From Candidatus Yanofskybacteria bacterium RIFCSPLOWO2_01_FULL_49_17 (GTDB lineage: Bacteria > Patescibacteriota > Minisyncoccia > 2-02-FULL-40-12 > GWA2-44-9), in assembly GCA_001795695.1 (NCBI GenBank), contig MGKO01000006.1, positions 1 through 46,828 on the forward strand: a stretch of DNA of 46,828 nt, given 5' to 3'. The stretch's first letter is position 1; the number at the start of each line of letters is the position of its first letter. A model generated the notes under the pieces. The model was not told the origin of the DNA, searched no databases, and saw only the letters and a program-made list of their open reading frames with translations. A program made the position numbers and the translations under genes. Below, one piece after another: positions 1-46,828 of this stretch.

Positions 1-4
1 AAAG

Positions 5-1783
5 ATGTTCACTACCATTAAAAAAGTAATCTTTACCGCCCGTTTTCTCTGGAACGCATTTGGGGAATATCATGCAAAAATAGCCATCATGGCGATTTTG
101 GGTTTTGTGAGCGGACTATTTGGCGGTATCGGTATCAGTATTATTATTCCCCTTTTTTCAATTCTATCTCCAAAAAATGGTATAGCTTCTGATTTTATTA
201 CTCAATCAATCCAAAAAATATTCTCTTTTATCAACGTTCCGTTTACTGTGCCTTATTTGCTTTTATTAATTGTGTTTCTATTTATTGCCAAAGCAGGTGT
301 TACCTTCCTGGCAAAATATTATAACGAAGTCGCTGGGTCCCTTTACGAAAAAAACACCAGAGTAAAATTATTTCGGGAAACATTGGCCAGCACTTGGCCA
401 AACCTACTTGAATATAAGTTGGGTTTTTTAGAACGAGTGTTGTCATATGATATCCAACGAAGTACTGATTTATTTACAAGCACTGGCAATATTGCTATCA
501 CTCTTACCTCTTTAATCGCCTACGGCATTGTGGCTATAAACCTATCGCTTATGATTACGCTAGCAATGATAGCTTTCGGAATCGCCCTTTTATTTTTGAT
601 GAAGCCGATTTTTTATAAGACCAGAAAACTGGCCACAATGATAGCCGACATTTACAAAGTAGTTAGCCACCACATTAATGAATCAATGATTGGGGCCAAA
701 ATTATCAAAGCCAACGCCATTGAACAGCAAGTGTCATCAGTAGCGGAAAGACATTTTGAAAATCTGCGAGTTATCCGTATCAAAAATGCGTTTTACAACT
801 ATACCATTGGCAGTTCGTTTGAACCCATTAGTTTCCTCTTCATAGCCATATTGGTGTTATTCAATTATCACGCGCCGACATTCAACATTGCTTCATTCGC
901 GGTAGTTGTATATCTTATCCAGCGAATTTTTTTATTAGTTCAAGCCTTACAAGGACAAGCCCAAGATATCAATCAACTGATTCCTTATACAAAAGCCGTG
1001 GCGGATTACGCCAACCGAGCTAAACAACACCGAGAAGTAGACCACCATACCGGCAGATTCTCGTTTAATGATAAAATCTCATTTCAAGATGTAACTTTCA
1101 GCTACGGCGACAAGCTCGTTCTCAATGACCTAAGCTTCAGTATCACCAAGGGTTCAATGGTCGGTTTTATCGGCCCGTCCGGAGTCGGTAAGACCACGAT
1201 TGCCGACCTTCTGCTTCGGCTTTTCCAGCCCCAGCGCGGCGCGATTATGCTAGACAATACTAATATCCAAGAAATATCTCTTAGGGATTGGCGAAAGAAG
1301 ATCGGCTATGTGCCCCAAGAAGTTTTTCTACTCAACGATACGGTTGGAAACAATATTAGATTCTATGATGACTCAATCTCACATGCGGATGTAATTCAAT
1401 CGGCCAAAATGGCCAATATCTATGAGACTATAGAAGGATTGCCGAGTGGTTTTGAGACGGAAGTTGGAGAGCGAGGTTTGAAATTATCCGGTGGTCAGCG
1501 TCAACGCATCGCTCTAGCTCGTACCTTGGCCCGCAAGCCAGAGATATTGATTCTTGATGAAGCGACCAGCGCTCTAGACAATGAATCCGAAGCCATGATT
1601 CAAAAATCAATCAATGGCCTCAAAAAGAAAATGACGATTATTATCATCGCCCACCGCCTCTCTACAGTCATGAACGCGGACCACCTCTTCTTGCTTGATG
1701 ATGGCAAAGTAGTGGAAGAAGGTTCTCCAGAAGACCTCCTAAACGACTCTGGTTCGTATTTCAACCGCCTGAACCACTCCTAA
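5..1783 (+). CDS. ABC exporter (MsbA/PglK-like lipid or oligosaccharide flippase)
   Basis: A full-length half-transporter of 592 aa with a fused membrane domain and ATPase domain. Residues about 22-330 hold the hydrophobic helices of an exporter-type membrane domain. The nucleotide-binding domain follows from about 355, with Walker A GPSGVGKTT (390-398), a signature LSGGQRQR near 495, Walker B ILILDEATSALD near 515 and the H-loop in IIIAHRLST. The family works as a homodimer that moves lipids or lipid-linked sugars across the inner membrane using ATP. Because all neighbours are glycan genes, export or flipping of a lipid-linked glycan is the best inference; the substrate is not visible in the sequence. 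It is convergent with the next gene and starts 4 nt from the window edge, so its promoter lies outside. Confidence 0.9.
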   Translation: MFTTIKKVIFTARFLWNAFGEYHAKIAIMAILGFVSGLFGGIGISIIIPLFSILSPKNGIASDFITQSIQKIFSFINVPFTVPYLLLLIVFLFIAKAGVTFLAKYYNEVAGSLYEKNTRVKLFRETLASTWPNLLEYKLGFLERVLSYDIQRSTDLFTSTGNIAITLTSLIAYGIVAINLSLMITLAMIAFGIALLFLMKPIFYKTRKLATMIADIYKVVSHHINESMIGAKIIKANAIEQQVSSVAERHFENLRVIRIKNAFYNYTIGSSFEPISFLFIAILVLFNYHAPTFNIASFAVVVYLIQRIFLLVQALQGQAQDINQLIPYTKAVADYANRAKQHREVDHHTGRFSFNDKISFQDVTFSYGDKLVLNDLSFSITKGSMVGFIGPSGVGKTTIADLLLRLFQPQRGAIMLDNTNIQEISLRDWRKKIGYVPQEVFLLNDTVGNNIRFYDDSISHADVIQSAKMANIYETIEGLPSGFETEVGERGLKLSGGQRQRIALARTLARKPEILILDEATSALDNESEAMIQKSINGLKKKMTIIIIAHRLSTVMNADHLFLLDDGKVVEEGSPEDLLNDSGSYFNRLNHS

Positions 1784-1809
1784 TTAACTCAAACTTCCTG
1801 AGTGAAGAC

Positions 1810-3525
1810 CTAATTCTTAATAACAATCCCCGTCCCCTCTTGAGATGAGTTCTGGTTACTCTTAACCTCTTTCAAAAAATCATTGAAGGCGTTGTTCCAT
1901 TTAATATCGTCTGAAATAATTGCGCCGCCACGAACTATTCGTGGCCACACAGTTCTAAACTCAAAAATCATGTTTTCGTAACTGTGATCGCTGTCATGAT
2001 AAAAAATATCTATCTCCTTGAGTTCGCTAACAAGTTTAGGCAATTCAATTTTTGAATCGGCTAAAATCAACCTCCATCTATTTTTTAGTTCGTCAGGAAT
2101 CAGCCAGCCTGGCTCTTTCTGTTTCGGGATAAAACCCCTGAATTCGGTCCGGCCTGTATCGGTAATGTATTCCTCAGGTTTGCCATTAAATTTTTGATTT
2201 AAATCAATTGAATATAGGAAGCCTTTATTATTATCAGATAAAGCCTGTAGGATAGCCGCAGATGACCGACCACTGGCCACGCCTGTTTCCACAACCACCG
2301 ACGGCCTTAAGAGTCGGATGATTATATATAATAAGGCCACCTCGTAATCTCCCGAGTGGGCATGGGCAAAATTTTTATTGGAGATTATTTCCCCCTTATA
2401 CTGATTATGATAAGCATTGACCCACTTATCGCCAAATAGCTTTTTGGCGGTATTGATAATTTTTTTATCTAAATTTATTTTCTCCCTATAATTCTTCAGA
2501 CCGGATTGGATATAAATCGCTTTTAGTAAATAGACTATGGGTTTTAATATTTTGTATTTCCGAACTTTGTTTAAAAATTTAGACAATAAATTGGCGAATC
2601 TTTTTTTAATACCCACTAAAACTGTCTTTATTTGTCTAAACATTTTTAGGACCCATAGTCCCGGCAGTGTTATTATCAACCGAGTAAAATATATTGTATT
2701 GAACGGATCGAACATCCAAGCTTTATATACGTTACAAACTGTTTTCTTGTAATCGACTTTTAAACGATAGAGAGTGTATAAATCAAAAAAACGCAGGGCC
2801 AATAATTTTTTGTTATGAATATATTCTAGATAATGTTTCTTTATAAAAAGTTCATAGCCTTTAATGATATTCAACAGGTTGCCAACGCCACCGAGGTGTT
2901 CATTTGGACCCAAAACATTAAGCTTAACGAGAATGGAATCAATAACATAAAAATCACTAACTTGACTGACTCTTAGCATTAAATCCCATTCCTGATTTTT
3001 GGTTAATGCCTCATCAAAAATAAAACCTTTCTCAGTTAATTCTCGCCGAATCATAATAGAGCTTGTCCAGATGAAACATTTTCTCAAAAGTTCTGAGTGA
3101 GGCCGCAAAATTCCTTCATGTTTGGGCAGGTGAATAAAAAGAACATGGCCTTGCTTATCAATCGCTTTTACTCCTGCCACTACGACACCGACTTTATTGT
3201 CGTTTGAATTAAAAGCGGCTAGTTGTTTTGATAGTTTGTTCTCATGCCACTCATCATCATCGTCAAGAAATGCGATAAATTCTTCGGATGAATTTTTAAT
3301 ACCAGTATTACGGGCGGCAGGTGCGCCTTTATTAAAAGGGTGTTCGAAATATCGGATCCGTGGATCAGCAAATTTTTCGATTATAACTTTGTTTTGGTCA
3401 TTCGGACCATCACTGACAACGATAATCTCAAAATCTTGAAATGTTTGTTTCAAGACGGACTCAACCGCCCGTTTCAGTAAATCGGGTCGGTTATGGGTCG
3501 GAATAACAACGCTAATTTTAGGCAT
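1810..3525 (-). CDS. GT2 glycosyltransferase fused to class I methyltransferase-like domain
   Basis: A two-domain protein of 571 aa. The N-terminal about 230 residues are a GT-A family 2 glycosyltransferase: ISVVIPTHNRPDLL at the start, the VVSDG strand and a metal-binding FLDDDDEW (88-93). A basic linker of about 130 residues (residues 270-400) follows. The C-terminal domain from about 400 resembles Methyltransf_24 enzymes, with the SAM-loop-like VVVETGVASGRSS (410-422) and HDSDHSYENM (about 510), followed by GGAIISDD. It would add a sugar and possibly methylate the product, in the cytoplasm. The reading frame is uninterrupted, so the fusion is real in this sequence. The start overlaps nothing; the upstream GT4 ends 6 nt away, which suggests one transcript. 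The target sugar is unknown. Confidence 0.85.
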   Translation of the reverse strand: MPKISVVIPTHNRPDLLKRAVESVLKQTFQDFEIIVVSDGPNDQNKVIIEKFADPRIRYFEHPFNKGAPAARNTGIKNSSEEFIAFLDDDDEWHENKLSKQLAAFNSNDNKVGVVVAGVKAIDKQGHVLFIHLPKHEGILRPHSELLRKCFIWTSSIMIRRELTEKGFIFDEALTKNQEWDLMLRVSQVSDFYVIDSILVKLNVLGPNEHLGGVGNLLNIIKGYELFIKKHYLEYIHNKKLLALRFFDLYTLYRLKVDYKKTVCNVYKAWMFDPFNTIYFTRLIITLPGLWVLKMFRQIKTVLVGIKKRFANLLSKFLNKVRKYKILKPIVYLLKAIYIQSGLKNYREKINLDKKIINTAKKLFGDKWVNAYHNQYKGEIISNKNFAHAHSGDYEVALLYIIIRLLRPSVVVETGVASGRSSAAILQALSDNNKGFLYSIDLNQKFNGKPEEYITDTGRTEFRGFIPKQKEPGWLIPDELKNRWRLILADSKIELPKLVSELKEIDIFYHDSDHSYENMIFEFRTVWPRIVRGGAIISDDIKWNNAFNDFLKEVKSNQNSSQEGTGIVIKN

Positions 3526-3531
3526 GATGAA

Positions 3532-4578
3532 CTATTTTTTGGCGCTTACTGCGCCAAAAAATATGTCCTCCATTCGGGTCACGGCGTTTTCCCAAGAGAG
3601 TGTGCGAATAAACTTGTAGCCGTTTTCAGCAATTTGCTCACGCAATACTTTGTCTGAAACGGCTAGCTTGAGTTTTCGGACCAAATCGTCAAAGTCGGCG
3701 TGCTTGGCCACAAAAGCGGTTTTGCCATCAAACGCATAGTCCCGCGAACCGCCGGTGTCCCATGTTACGACGGCTGATTTGCAAGCCATGGCTTCCATGG
3801 CCGGCATGCCCAAGCCCTCGTAGTCAGAAGGACAAAGGAAAATATCGCACGAGGAATAGATTCTAGCGAGATCTTTTTGTTGCGGATAATAATGATATTC
3901 ATCATGAGGAATGCTAGTCACAGCCCGTCTTACACCAAACAAAACCAATTTGATATCGGGAAAATCCTTCTTGACTACTTCAAAAGCGCGAGCGCCCTCG
4001 ACCGTGCCTTTCCACTTATATTCATGATCCAACAGGCAAATCCGGACCGGACTTTTATTTTTGGCTTCAGGTACGAAGTGGAAAAGTTCCAGATCTACTG
4101 GTGTCAAAATAAGGTCGGCATCAGAATGAAACTTTTCTTTTAATATTCCTTTTATCCAATTAGAGATCGTGATTTTTTGAAGCTTCATCGCCGGTCCGGC
4201 CCAGAGCGCGTCTACAACTTCCGGCTTGCCGTGGTAGAGACTTTCATAATGCTGGACCAAATAGGATTTCTTGCCCTTAGACGGGCCGTACGAAGCGACG
4301 GGGCCGGCGGTCTGCCAGGCAGTGGCAATAATAATATCGCCATCGGGAATGTCTTGTTCATGATAGGCCGCATCGACTCGTTTGAGAGTAGCGGCAAAAT
4401 TCGCAAACCATTTTGGTTTTTTGACCAACAAACTACCCACTAGCCGCCTGAACGCTCCGTTCACGGGTACAATCACGGTCACCTCGTGTCCTCGCCGGGC
4501 CAACAAATGAGCATATGTTAAAAAAGCCCTCGGACCACCAGCTGGCTTGATATGCGGCGCGACAAAAGTAATTTTCAT
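3532..4578 (-). CDS. Glycosyltransferase family 4
   Basis: A 348-aa GT-B fold retaining glycosyltransferase. The N-terminus MKITFVAPHIKPAGGPRAFLTYAHLLARRGHEVTV is the typical acceptor-domain opening with a glycine-rich loop. The donor domain carries DYEGLGMPAMEAMACKSAVVTWDTGG, the E-x7-E motif of GT4 near residues 255-270. It would transfer a sugar from a nucleotide donor to a growing glycan at the cytoplasmic membrane face. It lies between the FkbM methyltransferase gene and the GT2 fusion gene with short spacers (32 and 6 nt), so all are probably co-transcribed. The specific linkage cannot be read from sequence. Confidence 0.88.
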   Translation of the reverse strand: MKITFVAPHIKPAGGPRAFLTYAHLLARRGHEVTVIVPVNGAFRRLVGSLLVKKPKWFANFAATLKRVDAAYHEQDIPDGDIIIATAWQTAGPVASYGPSKGKKSYLVQHYESLYHGKPEVVDALWAGPAMKLQKITISNWIKGILKEKFHSDADLILTPVDLELFHFVPEAKNKSPVRICLLDHEYKWKGTVEGARAFEVVKKDFPDIKLVLFGVRRAVTSIPHDEYHYYPQQKDLARIYSSCDIFLCPSDYEGLGMPAMEAMACKSAVVTWDTGGSRDYAFDGKTAFVAKHADFDDLVRKLKLAVSDKVLREQIAENGYKFIRTLSWENAVTRMEDIFFGAVSAKK

Positions 4579-4610
4579 ATTTGAAATAATAAACTAATCT
4601 AATGGAAAAA

Positions 4611-5444
4611 TCAACGCTTATCTCTCCATCCATAAACCATGGAAGCACTCAAAGAGTTTTTACTTTCAACTGAATGTGATTCTTTTACTACCCTCACTTT
4701 AGTTTGGAAACCGGCATGCTCAAGAATTTCTAACATTTCAGATAATGGCTTAGGGAAAAATTCGGGATGGTGGTGATATTCAAGCTGAATTTGAGAAATA
4801 CTGGCCATTTTATTTTTTTCGGACAAATCTTCCAGAACGTCAAATTCAGCGCCTTCAATGTCAATTTTGAGAAAATCTATTGGTCCTTTTATATAATCAG
4901 ACAAACAGACAATATCCACGGGAAAAGAATTGAGCGGACGCTTGGCGGCCAGATATTTGTTCAAACTGGCACCGTAACTTGTTGGCTCGTCCTGATCAAC
5001 AAAAAATTCCGCTTGGCCTTTTGTTTTTCCCAGAGCGCAGGGATAAACTATGACATCTTTCTCCCAATCGTTGACTTGGATGTTTTTCTTTAATATCGCC
5101 AACGCAGCCGGATTAGGTTCAAAACACTTAACACGAGCATTTGGCGCCATGAGTTTGATATAGAGCAAAGAAACTCCGATATTCGCACCACAATCAATTG
5201 CTTCAATCGACAAATTTGTTTTTTTAAGGTAATAATATTCTTTAAAAAATATCTCCATGAAAAGCCCGGCAAATTGTTTGAGAGAAGTAAAATAAAAACT
5301 AACTGGGCCGACTGGGATTTTATAATATTTTCGCTTAACAATCCCGGTTTTATAAAAAAGGTAATATGAACAAAAAATTACCGCCGCCCGAAAACCGAGA
5401 AGCTTGCGCAAATATGAAAAATATCCGATAGCTCTTGAAATCAT
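4611..5444 (-). CDS. FkbM family SAM-dependent methyltransferase
   Basis: A 277-aa class I methyltransferase of the FkbM type. It shows the SAM motif IDCGANIGVSLLYIKLMAPNARVKCFEPNPAAL in the middle of the protein, then the FkbM-typical VDIVCLSDYIKGPIDFLKIDIEGAEFDVLEDL stretch, in which DIEGAE is diagnostic. The family O-methylates sugars or polyketide hydroxyls; in glycan loci it usually caps or decorates sugar residues. The first about 85 residues are partly hydrophobic and precede the catalytic core, possibly a membrane-associating part. It is 5 nt from the upstream glycosyltransferase-like gene, consistent with one operon. Confidence 0.85.
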   Translation of the reverse strand: MISRAIGYFSYLRKLLGFRAAVIFCSYYLFYKTGIVKRKYYKIPVGPVSFYFTSLKQFAGLFMEIFFKEYYYLKKTNLSIEAIDCGANIGVSLLYIKLMAPNARVKCFEPNPAALAILKKNIQVNDWEKDVIVYPCALGKTKGQAEFFVDQDEPTSYGASLNKYLAAKRPLNSFPVDIVCLSDYIKGPIDFLKIDIEGAEFDVLEDLSEKNKMASISQIQLEYHHHPEFFPKPLSEMLEILEHAGFQTKVRVVKESHSVESKNSLSASMVYGWRDKR

Positions 5445-5449
5445 TTTAA

Positions 5450-6373
5450 TTAGAGGGACATATTCTTGCGGGCCAGATCAATGCCCCAGGAATAAAGCTG
5501 CCACCGACGCGGACCAGTAAAATGTTTAGCGGCAGTATCTCCATCTACGTCCCCTTTGATTCGATAGCGCTTATGAGTCAAAAACTTCCATTTTAGACGA
5601 GCATAGAGAACGGAGAACCCGGCCGAATCCACGAAATAGTCCTCGGGCTCAAGAATATGCTCAAAATATTCCGTGAACCATTCATGCGGAATTTTAGTTT
5701 TATCAAAAATTATAAGGTCGGAGTTAAGATGATTAAGACCTTGTTCATTTATTTTTAGACGATTTTTAAATCCTTCGTCAATCAATATAGGCATGTCATG
5801 AGGATCATAAGACCCAAGAGCATCACTATCAATTTGACCCTTAATAAATTCAATGATCTCTTGCGGCTTTGAGTAAAACAAAACATCACTGCCGATGACC
5901 ATTACATACTTAGATTTTGAAAGCAGGTAGTCGTCGGTTAATTTGGTAGCCAGAACATTGGGCCCGAACCTAATCTTTTTTATCTTATCATTGATATCAG
6001 TTCTCTGGTTGATAGCGGCGGTTGCCTCGCTCCAGGGCAGAACCCGGACATTGCTGAATTTACTCTCCAGAAGGGCGATAGACCGCTCATCAAAATCGTC
6101 AACATGAACGATAATCTTTGGACAAAGACCGGAATGGTGGAGAAAAGAACGCAAACAAACCATGAGCGGCCAGAGCATCGCTTTCTGGCACAGCACATGG
6201 ACCTCAAAGTCCTCGTCAATCTTGCCTTCATATTTTGGAAATCGGGTAGTCAGAAGACGTCCAAAATATCTGTTTTTACAGTAACTGAAAAAATGTCTCC
6301 CTTCCCCGCTCCCAAACAACCTTTTGACAGAATAGGCCTCCGTCTTTATTTTTTTGAACAATCTCTTAAGCAT
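5450..6373 (-). CDS. GT-A-like nucleotide-sugar transferase, family uncertain
   Basis: A 307-aa protein with the look of a GT-A glycosyltransferase: FEVHVLCQKAMLWPLMVCLRSFLHHSG followed by VHVDDFDERSIALLESKF, and KYVMVIGSDVLFYSKPQEIIEFI, where GSDVLF takes the place of the usual DxD metal site. HFTGPRRWQLYSWG near the C-terminus resembles the late histidine motif of GT8-like enzymes. I do not recognise a named subfamily. It begins just after the terminator hairpin of the preceding small membrane-protein gene, so it probably starts the transcription unit that runs through the FkbM, GT4 and GT2-fusion genes. Confidence 0.6.
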   Translation of the reverse strand: MLKRLFKKIKTEAYSVKRLFGSGEGRHFFSYCKNRYFGRLLTTRFPKYEGKIDEDFEVHVLCQKAMLWPLMVCLRSFLHHSGLCPKIIVHVDDFDERSIALLESKFSNVRVLPWSEATAAINQRTDINDKIKKIRFGPNVLATKLTDDYLLSKSKYVMVIGSDVLFYSKPQEIIEFIKGQIDSDALGSYDPHDMPILIDEGFKNRLKINEQGLNHLNSDLIIFDKTKIPHEWFTEYFEHILEPEDYFVDSAGFSVLYARLKWKFLTHKRYRIKGDVDGDTAAKHFTGPRRWQLYSWGIDLARKNMSL

Positions 6374-6390
6374 ATTTATAAATTATATAT

Positions 6391-6425
6391 GAAAAATTGG
6401 AAGTTACTACCATAGCAACTTCCAA
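6391..6425 (-). terminator. Rho-independent terminator of the 6438-6950 gene
   Basis: Read on the minus strand, TTGGAAGTTGCTA and TAGTAACTTCCAA form a 13-bp stem (one G-U pair) with a 3-nt loop, followed at once by TTTTTC. It lies 13 nt past the stop codon. Confidence 0.75.
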
Positions 6426-6437
6426 CTCCTTTGAACG

Positions 6438-6950
6438 TCATCTCCACCAAAGAACAGTGGCTGAAATAATTGCCAACACAGCACCGACCGGTTCGGCTAA
6501 CTTGTAGACCATGGCTGGTACTGGAGGGTACTGGACTGGCCAACCTCGTGGCACAATCCGGTACCATGCATCGGCCATCCAGGGGGCCATTACCCACTTC
6601 AATCTCGGATGAGATGGGTAGAGTTTACCATCCTTTCGAAAACATGGAATGAACGAGTCCACAAAGATGTGGAGCAAGAGAGCCACAAACGGCAACCACG
6701 AATGACTCACCCAGCACAGCGCCCCGCCGAATGGGAACGCCAGAACGCTGTGAAGAATCCGATCGCGAGCCGTGATGTCCGGCGTGAGTTTCAGAAATCC
6801 TCGGTGGTAGATTTCAAAAATCTTGTCGCCATCGATGAATACCCCGCTCCCGATGGAAGCGGCGATGACCGTGGGCGATATGTCGGCGCCGGCCATCTGC
6901 GCTCCAGTCAAAAGACCCAATGTGACGCCAACGTGAGAAATCGGACCCAC
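6438..6950 (-). CDS. DUF457/YdjM-like integral membrane protein
   Basis: A 170-aa membrane protein that opens with GPISHVGVTLGLLTGA and holds DGDKIFEIYHRG, RDRILHSVLAFPFGGALCWVSHSWLPFVALLLHIFVDSF. The spaced His/Asp residues within hydrophobic helices are the pattern of the YdjM/DUF457 'membrane-bound metal-dependent hydrolase' family; activity in that family is not well established. The start is GTG with a good SD (GAGAGG, 5 nt before), better than any internal ATG. The gene is visibly GC-richer than its neighbours and has its own terminator. Its role in a glycan locus is unclear; phosphatase-like action on a lipid carrier would be guesswork. Confidence 0.6.
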   Translation of the reverse strand: MGPISHVGVTLGLLTGAQMAGADISPTVIAASIGSGVFIDGDKIFEIYHRGFLKLTPDITARDRILHSVLAFPFGGALCWVSHSWLPFVALLLHIFVDSFIPCFRKDGKLYPSHPRLKWVMAPWMADAWYRIVPRGWPVQYPPVPAMVYKLAEPVGAVLAIISATVLWWR

Positions 6951-7049
6951 AAAAACCTCTCAATCCACTAAAATCTAAGGAACGAATTAACACTTCCAGA
7001 TCAGGACAATAGCAAAAAAAGAACATAAAGTCAAGCTCTTGTAGAGTAA

Positions 7050-7373
7050 TCAGCTAAATAGATAAAGAAATAAAGCCGCGCCAAAAAAATTGAGAATGAT
7101 ATCGAAAATGGTGTCGGCCAGGGTTGGAGTCACATCTTTTTGTCTAAGTTTACTTTTCACATACTTAGATAGCGTAGGAACCTTAGCAACTGTAAATTCC
7201 ATGAATTCCCATAATATGGTCACAATCCCAAGACCTAGAAATATAAAGCTTGGCGACTGGAAAAAATTAGAAAAGAACATCGCCACGAAGAAACCGCCCA
7301 AGAAATGTAGAGTTTGAAAAAACCAATAATGACGGTTACCAAATCCATGATACATACCCAAAGATACGTTCAA
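7050..7373 (-). CDS. Small VanZ/DUF2238-like membrane protein with uncertain start
   Basis: A predicted protein of 107 aa from a TTG codon. It has about three hydrophobic helices; LGLGIVTILWEFMEF and LADTIFDIILNFFGAALF give the WE...D...N pattern of VanZ/DUF2238-type proteins. The TTG lies inside what looks like the first membrane helix: in-frame codons upstream continue as KRAYTFIALTILFV up to a TAA, with no ATG or GTG. Either the TTG is used and helix 1 is short, or an ATA/ATT start is used, or the N-terminus has decayed. It sits 47 nt after the GT2 gene on the same strand. Function unknown. Confidence 0.5.
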   Translation of the reverse strand: MNVSLGMYHGFGNRHYWFFQTLHFLGGFFVAMFFSNFFQSPSFIFLGLGIVTILWEFMEFTVAKVPTLSKYVKSKLRQKDVTPTLADTIFDIILNFFGAALFLYLFS

Positions 7374-7420
7374 AACAAATAGAATAGTGAGGGCTATAAA
7401 AGTATAGGCACGTTTTTATG

Positions 7421-8149
7421 CTAGAAGGGTATTTTAATTCTGACGCCCTTTATATGAATGTCCCAAAAGAGTCTAGCCAGGGCATGTATGGCTTCGATTA
7501 CGCTTTTAATTTTAAACGAAGCGGTGGCTGAGGTCGGTTTAATACCCATGGGCACCTCTACATACCGAGCGCCTGATTTTATGAGTAAAACCAAAACTTG
7601 GACCATGTATGCAAAGCTTCCTGAACGCATCGGCACTTTTCTTATCAGCTTTGTCGGTACGACGCAGGTGCCATTATAGTAACGGAGGCGAAGGCCAAAC
7701 AACGTGTTACATAATATGACAAAGGCCCGAGAAACAAAACGTCTCTTAAAACTACGCGCTTTTTTATTTACTGTATACGGAACTACAAGATCTACCTGAC
7801 CGATATCCTTGAATATACCGACCATGGAATCTTCGATCGTCTCGTCGTCGCTGGGAATAAACATAACATTTTCTTTTTGGGCTAGGTCCACCCCCTGCCA
7901 GTACGTTAGGCCGAATGGCTTAAAGTGATGATTAATAATTGGCCGAATATGAGAATCTTTTTTTGCCAGGTCGAGTACAACTTCATCGGTTCGATCGTGA
8001 CTTCCGTCCCTGCTCGTATTTACCAACACAATTATCTCATAGTCGGAGAGTCCGGCCCTTTGCAACGCTCGAGTGGTGGTGGCGATAGCTTCGCCTACCA
8101 GATGCTCCATATTCAAAGCCGGCATAATGATAGAAAGTGAGCGGTTCAT
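7421..8149 (-). CDS. Glycosyltransferase family 2
   Basis: A 242-aa GT-A enzyme. It starts SLSIIMPALNMEHLVGEAI, has the VLVNTSRDGSHDRTDE nucleotide-binding strand, and FIPSDDETIEDS in the metal-site position. There are no C-terminal membrane helices beyond a weakly hydrophobic stretch, unlike DPM/GtrB enzymes. It would transfer a sugar in the cytoplasm. No SD is visible before the ATG, unlike the GC-rich gene just upstream. It is followed by the small VanZ-like gene. Confidence 0.82.
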   Translation of the reverse strand: MNRSLSIIMPALNMEHLVGEAIATTTRALQRAGLSDYEIIVLVNTSRDGSHDRTDEVVLDLAKKDSHIRPIINHHFKPFGLTYWQGVDLAQKENVMFIPSDDETIEDSMVGIFKDIGQVDLVVPYTVNKKARSFKRRFVSRAFVILCNTLFGLRLRYYNGTCVVPTKLIRKVPMRSGSFAYMVQVLVLLIKSGARYVEVPMGIKPTSATASFKIKSVIEAIHALARLFWDIHIKGVRIKIPF

Positions 8150-8192
8150 GTTAGCTTACTATACAAAAAAAATGTCTGTTTGCAAAGGAAGG

Positions 8193-8218
8193 CCCCGGTT
8201 GCTCGAAAGCAACCGGGG
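8193..8218 (-). terminator. Stem-loop after the nucleotidyltransferase/kinase gene
   Basis: CCCCGGTTGC and GCAACCGGGG form a perfect 10-bp stem with a 6-nt loop, 21 nt past the stop codon at 8240. On the minus strand the T-run (TTTTTTTT) lies about 18 nt further on, so termination is likely but not textbook. Confidence 0.55.
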
Positions 8219-8239
8219 TTGTGTCTTCTCGGTTGGAGA

Positions 8240-9778
8240 TTAGTCGAGAAGGTATTTTAGTCGCTGAAAGAAGAGCTCGGAACTGATGGGGGTTTTGTTG
8301 CCGATGACCTCAACGGCCAGAGAGCCGGCGACGTTACCTACAAATGCGGTCAGATCCGACGAAAGACCGCGGGCGGCACAGAGAGAAGAGAACGCAAGGA
8401 ATGCGTCTCCGGCACCGACCGTATCAACCACACTGGTAGTGAACGAGGGAATGATGCCGGCCTGGCCGTTGTCCAAGAACAATGCGCCACGGCGGCCAAG
8501 TGTCAGCACCACCGAAGCGGCCCCCGTGGAAGAACGGACGGAACGAGCCACGTCTTTGACGTCGGACTCGTCATCATGAACGGCAAGCCGAGCTTCGCGT
8601 TCATCGACGCAGAGGTAGTCAGCACCTTGGTACTTGGTAGCGTAGTTGAAGCCAAGGTTACCCGCATTGGTCTGCGCGTTGACGGCTAAGAATGCGGCAC
8701 CCGAACGAATCGTCTCAATCAATCGCTTTGAGAGTAGCTTGTGGCCGTAATCGGCCACAAGCACCAAGTCATAATCGGCCAGACACCCCTTGAGGTAAGC
8801 ATCGATGCTGTCCTCCAACTCGGTTGGTATTGGTTTTCGATCAAACTCGTACAGCTCGAACAGTCGTGTCAAGTAGGCCGGATCAATGTACCGAGTTTTC
8901 GTGATTGTTGGACGATTCGGACAGATGAAAAACTCTGGCCGCACGTTCGGTTGAAGTTTTCCTCGAATGAACTCCTCTCGAGAACACGTTTCGCCCAGAT
9001 AGGTCACGACATCAACAGTCTCACACAAGCCCGCGATGTGGTTGGCACAGGCAAGAACGCCTCCGGCAAACATCTCTCGTTCCCGCACTTCCGCGGCAAT
9101 AACGGGTGACTTGGATGGTGTACCCGGCAAGGGCGCCGCATAGCAGTACTCGTCAATGATCGTTTCGCCCACCACAAGAACCTTGAGATTCCTAAGACTC
9201 TGAAGATGTCCGACCACTGACGCGTAGTCATACTTCTTCTTGAAGTCATCGAGAAATGCCATTACCTCTGGCGGGTTGGGTGGAAAGTATCTATTCAGAA
9301 GACTCGTCGAATGGACCAGGGGCACGATCTGCAGAAACTCCATCTTGCCCCCAACCTCATCGAGAGCTTCCTTGTCCCGGTTGAGACCGCTGGTTGGATC
9401 ATCGAGCAGCGGCATGACATCTTCGCCTCGAGCGTAGATGTCAGGCCGTAATTGCCGAATAATTTTGTATGGACCAAGCTCACGGCAGGGAACCACAAAA
9501 CTCACGTAGCCCAGAGAGGCCACCGAACGCTGACGAATGCTTTCAGCGAACGCTGGACGATTTGGACCTTTGTGGACGAATGTGTCATCGAGAACGGAAA
9601 CGATAAGGACATCTCCGTAATCGGCAGCCTGATCGAGGTAGTAAATATGCCCCATGTGCATGAGATCAAACACACCGTGGGCAAGTACTACTCGTTTCCC
9701 CTCTGCCTTGAGTTGCTGAACGATTGGCACAAGTTCTTCGAGTGTTTTGATTTTTTTGCCCACTCGGTGCGTATGCAT
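8240..9778 (-). CDS. Bifunctional nucleotidyltransferase / PfkB sugar kinase (HldE-like, domain order swapped)
   Basis: A 512-aa protein. Residues 1 to about 165 form a cytidylyltransferase-fold domain with HGVFDLMHMGH (34-44). Residues about 195-512 form a ribokinase/PfkB domain with GETIIDEYCYA at its start, FAGGVLACANHI, and the catalytic DTVGAGDAFLAF near 460. E. coli HldE has the kinase first; here the order is reversed. The pair would phosphorylate a sugar (or sugar-7-phosphate) at C1 and then activate it with a nucleotide. No GmhA isomerase or GmhB phosphatase is in the window, so ADP-heptose cannot be assumed. Start ATG has an SD (AGAAGGGG, 5 nt before). It is GC-rich like the radical SAM and TPP genes beside it. 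Confidence 0.85.
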   Translation of the reverse strand: MHTHRVGKKIKTLEELVPIVQQLKAEGKRVVLAHGVFDLMHMGHIYYLDQAADYGDVLIVSVLDDTFVHKGPNRPAFAESIRQRSVASLGYVSFVVPCRELGPYKIIRQLRPDIYARGEDVMPLLDDPTSGLNRDKEALDEVGGKMEFLQIVPLVHSTSLLNRYFPPNPPEVMAFLDDFKKKYDYASVVGHLQSLRNLKVLVVGETIIDEYCYAAPLPGTPSKSPVIAAEVREREMFAGGVLACANHIAGLCETVDVVTYLGETCSREEFIRGKLQPNVRPEFFICPNRPTITKTRYIDPAYLTRLFELYEFDRKPIPTELEDSIDAYLKGCLADYDLVLVADYGHKLLSKRLIETIRSGAAFLAVNAQTNAGNLGFNYATKYQGADYLCVDEREARLAVHDDESDVKDVARSVRSSTGAASVVLTLGRRGALFLDNGQAGIIPSFTTSVVDTVGAGDAFLAFSSLCAARGLSSDLTAFVGNVAGSLAVEVIGNKTPISSELFFQRLKYLLD

Positions 9779-9871
9779 AGCTACCCCTTCTTAGAGCTGA
9801 AAATTGTCAATGAAACTCGCCTCATACGATAGCACACTAAGTATAAATATGGAAGGGAAGTTATAAAAAAT

Positions 9872-9907
9872 AAATAGGGGGCGCCTGCCTTGGAAGACAG
9901 ACGCCCC
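9872..9907 (-). terminator. Rho-independent terminator of the B12-radical SAM gene
   Basis: On the minus strand GGGGCGTCTGTC pairs with GGCAGGCGCCCC (12 bp, two G-U pairs, 6-nt loop) and is followed by CTATTTATTTTTTAT. It begins 9 nt after the stop codon. Confidence 0.75.
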
Positions 9908-9915
9908 TGTGTGAA

Positions 9916-11808
9916 CTAGGAAACCGGACCGCCGAGAGCGAGCTTTCGGTCGGGCCGTTTCACGAGTCTTCTCCGTTCTTTCCGCTGTTTCCAGAGATCA
10001 AGCTGGATCATCTCGAGATAGAAACGAATCTTTTCTCGAAATGAGTACCTGATCGGATAGATGCGAGTGCGATGCATGTACCCCTTTGAAACAGTGTAGA
10101 GCCAGAGGAACAGAGCCTGGAGGCGCTTGTTTCTGGTTGAACTCATGCCCATTAAAACGCTAGTCATGGGCCGAGCCAATCTTTGTATAAACCGATTCCG
10201 TGACCCCCAAAAGAGAGTCAGGAACGTACCAATGAGCGTCAGGTTCTGAATGACCTCTTTCTCCTCTTCCGAAAAGCATGAGAGAGGAGATTTAGTCTGA
10301 TAACTAGCATGAAGCTTGGCAAAATCGCCGTCGAAATCTCCGCGCGCTTCGCACCAGTCAGTCGCCTTGGTCCCCGGATAGGGAAACAGAGTCAGAAACT
10401 CCGCGAACCCGGGCTTGCACTTGAGAGTAAACATCACCGACTCGACGTTAGTCGCGATGTTGTCATGGCGCAAACCCATGTTGCCAAGGAACTGGACCGT
10501 CGATCGACGCCGCAGAGCCGTGCTCTTCTCGTTTGGAAACCAAGTCTGATTGAGTTTCAAGGCCTCGTCAAAATCCATCCGCGTCCCGTTGACCGTCTTC
10601 AGAATACCCAGATCCCTTTTCACCAACGCGAGTTTCTCATCGAAATGAGGATCGTCCTCGCGCGGAAGAATGGGAGATGGAATCCCGACAATGGTGTTTG
10701 GGAACGTATAGACACCCTCCGCGTAGGCAATAGCAAACGCGGCTTTGACTTGTTCCTGGCTCATATCGCGAACGATGACATGATCATGGATGAACTGGTT
10801 GCCTGACTCAATAGACATAGTCAGGGAGGCCAATCCAGCCTTTTTCCAGTCCCGGATGACATTCACGCCCTTCTCGTGCAACTTCATGACGTTGTCACAG
10901 CGAGTCAGGATGTGAAATGGCAACCCGACCCGGACCGGGTACTTGGAGCAGAACTCTTCGTGCCAGGCCACCTCGTCCGGACTGGGAAAGGGCGGGAACA
11001 CGTCATCGTAGAACTTGAAATACCTCGTATCCCAGTTCTTCATGACATACTTCAGCTCCTCCAAGAACCGATCAACTCCGTAGTACTGCCTGACCCGGCC
11101 AAGACCTTTGTAGAGGTCGTTGAATTGCGGCTCAAAGCAGTATGCACAACGAAATGGACAGCCCCGCGAAGCCATGTGAGTGCGCTTGAAACGTTTCCGA
11201 AACGCAGTTGAGTCGTAGACGAGACCGCGATCCAGAAATGGGAGAGTATCCAGGTCAACTTTTCTGGAACGAACAATCCCCCGCTTCATAGTGAACGCGT
11301 CAAAGTACTTTTCATCCTTGGACCCATCTGAGATCAGTCCGAGTTGGACTTTTCGGGAATCGGCCGGAATCTCAAGGACTTTGTAAACGTTCTCTTTGGT
11401 CACTACGTTCTGAATCTGGTCCGGCATCCGACCGGCTTCAAGTTCAGCTAGTATCTCGAGCCACGCGTCATCGCCTTCTCCAACGCAGATCAAATCCATC
11501 GCTTCTGGATGGCGCATCATCTCGCCGGGGAAGTAGGTGAAGTGAGGCCCGCCGAAGGCAGTGATGATGGAACGCTTGATGTTTTTGGCTTCAGCCGCGG
11601 CATTGATGTAGGTCCGCTGGTTGCCGGTGATGCAGCTGAACGCCATCACATCCGGCCTGAAGCTTGAAACGGCGTCCTTTACACTCCGATCTTGCAGAAC
11701 CAACATCTGGGTTTCATGTCCGCGTTGCCGGGCCAGAGCCGACAAAAGCATCTGGTTCATCGGCTCGGTCATGTCCCCGTCGTCACGCATGACAAACAGG
11801 ATTTTCAT
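9916..11808 (-). CDS. B12-binding-domain radical SAM protein
   Basis: A 630-aa protein. Residues 1 to about 140 look like a cobalamin-binding Rossmann domain (MKILFVMRDDGDMTEPMNQMLLSALARQRGHE ... ITAFGGPHFTYFPGE ... CVGEGDDAWLEIL), but the DxHxxG cobalt-ligand motif is not seen. The radical SAM core has SRGCPFRCAYCFEP, the CxxxCxxC cluster site at about 217-224. A long C-terminal part (about 500-630) is basic and not assigned. Such enzymes methylate unactivated carbons or do other radical chemistry. The start has an SD (GGAGA, 7 nt before ATG). It is divergent from the TPP-enzyme gene and shares a 157-nt control region with it. Substrate unknown; context suggests a sugar or lipid. Confidence 0.85.
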   Translation of the reverse strand: MKILFVMRDDGDMTEPMNQMLLSALARQRGHETQMLVLQDRSVKDAVSSFRPDVMAFSCITGNQRTYINAAAEAKNIKRSIITAFGGPHFTYFPGEMMRHPEAMDLICVGEGDDAWLEILAELEAGRMPDQIQNVVTKENVYKVLEIPADSRKVQLGLISDGSKDEKYFDAFTMKRGIVRSRKVDLDTLPFLDRGLVYDSTAFRKRFKRTHMASRGCPFRCAYCFEPQFNDLYKGLGRVRQYYGVDRFLEELKYVMKNWDTRYFKFYDDVFPPFPSPDEVAWHEEFCSKYPVRVGLPFHILTRCDNVMKLHEKGVNVIRDWKKAGLASLTMSIESGNQFIHDHVIVRDMSQEQVKAAFAIAYAEGVYTFPNTIVGIPSPILPREDDPHFDEKLALVKRDLGILKTVNGTRMDFDEALKLNQTWFPNEKSTALRRRSTVQFLGNMGLRHDNIATNVESVMFTLKCKPGFAEFLTLFPYPGTKATDWCEARGDFDGDFAKLHASYQTKSPLSCFSEEEKEVIQNLTLIGTFLTLFWGSRNRFIQRLARPMTSVLMGMSSTRNKRLQALFLWLYTVSKGYMHRTRIYPIRYSFREKIRFYLEMIQLDLWKQRKERRRLVKRPDRKLALGGPVS

Positions 11809-11965
11809 TACAGTTCTCCAATCTAAGTGGCTATCTAATTGCCAAAGGTCTGTTTACATAAAATCATACAAAAAAGATAAAGTCAACCACAATTATTGAT
11901 TTTATTTGAAATATATATTATCATTTTGGAACGTTTTGAACCTTTCCAACTGAAAGAAGGACGGC
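11809..11965. promoter_or_regulatory. Divergent intergenic control region (radical SAM / TPP enzyme)
   Basis: A 157-nt AT-rich gap between two divergent GC-rich genes must hold both promoters. On the plus strand TTGATT (near 11896) and the TATTATCAT stretch (near 11918) are the best sigma70-like pieces, though spacing is poor. On the minus strand TTGTGG and TATGAT are 18 nt apart. An SD, AAGGA, lies at 11957-11961 for the plus gene. Confidence 0.35.
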
Positions 11966-13837
11966 ATGCAAACAGTGGCAGAGTATATCTTGGATTTCAT
12001 CGCTTCGCTTGGCGTCCGGCACGTTTTCGGACTCATCGGCGGCACTTGTGGAATTCTCATTGACCGCCTCGGCGAGTATCAGAAACAGGGCAAGCTTGCC
12101 TTCGTGCCGATGCTCCACGAGCAAGCGGCATCTATGGCCGTTGAGGGCTACGCCCGCCAGACCGGATTTGGCGTCTGCCTGGTCTCCAGCGGACCGGCCG
12201 TGACTAACATCATGACCGGAGTCCAGGGCACGTTTCACGAGTCAATTCCCTGCCTCTACATCGCCGGCCAGCAGGACGTCGCGAATATTTACTGGAAGGC
12301 TGATGAGGATTTCCATAAGGAGATCCGCCAAATCGGCACTCAGGAGGGGCCCCACGTCAAAATGATGGAGCCGATAACTAAATACTCCGCTCTGGTCAAA
12401 GATGCGGCTGACATCCGATATTACCTGGAAAAAGCCGCCTATCTGGCCCGCCGCGGACGGCCCGGGCCGGTCTTCCTTGACATCCCGAAAGATCTTCAGG
12501 GTTTCAAGGTTGATCCGGAACAACTTCGGCCGTTTGACCCATCGGAGGTGCTGGATGAAGAGGAGGGCATCCTGACCGGACCCGGCCTGGACCAAGAAGT
12601 GATGAAGCTCATTGAGCTCATCAATCATTCAGAACGTCCGGTTGTTCTGATGGGAGCCGGCGTCCGTCTCTCAAACACGACCGACCAGGCCCGTACCTTC
12701 GCCGAACGGCTGGGCGGGCCGGTGGTCTGTAGTTGGGGCGGTATTGACGCTTTTCCTCATGCTCATGAGGCTTTCGTTGGCAGCATTGGCGACTACGCGA
12801 CCCGGGCCGGCAACTTCACCGTCCAGAACTGCGACCTGCTCATCACTCTCGGCTCTCGGCTGGACCCACGCCAGACGACCAAGGAGTTCCACTGGTTCGC
12901 CCGCGGGGCCAAGATCGTGATGGTGGACAAAACCAGAAAAGAGCTGGAAAAAGAGGGGGTCAAGATTCACCTGCCTGTACGGGCTGACTTGAGACAGTTC
13001 TTCGCCTCATTCAGCCGGAACGAATCGGCCATTCACCAGCCAGATATCTCGGAATGGTACCAGTGGGTGCAGAAGCAGTACAAGGCCAAGTACCCGGTGG
13101 TTACCTCCAGTGATTACGAACAGGATTCGCCCGTCAATCCGAGAGCATTCCTAAAACGTCTATCAGAACTGGTCCCGGCCGAAGTCCCGATGGTCGCTGA
13201 CTGCGGTGTCAACCAAATCCTAGCCATGACCTGCTGGCAGGTCAAAGAAGGCCAACGGGCCTTTGAGAACGGCGGTAGCGGAGCCCTAGGGTTTTCCGTG
13301 CCGGCCGCTTTCGGAATGTCGTACGCCATGGGTAAGAAGCCGGTGGTGTGCGTCATGGGTGATGGCGGGTTCCAGTTCAATATTCAGGAGCTGCAAACCA
13401 TCAAGAACCATGGCATCCCGCTGAAGATTTTTGTCCTGAATAACAAAGCTTACGCTTTGTTGGTCAATACCCAGGACAAGAGCTACGGCGGACGCCACGT
13501 GGCTTCAGTTAATGAACCGGATGGTTATTCGGCGCCTGACTTCGTTAAAGTGGCCGAGGCCTTTGGAATCAAGGCCCTGAGAATTTCGGGGCTGAGCCAG
13601 ACAGACGAAGCGGTCAAAGAGGTGCTGGGCCATTCCGGTCCGGTCGTCATTGAGGTTGCCATTCCTGAAGGATCTTTCCCCTTCGTGTTCGTCAACTACG
13701 GTGACGCCCTGGAAGATTCCCGGACGAAAGCAAAGCCGGCGGTCTATCTCCCGGTTTCCGAGATTCGGGAGAACATGCGGTTTGTGCCTCCGGTCGCCAA
13801 GACCTTGGAGCGCGAGCCGGTTCCGGTGGAGAAATAA
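11966..13837 (+). CDS. Thiamine-diphosphate-dependent enzyme, acetolactate-synthase-like
   Basis: A 623-aa protein with the three-domain layout of the acetohydroxyacid synthase family. The PYR domain has the catalytic glutamate in LHEQAASMAVEGYAR (E52); the middle domain runs from about 205; the PP domain carries GDGGFQFNIQELQTIKNHG (about 465) with LNNKAYALL about 26 residues later, the GDG-N26-NN metal/TPP motif. Family members decarboxylate pyruvate or other 2-oxo acids and transfer the carbanion. In glycan loci, relatives such as YerE attach a two-carbon branch to a sugar; here that is a hypothesis. No small regulatory subunit (ilvN) or other branched-chain amino acid gene is nearby. It has a strong SD and its own terminator, and is GC-rich. 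Confidence 0.85.
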   Translation: MQTVAEYILDFIASLGVRHVFGLIGGTCGILIDRLGEYQKQGKLAFVPMLHEQAASMAVEGYARQTGFGVCLVSSGPAVTNIMTGVQGTFHESIPCLYIAGQQDVANIYWKADEDFHKEIRQIGTQEGPHVKMMEPITKYSALVKDAADIRYYLEKAAYLARRGRPGPVFLDIPKDLQGFKVDPEQLRPFDPSEVLDEEEGILTGPGLDQEVMKLIELINHSERPVVLMGAGVRLSNTTDQARTFAERLGGPVVCSWGGIDAFPHAHEAFVGSIGDYATRAGNFTVQNCDLLITLGSRLDPRQTTKEFHWFARGAKIVMVDKTRKELEKEGVKIHLPVRADLRQFFASFSRNESAIHQPDISEWYQWVQKQYKAKYPVVTSSDYEQDSPVNPRAFLKRLSELVPAEVPMVADCGVNQILAMTCWQVKEGQRAFENGGSGALGFSVPAAFGMSYAMGKKPVVCVMGDGGFQFNIQELQTIKNHGIPLKIFVLNNKAYALLVNTQDKSYGGRHVASVNEPDGYSAPDFVKVAEAFGIKALRISGLSQTDEAVKEVLGHSGPVVIEVAIPEGSFPFVFVNYGDALEDSRTKAKPAVYLPVSEIRENMRFVPPVAKTLEREPVPVEK

Positions 13838-13853
13838 CAAACCGGAACAATCA

Positions 13854-13892
13854 TAGCCCTTTGGACCGTTAAGTCCAAAGGGCTACTCTTTT
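13854..13892 (+). terminator. Rho-independent terminator of the TPP-enzyme gene
   Basis: TAGCCCTTTGGAC and GTCCAAAGGGCTA form a perfect 13-bp stem with a CGTTAA loop, followed by CTCTTTT, 17 nt past the stop. It partly overlaps the 3' end of the convergent DHS-like gene. Confidence 0.85.
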
Positions 13893-14884
13893 AATAATTC
13901 AGTTATCCTTCTGTAGAGAACCGGAATTGTATCAGAAAAATCACCCCTGACATAATAACTTTTACCGCCATCGCGTATCGTACGCACAAGAATAGTTTTT
14001 AGAGGTCTGAAATAGTATCTGGGGTCTTTTAATCTTTTCAATATCTTATAATTCACGACGTCCTTTTCACTCCGCCAGTTGCCCAAATCTATGAGATCAA
14101 AAACCCCGGTTGTAAATGAGTTTATTTTTTTCTTTTTTTGTATAGATATATTTCTGGCCATTGAGAGCGCTTTTAAATACACCTCCGGACCCATGGCCTG
14201 GGCACCCATAGATATAAAAACGCCGCCTTGAAGCTTCGAAATAGAGTCGGCAAATATAAGAAAATCGTCTCCAGACGTTTTGCCGATCGCGCCAAAATCG
14301 GCCGAGGGATGCTGGTCAGTGATATCGTATCCAATGCCTTTGTGAACAGTTATCGGAATACCCAAACGATATGCCGCCGCAAAAATACTTACGTCTTTAT
14401 AAGGAAATTTAGACGCGAAACCCTTGTGAATTGCGCGGCCGATAGATTCACCTAGTCCTAGCCCATGTCTTGAACCATATAGAGCGGCCTTATTTATGAA
14501 TACGCTTGCCTCTTCCCAATTTCCAAATTTTCCATCTTTAATATAACGCTCCACATCCTCCATTGTCGCTCCAATAAGAGCAAGCTCCAAATCATGGATT
14601 GGTACCGCGCCATTAGTGGCAACGTGGCTTATAATGCCTCGCTCCATGAGATTAATAATGATACGAGAATTCCCGCGCCGGAGCGGATGAGCGCCCATGG
14701 CTAAAATTACTTTTTTATTTTTTTTATAAGCTTTTACGATAGCTTGAGCTAAAAATTCAATATTTGTGTCAGCTAAACGCGGACCCGAGGAATTTAGGGT
14801 TTTAACATCAGAAACAGTCATTTTATTTTTTCGTTCTGCCAGCGGTCTAAACTTTATCTTTTTTCGGTCTAATTTTTTAAACAT
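13883..14884 (-). CDS. Deoxyhypusine-synthase-like protein (GSU2085-type family)
   Basis: A 333-aa protein from the ATG at 14884. The longer ORF in the track (to 15061) reads back through a terminator and into the upstream gene in another frame, so I reject it. Recognisable stretches are LAMGAHPLRRGNSRIIINLMERG, HVATNGAVPIHDLELALIG, GLGESIGRAI, AAYRLGIPITVHKGIGYDITDQHPSADF and AMGPEVYLKALSMARN. They follow the deoxyhypusine-synthase fold, and match, from memory, the bacterial family of unknown function named after Geobacter GSU2085. The eukaryotic active-site lysine context is not evident, and no eIF5A-like substrate is nearby, so hypusination is unlikely. It is AT-rich and lacks an SD. Context suggests a role in modified-sugar synthesis. 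Confidence 0.6.
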   Translation of the reverse strand: MFKKLDRKKIKFRPLAERKNKMTVSDVKTLNSSGPRLADTNIEFLAQAIVKAYKKNKKVILAMGAHPLRRGNSRIIINLMERGIISHVATNGAVPIHDLELALIGATMEDVERYIKDGKFGNWEEASVFINKAALYGSRHGLGLGESIGRAIHKGFASKFPYKDVSIFAAAYRLGIPITVHKGIGYDITDQHPSADFGAIGKTSGDDFLIFADSISKLQGGVFISMGAQAMGPEVYLKALSMARNISIQKKKKINSFTTGVFDLIDLGNWRSEKDVVNYKILKRLKDPRYYFRPLKTILVRTIRDGGKSYYVRGDFSDTIPVLYRRITELLKE

Positions 14885-14935
14885 ATCTAAAAATATTTGA
14901 CCCTTTATACTATCACCTAATAACAAAAAGTCAAC

Positions 14936-14965
14936 AAAAAAATCGGGCATCGCGTACGATGCCCG
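14936..14965 (-). terminator. Rho-independent terminator of the SPASM-type radical SAM gene
   Basis: CGGGCATCG-CGTA-CGATGCCCG is a perfect 9-bp stem with a 4-nt loop; on the minus strand it is followed by ATTTTTTT. It lies 13 nt past the stop codon and separates the GC-rich gene from the DHS-like gene. Confidence 0.85.
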
Positions 14966-14978
14966 ACGTGACTGCCAA

Positions 14979-16187
14979 CTAGATAAAGTTTGCCCTTTTC
15001 GGAGGCGAGACTGTCTCCAGCTGGACCATTTCCTTCTCGAACTGCTCATCCGACAAGCCACGAAGTCCAGTCATGAACTTATTGTCTTTGTCGGGATGAC
15101 ATGTTTTACGGCACTGGCCGATGTCCAGATGGTTCAGAACAAAATCCAGATGTTGACGACGAGTTTCTCCAAACCAGATCTCACGAACCGTCTGGGTGTT
15201 CAGGTTGCCAAGCGCGAACCGCGGATCGGTCCAATAGGCCGAACAGCTCAACCAGAGACCATCTGACTGGATGTACGACCAAAGCGAGGGCGTCACCAGG
15301 CATGTGGAATATGGTCTCTCTGATTCGTACTCCTCAAAGCGCGTGAAGCGGAAAACCACTTCAAACAAATCAGATGAGTAGCGCCGGATGAGATCTTCCC
15401 CTGTGGCGTTAATCTCATCCATGAGCTGGCGATAACTCATGGTACCGTACCGACCCGCCGTCGCTTGGCTCAATGGATGCTGGGAATACGGCTTGATGGA
15501 GACGTAATCAGCACCACTGGCATGAGCCCGCTGGACCAACTGCTCAATCTCCTGCCAATTGGCCGGAATGACCTTGCCATTCTTGGATGCTTCCTGAACC
15601 AGCACCGTCATGTTCACGCCCAATTCACAATCTCGAGCCCCAAGCGTCTGCTTCAAGTTCGCCGCTCGTTCAATGTTGCGCCACGCCATATTCCAGTGCT
15701 GCTCGGAACAGTCGTGTATACGGGCGTAGCTTTTGGCGGTGCCTGCATTGACACTGAACTGGATGTACCCGTTAACCAGAGGAATGATACGACGGGCAGT
15801 CTGTTCTGGCAGAGCAGTACCGTTGGTAAGCATACCGATGTCGATACCGGCATCGCGAGTTGCTTTAAATATCCGGCCAAGTTCTTTGTGAAGAGTCGGC
15901 TCACCTTCACCGGCAAACTGAATACTCTTCACTCCGAGCCCATCCGGATCTTCTTCCCGTAGTTCCCGCAGTTCACCGATTCGACGACACATGATGTCGG
16001 TATCCAAGAAGCGGTCGGGATATCCGAGTATGTCCGGCGCGCAGAATGAACAGCGATGGTTGCACCGGCCACTTGGTGAAATCTCCAAGTAGACAGGCAT
16101 CAGATTGAAGGGGTCCTCCCTCCACCGACGCAACCATTGCGGATGGTACTGGACCTTCGAACCTTCAATCCACCTCATCACGTTCAT
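14979..16187 (-). CDS. Radical SAM protein with SPASM-like C-terminal cysteines
   Basis: A 402-aa enzyme from the ATG at 16187. This start has a strong SD (GGAGGG, 4-5 nt before), whereas the ORF-track TTG at 16205 has none. The core cluster motif is CNHRCSFC (C42, C46, C49), followed by FAGEGEPTLHKEL, the GGEP-like SAM motif, and LTNGTALPEQ. The C-terminal part has cysteines in SCSAYW and GQCRKTC, after FALGNLNTQTVREIWFG, which is the SPASM/Twitch pattern for auxiliary iron-sulfur clusters. The family modifies peptides, sugars or carbon skeletons by radical chemistry. No precursor peptide is visible nearby. It is GC-rich, has its own terminator and stands alone. Confidence 0.85.
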   Translation of the reverse strand: MNVMRWIEGSKVQYHPQWLRRWREDPFNLMPVYLEISPSGRCNHRCSFCAPDILGYPDRFLDTDIMCRRIGELRELREEDPDGLGVKSIQFAGEGEPTLHKELGRIFKATRDAGIDIGMLTNGTALPEQTARRIIPLVNGYIQFSVNAGTAKSYARIHDCSEQHWNMAWRNIERAANLKQTLGARDCELGVNMTVLVQEASKNGKVIPANWQEIEQLVQRAHASGADYVSIKPYSQHPLSQATAGRYGTMSYRQLMDEINATGEDLIRRYSSDLFEVVFRFTRFEEYESERPYSTCLVTPSLWSYIQSDGLWLSCSAYWTDPRFALGNLNTQTVREIWFGETRRQHLDFVLNHLDIGQCRKTCHPDKDNKFMTGLRGLSDEQFEKEMVQLETVSPPKRANFI

Positions 16188-16252
16188 GAAACCCTCCGTT
16201 GTCAACGAACAAAAGACAATGAAACCCTACTCTATCATAAATCAATCTCTAA

Positions 16253-18016
16253 TCAAGGGATAGTTAAATAGTATATAGCTATGCTACCGTCATTGTATAC
16301 TTCTTTGCTATTTTTTAATGTTTCTATGTGGAAATCCTGATCGCGTGACAAATCTTTTATGGCATAGGTAACATGATACTTTTTTAGAAAATCATAGATA
16401 TGCGGCCTGACAATTCTATTATTTTCAATAATCAGATCTTGAATTTTACGGTCCCGAATTGCTTTAAGACGAACCAGAGCTTCAGGATCACAGCTAGCCA
16501 ATCTCTGTAATTTGAATAATTTACACAACTTCAGTTTGAAATTAAGGTTTGACGTCTGATTGATATCGCTGCTGCCCAATGCCGCGTCATATTCATTCAT
16601 AATTGATTTTGAATCAACATTCTTAAAATATCTGGAGGCCAAATATCGCTCCCGTATCTCCTGCCCGGATACGAAATACTGGTTGGCCAGATCCTGCCCT
16701 GATACGAGGACATAATGGCGAGAATAAATCAGGGTATAACTGCTAATATCGGGATTGGCCCAGATTACTGTTGGCTTTGATTCTTTTTTGTCAAGCCAGG
16801 CGATCGGGGCGGCATATCTTTGAATGTATATCGCTTCGGGCCCGTCAATCTTCAACTCCGGCAGAACTGAACGTTTATATTGCGCCAATACCGGTACAAA
16901 AGTAAGCGTCAACAATCCGACAACCATGATCATTTTACCGGATCGCTTGGGAATCAAATTGGCATGATTCCAAACAAAATAAAGAAGCATGTAAGATGAA
17001 ATTGCGAGCCAGAGGTACATTTCCCGGGTAAGATGCTCGCCGATGACCGCGTCTCGGCCCGTCAGAATCGGACTTAGCAATAAGACAAGTATGGCCAGGC
17101 CCGTGGGAATAACTAACCGCCATGTCCTTATGAAATCAAGGTTATTTTTTATACCAGGGACTAGCTTCATGACACCCGACCAAACAATTAAATTCAGTAT
17201 GATCCAACGGCCAATATAAAACGACTGCGGCGAAGGTAAATGAGTTTTAATGGATCCGGCATGGCTGATAAAATCTGCAAAAAGTGGATGTGAAATTTCG
17301 CGGTAAATATATATAAACGCGGGTAATGCCAATATGAAAGAACCGAGACCAATGATAAGCAGACCCTTCAGCCGAGACCAATCTTTCTGTGTCAAAAATA
17401 GAAGTAATATAAAAACCATCGTCCCGCCGGATACTTGCCAGGTATAGGGATAAATATAAAATGTCGCGGCAAAACTAAAGGCCAAAAAGATAGCGGCTGG
17501 CCGTTCAGGTTTTTTTAACCAGCGTGTAAGCCCGATCAGAAATAACAAAAAAAATGGAAATACGGCCGAAAGGACCGCGGGCCGAACCATCATCCAGTAG
17601 ACCTCCAAATATATCGGTCCGACAAGCCACCATGCCCATAACCGCCGCGTGCCTAATTGTTCCAGGAGTATTTTAAGAAGATATACAAAAATTAAATTCC
17701 AGATAATCAAACCGAGGATAAGTGCTTGTGTGAATGAGAGACCTAATTTTAATGGGATGGACGCAAGGAACAGAGCCGCTGTCGGGGATGCGTTGATATC
17801 ATTGGCATGTTCAATAAAAAAAGGCGTATTGCCGAAGGGAATATGGGCCGTGCCTTTGACTATCTGGATAAAATAAAATAGGCCGTCGGTCACATAGGAC
17901 GGCATCATTCCCTGCCAAGCCGGGCCAATGGCAATCCTGGCATGCAAAATCGGCATTATTGAGATTAATCCTACGACCAAAACCAGTATTGCGAGCTTAG
18001 TAAGTTTATTTTTCAT
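16253..18016 (-). CDS. Multi-pass membrane protein, GT-C-like, paralogue of 22818-24545
   Basis: A 587-aa protein with about ten hydrophobic helices over residues 5 to 400 and a soluble C-terminal domain from about 410. The N-terminal loop has an acidic YVTDGLFYFIQIVKG after helix 1, where GT-C enzymes carry their catalytic Asp. The soluble part has VIWANPDISSYTLIYSRHYVLVSGQ and a closing IKDLSRDQDF...GSIAIYYL. The same WANPD motif and layout occur in the 575-aa protein at 22818-24545, so the two are paralogues. I infer a polyprenyl-phosphate-sugar-using glycosyltransferase, but no family name is certain. Its start overlaps the upstream methyltransferase gene by 11 nt. Confidence 0.6.
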   Translation of the reverse strand: MKNKLTKLAILVLVVGLISIMPILHARIAIGPAWQGMMPSYVTDGLFYFIQIVKGTAHIPFGNTPFFIEHANDINASPTAALFLASIPLKLGLSFTQALILGLIIWNLIFVYLLKILLEQLGTRRLWAWWLVGPIYLEVYWMMVRPAVLSAVFPFFLLFLIGLTRWLKKPERPAAIFLAFSFAATFYIYPYTWQVSGGTMVFILLLFLTQKDWSRLKGLLIIGLGSFILALPAFIYIYREISHPLFADFISHAGSIKTHLPSPQSFYIGRWIILNLIVWSGVMKLVPGIKNNLDFIRTWRLVIPTGLAILVLLLSPILTGRDAVIGEHLTREMYLWLAISSYMLLYFVWNHANLIPKRSGKMIMVVGLLTLTFVPVLAQYKRSVLPELKIDGPEAIYIQRYAAPIAWLDKKESKPTVIWANPDISSYTLIYSRHYVLVSGQDLANQYFVSGQEIRERYLASRYFKNVDSKSIMNEYDAALGSSDINQTSNLNFKLKLCKLFKLQRLASCDPEALVRLKAIRDRKIQDLIIENNRIVRPHIYDFLKKYHVTYAIKDLSRDQDFHIETLKNSKEVYNDGSIAIYYLTIP

Positions 18017-18695
18017 GTTTGGTCAGCAAAATGTGAAACGTGCTGAAATAAAACGGCCTCAACAGAGTTTTATACAAAGATAGGATAGGCAAGCGCATTA
18101 GATTGTATTTCCTGTTTATCTTCAGCTCTCTGATATCGGCGATCTTGAAACCGAGTCCGGCCACCAATTTATGGAACTGACTGAAAGTGAAATAGTGCAT
18201 GTCACGGATATTATGGAGATCTATGGCGTTGGCATAATCTTTGTGCCTTCTGAACAGGGACAGATAGGAATTGGCCAGTCGGCGAGGCAGCCAGCCCAAA
18301 AAATAGAGCCGGAAATGGGTATCATACAAACCGAACCGGTTATGGACGCTGATATAGGCCTTTCCGCCCGGCCTTAAAACCCTATGAATTTCTCCGAGAA
18401 CTTTTTTAGGGTCGCGGACATGCTCAATCATCTCGCCGGCATTGATAAAATCAAAACTGGCGTCGGCAAAAGGCATTTTCTCGGCGGCGGCTTGAACTAT
18501 GTTTATTTCAAGGCCCCGGTCGGCTGCCTCGCGACGCGCGCCTTCTATTTTAACCTTATCAATCTCAATGCCGGAAATTTTATAACCCCGGCTGGCCCCT
18601 TCCATCAAAAATCTGCCCCAGCCGGCGCCGATATCAAGGATTTTTTTGCCTTTTAAATCTCCTACAATTTTTTCTAAATTATTAAGATGGCCCAT
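18006..18695 (-). CDS. Class I SAM-dependent methyltransferase
   Basis: A 229-aa Methyltransf_11-type enzyme. The SAM-binding loop is ILDIGAGWGRFLMEGASRGYKISGIEID (about 19-46); motif II/III region reads MPFADASFDFINAGEMIEHVRDPKKVLGEIHRVLRPGGKAYISV. The substrate is not predictable; within this locus, a sugar or lipid-linked intermediate is likely. It overlaps the downstream membrane-protein gene by 11 nt, so the two are translationally coupled. It is divergent from the Gfo/Idh/MocA gene with 83 nt between starts. Confidence 0.85.
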   Translation of the reverse strand: MGHLNNLEKIVGDLKGKKILDIGAGWGRFLMEGASRGYKISGIEIDKVKIEGARREAADRGLEINIVQAAAEKMPFADASFDFINAGEMIEHVRDPKKVLGEIHRVLRPGGKAYISVHNRFGLYDTHFRLYFLGWLPRRLANSYLSLFRRHKDYANAIDLHNIRDMHYFTFSQFHKLVAGLGFKIADIRELKINRKYNLMRLPILSLYKTLLRPFYFSTFHILLTKHEK

Positions 18696-18778
18696 ATTGT
18701 ATCTAATTTATAATACATTTTTGGATATAATAAAACAGGTGACGAACAGATTCTATTGTGTTAGAATAATTTAGAATC

Positions 18779-19765
18779 ATGAAGAAAAAAATCCCGTCAA
18801 TTTTGCTTGTAGGAGTCGGCCGATGGGGGAAGAACCATCTCCGAGTCCTACTTAAATTACAGGCCGAGGGGCTTTGTCGCTTGATCGGCGTACAGGCCAG
18901 GAATTCCCAGAGGCTTGAATCTATCGCCAAGGAATTCGGCGTGCGGACATTCAGCGACGATCAGGGCTGGGAAGAAGCTGGTGCTATTGATATCACAGTG
19001 CCGACTCATGACCACTTCATCTTGGCGAAAAAGGCATTGTTGGCAGGAAAAGATGTTCTGATTGAGAAACCGATGACCGCCAGTCTCACAGAAGCGGAAG
19101 AACTTGAAAGAATTCATGCAAATTCTTCCCAAATTCTCATGGCGGGCCATATCTTTTGCTACAATCCCGCCCTGGATTATGTAAAGAAGATTATTGTAAG
19201 CGGTAAGATTGGGAAAATACGATTTTTGAGAGGTCGTTTCATGGGATTTCGAGATAAAGATATAGATGTCGGGATTTTGGCCACGACGGCGATGCATTTT
19301 ATTTACTTGTCAAATTCCCTCATGGGCAAACCCCCCAAGGCAGTGTGGGCAAAAGTAGATTACTTATTAGACCCGGTCTTGGATGATTATTGCCTTGTGC
19401 GACTTGATTACGGTCCAGAATTCAGTCTTATTGAGGCGGACTTCTTCACTCCAGGAAAATTTAGAACATTTGATATTCTCGGCACCCATGGATCAATCAT
19501 CTTCGACGTGATTAACCAAAAAGTAGAATTGCGCGATGAAAAACATGTTCCTTTCGGAGACCATTTCAAGACCCATGCCGGGAGCGTGTCAAACCCGGAC
19601 ATTGAATATCAAGAACCTCTCTATCTGGAGCTTCGTCACTTCTTGGAGTGCATCCAGGAGCGGAAAGAACCGCTCACGGGAATCAAGGATGGCGTAGCTA
19701 TCTTACGAATCATAGAGGCGGCGTATGAGTCGTCCCGGCTAGACAAGACAATATTGTTAAGTTGA
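18779..19765 (+). CDS. Gfo/Idh/MocA-family NAD(P)-dependent oxidoreductase
   Basis: A 328-aa protein with an N-terminal Rossmann fold, ILLVGVGRWGKNHLRVL (8-24), and the family-defining EKPMT (96-100) at the end of the nucleotide domain. The C-terminal domain (about 125-320) is the alpha/beta dimerisation and substrate-binding half; LATTAMHFIYL sits where family members have their active-site His. Such enzymes oxidise or reduce sugars and nucleotide sugars, for example making 3-keto sugars. It is a lone plus-strand gene between two minus-strand methyltransferases; its stop abuts the stop of the convergent C-methyltransferase gene with no gap. No SD is visible; TAGAAT about 18 nt before the ATG could serve a near-leaderless promoter. 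Confidence 0.88.
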   Translation: MKKKIPSILLVGVGRWGKNHLRVLLKLQAEGLCRLIGVQARNSQRLESIAKEFGVRTFSDDQGWEEAGAIDITVPTHDHFILAKKALLAGKDVLIEKPMTASLTEAEELERIHANSSQILMAGHIFCYNPALDYVKKIIVSGKIGKIRFLRGRFMGFRDKDIDVGILATTAMHFIYLSNSLMGKPPKAVWAKVDYLLDPVLDDYCLVRLDYGPEFSLIEADFFTPGKFRTFDILGTHGSIIFDVINQKVELRDEKHVPFGDHFKTHAGSVSNPDIEYQEPLYLELRHFLECIQERKEPLTGIKDGVAILRIIEAAYESSRLDKTILLS

Positions 19766-21031
19766 TTATTTTTTGATTATTTTGAATTTAGGAAGAGGGA
19801 GCACGAATTTTGATTTCAGGCCCTTGGCTCGCCAGTTTTTCATAATGAAGTCGGCGTAGTGCCAAGCCAAGATGACTAGGTAATCCGGCTGTTCTTTCAG
19901 AATGATGTCGTTTGCGACAACAGGGATATGCGTGCCGGGCATGAACTTGCCAACTTTTTCTGATTCGGGTAGTTGAGCAATGTAGGGCATCAAGGTTTTA
20001 TCAATACCATAATAATTTACCAATACTGCCCCACGACCCGGACAAGAATCGGCCACAAACTTAAGACCCTTCTCTTTGGCTTGATGGGCTAATTGAATAA
20101 ATTTATTCCGATTTTCATGGACTCGTTGCCGAAATTTTGTCCATGTTGCAGGTTTAAACAATCCTTTTGTCTCTTCTAATTTTAATAATTTGGTAATTTC
20201 CGGACTAATAGGATATTTGCCTTTTCTTCCTATATACGCTCTAATATTTCCGCCATATCGCGAGGCTCGCTGGACATCAAAAACTTCCATACCGTAATAT
20301 GGAAATAATGTCACTAGAGATTTCAAACTATAGGTACGAATATGTTCGTGGTAAACCCCTTCAAACTGATTACTCTCTAAAATATCCAGAAGATATTGGC
20401 TCTCGGTAATGAAAATTCCGTCCTTATCTAAAAGCTGAACCAGTCCTCGCATTACTTCTCCAAGCGGGGCCATATGAGCAAAGACATTGGTCATAGTGAC
20501 CATTTTCGCATGGCCATATTCTTTGACGATGTTCTTCGCAACTTTCTCGGTAAAGAAGCTCTGGATCGTTTCAATCTTATTTTCTTTACGAGCAAGCTTG
20601 GCCATGTCGGTCGGTTCGACACCCAGTACTTTCATCTTGTTACGTTTGAAACCGGTCAGTAAGGTACCGTCATTTGATCCAATATCGACGCATAGAGATT
20701 TTGGAGAAAGATTAAATTTCTTTACAACACTATCGGCAAACAATACCTGATAGTCGCGTAAAGGCGCGGAAATACCGCTTCGATAGGGATAGTCTTTGGG
20801 ATAGATAGTTGAACCCTCTACGACATGATCCAATTGTGCTAACCCGGATTCAGGGCAAATCATCAGCCGAAGCGGATAATAAACCTCCGGCTCATTTATG
20901 GTCTTCTTGGTCAATAATGCGTCGCAAGGCGGTTGGTGACCGAGATCAATGGCCTCAAAAAGATTTTTTGAGCCCGTGATTTGACAATGATCTAGTTTTC
21001 CAGGAATAGCGTCGTGGTTGGGTTTAATCAT
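19766..21031 (-). CDS. Sugar C-methyltransferase (TylCIII/NovU-like)
   Basis: A 421-aa protein with the three-part architecture of nucleotide-sugar C-methyltransferases. An N-terminal zinc-ribbon-like segment (Methyltransf_13) reads DHCQITGSKNLFEAIDLGHQPPCDALL ... LMICPESG; the first cysteine pair is degenerate (CQIT rather than CxxC). The SAM domain has SLCVDIGSNDGTLLTGFK near 110 and a YHEHIRTYSLKSL stretch, typical for this family. The C-terminal Methyltransf_14 domain includes GRGAVLVNYYGID and PDYLVILAWHY. These enzymes add a methyl group to C3 or C5 of a keto-sugar nucleotide. The neighbouring Gfo/Idh/MocA oxidoreductase fits reduction or oxidation of the keto group. Confidence 0.85.
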   Translation of the reverse strand: MIKPNHDAIPGKLDHCQITGSKNLFEAIDLGHQPPCDALLTKKTINEPEVYYPLRLMICPESGLAQLDHVVEGSTIYPKDYPYRSGISAPLRDYQVLFADSVVKKFNLSPKSLCVDIGSNDGTLLTGFKRNKMKVLGVEPTDMAKLARKENKIETIQSFFTEKVAKNIVKEYGHAKMVTMTNVFAHMAPLGEVMRGLVQLLDKDGIFITESQYLLDILESNQFEGVYHEHIRTYSLKSLVTLFPYYGMEVFDVQRASRYGGNIRAYIGRKGKYPISPEITKLLKLEETKGLFKPATWTKFRQRVHENRNKFIQLAHQAKEKGLKFVADSCPGRGAVLVNYYGIDKTLMPYIAQLPESEKVGKFMPGTHIPVVANDIILKEQPDYLVILAWHYADFIMKNWRAKGLKSKFVLPLPKFKIIKK

Positions 21032-21074
21032 AACAAGTTAATATCATACTTAGAGCATTAACTCAATACATCCT

Positions 21075-21815
21075 TCATTTCTTTTTTAAAACTAATAGTA
21101 CTGAAACTCCAAATGGAAAAGATAGGTATCGGAGTAATTTTCTTTCAAAATTAAAAATGTGAAAAAATAAATAATTTAAAAAATGATTATTTATCTCCAG
21201 ATCCGATTCCCGGTTTATGTTTAATATTTTACTTAACAATCTAATCAGTGCTATCGGTAAAAATAAAAAAGTATTAAAATATGATTTTTTTATCACTTCA
21301 AAATGAGCCGACTTTTGGACCATTGCTAAAAGAGAATGTACCGTATATCTCCGGTAGTGGTGAGAAATCTCGTCTTGGATGCCCCACAAAAATTTAAATG
21401 CCGGCACAAAAATAATAAACAATCCGTTTTCTTTTAATACTCGGTGTATTTCTTCTATGGCCGAACGCTCATACTCTACGTGCTCAAGAACGTCAAGAGC
21501 TAAAACAACACCAAAGGAATTAGATGGAAAATCTAAACAATTATCTTTCAAAACTGTTAAATTCACAATGCCTTTCTGCTGCCCTTTTATAACGGCCTCT
21601 TCAGATACATCACAGCCAGAAACGTCATAATTTAACTTCTGTAAATAGCGAACGAATTCTCCGGAGCTGGATCCAAAATCTAAAATTTTTGTGGAACTTG
21701 GCTGGGAAAAATTACTGGACAAGAGATCTTTTATAATCTTCCGCCTGACCGCAAGCCACCAATGTTTATCTTGGGAATCTAATTCAAAATATTCTCTCTC
21801 AAATTTTTTATCCAT
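21075..21815 (-). CDS. Class I SAM-dependent methyltransferase
   Basis: A 246-aa enzyme: WWLAVRRKIIKDLL, then KILDFGSSSGEFVRYLQKLNYDVSGCDVSEEA (SAM motif I, about 44-75), FPSNSFGVVLALDVLEHVEYERSAIEEIHRVLKENGLFIIFVPA (motifs II and III), and a hydrophobic, basic tail. The tail hints at membrane association. It overlaps the GtrB-like gene by 8 nt, so the two are translated together. It may act on a polyprenyl-linked or membrane-proximal product. Confidence 0.82.
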   Translation of the reverse strand: MDKKFEREYFELDSQDKHWWLAVRRKIIKDLLSSNFSQPSSTKILDFGSSSGEFVRYLQKLNYDVSGCDVSEEAVIKGQQKGIVNLTVLKDNCLDFPSNSFGVVLALDVLEHVEYERSAIEEIHRVLKENGLFIIFVPAFKFLWGIQDEISHHYRRYTVHSLLAMVQKSAHFEVIKKSYFNTFLFLPIALIRLLSKILNINRESDLEINNHFLNYLFFHIFNFERKLLRYLSFPFGVSVLLVLKKK

Positions 21816-22821
21816 TATGATACTTGGATTGACTTAGCGTATGAGAATCAATATTTTTTGTTTCGGCAATGATATAACTTGGTCGGCCTTTTATTTCATT
21901 GAACATTTTATAAAGATATTCTCCAAATATGCCTAAGATTAATAATTGGAAACTGCTCATAAATAAAATTATAATGATCGTGCTCGCCCAACCAATCGGT
22001 ATTATATTAAGATTGGTATAGCGAGCGTAGACTACGAATCCGCTGAAAGCGACGCTAAATAAAAAAATGAGACCACCCAGAGCTCCAGCCAACCTCAAAG
22101 GAAAAGCGGAGAAAGATGTAACACCGCTCATCACGAAACCTACAAGTTTGGTAAAATTGAATCCTGATCGGCCAAATTTTCTAGCTTCTGCCGTATATGG
22201 AACATAGGTCTTTTTGAATCCAATCCATTGAATCATACCCCGTAAAAATCTATCCTTTTCGGGCATTGTCTTTAATGCATCAATAACCGAACGTTTATAT
22301 AATCCGAAATCGGATGAATTTTTAAATTTTAGATTTGTGATTAAACTTAATACTTTGTAGGTGGTACGACCAACAAATTCTCGTAGCCAGCTATTCTGTT
22401 TATTCACCAATCGTTCACCAATCACTAAATCGTAACCCTTGTTGGCATACTCAATAAAAACCGGAATCATTGATGGTGGGTATTGAAGATCATCATCTAT
22501 GACAACGATCATGGCGCCTTGAGCAAAATCAAAACCAGCACTAACCGCGGACTGATAACCAAAATTACGTGATAACGTTATGATTTTGAGATTATGATTA
22601 ATTTCCGAAGCAGCTGCTAATAGTTCTGCCGTTCTATCAGTGGAACTATCGTTAACGAGGATAATCTCATAAATTTTGCCGGTTGAGCTACATATTGAAA
22701 CTAGTTCACGCAAAAGGTGTGGAATAGATTCTTCACTATTAAATACCGGAATGACCACCGATAATTCTATCCGGCCTTCGGTCTTTTTTTGACTTGCATG
22801 AGGATTAATATTTTGCATCAT
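21808..22821 (-). CDS. Polyprenyl-phosphate glycosyltransferase (DPM/GtrB/ArnC-like)
   Basis: A 337-aa GT2 enzyme: ELSVVIPVFNSEESIPHLLREL, IILVNDSSTDRTAELL, IVVIDDDLQYPPSMIPVFIEY (DxD) and FLRGMIQWIGFKKTYVPYTAEARKFGRSGFN. Two C-terminal hydrophobic helices (about 240-262 and 275-300) follow, as in GtrB and ArnC. The family loads a sugar onto undecaprenyl phosphate at the inner face of the membrane, giving the donor for periplasmic GT-C enzymes. It overlaps the GT-C-like gene 22818-24545 by 4 nt (ATGA), and that pairing is strong contextual support. Two adjacent ATG codons are possible starts. Confidence 0.88.
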   Translation of the reverse strand: MMQNINPHASQKKTEGRIELSVVIPVFNSEESIPHLLRELVSICSSTGKIYEIILVNDSSTDRTAELLAAASEINHNLKIITLSRNFGYQSAVSAGFDFAQGAMIVVIDDDLQYPPSMIPVFIEYANKGYDLVIGERLVNKQNSWLREFVGRTTYKVLSLITNLKFKNSSDFGLYKRSVIDALKTMPEKDRFLRGMIQWIGFKKTYVPYTAEARKFGRSGFNFTKLVGFVMSGVTSFSAFPLRLAGALGGLIFLFSVAFSGFVVYARYTNLNIIPIGWASTIIIILFMSSFQLLILGIFGEYLYKMFNEIKGRPSYIIAETKNIDSHTLSQSKYHNG

Positions 22822-24545
22822 TTAGGTTTAACCTGATACAGAAAGAGACCGTCTTTCGCATAGACCTTGGACAAAAATGGGAGTTTATTGAAGTAATTAC
22901 TATCAGTACCGTTATCCGCAATAATAAGGTCTATTTTAAAACTTTTAAAAACTTTGTCAAGTGGTATTTTATAAAATTCATTATATTCCAATCCTAATTT
23001 CTGTAATTCTACATCTGAAAGTTCATAGTTTCCTGGCATATCACGATAATAAATACCAAACAGGGCACTTGTAATATTATTTCTATCTTGGTACATGGCA
23101 TTTATGATATTTTTATCATTTATACCATGCAAACGATAGTCCAGAAAAAGCATATCGCGGATATGGACTTTACTATTGCTGTAATTTTCTAATACCATAG
23201 GGGCGTTATGGTGAGTGTATGCTAAAATCAAGTACGAAAGCTCGGGATACGAGATCTCCAGATCGGGATTAGCCCAAATATTTTTTTTTGTGGTATAGCT
23301 CTCGTCAAGAAAAGTTAACAATGGAGCATATCGCTGGTTTTCTTTATAGGTCGTGTAGTTCGCGGAATAAGAACGCGCCTGAATAATAATGGCATTAAGA
23401 GAAAATATTGATACCAAAAATATAACTACCACTATTCTCCATTTTTTGTTGGGTACAATTTTTTCTATCCAGTATAGCCCAAGGAAGGTCAGAATAATTG
23501 CAATGAGTGGTTTCGTAGTGAACCAATGGTAGTGACCAGGCTGTATCTGGAATCCTGTAACGAGTTGCTGATTAAGCACGACTGCTAATGCTCCAAAGAG
23601 AATAATAAAAAAATACTTAGTATTCTGGTATGCAGTGGGCCATAAAAATATAATAAACAAAAATCCCAGTACTACCCAAGCCCCCAAAATAGGCGCATGG
23701 GTATGTATCAATCCTAGTCGAGAAGTGGTATAGATATAATCCTCATCAGATCTACCCCTCAAAAGATTGACAAAAAATGGCAACGCGACAAGCCCGTTGA
23801 CCGCAAACACAACAAAGAAGTATTTAAACTTTTCCCATTCTTTTTTTACCAATAAGCATAAAAGATAAAGACCGAGTACTACAACAATGAATGTCCATGT
23901 ATAAATATATTCATATAATGAAAGCCCTATTAATACCCCAATAACGCCGGCGGCTTTAAAAGACATCTTATTGTACGCCAAACGATAGATTCCCCATAAG
24001 CCTAAAAACAAAAATATCGAGCTTATAAGGGGACTTATCGGCCGAGTATAGGGCAAAAAGCTATCAATACTTGTTTTAAACAAACTAAGACGCGTAACAT
24101 CAATTGGACTTAATAAATTAATTCCTAAAATTACAAAGAGGGGCGCAATCAATGCCACTAATCTTAAAGAAAATATCTCCAGTAACCATCCGTAGAGAAT
24201 TAAAAACAACAATATGGGTCCTGCAAATTTCAACGCTACGTTTATCTCTATAGCTCGGGTACTAAATATTTTAGCGAAAAAAGCCATTATTCTTTGGCCC
24301 AACTTCGGTGCTAAATAATAATTCTTTCCGGGATCCACAGGAAATGGCCCCTTTGAATAGTCTTCATATAGAGCCCTGTTAATCTCGCCAACATACATAT
24401 ATTCCGCGTCAGTGCCAAACATTTGGATACCTCTATAATTCTGATCTTTCAATACATAGATTTGAGGCGCAACAGAAACAAGACCGACTATAACCGCGAG
24501 GATGATGGCGATTTTATGCGATTTGATAAATGCTTTAACTTCCAT
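22818..24545 (-). CDS. Multi-pass membrane protein, GT-C-like, paralogue of 16253-18016
   Basis: A 575-aa membrane protein with about ten to twelve helices across residues 12-400, and a C-terminal extracytoplasmic-type domain. The first loop holds MFGTDAEYMYVGEINRALYED, with Asp/Glu in the position expected for a GT-C catalytic residue. The soluble part carries NIWANPDLEISYPELSYLILAYTHHNAP and SKVHIRDMLFLDYRLHGIND, matching the order in the paralogue at 16253-18016. Pairing with the GtrB-like gene (4-nt overlap) suggests that it uses a polyprenyl-phosphate sugar. It overlaps the upstream GT4 gene by 11 nt. Confidence 0.65.
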   Translation of the reverse strand: MEVKAFIKSHKIAIILAVIVGLVSVAPQIYVLKDQNYRGIQMFGTDAEYMYVGEINRALYEDYSKGPFPVDPGKNYYLAPKLGQRIMAFFAKIFSTRAIEINVALKFAGPILLFLILYGWLLEIFSLRLVALIAPLFVILGINLLSPIDVTRLSLFKTSIDSFLPYTRPISPLISSIFLFLGLWGIYRLAYNKMSFKAAGVIGVLIGLSLYEYIYTWTFIVVVLGLYLLCLLVKKEWEKFKYFFVVFAVNGLVALPFFVNLLRGRSDEDYIYTTSRLGLIHTHAPILGAWVVLGFLFIIFLWPTAYQNTKYFFIILFGALAVVLNQQLVTGFQIQPGHYHWFTTKPLIAIILTFLGLYWIEKIVPNKKWRIVVVIFLVSIFSLNAIIIQARSYSANYTTYKENQRYAPLLTFLDESYTTKKNIWANPDLEISYPELSYLILAYTHHNAPMVLENYSNSKVHIRDMLFLDYRLHGINDKNIINAMYQDRNNITSALFGIYYRDMPGNYELSDVELQKLGLEYNEFYKIPLDKVFKSFKIDLIIADNGTDSNYFNKLPFLSKVYAKDGLFLYQVKPK

Positions 24546-25695
24546 CGGATTCTATGAAACTTTTTATGGCCCGAGCGCGGCTGGACCAAGAAAACTTTTC
24601 GGCTCTCTTTAAACTATGGCTGGCCAAACTGGTAGCGAGACTGGGGTCAGAAATAATCCGATCCAATTGAAGGGCTAAACCGCTGGCATCTCCCGGCTTG
24701 AAAAATAAAGCCGTGGTTGGATCAATGATTTCTTTCAAGCCGGGCAGGTCCGAAGCAATAATTACTTTACCCGCGGCCATATATTCAAATAATTTCATGG
24801 GCGATGTGGTGAGGGCGTGTTGGTTTAAATCTAGGGGGATGACGACGATGTCCATCGCCCGTAAATATCTTGGAATGATAGCGTGGGCTACCTGGCCGAC
24901 AAAAACCACTCGCTGCTCTATGCCCAATTTTTTAGCTTTTCCCTTAAAATACTCAACGTGATTGTTCGGACCACCGATAATATATAAAATAGCTTCTTTG
25001 TGTCTCATGACACTAACGGCTTCAATAAGCCGGCCGACGCCTTTATCCATACCTGCCGTTTCCAGTCGGCCAACATGGCCGACGATGATGCCGGCCGGAA
25101 AGCCAAGCTCTTTTCGGACCTCTTCTCTCGACTGCGGAATATTGAATTGGTCCAGGTCAACCCCATTGGGAGCGACCAGCATCTTTGATCCAGAAACTTT
25201 GTAATGTTTCAGCAGAAGTTCCTTGGTGCCTCTGGAGTTGGCTATCACCTTTTTAGCTCGGTTAAGGATGAGCTGGATAAAGCGCCTTGGTTTCTTGAAG
25301 CGGTAATCGTGGATCTCGGCTGCAAAAGGCGGGCCAAAAACGGACAGAAAGAACAATGTCCAATAGTCCCGGGCATAAAATATCGTTCCAGCCCCCTGAT
25401 AGCGCTTGGACCACAGGACCAGGATCAGAGCCGACAATAACGTCTGGATATAATAAGCGAGTCGGCCGGGCAGCCAAGAGATATCAATGGCCGGTACTTT
25501 CTGATAGTCAAAATTTTTCCTTAATCCGTAAAAAGAAAAAAAATCCTGTTTTATCGGGTTACGACGATAAGCCGAAAGAAGGATAACTTCATTCCTGTCT
25601 TCGGCGAAGGCCTCGCACATTTTAACGATTTGAAGGCCATGAGCTTTTTCCGTCGGCAGGCGACCGTTAAAAAGATACATTATTTTATAATCCAC
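24535..25695 (-). CDS. Glycosyltransferase family 4
   Basis: A 386-aa GT-B enzyme. The N-terminal domain has YLFNGRLPTEKAHGLQIVKMCEAFA, the KAHG/Q acceptor loop; the donor domain has GHVGRLETAGMDKGVGRLIEAV, ILYIIGGPNN and TSPMKLFEYMAAGKVIIASDLPG (E-x7-E region). The ORF-track start is a GTG; an ATG five codons in (25680) is equally good by homology. It lies 4 nt after the upstream GT4 gene and overlaps the downstream membrane gene by 11 nt. Confidence 0.88.
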   Translation of the reverse strand: MDYKIMYLFNGRLPTEKAHGLQIVKMCEAFAEDRNEVILLSAYRRNPIKQDFFSFYGLRKNFDYQKVPAIDISWLPGRLAYYIQTLLSALILVLWSKRYQGAGTIFYARDYWTLFFLSVFGPPFAAEIHDYRFKKPRRFIQLILNRAKKVIANSRGTKELLLKHYKVSGSKMLVAPNGVDLDQFNIPQSREEVRKELGFPAGIIVGHVGRLETAGMDKGVGRLIEAVSVMRHKEAILYIIGGPNNHVEYFKGKAKKLGIEQRVVFVGQVAHAIIPRYLRAMDIVVIPLDLNQHALTTSPMKLFEYMAAGKVIIASDLPGLKEIIDPTTALFFKPGDASGLALQLDRIISDPSLATSLASHSLKRAEKFSWSSRARAIKSFIESDGS

Positions 25696-25699
25696 GATA

Positions 25700-26869
25700 T
25701 TACAGAGAGTTTAGAAACCGTTCCAATCTTCCCGCCACAACTTTATGGCTATACTTACTAAGAACATGCTCGCGGCCTTGCCTACCAAATTCTACTCTTA
25801 TCTCTAGGTGTTGAGCCAAATATACCATCGCTTCATATAGGGCCTGAATATCTTTAGGTTCAACTAAAATACCTGTTTTTTTGTTAATAATAGACTCTGG
25901 TATACCTCCTATGTTTGTAGCAATGACGGGGAGGCCACTTGCGGACGCTTGAAGCAAGGTGGAACCCATTTGTTCCTCCCAACCCTTGTATGGTTCAGAT
26001 GGGTGAACTAGAACATCAACCGAAGAGAAGATACCAGCTAATTCATGATTTGGCAGCCATTCAATAAAAGTGACCTTATCTGTGATTCCTAATTGATTAA
26101 CTAAATCTTTTGCTTGAGACCAAAGCTTACCCATCCCAATCATTACCAAATGCGCGGTAGGTATATCATTTAAAGTTTTCTTAAAGGCATTAATCGTTGC
26201 AAACACCCCTTTACGTTCATCAAAAACAGCAGCAAACAAAAAGATAAACTTATTTTCTAGATTAAATTTTTGTCTAAAATCACTTCCCACACCAGGCTTA
26301 AAAATATCAACATCTACACCAGTTTGGGGTATTATTGCGACTTTGATTCTATTATCAAGATATGGCTTTAAAACTTCGTAGACTTGATAAGTGCCACAGA
26401 GCGCACCGGCGCTTAATTTAATATTTTGCCTCAATAGCCAATTGGTAATTTTTAACTTGGTGCCATCTAAACGCTTGTCGTAATCTATATTTTGGAATGT
26501 TAAAAAAACATGTTTCAAGCCCATTTTTTTAGTCAGGCGACTGTACAAATAGGTGCTAAATAAATTAGGCTCACCGGAGCTCAATAGCACGTCTCCTTTG
26601 CGCGCCAGTTGCCCAAGGATCCTCCCCGTAAACGGCATCCAACCTTTGAGCATTCCTTTAACAACCGGATAGTGGGAGTGATAAAAGGGTGCCCATGTTT
26701 TAATGATTTTAAATTTACTTTTTTCTGTGGGCACAACTCTAATCTTTCCCCCTTTAGATTTCCATAATTTTGGTAAAATAAAAATAAGAGAATCTTTATT
26801 CTCAAAGAAATCAAACATTCTAAAAAACCTATCATATGCGTATATATATGAATTAACAAAAATTTTCAT
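25700..26869 (-). CDS. Glycosyltransferase family 4 with altered catalytic motif
   Basis: A 389-aa GT-B enzyme when started at ATG 26869 (MKIFVNSYIYAYDRFFRM). This start gives an ATGA overlap with the upstream SDR gene, while the longer ORF-track start would overlap it by 58 nt. The donor domain shows FLFAAVFDERKGVFATINAFKK, HLVMIGMGKLWSQAKDLV and VHPSEPYKGWEEQMGSTLLQASASGLPVIATNIGG. The second glutamate of E-x7-E is replaced by Gln (LLQA), which may change activity. It is AT-rich like its neighbours. Confidence 0.82.
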   Translation of the reverse strand: MKIFVNSYIYAYDRFFRMFDFFENKDSLIFILPKLWKSKGGKIRVVPTEKSKFKIIKTWAPFYHSHYPVVKGMLKGWMPFTGRILGQLARKGDVLLSSGEPNLFSTYLYSRLTKKMGLKHVFLTFQNIDYDKRLDGTKLKITNWLLRQNIKLSAGALCGTYQVYEVLKPYLDNRIKVAIIPQTGVDVDIFKPGVGSDFRQKFNLENKFIFLFAAVFDERKGVFATINAFKKTLNDIPTAHLVMIGMGKLWSQAKDLVNQLGITDKVTFIEWLPNHELAGIFSSVDVLVHPSEPYKGWEEQMGSTLLQASASGLPVIATNIGGIPESIINKKTGILVEPKDIQALYEAMVYLAQHLEIRVEFGRQGREHVLSKYSHKVVAGRLERFLNSL

Positions 26870-27435
26870 GACTTTAACTTTTTGATCAACCATTGTAGTT
26901 TTTTCTTCATGGGTCGGCCCCAATTACCCCGGCCCTTCATCTCTATCACCCTATAATGGTCAAAAGGATCTTCCGCCAACTTTGCAATGTCACGAGCTAG
27001 ATTTTCAACCGGGTACCAGTCTATATCTATGAGCCAGGGGAGATATTTTCGCCTCGTGATGCCACACGGTCTGATGGTAATCGCTTTTAAACCTTCACCG
27101 ACATACTTTTCGACAAGTTTTTCGGCTTGGGCCTTACTGCGACCATATGGACTGTCATTATGTATGTCTGTTGAGCTTATGTTTATAAATTTACATCCAT
27201 ACTTTAGACATAACTGGGCAACTCTTTCTGTTCCCCTAACGTTGACTTCGTATATTTCTTCGGAAGTGTGTTTTGAGCGCTTGGCCGCCAAATGAATAAC
27301 AACTTCTTGATTCTTAAAGTATTGCTCGATATCATCTTCTAGCCTCTTGGCGAGTTCTGTTATCTGATGGCCAGTTAAATGCCTGACGAGATGCCTCCCG
27401 ATAAATCCTTTACTGCCGGTAATTAGTATTTGCAT
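26866..27435 (-). CDS. Short NAD-dependent epimerase/dehydratase (SDR)
   Basis: A 189-aa extended-SDR-like protein, far shorter than the usual 300 to 350 aa. It keeps the cofactor motif MQILITGSKGFIGRHLV, the VIHLAA strand, ISSTDIH and the catalytic YGRSK, then a compressed C-terminus (NLARDIAKLAEDPFDHYRVIEMKGRG). The substrate-binding C-terminal domain is therefore minimal. It would epimerise, reduce or dehydrate a nucleotide sugar. Both flanks look operonic: 8 nt from the upstream epimerase and a 4-nt overlap with the downstream GT4. Confidence 0.78.
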   Translation of the reverse strand: MQILITGSKGFIGRHLVRHLTGHQITELAKRLEDDIEQYFKNQEVVIHLAAKRSKHTSEEIYEVNVRGTERVAQLCLKYGCKFINISSTDIHNDSPYGRSKAQAEKLVEKYVGEGLKAITIRPCGITRRKYLPWLIDIDWYPVENLARDIAKLAEDPFDHYRVIEMKGRGNWGRPMKKKLQWLIKKLKS

Positions 27436-27443
27436 GATCTATT

Positions 27444-28481
27444 CTAAATTAACTTCGCTTTCCAAGTACTGGGTGACAAGTCATGCTCCAAATCCATTGA
27501 TACGAGATATACGAAGGGTTGGGGACCAAGAGAGCGAGCCCAGGAAATCATATCCTTCACGCCTGAACGGAGCGGTACTTTGACTTTAGTACCGATGAGT
27601 CTCTCGGCGACTTTATGGCTGGAAAAAGCATATTTAACTTCTTGAAGCCGAGCCGGAAACTTCTTGGGTAAAAACTTGGCGGGAATTTTATCAGAACCAA
27701 AAAATTCTTCCAGCACAACTCTGGATAATTTGTTTAAGGTTACGGGATTATCAGAGCCCAAATTAAGAATTTTATCTTCGCATTTGGAACTGAAAGCGGC
27801 TCTGATCATTGCCGGCGCGACATCATTAATATGCGAAAAGGCCCTTTTTTGTTTGCCGTCGCCGTAAATATAAAAGTTTTTACTGTGGAGAAGCCTATTA
27901 ATGAAAATGCCAACTACATTTCTATATGGATCGGATAAGTTTTGCCTCGGACCATAGACATTATGGGGTCTGACAATGACATATTTAAAACCATAAACTT
28001 TGCTCATAATTTTTGTTTCTTGTTCCATAGCAGTCTTGGCAATGCCGTATATATCTTCCGGTTGGGGAATCAGGTCTTCATGAAAAGGCGTTTGCTGGGC
28101 GCCATAGACACTCATCGAGCTAGTGAGAATCATTTTCTTTAATCCGTGCTTAATGGCCGGCACGAGCAAATTAGTGTAGGCTATGATATTCCTATCAATG
28201 GCGCTAAACGGCGTGAATTGGCTTCGGCCCTCGGTGGCGTCAGCGGCTAGATGAAAAATAATATCTGGTTTCAATTTCGCAATATAGGCCGCGGTTTTAT
28301 CGCGATCGCGAAGGTCAAGTTTGGTAAAACGTTTTTTATCGGAAACATTACGCATAAAACCGCCGGACAGATCATCCACGCCATAGACTTCATGCTCTTG
28401 AGATTTTAAAAGATCATAGACGTGGCTGCCAATAAAGCCCGCCGAGCCAGTCACGAGAATTTTAGCCTTTCTTTTTTTCAT
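27444..28481 (-). CDS. NAD-dependent nucleotide-sugar epimerase/dehydratase (GalE/WbpP-like)
   Basis: A 345-aa extended SDR with ILVTGSAGFIGSHVYDLL (Rossmann GxxGxxG), FHLAADATEGRSQ, the catalytic Ser/Tyr/Lys set in TSSMSVYG and IYGIAKTAMEQE, and VRPHNVYGPRQN. The C-terminal part holds KNFYIYGDGKQKRAFSHINDVAPAMI, as in UDP-glucose 4-epimerase relatives. It would interconvert nucleotide sugars used by the surrounding GT4 enzymes. It overlaps the upstream GT4 gene by 4 nt. Confidence 0.87.
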   Translation of the reverse strand: MKKRKAKILVTGSAGFIGSHVYDLLKSQEHEVYGVDDLSGGFMRNVSDKKRFTKLDLRDRDKTAAYIAKLKPDIIFHLAADATEGRSQFTPFSAIDRNIIAYTNLLVPAIKHGLKKMILTSSMSVYGAQQTPFHEDLIPQPEDIYGIAKTAMEQETKIMSKVYGFKYVIVRPHNVYGPRQNLSDPYRNVVGIFINRLLHSKNFYIYGDGKQKRAFSHINDVAPAMIRAAFSSKCEDKILNLGSDNPVTLNKLSRVVLEEFFGSDKIPAKFLPKKFPARLQEVKYAFSSHKVAERLIGTKVKVPLRSGVKDMISWARSLGPQPFVYLVSMDLEHDLSPSTWKAKLI

Positions 28482-29533
28482 ATAATTTCTATTATTATCT
28501 TGGTTAATTCTCTGCCTAACACTTTGGGGCTGGCAAATTCAACAAATTTTTGGTGTCCAGATTGAGCCAAAGAGTCTCTTAGGCTCGGATTGTTCTTTAA
28601 TCTCATGATCCCCGCCGCCAGTGACTCCGGATTCGCAGATTTTACCAAAAGCAGGTCATGTTCGTCAAATAATTCCCTGATCGCTTCTGTATCGGCCGTG
28701 ATTACCGGTTTTCTCATGGCCAAAGATTCATAGACTTTATTTGGTATCACTAAATTCGTTTTTGGGGTATCTCCAAAAATACCCAGACATATATCAGCTT
28801 CAGCGATCATTTTTTTAAGATCTTCGGGCGAAGCCATATCTTTAAACATTACGTTCTCTAATTTCAGGGCCTGGGCCAACAACATGGCCTCTGATTTTTC
28901 TTGTCCGGCCCCGACTAAATTAAAAAATATTTTATCTTTTTCTAAAATTTTGGCCGATTTAATAATATATTTTACCCCTTGTAACGGCGCGAAACCAGCA
29001 AAAAATAAAACGTTAAATTGATTTTTGACTCGGCCTTCTTCCCTATTAAGCATCGGATAAAAAATAAAGTCATTGGCGCCAATCCAAATCCTTCTGAATT
29101 TCTGGCGGGGCAGATTAAATTCTTTCACAAAAAAATCAATATGGGCATCAGTATCTAACAATACCACCTGAGCTAATTTACACGACCAAGTGTCTAAAAA
29201 CCTATAATATTTGGCTCTCCAACTATTCTTGGTGAAATACCCCCGATCAATGACATATCCTCCGTAGTGGGACATAAAAGCGTCAAATATAATTGGCTTA
29301 AAGGTAAGCAATCTGGCCAAAAACATCACCTCCTGGCCACAAAAACCGACTATCATTATGTCAAATTTCCCTCTTATCTTCAAGTATTTGAAAACTAATT
29401 TCGGGTATTTCCAAAAGGCCCTTATTCTTTCACGGCATTCAATAACTTCGTGCCCATTCTCTTTGAGGCCATTTATTAATATTGAATTGCGCGCATAACT
29501 AGGATTATATACCCCAAAATATAGGACTCTCAT
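28478..29533 (-). CDS. Glycosyltransferase family 4
   Basis: A 351-aa GT-B enzyme. N-terminal MRVLYFGVYNPSYARNSILINGLKENGHEV; donor domain FNVLFFAGFAPLQGVKYIIKSAKIL, FFNLVGAGQEKSEAML, DICLGIFGDTPKTNLVIPNKVYESLAMRKPVITAD. The E-x7-E site is degenerate in its first position (VIPNKVYE), a pattern common in this subgroup. It belongs to a tight tandem of three GT4 genes and an epimerase joined by 4-nt overlaps. Confidence 0.87.
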   Translation of the reverse strand: MRVLYFGVYNPSYARNSILINGLKENGHEVIECRERIRAFWKYPKLVFKYLKIRGKFDIMIVGFCGQEVMFLARLLTFKPIIFDAFMSHYGGYVIDRGYFTKNSWRAKYYRFLDTWSCKLAQVVLLDTDAHIDFFVKEFNLPRQKFRRIWIGANDFIFYPMLNREEGRVKNQFNVLFFAGFAPLQGVKYIIKSAKILEKDKIFFNLVGAGQEKSEAMLLAQALKLENVMFKDMASPEDLKKMIAEADICLGIFGDTPKTNLVIPNKVYESLAMRKPVITADTEAIRELFDEHDLLLVKSANPESLAAGIMRLKNNPSLRDSLAQSGHQKFVEFASPKVLGRELTKIIIEII

Positions 29534-30555
29534 TTGTTTATTAACAATTTGGTTATTTTACTGATGAGCGCGTCAAGATTATGTCTTTCTATCACATATC
29601 GTCTTAATTGTCCGTCAGGAGCGTCCACTGATGTCCCCATTATTTTATCAGCAAGTTCTTTTGGGTCATCTTCTTTAAATAACGAACCGGTCGGTAGAAA
29701 ACCCTGGGCGGCGTCATTAGAGCTAAGGACCTGCATTCCGCAGGCCATCGCTTCCAACAGCGTCTTGTCTAAGCTTCCGGTTTTACTTAAGTGGATGAAC
29801 AAGTTATATGATTGATAATATGAAGGCAATTCTTTGTTATTGACCTTGCCGATGAATTTAAAATAGTCATCTAAATTTAGTTTTTTTATTTTAGCTCTAA
29901 TTTTTGATTCATAGTTTTTATCTTTATCCAAAGCCGGCGCCCCGATCAAAGATATCTCAAACTTTAGGCCTTTATCGGTCATCATCTTTGCCGCCTCAAT
30001 AAGGATTTCATAGTTTTTGACCGGCGCGATACGACCAACGCTAAGAATCCTCAATACTCCGTCCTTCATCTTTTTACCACTGTCCGGAACAAACAGATCT
30101 GTATCAATGCCATGACCGGTAACAAAGACCTTATTGGACGGCAGACGAAAACTTTCTGGGGAAGCGGTTAAGATGATATCAGCTAATTTTTCGGCTAAGC
30201 GAAGTTTTAAAGTAACGCCCTTGCTGGTGTACCATAGAAAAGATTTTCTGCCCATCAAACGCCAGTATGGACCGCCCAGGACCATCCAGACGGGATTCAT
30301 GTGAACAAACACGGCATCATATTCTAGCATTATGATCGCCCGATAAAAATTAAACAATTGGCCTAGTTTAGATTTATTCTTATCTTTGCCCATGCCTATC
30401 ACCTGAACATTATCCGGTAAACCATAATTCCCCCTCTCCAAGCATAAAACCGCTATTGTTTTAAAGTTCTTGGCAAATTCTTTTATCCAGCCGACGAAAA
30501 ATCCCAGGAGCTGGTCGTCTTGATCCACTTTTTGAGTAATAATGAGAAGTTTCAT
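29530..30555 (-). CDS. Glycosyltransferase family 4
   Basis: A 341-aa GT-B enzyme. The N-terminal domain starts MKLLIITQKVDQDDQLLGFFVGWIKEFAKNFKTIAVLCLERG, the opening seen in CPR and archaeal GT4 proteins. The donor domain has ILSVGRIAPVKNYEILIEAAKMM, ISLIGAPAL, and SKTGSLDKTLLEAMACGMQVLSSN with the E-x7-E glutamate. Overlaps of 4 nt at both ends (ATGA) imply coupled translation with its GT4 neighbours. Confidence 0.88.
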   Translation of the reverse strand: MKLLIITQKVDQDDQLLGFFVGWIKEFAKNFKTIAVLCLERGNYGLPDNVQVIGMGKDKNKSKLGQLFNFYRAIIMLEYDAVFVHMNPVWMVLGGPYWRLMGRKSFLWYTSKGVTLKLRLAEKLADIILTASPESFRLPSNKVFVTGHGIDTDLFVPDSGKKMKDGVLRILSVGRIAPVKNYEILIEAAKMMTDKGLKFEISLIGAPALDKDKNYESKIRAKIKKLNLDDYFKFIGKVNNKELPSYYQSYNLFIHLSKTGSLDKTLLEAMACGMQVLSSNDAAQGFLPTGSLFKEDDPKELADKIMGTSVDAPDGQLRRYVIERHNLDALISKITKLLINK

Positions 30556-31685
30556 ATCAATTTCATTAATTCGTCCGCGTAATTCTTGACTAACTCCTTC
30601 CGGCTGAATATTTTTACGGTTTCAGGGCCGGCTGATTTTAACTTTTTCTGCAGATCATCGTCCTTTAGCAGGCCGGCGACGGCTTCGGCTATAGATTCGG
30701 GCTCCCAGCCGCAAAAGATCCCGTTCTCTCCGTCGCGGATGATGTCCAGCATTACGCCGACCCGGGTTGTCACGACCGGCAGGCCGCAGGCCATCGCTTC
30801 AAGAGCGACTCGGGGTCCGCCCTCGTTCAAGGATGGGTTCACGAAGATACGGGCTTTGTTCATGGCTTGGGCGACCGCGCTCTGGTCCTTCAGCCAGCCG
30901 GAAAAGATGACATTGTCCCGCAGGCCCAATTTTTTGATATCCTTTTCTGTTCTGCTCCGAAGCGGACCGGAACCGATGACCAACAGTGAAATGCTTGGTT
31001 TGTCTTTTTTCAGGATAGATACGGCTTTGACCAGATTTTGAATGCCTTTGTTCGCTTCTAGCCGGGCCGCGTAAACCAGATCGAACCTTGTATTTGCCGG
31101 AACCGGTTTAAAAATATCCAGGTCAATGTAGAATGCCGGGATATAGATGATCTTACTTTCAGGCACGCCGGCCGCGGTCAGATATTTTTTTGTCTGCTTG
31201 CGGTTTATCACCCTTACCGCCCGGGCCGACTGCGCGTCAAAGCCGATAAAAAAGCGGGTGAGCCACCTGTATATCGTCTCCTTCGGGCCAGCCGCTTGAG
31301 GCAAGCCGGGAATATGCATTATTTCAAGGATATAAGGAACGCCGGTGAAGAGGTGGACTAGTTTAGCCCCGATGCCATTATAAAATGGAGGGTATTCATG
31401 AACGGTCATAAGGTAGTTATTAGCTGCTAGCGAATAGCCACTAGTTTTCAGAATCTGAAAACCTTGATAAAATATCCAGAAAGGTTGGAACAGTAGTGGC
31501 CAGGGAGAAGGGTGAATAAATACATTATCGAATAATTTTAAATTTTTAATTTTTAATTTTGAAACTTTCGGACAAACAATGTCTATTCTATCCCAATATT
31601 TATGAAACTCTTCAAGAGTATTATAAAAAGCGCCGTGCTTGCCAGCCACTAATGCCCGGTCACCGGTTATCATCAGTAATTTCAT
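30552..31685 (-). CDS. Glycosyltransferase family 4 containing an AT-rich repeat
   Basis: A 377-aa GT-B enzyme with FDLVYAARLEANKGIQNLVKAVSIL, LLVIGSGPLRSRTEKDI, and NPSLNEGGPRVALEAMACGLPVVTTRVG (E-x7-E). Near residues 42-50 the peptide SKLKIKNLKLF is encoded by a 25-nt AT-rich sequence (31536-31560) that recurs exactly in the GT4 gene at 32881-34020. The rest of the gene is GC-richer at its 3' half, which makes the repeat stand out. First gene of the tight GT4 tandem, 27 nt after the next GT4. Confidence 0.88.
   Translation of the reverse strand: MKLLMITGDRALVAGKHGAFYNTLEEFHKYWDRIDIVCPKVSKLKIKNLKLFDNVFIHPSPWPLLFQPFWIFYQGFQILKTSGYSLAANNYLMTVHEYPPFYNGIGAKLVHLFTGVPYILEIMHIPGLPQAAGPKETIYRWLTRFFIGFDAQSARAVRVINRKQTKKYLTAAGVPESKIIYIPAFYIDLDIFKPVPANTRFDLVYAARLEANKGIQNLVKAVSILKKDKPSISLLVIGSGPLRSRTEKDIKKLGLRDNVIFSGWLKDQSAVAQAMNKARIFVNPSLNEGGPRVALEAMACGLPVVTTRVGVMLDIIRDGENGIFCGWEPESIAEAVAGLLKDDDLQKKLKSAGPETVKIFSRKELVKNYADELMKLI
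31536..31560. repeat. AT-rich 25-mer, copy 1 (inside a GT4 gene)
   Basis: The sequence ttttaaatttttaattttt... is identical over 25 nt to 33250-33274. On the coding strand it reads as K-L-K-I-K-N-L-K, in the same frame in both genes. Confidence 0.8.
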
Positions 31686-31712
31686 ATAAAATTTCTAATT
31701 GATTTATTTAGG

Positions 31713-32888
31713 TCAATTAGGTAAATTCGTTAAGATGCTAATGGTTTCTTTGAACATTTTTTCGGCGGTGAAATATGATACCGTTTTTTTACCTTCTTTA
31801 ATAAAATACTCGCGTGTTTCCGGACTGTTCCAAAGCGAACGGACGGCCTCAATGATATTGAATTCGTCGTTATATCTGACCATAAAGCCGTTCTCGCCTT
31901 GATGGATGACCTCGCGATTTCCTCCCGACGCGCTGGCAATGACCGGCACCCCGGCCGTCATCGCTTCCAATATCTGATGGGAGAATCCCTCATAGCCGCT
32001 GTTTAATACGACGATATCGGAGGCGGCCAGATAGTCAGCCACCTCCCTATGATTTTTCTTCCCGGCCAAAATCACTTTTCTGCCTAAGCCAAGATTTCTT
32101 ATCATTGTATCAAGTGCCTGTCGGTCCGGGCCGTCGCCAACAATTACCAAGCGGAAAAACGAGTTAATCTCCGTCAGGCGAGGCATTATTTTGATGAGCA
32201 TCCGAAAGCCCTTCCACGGCACCAGACGGCCCCAAGTAAAAAGAATATTGCCGGTAATGCCAAGCTTTTTGCGCGCTTCCTCTTTGGACAATTCCGACCC
32301 TTTGAAATCAACGCCGTTATAAATGATTTTTATTTTTTCAGCCGGAATACCCCACCCTTTGACGATGCCAGCCAAATATTCGGAAGGCACGATGACGGCA
32401 TGGGCTCCTTTGCACAATTGGAACTGCAACTTATGCAAAATAGCCGTCCATCCTTTCCGCTTAATTTTCTGAAAATCATTGAGCATAAGAGAGGTTCGCC
32501 CGGTATTAATGGCCCGCTCCCAGGCGGCATCCCCGACTACTTTGACCACGAATTTTTTATTATGGAACCGGGCGGCCAATCGGGCTGGCATTCCGGCACT
32601 GATGGCATTAAGCGCGAAAACTACGCGAGCATCTCGCGTTTGACCCAATATTTTAAACAAATAGATGAGGTGCTTAATGCCCTTGGGCCATCTAGACCAA
32701 ACGCGCACGACTCTAAAACTAAGATCGTCATCCTGTGGAGAGTTCCAGACAGAGGAATAGGTGACAACCGTGACCGGCTCTATCTTCGCTAATCTCGCGG
32801 CCAGTGTTCTTGCATAAGAAGCCGGACCGCCGATATCAGGCGCGAAAATACCGGTCGCAATCAATATCCCTTTTGGTGTGTTAATCAT
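31713..32888 (-). CDS. Glycosyltransferase family 4
   Basis: A 391-aa GT-B enzyme starting at ATG 32888 (MINTPKGILIATGIFAPDIGGPASYARTLAARL). The ORF-track extension of 26 residues lies inside the upstream GT4 gene in another frame and is rejected; the chosen start overlaps that gene's stop by 8 nt. Key parts: the DIGGPASYA acceptor loop, ILFTWGRLVPWKGFRMLIKIM, RLVIVGDGPDRQAL, and NSGYEGFSHQILEAMTAGVPVIASASGGNREVI (E-x7-E). It would extend the surface glycan from a nucleotide sugar. Confidence 0.9.
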   Translation of the reverse strand: MINTPKGILIATGIFAPDIGGPASYARTLAARLAKIEPVTVVTYSSVWNSPQDDDLSFRVVRVWSRWPKGIKHLIYLFKILGQTRDARVVFALNAISAGMPARLAARFHNKKFVVKVVGDAAWERAINTGRTSLMLNDFQKIKRKGWTAILHKLQFQLCKGAHAVIVPSEYLAGIVKGWGIPAEKIKIIYNGVDFKGSELSKEEARKKLGITGNILFTWGRLVPWKGFRMLIKIMPRLTEINSFFRLVIVGDGPDRQALDTMIRNLGLGRKVILAGKKNHREVADYLAASDIVVLNSGYEGFSHQILEAMTAGVPVIASASGGNREVIHQGENGFMVRYNDEFNIIEAVRSLWNSPETREYFIKEGKKTVSYFTAEKMFKETISILTNLPN

Positions 32889-34020
32889 GGTAAATGTTCG
32901 CGAATTGGCCTGCAATCTTATTCCAGTCATAGGACACGTGAACCATCTCTCGACCAGCCCTGCCAAGCCGTTCCCTAAGCCCTGAATCGGTCAGTAGCGC
33001 CCTTATTTTATCGGCTATGTCATTTGGGTCGCCAGAACGACACATCAACCCGGTCTGGCCATCATGAATAATATCAGGAATCCCTCCCACCGGCGTGCCG
33101 ATCACCGGCAGGCCACAAGCCATCGCTTCTAAAAAGGCGGTGCCCAGACCTTCGGACAACGACGGACGGACAAAAATATCGGCTGCCGACAAATAACGAG
33201 AAAGTTCTTCATGGGCAACTTGACCGGCCAGGCGAATACTGCCTTCCAATTTTAAATTTTTAATTTTTAATTTTAATTTTTCTTTCAATGAACCTTCGCC
33301 GATGATTACTAGCTTAGCTGTGGGAATATCTTTTTTCACTAGCGCGAACGCGTCAACAAGGTCGGCCAGGCCGTTCTTTTCAACTAACCTGGAAACGGTG
33401 ATTATTATTTTTTCATTAGAAATTTGTCTCGCTTCGCGAGATCTGGCAGGGCCAGAGAATTTTTTTAGATCCACGCCATTGGGTATCAGGGTTATGACCG
33501 CCCGATGATTTATTTTTGCCGCATATTCTTTCAAATACCGGCTGATAACGGTTATGGAATCGGCCGAACGGACCATGATATCGCGGAAAAAGTTAAGGAA
33601 CCAGCCCTGGCCCTTGAGATTCTTGCCTTCCTGAATGGTCAATATGAACTTGACCCGCGGGTGAAATAATTTAAACAGCCAAGCGGCTCCTCCGGCCTGG
33701 GAGGCCTGATAGGCATGGATGATTTCATATCGGAACTTGCGGTGCAGTGACACTGCTTTAAAGAACGCCGAGATGGGAAAGAAATTCTTAGGCAATAAAA
33801 AACGAGCTAGAGTGAAAGAATTGCCTATCCGATAAATATTGGTATTGTCCTGCGTTTCAGCCGGTGCCCGCTCGGGAGCAAACCGACCTTGGCTGTCAGC
33901 CCGACTGGTAATTATGTCAAACTCAATATCCGGCAGACGTTTGGTTATCTCTCTGATGGCAAGTTCGGAGCCGCCAATGTTTGGCAGGTAGGAAGTGGTC
34001 AATATAAGAATACGATTCAT
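32881..34020 (-). CDS. Glycosyltransferase family 4 containing an AT-rich repeat
   Basis: A 379-aa GT-B enzyme: ILILTTSYLPNIGGSELAIREITKRL, IITVSRLVEKNGLADLVDAFALV, LVIIGEGSLKEKLKLKIKNLKLEGSIRLAGQV, and RPSLSEGLGTAFLEAMACGLPVIGTPVGGIPDII (E-x7-E). The helix KLKLKIKNLKLEG, where relatives have a variable helix after the GEG loop, is encoded by the same AT-rich 25-mer found in the GT4 at 30552-31685. A small hairpin (TCTCGC-TTC-GCGAGA, 33427-33441) encodes SREARQ. Its ATG overlaps the left arm of the inverted-repeat element at 34019-34126. Confidence 0.9.
   Translation of the reverse strand: MNRILILTTSYLPNIGGSELAIREITKRLPDIEFDIITSRADSQGRFAPERAPAETQDNTNIYRIGNSFTLARFLLPKNFFPISAFFKAVSLHRKFRYEIIHAYQASQAGGAAWLFKLFHPRVKFILTIQEGKNLKGQGWFLNFFRDIMVRSADSITVISRYLKEYAAKINHRAVITLIPNGVDLKKFSGPARSREARQISNEKIIITVSRLVEKNGLADLVDAFALVKKDIPTAKLVIIGEGSLKEKLKLKIKNLKLEGSIRLAGQVAHEELSRYLSAADIFVRPSLSEGLGTAFLEAMACGLPVIGTPVGGIPDIIHDGQTGLMCRSGDPNDIADKIRALLTDSGLRERLGRAGREMVHVSYDWNKIAGQFANIYHD
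33250..33274. repeat. AT-rich 25-mer, copy 2 (inside a GT4 gene)
   Basis: Identical over 25 nt to 31536-31560; here it continues a few bases as aatttt. It encodes KLKIKNLK in the same frame as copy 1. Confidence 0.8.
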
Positions 34021-34126
34021 CCCGTTAGAAATAATACAATCTGTCCACCGCTCTGAGGCGGTGGCTGACTTGGTTTATTTGGCGGTTAATTAATATTTTA
34101 TTATTGTTTGTTATTTCTAACGGGAT
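34019..34126. repeat. 108-bp element with 16-bp inverted ends and a central hairpin (MITE-like or divergent operator)
   Basis: ATCCCGTTAGAAATAA (34019-34034) and TTATTTCTAACGGGAT (34111-34126) are perfect inverted copies. Between them CCACCGC-TCTGAG-GCGGTGG (34045-34064) forms a 7-bp stem. The element fills the gap between two divergent GT4 genes. It could be a non-autonomous mobile element or a symmetric regulatory site; no flanking target-site duplication is evident. Confidence 0.65.
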
Positions 34127-34162
34127 TGATTTTTGGGCCATTTTGTGCTAATTTTGACACAA

Positions 34163-35365
34163 ATGGCCGAAAAAATCAATCTTTCTCAGTCCCCCAAAAA
34201 TACCCCCAAAAAGCGGGCCAAAAAGCGGGTTTTATTCATTATTACCCAATCAGAATTCGGCGGCGCCCAGAGATTCATCTATGAGGTCCTTCGCCAGCTG
34301 GTCCGCGGTCATTATCAGCTGATGTTGGCGGTCGGTCGGGATGGCGACGGTTCTCTCATCCGTCTGACCTCGGCTTTAGGCGTGGACACAGTCACTCTTA
34401 CCTGTCTGCGACGGAATATCCGCCCCGTTCAGGACATTTTGGCGATAAGAGAGGTCAAAAAGATAATAGGATCGTTCTTGCCTGACACGCTTTTTCTTAA
34501 CAGCTCTAAGGCCGGTTTTATCGGTTCTTTGGCCGCCCGCCTTTTAAAGTTCAGCCGGCGGCCAAAGGTCATCTACCGCATCGGCGGTTGGACATTCAAT
34601 GACCCTTGGCCATTATGGAAAAAGCGGCTCTGGATAATTTTGGAGAAAATAAGCGCCCGCTGGAAGGATATCATCATCGTAAACAACAGGTCGGATTACG
34701 AACAGGCCAGACACCTCGGCATCAAGCCGAGGAAGGAATTGATTCTCGTACATAACGGCATAGATCCCTACCGAATAGATTTTTTCAACAAAGCTGAAGC
34801 AAGGACAAAGTTATTGGCCATGTTGCCAACTGAACGAGCTCAAAAAACAAAGAGGATTGTCGGCACTATCGCCAATCTATATCCCGCAAAAGGGTTGGAA
34901 GACCTCGTCCGAGCCGCGGCCTTAGATGAAGACGACTCTGCTGTCTATATGATAATCGGCGACGGAATGGAGAGAAAAAAACTGGAGCAGCTGATCATAG
35001 ATTCTGGCTTAACAGAAAAAGTTTATATACTGGGACGGTTTGAAAACGCGGCTCGATATCTGCCTGGGTTTGATATATTCGTCTTATCTTCGCACAAAGA
35101 GGGCTTCCCCTGGGCGGTTCTTGAGGCGATGTCGGCCAAGCTGCCTGTTGTCGCCACCAAAGTCGGAGCGATACCGGAGATAATTGAGGACGGCGTTAAC
35201 GGTTTTATCGTTCCGGCAAGGAACCCCGCGGCCATTGCCGATAAAATAAATCTGCTGGCCAATAACGAACTCTTGACAAACACTATGAGCGTAGCGGCCC
35301 ATCAGGCGGTGGTGCTTAAGTTTTCCTTAGAACATATGGCTGGTCAGATAGAATCTCTTCTATAG
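34163..35365 (+). CDS. Glycosyltransferase family 4
   Basis: A 400-aa GT-B enzyme from ATG 34163 (MAEKINLSQSPKNTPKKRAKKRVLFIITQSEFGGAQRFIYEV). The ORF-track TTG at 34133 adds ten residues with no SD or homology. The N-terminus has a basic extension of about 20 residues before the core. The donor domain shows IVGTIANLYPAKGLEDLVRAAAL, YMIIGDGMERKKLEQL, and SSHKEGFPWAVLEAMSAKLPVVATKVG (E-x7-E). It is divergent from the GT4 at 32881-34020 and convergent with the PMT-like gene, whose stop codon it overlaps by 6 nt. Confidence 0.88.
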   Translation: MAEKINLSQSPKNTPKKRAKKRVLFIITQSEFGGAQRFIYEVLRQLVRGHYQLMLAVGRDGDGSLIRLTSALGVDTVTLTCLRRNIRPVQDILAIREVKKIIGSFLPDTLFLNSSKAGFIGSLAARLLKFSRRPKVIYRIGGWTFNDPWPLWKKRLWIILEKISARWKDIIIVNNRSDYEQARHLGIKPRKELILVHNGIDPYRIDFFNKAEARTKLLAMLPTERAQKTKRIVGTIANLYPAKGLEDLVRAAALDEDDSAVYMIIGDGMERKKLEQLIIDSGLTEKVYILGRFENAARYLPGFDIFVLSSHKEGFPWAVLEAMSAKLPVVATKVGAIPEIIEDGVNGFIVPARNPAAIADKINLLANNELLTNTMSVAAHQAVVLKFSLEHMAGQIESLL

Positions 35366-37090
35366 CTGTTTCTCCAAGCCCTCTATTCGCTGAATATTAA
35401 CATTTGATGGGGCCGCTTCCTGTAGCTTTTTAAGGACTCTCAAGGCCTCGGCTATTTTATTTTCTGAAAGATAGATAGCGGCAATATTCTCGTAAGCATA
35501 ATGGAAACGGGTGTCAGCCGAGATGGCTTTTTGGTACCATTCAATGGCGTTTCTTAAATCTCCGCTGTCTCTTATTATATTGCCGATATTGTAATACGGC
35601 GCGGGTTGGCCCGGATCAACTTCTATTGCCCGCTCATAATAAGGCCGGGCCAGCTTATTGCGGCCATGGTCTGAATACCAGTTGCCTAGGTTGTTCAGAA
35701 CTCTGACATCATCCGGTTCGTATTTCAATATATTCTGATAGAACGCTTCCGTGTCACCCCACAATATGTTCTGGCGGATGGTTTGGACGCCTAAGAATCC
35801 GAAATAGCCGACCAGGACGATGACGGCCAGCGGCAAAAGAGCCGCTTTTTTGTTTTTTATCAGCGTCAGAAATTTGTCTAAATAAAATCCGACAATAAGA
35901 CCGACTCCGGCCAATGAGAAATATAGCCAATGCTCGTAGATACGGGCATTGATGGGCACAATGCCCATCGTCGGTCCCAGGGCGATAAAAAAGAGACCAA
36001 AACCAAATAACCAGATTCGAAAATTCCAAGCACCAAGCTCCAAATTCCAATTTTTTGAATTTTTATATTTTGGATTTGTTTGGGATTTGAAATTTAGGAT
36101 TTGGAATTTAACTTCATTTTTATATAATCGCCAACCAATCAGAGCAATGATCATGATAACTAAAATACCTAATAACACCTGATAATCTAAAAATGAAGTA
36201 TGGACCGGGACATCCCTATCCATATGCAGACCAGTGGGCCAGATAATGAGCCAGAAATAAACCAGCAGGGTGTGAAAGAATGTGTACACCCTAACTGAGA
36301 GGTGGGCGCTATACACATTAACCTGATTGTAGAAGTTGAGGGTATTCTGGAAATTTAAAACCGTAAGTCGCAGCAATCCGTATAAAATGGATATGCCGAT
36401 ATAAGGCCATACAGCCAGAATCGCCTGTCTTATCCGCCTCCATAGAGTGCCCTGGTATTCAAACGTAATGAGCGCCAGAACCAGATAGGCCGGGAACAGG
36501 ACAGCGGTCTCACGGGATAGAATGGCCAAAACTTGAAGCAAGAAGCTGGAAGCGAGAAGCAAAGAATTTTTACTTTTCTGATACTTTAAGTAAGCGACTA
36601 TCCCAAAAAGCATGAGGAAGACCGACAGTGGGTCGCCGCGGCCAGAGATATATGTGACCGCTTCGGTCTGAAGCGGATGAACCAGAAAAATAAGCGCGGC
36701 CAGGAACGCGGCGCGGCTGCTTTTCAGCCACCGGCTGGCTAGATAAAAAATAAGCAAACCGTTGGCCAGATGGATAAGATCGCTTACCAAATGATATGAA
36801 GTTGGGGAAGAACCGGAAACTAAATAATTTCCTAGAAAAGTGAGAAATAAAATCGGACGATAGTAATTGGAAACCAAGCCGATGCCCGCCAGGGCATCGT
36901 GAGTAAAAAGGAACTTGACATTGGACCAGGTCAGCGCGCGGACAGCGGGATTATTGAGTATCCAATCAGCGTCATCCCAAAACAGCGTATTGCGCAGGTT
37001 GGGTAGATAGAGAATCACACCGACAACTGTCAGCGCTAAAATATGGCCTAAGTTGTCGCGCAAGAATGAGATGCTTGCTCCCTTAGCCAT
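35360..37090 (-). CDS. PMT/TMTC-like membrane glycosyltransferase with C-terminal TPR repeats
   Basis: A 576-aa protein. The N-terminal part has about ten membrane helices; the first loop reads NTLFWDDADWILNNPAV, with the acidic pair of PMT-type GT-C enzymes, then YYRPILFLTFLGNYLVSG and HLANGLLIFYLASRWL. Residues about 470-570 hold three TPR-like repeats (LGNWYSDHGRNKLARPYYERAIEVDPG and following). This matches TMTC/DUF1736-like proteins, some of which O-mannosylate Ser/Thr. Residues about 325-357 (KFQILNFKSQTNPKYKNSKNWNLELGAW) come from an AT-rich repeat that lengthens a loop between helices. Nearby Pro/Thr-rich surface proteins are plausible acceptors. Next gene upstream is 7 nt away. Confidence 0.78.
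   Translation of the reverse strand: MAKGASISFLRDNLGHILALTVVGVILYLPNLRNTLFWDDADWILNNPAVRALTWSNVKFLFTHDALAGIGLVSNYYRPILFLTFLGNYLVSGSSPTSYHLVSDLIHLANGLLIFYLASRWLKSSRAAFLAALIFLVHPLQTEAVTYISGRGDPLSVFLMLFGIVAYLKYQKSKNSLLLASSFLLQVLAILSRETAVLFPAYLVLALITFEYQGTLWRRIRQAILAVWPYIGISILYGLLRLTVLNFQNTLNFYNQVNVYSAHLSVRVYTFFHTLLVYFWLIIWPTGLHMDRDVPVHTSFLDYQVLLGILVIMIIALIGWRLYKNEVKFQILNFKSQTNPKYKNSKNWNLELGAWNFRIWLFGFGLFFIALGPTMGIVPINARIYEHWLYFSLAGVGLIVGFYLDKFLTLIKNKKAALLPLAVIVLVGYFGFLGVQTIRQNILWGDTEAFYQNILKYEPDDVRVLNNLGNWYSDHGRNKLARPYYERAIEVDPGQPAPYYNIGNIIRDSGDLRNAIEWYQKAISADTRFHYAYENIAAIYLSENKIAEALRVLKKLQEAAPSNVNIQRIEGLEKQL
36014..36112. repeat. AT-rich interspersed repeat inside the PMT-like gene
   Basis: A run of AAATTCCAA/TTGGAATTT-like words in both orientations (ccaaattcca near 36040; ggatttggaattt near 36098), clearly unlike the surrounding GC-richer coding sequence. 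It stays in frame and encodes an Asn/Lys/Trp-rich loop. From memory, such words are common dispersed repeats in Parcubacteria genomes. Confidence 0.5.
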
Positions 37091-37097
37091 GATGAAA

Positions 37098-37721
37098 TTA
37101 GGGAGCTATGCGTATCGCGTTAGGCAGGGTACTGACAGCGCCATCGATACTGGTAATGGAAATGTCCCAAGTGCCGTTATAACTATTCTGGACGGTGGTA
37201 ATGATAGTCCGGTCATCCTGAACATTTGTCGCATAAGTTACCGGCCAGGATACCGTTCCGATCTTAATAGAAGCTATTTGGTTGATACTATTAACGATAA
37301 AATTAGAACCGTAAAGCCTGATCTGGTCGCCATATTTAACCGTAGTCGGTGGATATACCGGATAGACAGATATTATAATCGGTTCCGGAACAGGCGTAGC
37401 AGTCGGACTCGGGGTTGGCGTGGTAAGTACCGGAGTGGCCGTTGGCGACGCGGTAGCTACCGGAGATGGCGTCGCGGTCACTGTCGGCGTCGGCATAGGT
37501 GTTTTTGAAGGAGTCGGGGTCTTTATCGGGGTCTTGGCAGGCGCCAACGAAGGCCCGGCGGATTGAGTCGGCGGGCCAGAAACAGTGGCTGTCGTCATAG
37601 CGGCCGGACTTCGGGTCAAAGTGCTGGCAGGAGTTGGACCAGGTTGTGTCTGTCTGTTTGAAACAAAAAATACAGCCAGGATGACAATCAGTCCAGCAAT
37701 ATACCAAATAATTCTTTGCAT
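37098..37721 (-). CDS. Membrane-anchored Pro/Thr-rich protein with IPT/TIG-like domain
   Basis: A 207-aa protein from ATG 37721 (MQRIIWYIAGLIVILAVFFVSNRQ); the ORF-track start 11 codons earlier is less likely because it puts a polar stretch before the anchor. One N-terminal helix (about 3-20) anchors it. Residues about 25-120 are a low-complexity Pro/Thr/Ser linker (KTPTPSKTPMPTPTVTATPSP). The C-terminal about 85 residues (IIISVYPVYPPTTVKYGDQIRLYGSNFIVNS...) look like an IPT/TIG immunoglobulin-like fold. It is probably displayed outside the membrane. Function unknown; it may bind or present surface components. It sits between the PMT-like gene and the S-layer-like gene. Confidence 0.7.
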   Translation of the reverse strand: MQRIIWYIAGLIVILAVFFVSNRQTQPGPTPASTLTRSPAAMTTATVSGPPTQSAGPSLAPAKTPIKTPTPSKTPMPTPTVTATPSPVATASPTATPVLTTPTPSPTATPVPEPIIISVYPVYPPTTVKYGDQIRLYGSNFIVNSINQIASIKIGTVSWPVTYATNVQDDRTIITTVQNSYNGTWDISITSIDGAVSTLPNAIRIAP

Positions 37722-37769
37722 GAGATAATTATAGCATCTTATATAATAAATCAAGTATTAATTTCTAAT

Positions 37770-37801
37770 AACCAAAAACCGCCCGAAGGCGGTTTTTGGT
37801 T
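37770..37801 (-). terminator. Terminator of the S-layer-like gene (symmetrical)
   Basis: ACCAAAAACCGCC-CGAA-GGCGGTTTTTGGT is a perfect 13-bp stem, 24 nt past the stop codon of the S-layer-like gene. The T-tract is inside the stem in both directions, so it may work on either strand. Confidence 0.8.
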
Positions 37802-37824
37802 TGGTCTAACCAAGCAATTACAAG

Positions 37825-40800
37825 TTACTTGGAGAGAACATCTGTCACAGCCAGACCAGTGAGCAAACCGTCGCCCATCCAGTCGCCCGTCGTGCCATCG
37901 GTGTTATGCGATGGAGCGGACGAGTCGGACCAGAGGAAGCTCGGATTTACGTCTGAACCCCAGCCATCGTTCGGACTGAACGAAGTGGCTATGGCTGCCG
38001 TGGCGAAGGTCGAGCCGCTCGGGTTGGCAATGCTGGTGACGATTGAATCGCCAGCCACATTTGCTCCGCCAACGTTGCCTCTTAACTCCAAGATTGTTGA
38101 AGTTCCAGCAGCAACTGACCTTTCATTGGCAAACACGAAGGCCACCGTTCCGGTACCAGCGCTGGCAACATTGAAGTTGTGGCTGGCCGTCGCGTAGCCG
38201 TACCCCGACAAGGCCGAGGTGGAAGCCGTGGAGGTGATGTTGACGCCATTCTCCCATAGCTGCCAGCCGCTTCCGGCAATGGTCGGATTGGCCGTGGCCG
38301 TCACCGTGAACGCGACTTTGCGCCACGTGATCGCGCCGCCGTTAGCAGTTACTTTCTGTTTGAACAGGGTCTGCGTGCCCGAGGCCAGTAGCGTTGAAGG
38401 CATGGCATCGCTACCAGTCGCTTTCGCGAATGATGGGTAGCCGCTAACCACGTAGTTGCTGTTGCCCTGATAAGTGGACGTGCTGACAACGCTCGTGGTA
38501 ATAGTGCCCGCGCCGTTGCGGTACTTGAGGTGCGACAACTGGACCAGCACTAATCCGCCGGTATCGGTGCCGTACGAAGGACCGATATTGCTGAACAAGA
38601 CATCAACCGTGTAGGTCTTGGTGCCGCCGGATAGCGGGATGGAGCGATTTACTCCCAGGAACGAGAGGGAGTTGGATACACCCGGATTACCGATATTGGC
38701 GCTACTAACAACCACTCCGTTTTCCTTCAAATATGCTGTACCTACCGCGTTAGATGACGACGCCACCGTTGACGAAAGCTTGAAGACAGCATCATCCAGC
38801 GTGAAGTTATCGTACTGCGGAGCCAAGGTGAAGGAATACACCGCCGCCTGCTGACCGCCTTGAATTACCTTGTTGGCCGGGATAGAACCATTGTTCAGGA
38901 CCAATGAACCGGTGGCGCTGGTAATGGTCTGACCAGCCGCGTCATCCGCGGTCGTGGATGTGCTTGAATCCGTAGTCAAGCCCGAAGCGCCCAAGTTAGA
39001 CACCATATTGGCCGTGCCGGTTGAAGAACCGATATCGGCATAGGCATCAACTCTCCAGACCTTCGTCTTCGGAATGGTAAAGCTTAGCGAATAACTGTTG
39101 CTGGCGGTGCCGGAGATGGTTGACTTCGGCGTGGTCGTCAACACCAGCGAACCGGCGTCGTTGTATATCTTCAAGAAGACGTTGGTCATGTCGGCCGCTT
39201 GGAAAGCGCCGGTGTTGTTCTGGTTAGAGACGTCAAGGTTGATGGCATTGACGTTAACATTCTCTGAAGTAGCCGCCGTCAAGTTATACGAGCCGAACTT
39301 ATATTGCGTTTGCGGAGTAACTATGGACTGGTTTGCGTAGCCGGTGTACTTGGACACCGTGAACGAACCGGTCTTGATGGTCAGCGTGCTGCCGACCGTC
39401 GGGGCGGTGTTGCCGAAGTAGCCAAGCGATTTCACGCGCTGGACGTTGGACGAACCGGCGATGATCTGGGCAATGATGGTGTCATTGGCACTCGCGTTGT
39501 TCGTGCCAGTGTTATCGTAGATATCCGCTCGGACATCAACGATGCGCGGCGTGCCCGGAGTAACGATGAGCGATGAGCCCAAGTTATACTCGGTATACGC
39601 CGTGCCGGCGCTGCAGGATGCCGTTGTGGCAACTGAATCTTCGCAGAGAGACGCCAAAGAACCGATTTGATTGCCATCAGCATAGATGGCGCCGTTGCGC
39701 AGAGACATCAATGAATTGATATCCGTGCCGCCGGCCGTGAAGCTTGCTCTCAAATTCTCAAACTTCAACGGTTCGCCGAAGGCCTCAAACTTATAGGTCA
39801 CTAGTTTTACCCCGGTCGCCGTGGCAACGACGTCACCGGACGGTGAATCGTTGGCCTTGGTGATGGTTATAGTGCCCACGTTGATTGACTGCTCATAGGT
39901 GGCGTTCGGCGCGGATGCCGGGAAGGTGCCTGTGGCCAGGACTGCTTGTCCGTACTGCGAATCAACCACATAGATATCCGGCTTCTGACGGAGGGAAATG
40001 GTGAATTTCTTGTTGGAACCGCCGATCACGTCACCGATCAATTTGATCTGACGAGTGCCGGCAGTCATCTTTACGCCGGAACCAAGGTCAAAGACCAGAT
40101 AGCCGTTGGCGTCCTGTAGCGCGACAGCGGAACCGGCCTGCACGCCATCCACGTAGAGACGGAAGTTTCGCAGGTCACCGATGACCACTGAACCGATAAC
40201 ACGAAGCTGGAGCGACTTCAGCCATACATCCTGGTTGCCCACGGTGATGGAGCTCTGCCACATGTTGTAGTCATTCTGGGGGTCAAGGGTAACATCAGCG
40301 CTGGTACCGGCCGGCGTTGGCGCGCCGACTGCCACCGTCGCGAAGTTGCTCGGCGCCGTCGCGATGGTCATCAAGTTACCCGACAAGCTCACGGCATTGC
40401 CGTTGAAGCTCGCGAGCTGAACACCAACGGTCTGGCCGGAAGTTGAGCTAGCGATATCGGCCTTGACCGAGATGTTAGCTGAACCACTTACGGTGAACAA
40501 ACCGCCTGTGTCGCTGAAGGTGATCTTGCCCTGCGACACGGTCGCGGAATCGGTAAGTCGCTTGGAACCGTTATACAGATAGACATTTGATAATGTGGTA
40601 TCTGCCGAAACACCGACTCGGTTCAAGACAAGGGTGGTGACTGTACCACTGCCGGTAAAGGCAAAGTGGGCCAGATCAGCAGAGGCCTGTCCGGCAATAA
40701 GGGTGTTGGAGGCCGGATTATCAGAGGAAATACCTACTGACAAAGGACTTGCTACTGGGGTTGAAGTTGAAACTGAACCGCCTCGTGCATATGCGGGAAC

Positions 40801-41328
40801 CTGACTTACTGAAGTGTAATTGGATCCCACTGAATACAGGGCAAATTCGGCGGCGTTGATGACGAATACTTTCTTGAAGAAATTCGGATCGTCCGCGACC
40901 GCTTGCGCGCCGGAGGTGTTAACCCAGTGCAATGAGGCCACGTCTTCTCCGGTTGTCTCCAATCCATAGACCTTTTCATCTCCGTCAACTCGGAATAAGC
41001 CGGAGGTTGGGAACGCGTCTCTCGTTGCCGAAGCTACGTTCTTCACTGCGGCAAATCCTCCAAGGTGTCCATAGAGATTGAAGATCTGGGGACTCAAGAA
41101 TAACCTCTTGTATCCTTGCTCGTTGACGATATAAACATCCGGATCGTCAGAACCGGCCGCGCTGATCGTGTCGCCTTCCGTAAGGCCGTAATCAGACGGG
41201 GTCGCGGCAATGGCGCCCAAGGGGGCCAACGCGGCGAAACCTGACAGCGACAACACGGTCGCTATCGAAGTTAGAGAAGCAACGGTCTTTGACAGAGCGT
41301 TGCTCACTCCGTTTAATGATTTACTCAT
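37825..41328 (-). CDS. S-layer-like secreted surface protein
   Basis: An 1167-aa protein from ATG 41328 (MSKSLNGVSNALSKTV); the ORF-track start 12 codons earlier is basic and unlikely. The first about 42 residues are a Sec signal peptide ending near LGAIAATP. Residues about 45-185 hold two related segments, DPDVYIVNEQGYKRLFLSPQIFNLYG and NFFKKVFVINAAEFALYSVG. The rest is Ser/Thr/Gly/Val-rich and made of repeated beta-sandwich-like modules, each ending in phrases such as NISVKADIASSTSG, RIVDVRADIYDNTG, VWRVDAYADIGSSTG. The C-terminus has PSFLWSDSSAPSHN, which from memory is typical of Patescibacteria S-layer candidates. No SD is visible, and a 570-nt gap precedes it. Probably the main surface-layer protein and a glycan acceptor. 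Confidence 0.75.
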   Translation of the reverse strand: MSKSLNGVSNALSKTVASLTSIATVLSLSGFAALAPLGAIAATPSDYGLTEGDTISAAGSDDPDVYIVNEQGYKRLFLSPQIFNLYGHLGGFAAVKNVASATRDAFPTSGLFRVDGDEKVYGLETTGEDVASLHWVNTSGAQAVADDPNFFKKVFVINAAEFALYSVGSNYTSVSQVPAYARGGSVSTSTPVASPLSVGISSDNPASNTLIAGQASADLAHFAFTGSGTVTTLVLNRVGVSADTTLSNVYLYNGSKRLTDSATVSQGKITFSDTGGLFTVSGSANISVKADIASSTSGQTVGVQLASFNGNAVSLSGNLMTIATAPSNFATVAVGAPTPAGTSADVTLDPQNDYNMWQSSITVGNQDVWLKSLQLRVIGSVVIGDLRNFRLYVDGVQAGSAVALQDANGYLVFDLGSGVKMTAGTRQIKLIGDVIGGSNKKFTISLRQKPDIYVVDSQYGQAVLATGTFPASAPNATYEQSINVGTITITKANDSPSGDVVATATGVKLVTYKFEAFGEPLKFENLRASFTAGGTDINSLMSLRNGAIYADGNQIGSLASLCEDSVATTASCSAGTAYTEYNLGSSLIVTPGTPRIVDVRADIYDNTGTNNASANDTIIAQIIAGSSNVQRVKSLGYFGNTAPTVGSTLTIKTGSFTVSKYTGYANQSIVTPQTQYKFGSYNLTAATSENVNVNAINLDVSNQNNTGAFQAADMTNVFLKIYNDAGSLVLTTTPKSTISGTASNSYSLSFTIPKTKVWRVDAYADIGSSTGTANMVSNLGASGLTTDSSTSTTADDAAGQTITSATGSLVLNNGSIPANKVIQGGQQAAVYSFTLAPQYDNFTLDDAVFKLSSTVASSSNAVGTAYLKENGVVVSSANIGNPGVSNSLSFLGVNRSIPLSGGTKTYTVDVLFSNIGPSYGTDTGGLVLVQLSHLKYRNGAGTITTSVVSTSTYQGNSNYVVSGYPSFAKATGSDAMPSTLLASGTQTLFKQKVTANGGAITWRKVAFTVTATANPTIAGSGWQLWENGVNITSTASTSALSGYGYATASHNFNVASAGTGTVAFVFANERSVAAGTSTILELRGNVGGANVAGDSIVTSIANPSGSTFATAAIATSFSPNDGWGSDVNPSFLWSDSSAPSHNTDGTTGDWMGDGLLTGLAVTDVLSK

Positions 41329-41898
41329 TGTTTTTTTATTTTTTATTTCTGGTCGGCGACCCAAGCACTAGACGTAAAACGTATAACACTAGGGAGCAGA
41401 ACAGAATTTAATTACAACTGAAACTTTCTTTTTGGAACCTTGAGGACTTGTTCATCCAGGCCTTTCTCGACCCGCCCATGATAGGAACACCCTCTTAAAC
41501 CGAAAGGTCCCGACTAAACTAAAAGGGAATTGACTTTCTATACTATACTATATTATCTGTCTAATTGTCTTTACTGTCTTTCTGGTTTTTAATGTCCGTT
41601 CCTTGCCTAAGCTGCCTGCCTTTGGTCTCGACATTTCGATATGTCGATATTTCGAGTTACAAGGGCAGAAAGCTTACAAACGAATAAATAACCGTGGCCG
41701 GGTTATTCTCGTTTTGACTTTATTGGCATTGCATTTTACTGCTTATTTTTGGCTTTATATCTGACTTATTTAGTATCTACAACCTCTCCTATCCATGATA
41801 TCGCATAACGTTTTCCGCGTCAATCTTATGATATCCACTTGTCTAGAACCTATTCTAAGCCCTTTATCTACCCCCGACAATAGCAAAAATGTGGATAA
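41329..41898. other. 570-nt intergenic gap: long leader and promoter region of the S-layer-like gene
   Basis: No credible ORF lies here. Near 41339-41395 the minus strand reads TGTTATACG, a possible -10. Further up, the minus strand has three AGACA words spaced 8 to 9 nt apart (near 41556-41582) next to ATAATATAGTATAGTATAG, an AT-rich tandem. At 41627-41656 a 30-nt imperfect palindrome (24 of 30 symmetric) CTCGACATTTCGATATGTCGAT... could be an operator. A long leader is common for strongly expressed S-layer genes. Confidence 0.5.
41627..41656. promoter_or_regulatory. Imperfect TCGA-rich palindrome, possible operator
   Basis: CTCGACATTTCGATATGTCGA continues as TATTTCGAG; 24 of 30 positions match the reverse complement, and TCGACAT/ATGTCGA is an exact inner inverted pair. 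It lies about 300 nt upstream of the S-layer-like start. Confidence 0.4.
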
Positions 41899-42507
41899 TT
41901 AAATTGTTATCTGGTCCCTCATTTTATCAAAGGTTTTATTGCCTATGCCCTTTACCTCTTTAATATCCTCAATAACCCGAAAAGGGCCATTTGTCTCCCT
42001 GTAATCAATGATCCTCTGGGCTATTACCGGGCCCACCCCTATTATTGCCTGCAATTCGTCATAATCGGCCGTATTGATGTTTATCTTAGATGATGACTGG
42101 CCGGTGGCTGTTGATGACAACGCTTGGTTGGGGGTCATTGTTACAAGCGGGGTTGGTGACACTGCCGCAGTTGGTGTCACCAACTCCGGAGTTGGTGACA
42201 CCAACTGCGCAGAGTTGCCGGCCGTAGCGTTATCGGCAGTAATTGGGACCGTTTGGTTAGCGCCACCGGTGACATCAACTGGAACTGGTGACACCAAGTT
42301 CCTGGCACTAGTGCCAGGAACTCCGGAAGTTGGTGGCACTAACTTTGAGTTCGTGGCACTAACTTCCGACGATGTGCCGGGAGCGACGGCTGTGACCCCT
42401 ATCAAAGACAGGAGCCGATCAAAGCCATATGAAGGCCGACTCATGATGAAAGTGATGATGAAAACTGCCGCCAGCCCGCCGATGATGGTCGGCCTCCTTG
42501 GTTCCAT
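41899..42507 (-). CDS. Membrane-anchored ComEA-like helix-hairpin-helix protein
   Basis: A 202-aa protein. An N-terminal helix (PTIIGGLAAVFIITFIM, about 6-22) anchors it. Residues about 35-135 are a Pro/Thr/Ser/Val-rich linker encoded by nested palindromes. Residues about 138-202 are a tandem HhH DNA-binding domain: KININTADYDELQAIIGVGPVIAQRIIDYRETNGPFRVIEDIKEVKGIGNKTFDKMRDQITI, which is the ComEA signature. ComEA binds incoming DNA at the outside of the membrane during natural transformation. The usual partner ComEC is not in the window. It is 17 nt after the regulator gene. Confidence 0.88.
   Translation of the reverse strand: MEPRRPTIIGGLAAVFIITFIMSRPSYGFDRLLSLIGVTAVAPGTSSEVSATNSKLVPPTSGVPGTSARNLVSPVPVDVTGGANQTVPITADNATAGNSAQLVSPTPELVTPTAAVSPTPLVTMTPNQALSSTATGQSSSKININTADYDELQAIIGVGPVIAQRIIDYRETNGPFRVIEDIKEVKGIGNKTFDKMRDQITI
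42166..42209. repeat. 44-bp perfect palindrome inside the ComEA-like linker
   Basis: CGCAGTTGGTGTCACCAACTCC is followed directly by its exact reverse complement, with no spacer. It encodes part of the NSAQLVSPTPELVTPTAAV linker on the minus strand. Confidence 0.85.
42297..42322. repeat. 26-bp perfect palindrome inside the ComEA-like linker
   Basis: AGTTCCTGGCACT is followed directly by AGTGCCAGGAACT. Just beyond it, GTGGCACTAACTT occurs twice (42333 and 42353), so the linker is built of related short modules. Confidence 0.85.
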
Positions 42508-42524
42508 GCCGATATTTTATCTTT

Positions 42525-43136
42525 TTAGCGAACCGCCGAATAGTGGGTAGAGCTCTTGCCCGATTCTTTTGAAACAATCCCTCGGCCGACCAGCTCCTTC
42601 AAGTTTCTTTTGATGGTCCTCTGGGATATCGCGCCGAATTGGGCAAGAATATCTTTTGTTCTCACTCGACGCTCGTTGCGGATGAAGCCCAGTATCTCCT
42701 CGCGCACCTGATTGGTCCTTCGGGTCCGTTCCGGAAATTTGACTGCGGGTTCAGGTTCAATTTTTTGAGCGGGTGGTTCGGCCGACGCCAGAGTTTCCTT
42801 CTTTTTCTCCGCATCCGCGGAAGTTTCAGGGGGCTTCATGGCGCGCAAAACGGAAAGTTTGTCCTTAAGCAGAAGCTCCCGGCAGGGGAGTATCAATAAT
42901 TTATTTCCGATCTCAAGATGCTCAAGCTGATTCAATAGTTCCAATAAAGAGTTTATCTCATAGAGTAATGGATGATATTGTGCGACGTTAATACACTGGC
43001 TGGCCTTGATAAAATTCTTGAGTTTGTTATCCAGTGACGCCGCAAAAAAATCATCTTTTATGTCCTGCCGCAATCGGACGCAGGAAAGTATTATTTCCGT
43101 GAATAACGAGAATCTCTCTTTGTCCTCTTTTGCCAT
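42525..43136 (-). CDS. Helical protein with C-terminal winged-helix DNA-binding domain
   Basis: A 203-aa protein from ATG 43136 (MAKEDKERFSLFTEIILSCVRLRQDIKDDFF); the ORF-track start 24 codons earlier is Gly/Arg-rich and unlikely. The N-terminal about 110 residues are alpha-helical, with leucine-rich stretches (YEINSLLELLNQLEHLEIGNKLLILP). A charged Pro/Glu linker follows. The C-terminal about 65 residues, RTNQVREEILGFIRNERRVRTKDILAQFGAISQRTIKRNLKELVGRGIVSKES, are a DeoR/MarR-like winged helix. It probably regulates transcription, perhaps of the surface genes beside it. The role of the helical N-terminus is not known; it may be a sensor or dimer module. Confidence 0.7.
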   Translation of the reverse strand: MAKEDKERFSLFTEIILSCVRLRQDIKDDFFAASLDNKLKNFIKASQCINVAQYHPLLYEINSLLELLNQLEHLEIGNKLLILPCRELLLKDKLSVLRAMKPPETSADAEKKKETLASAEPPAQKIEPEPAVKFPERTRRTNQVREEILGFIRNERRVRTKDILAQFGAISQRTIKRNLKELVGRGIVSKESGKSSTHYSAVR

Positions 43137-43231
43137 GACTGACAATATCGGCCAAAGAGTTTTTTTGGTCAACCCTCCCCCGCCGGGGAACCTTAAAGTT
43201 ATCCGCAACAGCGGAACAACATCAATGTTTA

Positions 43232-43711
43232 TTATTGTATGGCTAAGAGTTCAACTTCAAATATCAGAGTGGCGTCGGGCGGGATGACGCCGCCGATGCC
43301 TTGAGAACCGTAAGCGATGGAGGCCGGAATGGTCAATCGCCTCTTGCCTCCGACCTGCATCCCGGCCACGCCTTCGTCCCAGCCCTTGATGACCTGGCTG
43401 GCGCCCAACAAAAAGCTGAAGGGCTGGCCATGGTCATATGAACTGTCAAACTTGGTCCCGTTCTCCAGCCAGCCGGTATAGTGGACGGAGACCGTATTCC
43501 CCGACTTAGCCGCCGGGCCGGTACCCACAACTTGGTCCTCTATTTTCAATCCACTGGGCTTGGTCTCGCTCCGAACGGGTGTCGGAGAGGCCGTCGGGGT
43601 CGGAGTTGGCGAAGGACTGGTCTCGGGTCCGCTCCCCTTCCTGATAAAAAGCCGGATGCCGACAGCAACCACCGCAATTAGAATTATGTAGATAAGAATG
43701 TTCTTTACCAT
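43232..43711 (-). CDS. Membrane-anchored FKBP-type peptidyl-prolyl isomerase
   Basis: A 159-aa protein. Residues 1-25 are a signal anchor (MVKNILIYIILIAVVAVGIRLFI), then a Pro/Thr/Ser linker (SPSPTPTPTASPTPVRSETKPSG). Residues about 53-159 are a complete FKBP domain: VSVHYTGWLENGTKFDSSYDHGQPFSFLLGASQVIKGWDEGVAGMQVGGKRRLTIPASIAYGSQGIGGVIPPDATLIFEVELL, with the Tyr, Asp, Phe, Val-Ile-Trp and Ala-Tyr-Gly residues of the active pocket. It catalyses prolyl cis-trans isomerisation outside the membrane, helping to fold exported proteins. It sits 2 nt after the DUF5671 gene. Confidence 0.92.
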   Translation of the reverse strand: MVKNILIYIILIAVVAVGIRLFIRKGSGPETSPSPTPTPTASPTPVRSETKPSGLKIEDQVVGTGPAAKSGNTVSVHYTGWLENGTKFDSSYDHGQPFSFLLGASQVIKGWDEGVAGMQVGGKRRLTIPASIAYGSQGIGGVIPPDATLIFEVELLAIQ

Positions 43712-43713
43712 AT

Positions 43714-44622
43714 TTATCTTGGCTTCACCGGATACAATAACGGGTCAATAGTTCGATCAAAACAGCTTCGGCCGGTTTCATGTTGCCAATTATAGAATAT
43801 CTGCTCAGGCGGAAACACCGGTTTGGCGATGCTGGGATCGGCCTGGCTGGGCAGATTAAAGACGGCGCAAAGCTGGAATGCTCTGGCCCCGGTACGGATA
43901 TATTCGTACTTCTCCCCTGTTTGCGGGTCGCTCGGCACAGCAAAGCCGGATATGGGATCATTCAGTTCCGACAGTGCGGCGGGCAGAGAACCTTTCTGTT
44001 GCCAATAATAGACCAGCCGGTCCTGGGTGTTTTGGAGGTTGCCTATCTTCTGTTGGTCAAACCGGATAAGACGCTGGCTGGCCGGTGAACCGGCCTTGTA
44101 GAAACCGAATACGACCGCCGCCGCCACGACAACCACAATAACGGCCTGAAAAGCTTTCCGCGGATAGGCGCGCGCTTTTATTTCGGACAGATAATAGAAG
44201 AGGGACGAACCGGCGATGAAGAACACGGTCAGTATCTTCAGGAGGAAGGGAGTGGTCAGGTCGCCTTGCAGGAAATTATAGATGAGCGTCACCAGGTCCC
44301 CTATTACCACTAGGCCGGCGGCGAACACGGTCAGATACATCAGCCATTTGCGGAGCTTGGAATCGCGCTTTTCCGGATTAGTAACCACGTCCTTGTGCAG
44401 AAATGTTGAGACCCAGAAAAACACCGGGAACACTATGATAAGGGTGGCCAAGGCCATCCGAATGCCGCCGTAATTGACAGAAGCATACGGGTTAAGCGGG
44501 TCGGGAAATCTGATGTCTATCAGGCCGAAAACGAGAGCCCCGAAGCTGATGGCGCTGGCCACCAAAGTGATTATTGAAAGCAGATACAGGAACGTGTCCC
44601 GCGGAGTGTTTTTTATATCCAT
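43714..44622 (-). CDS. DUF5671-type integral membrane protein
   Basis: A 302-aa protein. The first about 180 residues match the DUF5671 pattern as I recall it: RDTFLYLLSIITLVASAISFGALVFGLIDIRFPDPL, IRMALATLIIVFPVFFWVSTFLHKDV, SKLRKWLMYLTVFAAGLVVIGDLVTLIYNFLQGDLTTPFLLKILTVFFIAGSSLFYYLSEIK, that is four or five helices with a conserved loop. A fifth helix (about 165-180) leads to a soluble C-terminal domain (about 190-302) with YPVKPR at the end. Function of the family is unknown. It is common in Patescibacteria. It probably heads the operon with the FKBP gene; it is divergent from the SD-led gene pair. Confidence 0.78.
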   Translation of the reverse strand: MDIKNTPRDTFLYLLSIITLVASAISFGALVFGLIDIRFPDPLNPYASVNYGGIRMALATLIIVFPVFFWVSTFLHKDVVTNPEKRDSKLRKWLMYLTVFAAGLVVIGDLVTLIYNFLQGDLTTPFLLKILTVFFIAGSSLFYYLSEIKARAYPRKAFQAVIVVVVAAAVVFGFYKAGSPASQRLIRFDQQKIGNLQNTQDRLVYYWQQKGSLPAALSELNDPISGFAVPSDPQTGEKYEYIRTGARAFQLCAVFNLPSQADPSIAKPVFPPEQIFYNWQHETGRSCFDRTIDPLLYPVKPR

Positions 44623-44643
44623 AATGCTAATATACGAATTTTA

Positions 44644-44710
44644 TGCGAATGATGCAAATATACCAAAATCGCATGTGCGCATTTGCATTGCCGCAGGCGC
44701 GCTATTCGCA
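44644..44710. promoter_or_regulatory. Nested inverted repeat in a divergent gap, operator-like
   Basis: TGCGAAT (44644-44650) pairs with ATTCGCA (44704-44710) and, inside it, ATGCAAAT (44652-44659) pairs with ATTTGCAT (44681-44688). It lies between the DUF5671 gene and the SD-led pair, just upstream of the plus-strand promoter. Confidence 0.45.
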
Positions 44711-44719
44711 TGCTTTTCT

Positions 44720-44747
44720 TTGATGTTGTTAATTTTAGTTGTATTAT
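44720..44747 (+). promoter_or_regulatory. Sigma70-like promoter of the SD-led gene pair
   Basis: TTGATG (44720-44725) and TATTAT (44742-44747) are 16 nt apart. The predicted start site leaves a short leader with a full SD, AGAGGAG (44764-44770), 9 nt before the ATG at 44780. Confidence 0.5.
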
Positions 44748-44779
44748 AACCGCAGTAATCCTTAGAGGAGTTGACAATC

Positions 44780-45373
44780 ATGAAACTAAGCCAAGGCCAG
44801 AAGATGTGGCTGGCAACCGCATTGTCCAGCTACGCCCGGCGGCTTATTGCCAGATACGGTGTGGATGAGTTTTTCAAGACCGACCTGGGGCGGATGCTCC
44901 ACGATCTGCCCTCCTTCAAGAAACATGTTCTGGAAACGGGTCTGCATTCCGGCGCCGCCACGATCTCGTATGTGATCCCGGAAGCCGGTTTCTGGGGCCG
45001 TTTCTTCAATGAGACACTGACTGACGTTCCGTCGGAAGTGGCCAAGAACATGATGAACGGACTTCCGGCCGGAGATCGCGAATCGTTGCTGAAGAAGATC
45101 CTGTCTCTCGGCGAAGGAACCGTCAAAGAGACGGTGATCTGGGCCGAAGGTCTGCCTGAAGAAGAACTAATCGCGGCCAAAAAAGAGATGGAGCGCATGA
45201 CCGCCCAAGAGATAGGCGTTCTCGTCGGTTCCGGCCAAGCCGAGAAATTGCTTGGCCTCTTCGGAAGCAAAAGGCCGGATGGTCCGGCTAAAACCAGCAA
45301 GTTCACCGAAAGTCTCTCCCGACTGAACGATCGGCTAGAAGAGAAGCTCTCGCGAGAGGAGAAGAAGGCATGA
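44780..45373 (+). CDS. Soluble helical protein of unknown function, first gene of a coupled pair
   Basis: A 197-aa protein from ATG 44780, preceded by SD AGAGGAG at the right distance; the ORF-track TTG at 44771 sits directly against the SD and is rejected. It looks all-helical and soluble: MKLSQGQKMWLATALSSYARRLIARYG at the start, SGAATISYVIPEAGFWGRFF in the middle, and a charged coiled-coil-like tail (SLSRLNDRLEEKLSREEKKA). I recognise no domain. Its stop codon overlaps the start of the next gene as ATGA, so the two are translated together. It is GC-rich and oriented away from the envelope genes. Confidence 0.7.
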   Translation: MKLSQGQKMWLATALSSYARRLIARYGVDEFFKTDLGRMLHDLPSFKKHVLETGLHSGAATISYVIPEAGFWGRFFNETLTDVPSEVAKNMMNGLPAGDRESLLKKILSLGEGTVKETVIWAEGLPEEELIAAKKEMERMTAQEIGVLVGSGQAEKLLGLFGSKRPDGPAKTSKFTESLSRLNDRLEEKLSREEKKA

Positions 45374-46828
45374 ACTCTGATCTTGTATTTGAGGTTCTGC
45401 GCTTTGTCGCGAATATCTTCCGACTCGGCGTACGGACACTGGAAGATCTTGGCCGGAAATACCTGAAGCTGGTCGTGCGTTCGTTCATCGCCATGATCGT
45501 GGGAGTCGGGCTTGGCGGGTCTCTCGTGTACATCGGATATTTGGCCAAGCTTGGATTTCTGACTGCGCTGGGTTTCCTTGCTGGCACATTGAGCATTGCT
45601 CAATGGATGGTAGTGAGCATGCTCTTGGCCATCATTGCGGACAAAATCACGGAGTGGTCGCCCATCACCGCCAGAAGAGTAGCTGCGCTGATAAACGTGC
45701 TGTTCGTCGGCATTTTTTTCAGCGGGTACATCTGGGTCAGCCACGCTTACGAATATCCGGTCCTGCTGGGCATCATCGTTTTCACGGTGCTCGGACTGGC
45801 TGTCTCCGAAATGCTCGTGGTGAAAACCACTGTCACGGCGCCGTTCACGAAAAGATTGCGCTATGTGGTCTGGGGAGTCAGTGTTCTGGTTATCATCCTG
45901 GGCTTCTTCCCAAAACCCGTCCTGAACCGCATCTTTAACTCACATGTCATTGAACGAGCATCGAGCACGGTATCGACCAGGATCAATTATCACATGAACG
46001 AGAAAGACCAAATGATAGTTGCACCGGCTCAAACCGTCCTTATGCCGTTCAGCGAATACGGAAAACCGCAGCTGGCGTGCGTCGCGGAAGATGGCAAGTA
46101 CCCGGCCTGCTTCAAGTATTTCGAGGGAGCAGAGACCTACAACCAGGAAACCGGGAAAACAGTGCCACCAATAACGGTGGAGACCTGGCCGTTGTTCAAG
46201 GAGGAAATGAAAAAGGCCAGGGATGTCGCTATTGCCAAAGCCAGGCAAGAGGCCGAAGAGGTAGTCAAACAGCAAGCCAAAGCGGTCCCTCCGGCGCCTT
46301 CCGATGGTCAACCCGAGCAGCCGAAACTGTCGGAGCGTCCAAAGCCGGTTCCAGTTGAAAGACCGAAACCGGTCTCTCCGCCGCCAACACCTCCTCCGCC
46401 TGTCTATGTTCCACCATCGCCTCCCCCACCTACGTCAGCGCCGCAGGTGATCTTCCTAAAGACGGTAGTGACTGGCCAGGTGCCGGACCCGAACAACAAG
46501 AACGGCTCTCTCATTGTTGCCACGGTCCAGGACTCGGTTGATCTGCCCTATCTTTCCTTGAAAGGCGGAGAGGACCTGATGCGCTATCAGGTTGTGGGTC
46601 TGACAGAAACCGACAAGGACTCCTACTTGGTCCAGCTCAACCCGTTCCAATACGTCTCCGGCAACACGACTCAAGTCCTGCCGGCAGAAAGATTGGACTG
46701 GCTGATGCCAAGCATCCCGGTCAAGAAAGGAAGCGGAAGAAGTCGGTGGCTAGATGCTCTCAAGGTTGCCGCCGGAGCCGGGGCAGGAGCGGCCATCGGC
46801 GGAGCACTTGGCGGTAAAGAAGGCGCTG
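45370..46828 (+). CDS. Partial membrane protein with Pro-rich linker and glycine-zipper end (missing from the ORF track)
   Basis: An open frame of at least 486 codons from ATG 45370 that runs off the window; the track omits it because no stop is reached. Translated by hand: five or so hydrophobic helices in the first about 185 residues (for example LVVRSFIAMIVGVGLGGSLVYIGYLAKLG and VVWGVSVLVIILGFFP), a soluble part from about 190, a charged helix (KEEMKKARDVAIAKARQEAEEVVKQ, about 275-300), a Pro-rich linker (about 305-355), a beta-rich segment, and a glycine-zipper-like GAGAGAAIGGALGG at the edge. Function unknown. Coupled to the preceding gene by ATGA. Confidence 0.75.
   Translation, partial: MNSDLVFEVLRFVANIFRLGVRTLEDLGRKYLKLVVRSFIAMIVGVGLGGSLVYIGYLAKLGFLTALGFLAGTLSIAQWMVVSMLLAIIADKITEWSPITARRVAALINVLFVGIFFSGYIWVSHAYEYPVLLGIIVFTVLGLAVSEMLVVKTTVTAPFTKRLRYVVWGVSVLVIILGFFPKPVLNRIFNSHVIERASSTVSTRINYHMNEKDQMIVAPAQTVLMPFSEYGKPQLACVAEDGKYPACFKYFEGAETYNQETGKTVPPITVETWPLFKEEMKKARDVAIAKARQEAEEVVKQQAKAVPPAPSDGQPEQPKLSERPKPVPVERPKPVSPPPTPPPPVYVPPSPPPPTSAPQVIFLKTVVTGQVPDPNNKNGSLIVATVQDSVDLPYLSLKGGEDLMRYQVVGLTETDKDSYLVQLNPFQYVSGNTTQVLPAERLDWLMPSIPVKKGSGRSRWLDALKVAAGAGAGAAIGGALGGKEGA

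Follow-up and report, generated by a model that had tools for sequence, protein, structure and literature searches.

The window, meaning the whole 46,828-nucleotide stretch of DNA analyzed here, belongs to a genome that is 99.4% complete (genome G000). Five unusual enzymes are encoded side by side within it, in a glycan locus between positions 8240 and 16187. A check of open reading frames and motifs in the window confirmed this observation: all five are intact and carry the expected motifs. The set is also recurrent, and it extends further than the preliminary description recognized, as a small glycosyltransferase gene just outside that interval belongs to it too. Two further genes are possible accessories. 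The features are as follows, where carriers are the eight genomes of the window’s class, defined below, that encode a GSU2086-family protein.

7050–7373, minus strand: small membrane-type protein, possibly accessory; recurs in 4 of 8 carriers
7421–8149, minus strand: small GT2 glycosyltransferase of 242 amino acids (Pfam Glycos_transf_2); sixth member of the recurrent set
8240–9778, minus strand: nucleotidyltransferase-PfkB kinase fusion (CTP_transf_like at residues 33–123, PfkB at 199–497); HldE domains in reversed order
9916–11808, minus strand: radical SAM protein with a B12-binding domain (Pfam B12-binding and Radical_SAM)
11966–13837, plus strand: predicted YerE-type TPP-dependent carboligase of the acetolactate-synthase superfamily (TPP_enzyme_N/M/C)
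13883–14884, minus strand: GSU2086-family protein (NF052581), predicted deoxyhypusine-synthase/AgrE-like fold
14979–16187, minus strand: radical SAM/SPASM protein (Pfam Radical_SAM and SPASM; eight invariant cysteines)
16253–18016, minus strand: membrane protein of 587 amino acids, possibly accessory; recurs in 3 of 8 carriers

The fusion protein contains the motifs HMGH and DTVGAGD, and its kinase and nucleotidyltransferase domains are homologous to those of HldE. This recalls the ADP-heptose pathway (GmhA, HldE, GmhB, HldD), as does the presence of a GmhA-type SIS isomerase in six of the eight carriers. However, the domains are reversed and the scores are far below those of HldE, at 150.9 bits against a cut-off of 521 for NF008454 and, for the single-domain HldE models, 110.3 against 345 and 90.5 against 181.5. 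The set also differs from that pathway in adding TPP and radical SAM genes. The absence of GmhA from the window, noted previously, extends to the entire genome, in which a profile search recovered no SIS_2/GmhA homologue. Homologues of the fusion occur in six of the seven other carriers, with separate PfkB and nucleotidyltransferase genes in one of these (G140); none was found in the region around the set in the remaining carrier (G025).

Both radical SAM proteins are distant from characterized enzymes, scoring far under every characterized-family cut-off in NCBIfam. The B12-type protein has the motif CPFRCAYC, with both the radical SAM CxxxCxxC and B12-binding domains over cut-off, and its closest solved relatives by profile are AprD4 and the methyltransferase TokK (52–54 bits). 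Its match to the cobalamin-dependent radical SAM C-methyltransferases of the KedN5 type reaches 46.8 bits against a cut-off of 700, and its AlphaFold2 model, built from an input of seven sequences, has a pLDDT of 55. The SPASM protein combines the motif CNHRCSFC with five further invariant cysteines and a SPASM domain over cut-off; its solved relatives are weak, with MoaA the best and BlsE, BtrN, and DesII among the others (25–40 bits). AprD4, BtrN, DesII, and BlsE act on sugars or nucleotide sugars. These enzymes and TokK are among the nearest solved relatives of the two proteins, but the distances are too large for a reaction to be transferred. A literature search combining Patescibacteria, radical SAM, and nucleotide sugars gave no relevant paper among those listed.

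The TPP enzyme is, by phylogeny, best solved relative, and the gene company of its relatives, predicted to be a YerE-type carboligase, as had been proposed from the window. It has the motifs HEQA and GDGG...NN, and the catalytic glutamate, ThDP motif, and N/M/C architecture are present. Its best PDB match is the YerE-like enzyme JanthE (8rph), at 307 bits compared with 268 bits for the best acetolactate synthase. In a tree where RfbH-cluster enzymes stand in for YerE, with no characterized YerE sequence included, it falls in a 20-row clade (support 100/100) with TPP enzymes of RfbH clusters, apart from IlvB/IlvI; matches from plasmids, for the most part remote genes with an acetolactate synthase annotation, served only as outgroups. 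Its nearest relatives lie in RfbH-type deoxysugar or nucleotide-sugar clusters. The top NCBIfam match is to the acetolactate synthase model TIGR00118, at 376 bits against a cut-off of 538.35. The later steps of branched-chain amino acid synthesis, leading to valine, are missing: dihydroxyacid dehydratase was found in none of the eight carriers and ketol-acid reductoisomerase in one, as a weak partial match (G023), compared with 14 of 14 control genomes for each. On the basis of the tree, the cut-off, and these missing partners, the identification as an ordinary acetolactate synthase was rejected. The glycan setting, the match to JanthE, and the shared clade with enzymes found beside RfbH in the class all resemble the YerE-type pathway to yersiniose A (RfbF-RfbG-RfbH-YerE). 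In contrast to that pathway, no RfbH was found over cut-off in any of the eight carriers, or at E ≤ 1e-40 in the window’s genome; the fusion, two radical SAM proteins, and the GSU2086 protein are present instead.

The protein at 13883–14884 belongs to the NCBIfam family NF052581, “GSU2086 family” (354.4 bits, cut-off 250). The ATG at 14884 is the start codon of its gene; the GTG at 15061 falls within the SPASM gene. The protein had been described as resembling deoxyhypusine synthase, which is supported at the level of predicted fold and not at that of family membership. Foldseek searches with the AlphaFold2 model (pLDDT 90) gave AgrE/ArgZ, 3c2q, and deoxyhypusine synthase as top matches (probability 1.00), at identities of only 12–16%. 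A Pfam scan of the protein yielded no match, and the deoxyhypusine synthase family PF01916 has no match across the window’s genome. The gene company also differs from that of deoxyhypusine synthase and of the AgrE-ArgZ ornithine cyclodeaminase domain. The protein was therefore rejected as a true deoxyhypusine synthase, for want of a PF01916 match despite its predicted fold.

The GSU2086 family is widespread, with over 550 matches in one scan. Our literature search found no assigned function for it, but returned a mutant fitness list in which a Geobacter member is needed for electrode growth; a PMC text search found no paper linking deoxyhypusine synthase with heptose. In Geobacter the gene lies in the run hldE-GSU2086-gmhA. 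A nucleotidyltransferase/kinase gene also adjoins it at two other loci (L010, L011), and PfkB alone is the neighbor at 11 of the 20 informative non-Poribacteria loci outside CPR. Thus the pairing with the kinase seen in the window is found elsewhere. Outside the class, partners of the family are PfkB, HAD-type phosphatase-like, SIS, and ROK genes. None of 69 non-CPR loci has a SPASM, B12-type radical SAM, or TPP gene within 10 kb.

To assess co-occurrence, we used 384 genomes of the window’s class, eight of which encode a GSU2086 protein over cut-off. The eight best genomes for the SPASM protein are exactly these carriers (Fisher p = 3e-13 at E ≤ 1e-20), as are the eight best for the B12-type protein (p = 6e-13). 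The YerE-type TPP enzyme is found in six of the eight carriers compared with 19 of the 376 other genomes (p = 1e-6), the fusion or its separate parts in seven, and the small GT2 in all eight. Regions retrieved from the seven other carriers all contain GT2 homologues, often in several copies, at 34–51% identity. The association of the set members is far beyond chance, with the caveat that the carriers are non-independent, four being from one family and all eight representing seven genera and four families. Most relatives of the carriers lack any set member, and both gene order and contig vary between carriers. In one (G213), the GSU2086 gene lies with a SIS gene on a separate contig among housekeeping genes, far from the rest, and the link is therefore more than one of neighborhood. 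Independent occurrence of the families elsewhere had been named as evidence against a joint pathway: it is observed for GSU2086 and the TPP enzyme taken singly, but not for the SPASM and B12-type proteins within the class.

The two carriers without a YerE-type gene (G140, G213) have genes for E1-alpha and E1-beta TPP proteins within or beside the set (Pfam E1_dh and Transket_pyr/Transketolase_C). In the compact cluster of G140, the order is DHS-like, SPASM, PfkB, SIS, nucleotidyltransferase, E1-alpha, E1-beta, B12-type radical SAM. E1-alpha/beta genes also lie near SPASM relatives in four further genomes. One genome (G047) has SPASM relatives with E1, SIS, and nucleotidyltransferase/PfkB genes and no GSU2086 protein over cut-off; in another (G279), a PEP mutase-like fusion adjoins SPASM, E1, and SIS genes. 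To our knowledge, alphaKADH2 enzymes have been described only from antibiotic clusters, which have neither HldE-like nor SPASM genes. The replacement of the YerE-type gene in G140 and G213 nevertheless resembles the alphaKADH2-branched sugars (aldgamycin, paulomycin, kibdelomycin), and suggests that one slot of a single pathway may be open to two unrelated types of TPP enzyme. Sugar branching is known or has been proposed for two ThDP enzyme types, YerE-like and alphaKADH2, the latter attaching C2 branches to keto-sugars (PMC12247030).

Neither putative accessory protein has a Pfam match. Homologues of the smaller occur in G023, G029, and G032 (60–66% identity), and those of the larger in G006 (49%) and G023 (39%), adjoining GSU2086 in both. 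The methyltransferase (19766–21031) and Gfo/Idh/MocA (18779–19765) genes downstream had been suggested to have a finishing role in the pathway. This was not borne out: neither has a counterpart in the retrieved regions of any of the seven other carriers, and hence both probably lie outside the module.

Taken together, the earlier reading of the locus holds for co-occurrence and for the YerE-type TPP enzyme, but not for deoxyhypusine synthase membership or the downstream genes. The genes are linked by presence, recurrence, and co-occurrence; the chemistry, comprising the substrate, the order of steps, and the product, is our inference. We consider the chances slightly better than even that the genes at 7421–16187 form the core of a single pathway, by which an unusual carbon-branched, nucleotide-activated sugar is made and transferred for a cell-surface glycan. 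The HldE-like PfkB and nucleotidyltransferase domains would phosphorylate and activate a sugar-phosphate by heptose-like chemistry. This intermediate would be converted into, or edited as, a keto or deoxy-keto sugar by the two radical SAM enzymes together with the NAD-fold GSU2086 protein. To the ketone, the YerE-type enzyme would then add a short acyl group derived from a 2-oxo acid, most simply C2 from pyruvate, and the GT2 enzyme would transfer the finished sugar. Two points weigh against this scheme: the window’s genome has no SIS_2 isomerase for the entry step, and the phosphatase step has no enzyme assigned to it. A more specific proposal is tentative: the radical SAM enzymes and NAD-fold GSU2086 protein may act on a heptose-like scaffold in place of RfbG/RfbH, with YerE- or E1-type TPP enzymes branching the keto or deoxy-keto sugar into a branched higher sugar new to glycans.

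As the TPP clade also occurs where GSU2086 and the radical SAM genes are absent, and GSU2086 itself is widespread in the absence of TPP or radical SAM genes, the set could be two pathways in one glycan locus. One would be heptose-like (the fusion, GSU2086, sometimes SIS) and the other would produce a branched or edited sugar (TPP, SPASM, B12-type, GT2). The company of GSU2086 outside the class, including the Geobacter run, and the SPASM relatives of G047 favor this division. Strong SPASM and B12-type orthologues nevertheless occur within the class only alongside GSU2086, and the compact cluster of G140 mixes genes of both supposed pathways; we regard this explanation as rather unlikely.

It is improbable that the product of the set is something other than a sugar, such as a lipid, a phosphonate, or a peptide-derived cofactor, with the genes merely sited among glycan genes. 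The weak relationship of the radical SAM proteins to characterized enzymes and the PEP mutase-like fusion of G279 would fit such a product, but the partners (HldE-like fusion, SIS, GT2) are enzymes of sugar chemistry, relatives of the TPP enzyme are located in nucleotide-sugar clusters, and among the closest solved relatives of the radical SAM proteins several have sugars or nucleotide sugars as substrates. Still less probable is a set without joint function, brought together by chance or shared ancestry as blocks of one lineage’s glycan loci were inherited or exchanged. An exchanged locus is expected to have mosaic GC content, as here (40% for the GSU2086 gene compared with 53–57% for the other four core enzymes), and half of the carriers share a family; the spread over four families and seven genera, the lack of every member in most relatives, and the varied gene order and contigs argue otherwise. 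It is very improbable that the TPP enzyme has no connection with the other genes and is an ordinary acetolactate synthase serving branched-chain amino acid or acetoin formation. Its top NCBIfam match, TIGR00118, speaks for that identity but lies below cut-off, and the separate clade, the match to JanthE, and the missing partner enzymes speak against it.

The cell surface is thought to be what holds Patescibacteria to the other cells on which they live, and little is known of its sugars. The rare six-gene set described here recurs in a few genomes of these ultra-small bacteria, and its probable product is an undescribed activated sugar with an extra carbon branch. If so, two radical enzymes stand where known branched-sugar pathways use ordinary ones. 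The set provides a biochemical context for the widespread GSU2086 family. It also names a small, reconstitutable group of enzymes as a possible source of a new branched sugar and of new radical SAM reactions.

The five adjacent genes at 8240-16187 lie in a 614 kb genome that is 99.4% complete, and all five retain open reading frames and catalytic motifs. On the basis of Pfam and NCBIfam searches, the first encodes a nucleotidyltransferase (NT) fused to a PfkB kinase; both domains are closest to HldE, though in reversed order and with scores far under the HldE cut-offs. The others encode a radical SAM protein with a B12-binding domain, a TPP enzyme of the acetolactate-synthase superfamily, a GSU2086-family protein (NCBIfam NF052581, 354 bits against a cut-off of 250; no domain found by Pfam), and a radical SAM/SPASM protein. 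For the GSU2086 gene, the correct start codon is the ATG at 14884. The AlphaFold2 model of its product (pLDDT 90) best matches the solved folds of AgrE/ArgZ, of the LOR/SDH protein 3c2q, and of deoxyhypusine synthases, with sequence identities of 12-16%. As a result, the label “DHS-like” used in the preliminary description is correct for the fold but wrong for the family. Known members of this fold bind NAD, with which a redox or epimerising role would be consistent. The region is a GC mosaic: the GSU2086 gene (40% GC, GC3 0.37) sits amid the NT/PfkB, B12-type, TPP, and SPASM genes of 53-57% (GC3 0.58-0.68), and the flanking genes are mostly 33-48%.

Genes of the set in the window
7421-8149, short GT2 gene
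8240-9778, NT/PfkB fusion
9916-11808, B12-type radical SAM protein
11966-13837, TPP enzyme
13883-14884, GSU2086-family protein
14979-16187, SPASM protein

Among 384 genomes of the window's class, GSU2086 exceeded its cut-off in eight (G000, the window's own, and G006, G023, G025, G029, G032, G140, G213), hereafter carriers. With the window's SPASM or B12-type protein as query against the same genomes, the eight top genomes were in each case identical to these carriers (Fisher p at E<=1e-20 of 3e-13 and 6e-13, respectively, both weakened by kinship). The carriers span four families and seven genera; four belong to the window's own family, from most of which all three genes are absent. In an all-against-all comparison of the retrieved loci, the GT2 gene was present in all eight carriers and the NT/PfkB gene in seven. 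Gene order varies among carriers, and G213 encodes GSU2086 with a SIS isomerase amid housekeeping genes, on a contig other than that of the rest of the set; the association therefore exceeds mere neighbourhood. G140 has a compact cluster of GSU2086, SPASM, PfkB, SIS, NT, E1-alpha, E1-beta, and B12-type radical SAM genes, with PfkB and NT separate rather than fused as in the window; the last gene runs past the contig end and its remainder, adjoined by GT2, is on another contig. The objection that the families occur independently holds for the TPP enzyme and GSU2086 singly, but fails within the class for the SPASM and B12-type proteins. The downstream methyltransferase and Gfo/Idh/MocA genes, earlier proposed to finish the pathway, were not seen to be conserved with the set. 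Several carriers also have, close to the set, short pentapeptide-repeat-like protein pairs and an additional B12-type radical SAM gene as recurrent features.

Features of retrieved loci (L numbers)
L009:11960-12885, L171:16421-17364, L168:3500-4392, pentapeptide-repeat-like pairs or second B12-type radical SAM gene
L220:4623-11411 (G287), yersiniose-type cluster
L205:691-2322 (G279), PEP mutase-like ORF adjoining E1-alpha/beta and SIS genes and two SPASM relatives
L067:9029-12131, L085:8388-12962, L093:9092-12022, HAD-GSU2086-PfkB row
L169:14623-15357, L171:13568-14491, L213:6753-7676, PanB-like gene (identified by PF02548 for G006 and G032, and for G017 by phmmer match to the G032 protein)

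The TPP enzyme occurs in six of the eight carriers versus 19 of the 376 other genomes (p 1e-6). Of those 19 genomes, 13 supplied a total of 14 retrieved loci, in which it lies amid glycan and nucleotide-sugar genes, mostly adjoining NAD-dependent epimerase/dehydratase-like and aminotransferase-like genes; RfbH exceeds its cut-off nearby in five genomes. G287 encodes in a row glucose-1-phosphate cytidylyltransferase, CDP-glucose 4,6-dehydratase, RfbH, the TPP enzyme, and a reductase-like protein, the same gene run as in the yersiniose pathway. In a tree including acetolactate synthases of E. coli, Bacillus, Rhizobium, Monoglobus, and Adhaeribacter, the window's enzyme joins those of RfbH-type loci, which stood in for characterised YerE, in a separate 20-member clade (support 100/100). 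Its closest solved relative is JanthE (8rph; 307 bits versus 268 for the best acetolactate synthase), which has been described as YerE-like (PMC12247030). Across the eight carriers, dihydroxyacid dehydratase is absent and ketol-acid reductoisomerase has at most one match, weak and partial. Tree, best solved match, and missing later enzymes together lead us to reject an ordinary acetolactate synthase, the reading that had been set against a sugar pathway.

In G140 and G213, the two carriers that lack the YerE-type gene, E1-alpha/E1-beta TPP genes lie within the cluster or adjoin the SPASM gene. Such genes also lie near more distant SPASM relatives in G121, G126, G279, and G047, alongside SIS in the latter two and an NT-PfkB fusion in G047. 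A survey of 60 genomes found E1-type genes in 15, and G023 has both types, so that presence alone is weak evidence and position is what counts. A 2025 review counts only three ThDP superfamilies with known ketone acceptors. Two of these are the YerE-like decarboxylases, which form branches on sugars of surface glycans, and the alphaKADH2 enzymes, which attach C2 branches to sugars of antibiotics (PMC12247030). We infer a sugar-branching carboligation as the TPP step, for which the alternation of YerE-type and E1-type enzymes is the strongest hint. By eye, the PEP mutase-like ORF of G279 continues at its C-terminus into a further domain that may be a nucleotidyltransferase; a phosphonate link is possible.

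In Geobacter, GSU2085 (hldE), GSU2086, and GSU2087 (gmhA) follow one another, and electrode growth is affected by each of the three (PMC5585712). The GSU2086 loci compared here are the 80 best among over 550 matches, a sample dominated by Poribacteria. Outside the class, the ORF is readable in 20 non-Poribacteria loci; a PfkB gene lies within 300 bp in 11 of them and a HAD-type gene in seven, and SIS and ROK genes also occur nearby. These neighbourhoods show that GSU2086 recurrently accompanies HldE-like sugar-phosphate chemistry, with TPP and radical SAM enzymes as an addition in the window's class: among these best matches, SPASM, B12-type, or TPP genes of the set's kind are absent within 10 kb from all 69 non-CPR loci, a count that omits L020, which is G023 itself. 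A SIS_2 isomerase is encoded by six carriers and, genome-wide, by neither the window's genome nor G025. In Anaerolineae and Armatimonadota, HAD-type, GSU2086, and HldE-like PfkB genes are consecutive, sometimes with SIS and ROK; no nucleotidyltransferase was detected near the rows in L067, L085, and L093, which constitute an undescribed sugar-phosphate module.

In known yersiniose-type pathways, RfbG and RfbH supply the acceptor ketone. No carrier among the eight has an RfbH over the cut-off, and at E<=1e-40 the window's genome lacks any related match. The two radical SAM proteins and GSU2086 would be candidates to provide the ketone instead. Among solved proteins, profile searches relate the SPASM protein to MoaA and, weakly, to BlsE, BtrN, and DesII, and the B12-type protein (AlphaFold2 pLDDT 55) to AprD4 and TokK. 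BtrN is an alcohol-oxidising enzyme, AprD4 and DesII each take off a group and leave a carbonyl behind, and TokK methylates; such profile matches are far too weak for a reaction to be assigned. In several genomes, a PanB-like gene lies near the YerE-type gene. PanB hydroxymethylates a 2-oxo acid. Since the donors used by the YerE-like ErwE include 4-hydroxy-2-oxo acids (PMC12247030), the branch donor might be a product of PanB.

There is good support for these genes forming one functional set, whose product is likely to be an activated sugar. The main rival is that two pathways share the locus. The single best reading is that the TPP enzyme branches the sugar, with a roughly even chance of being correct.
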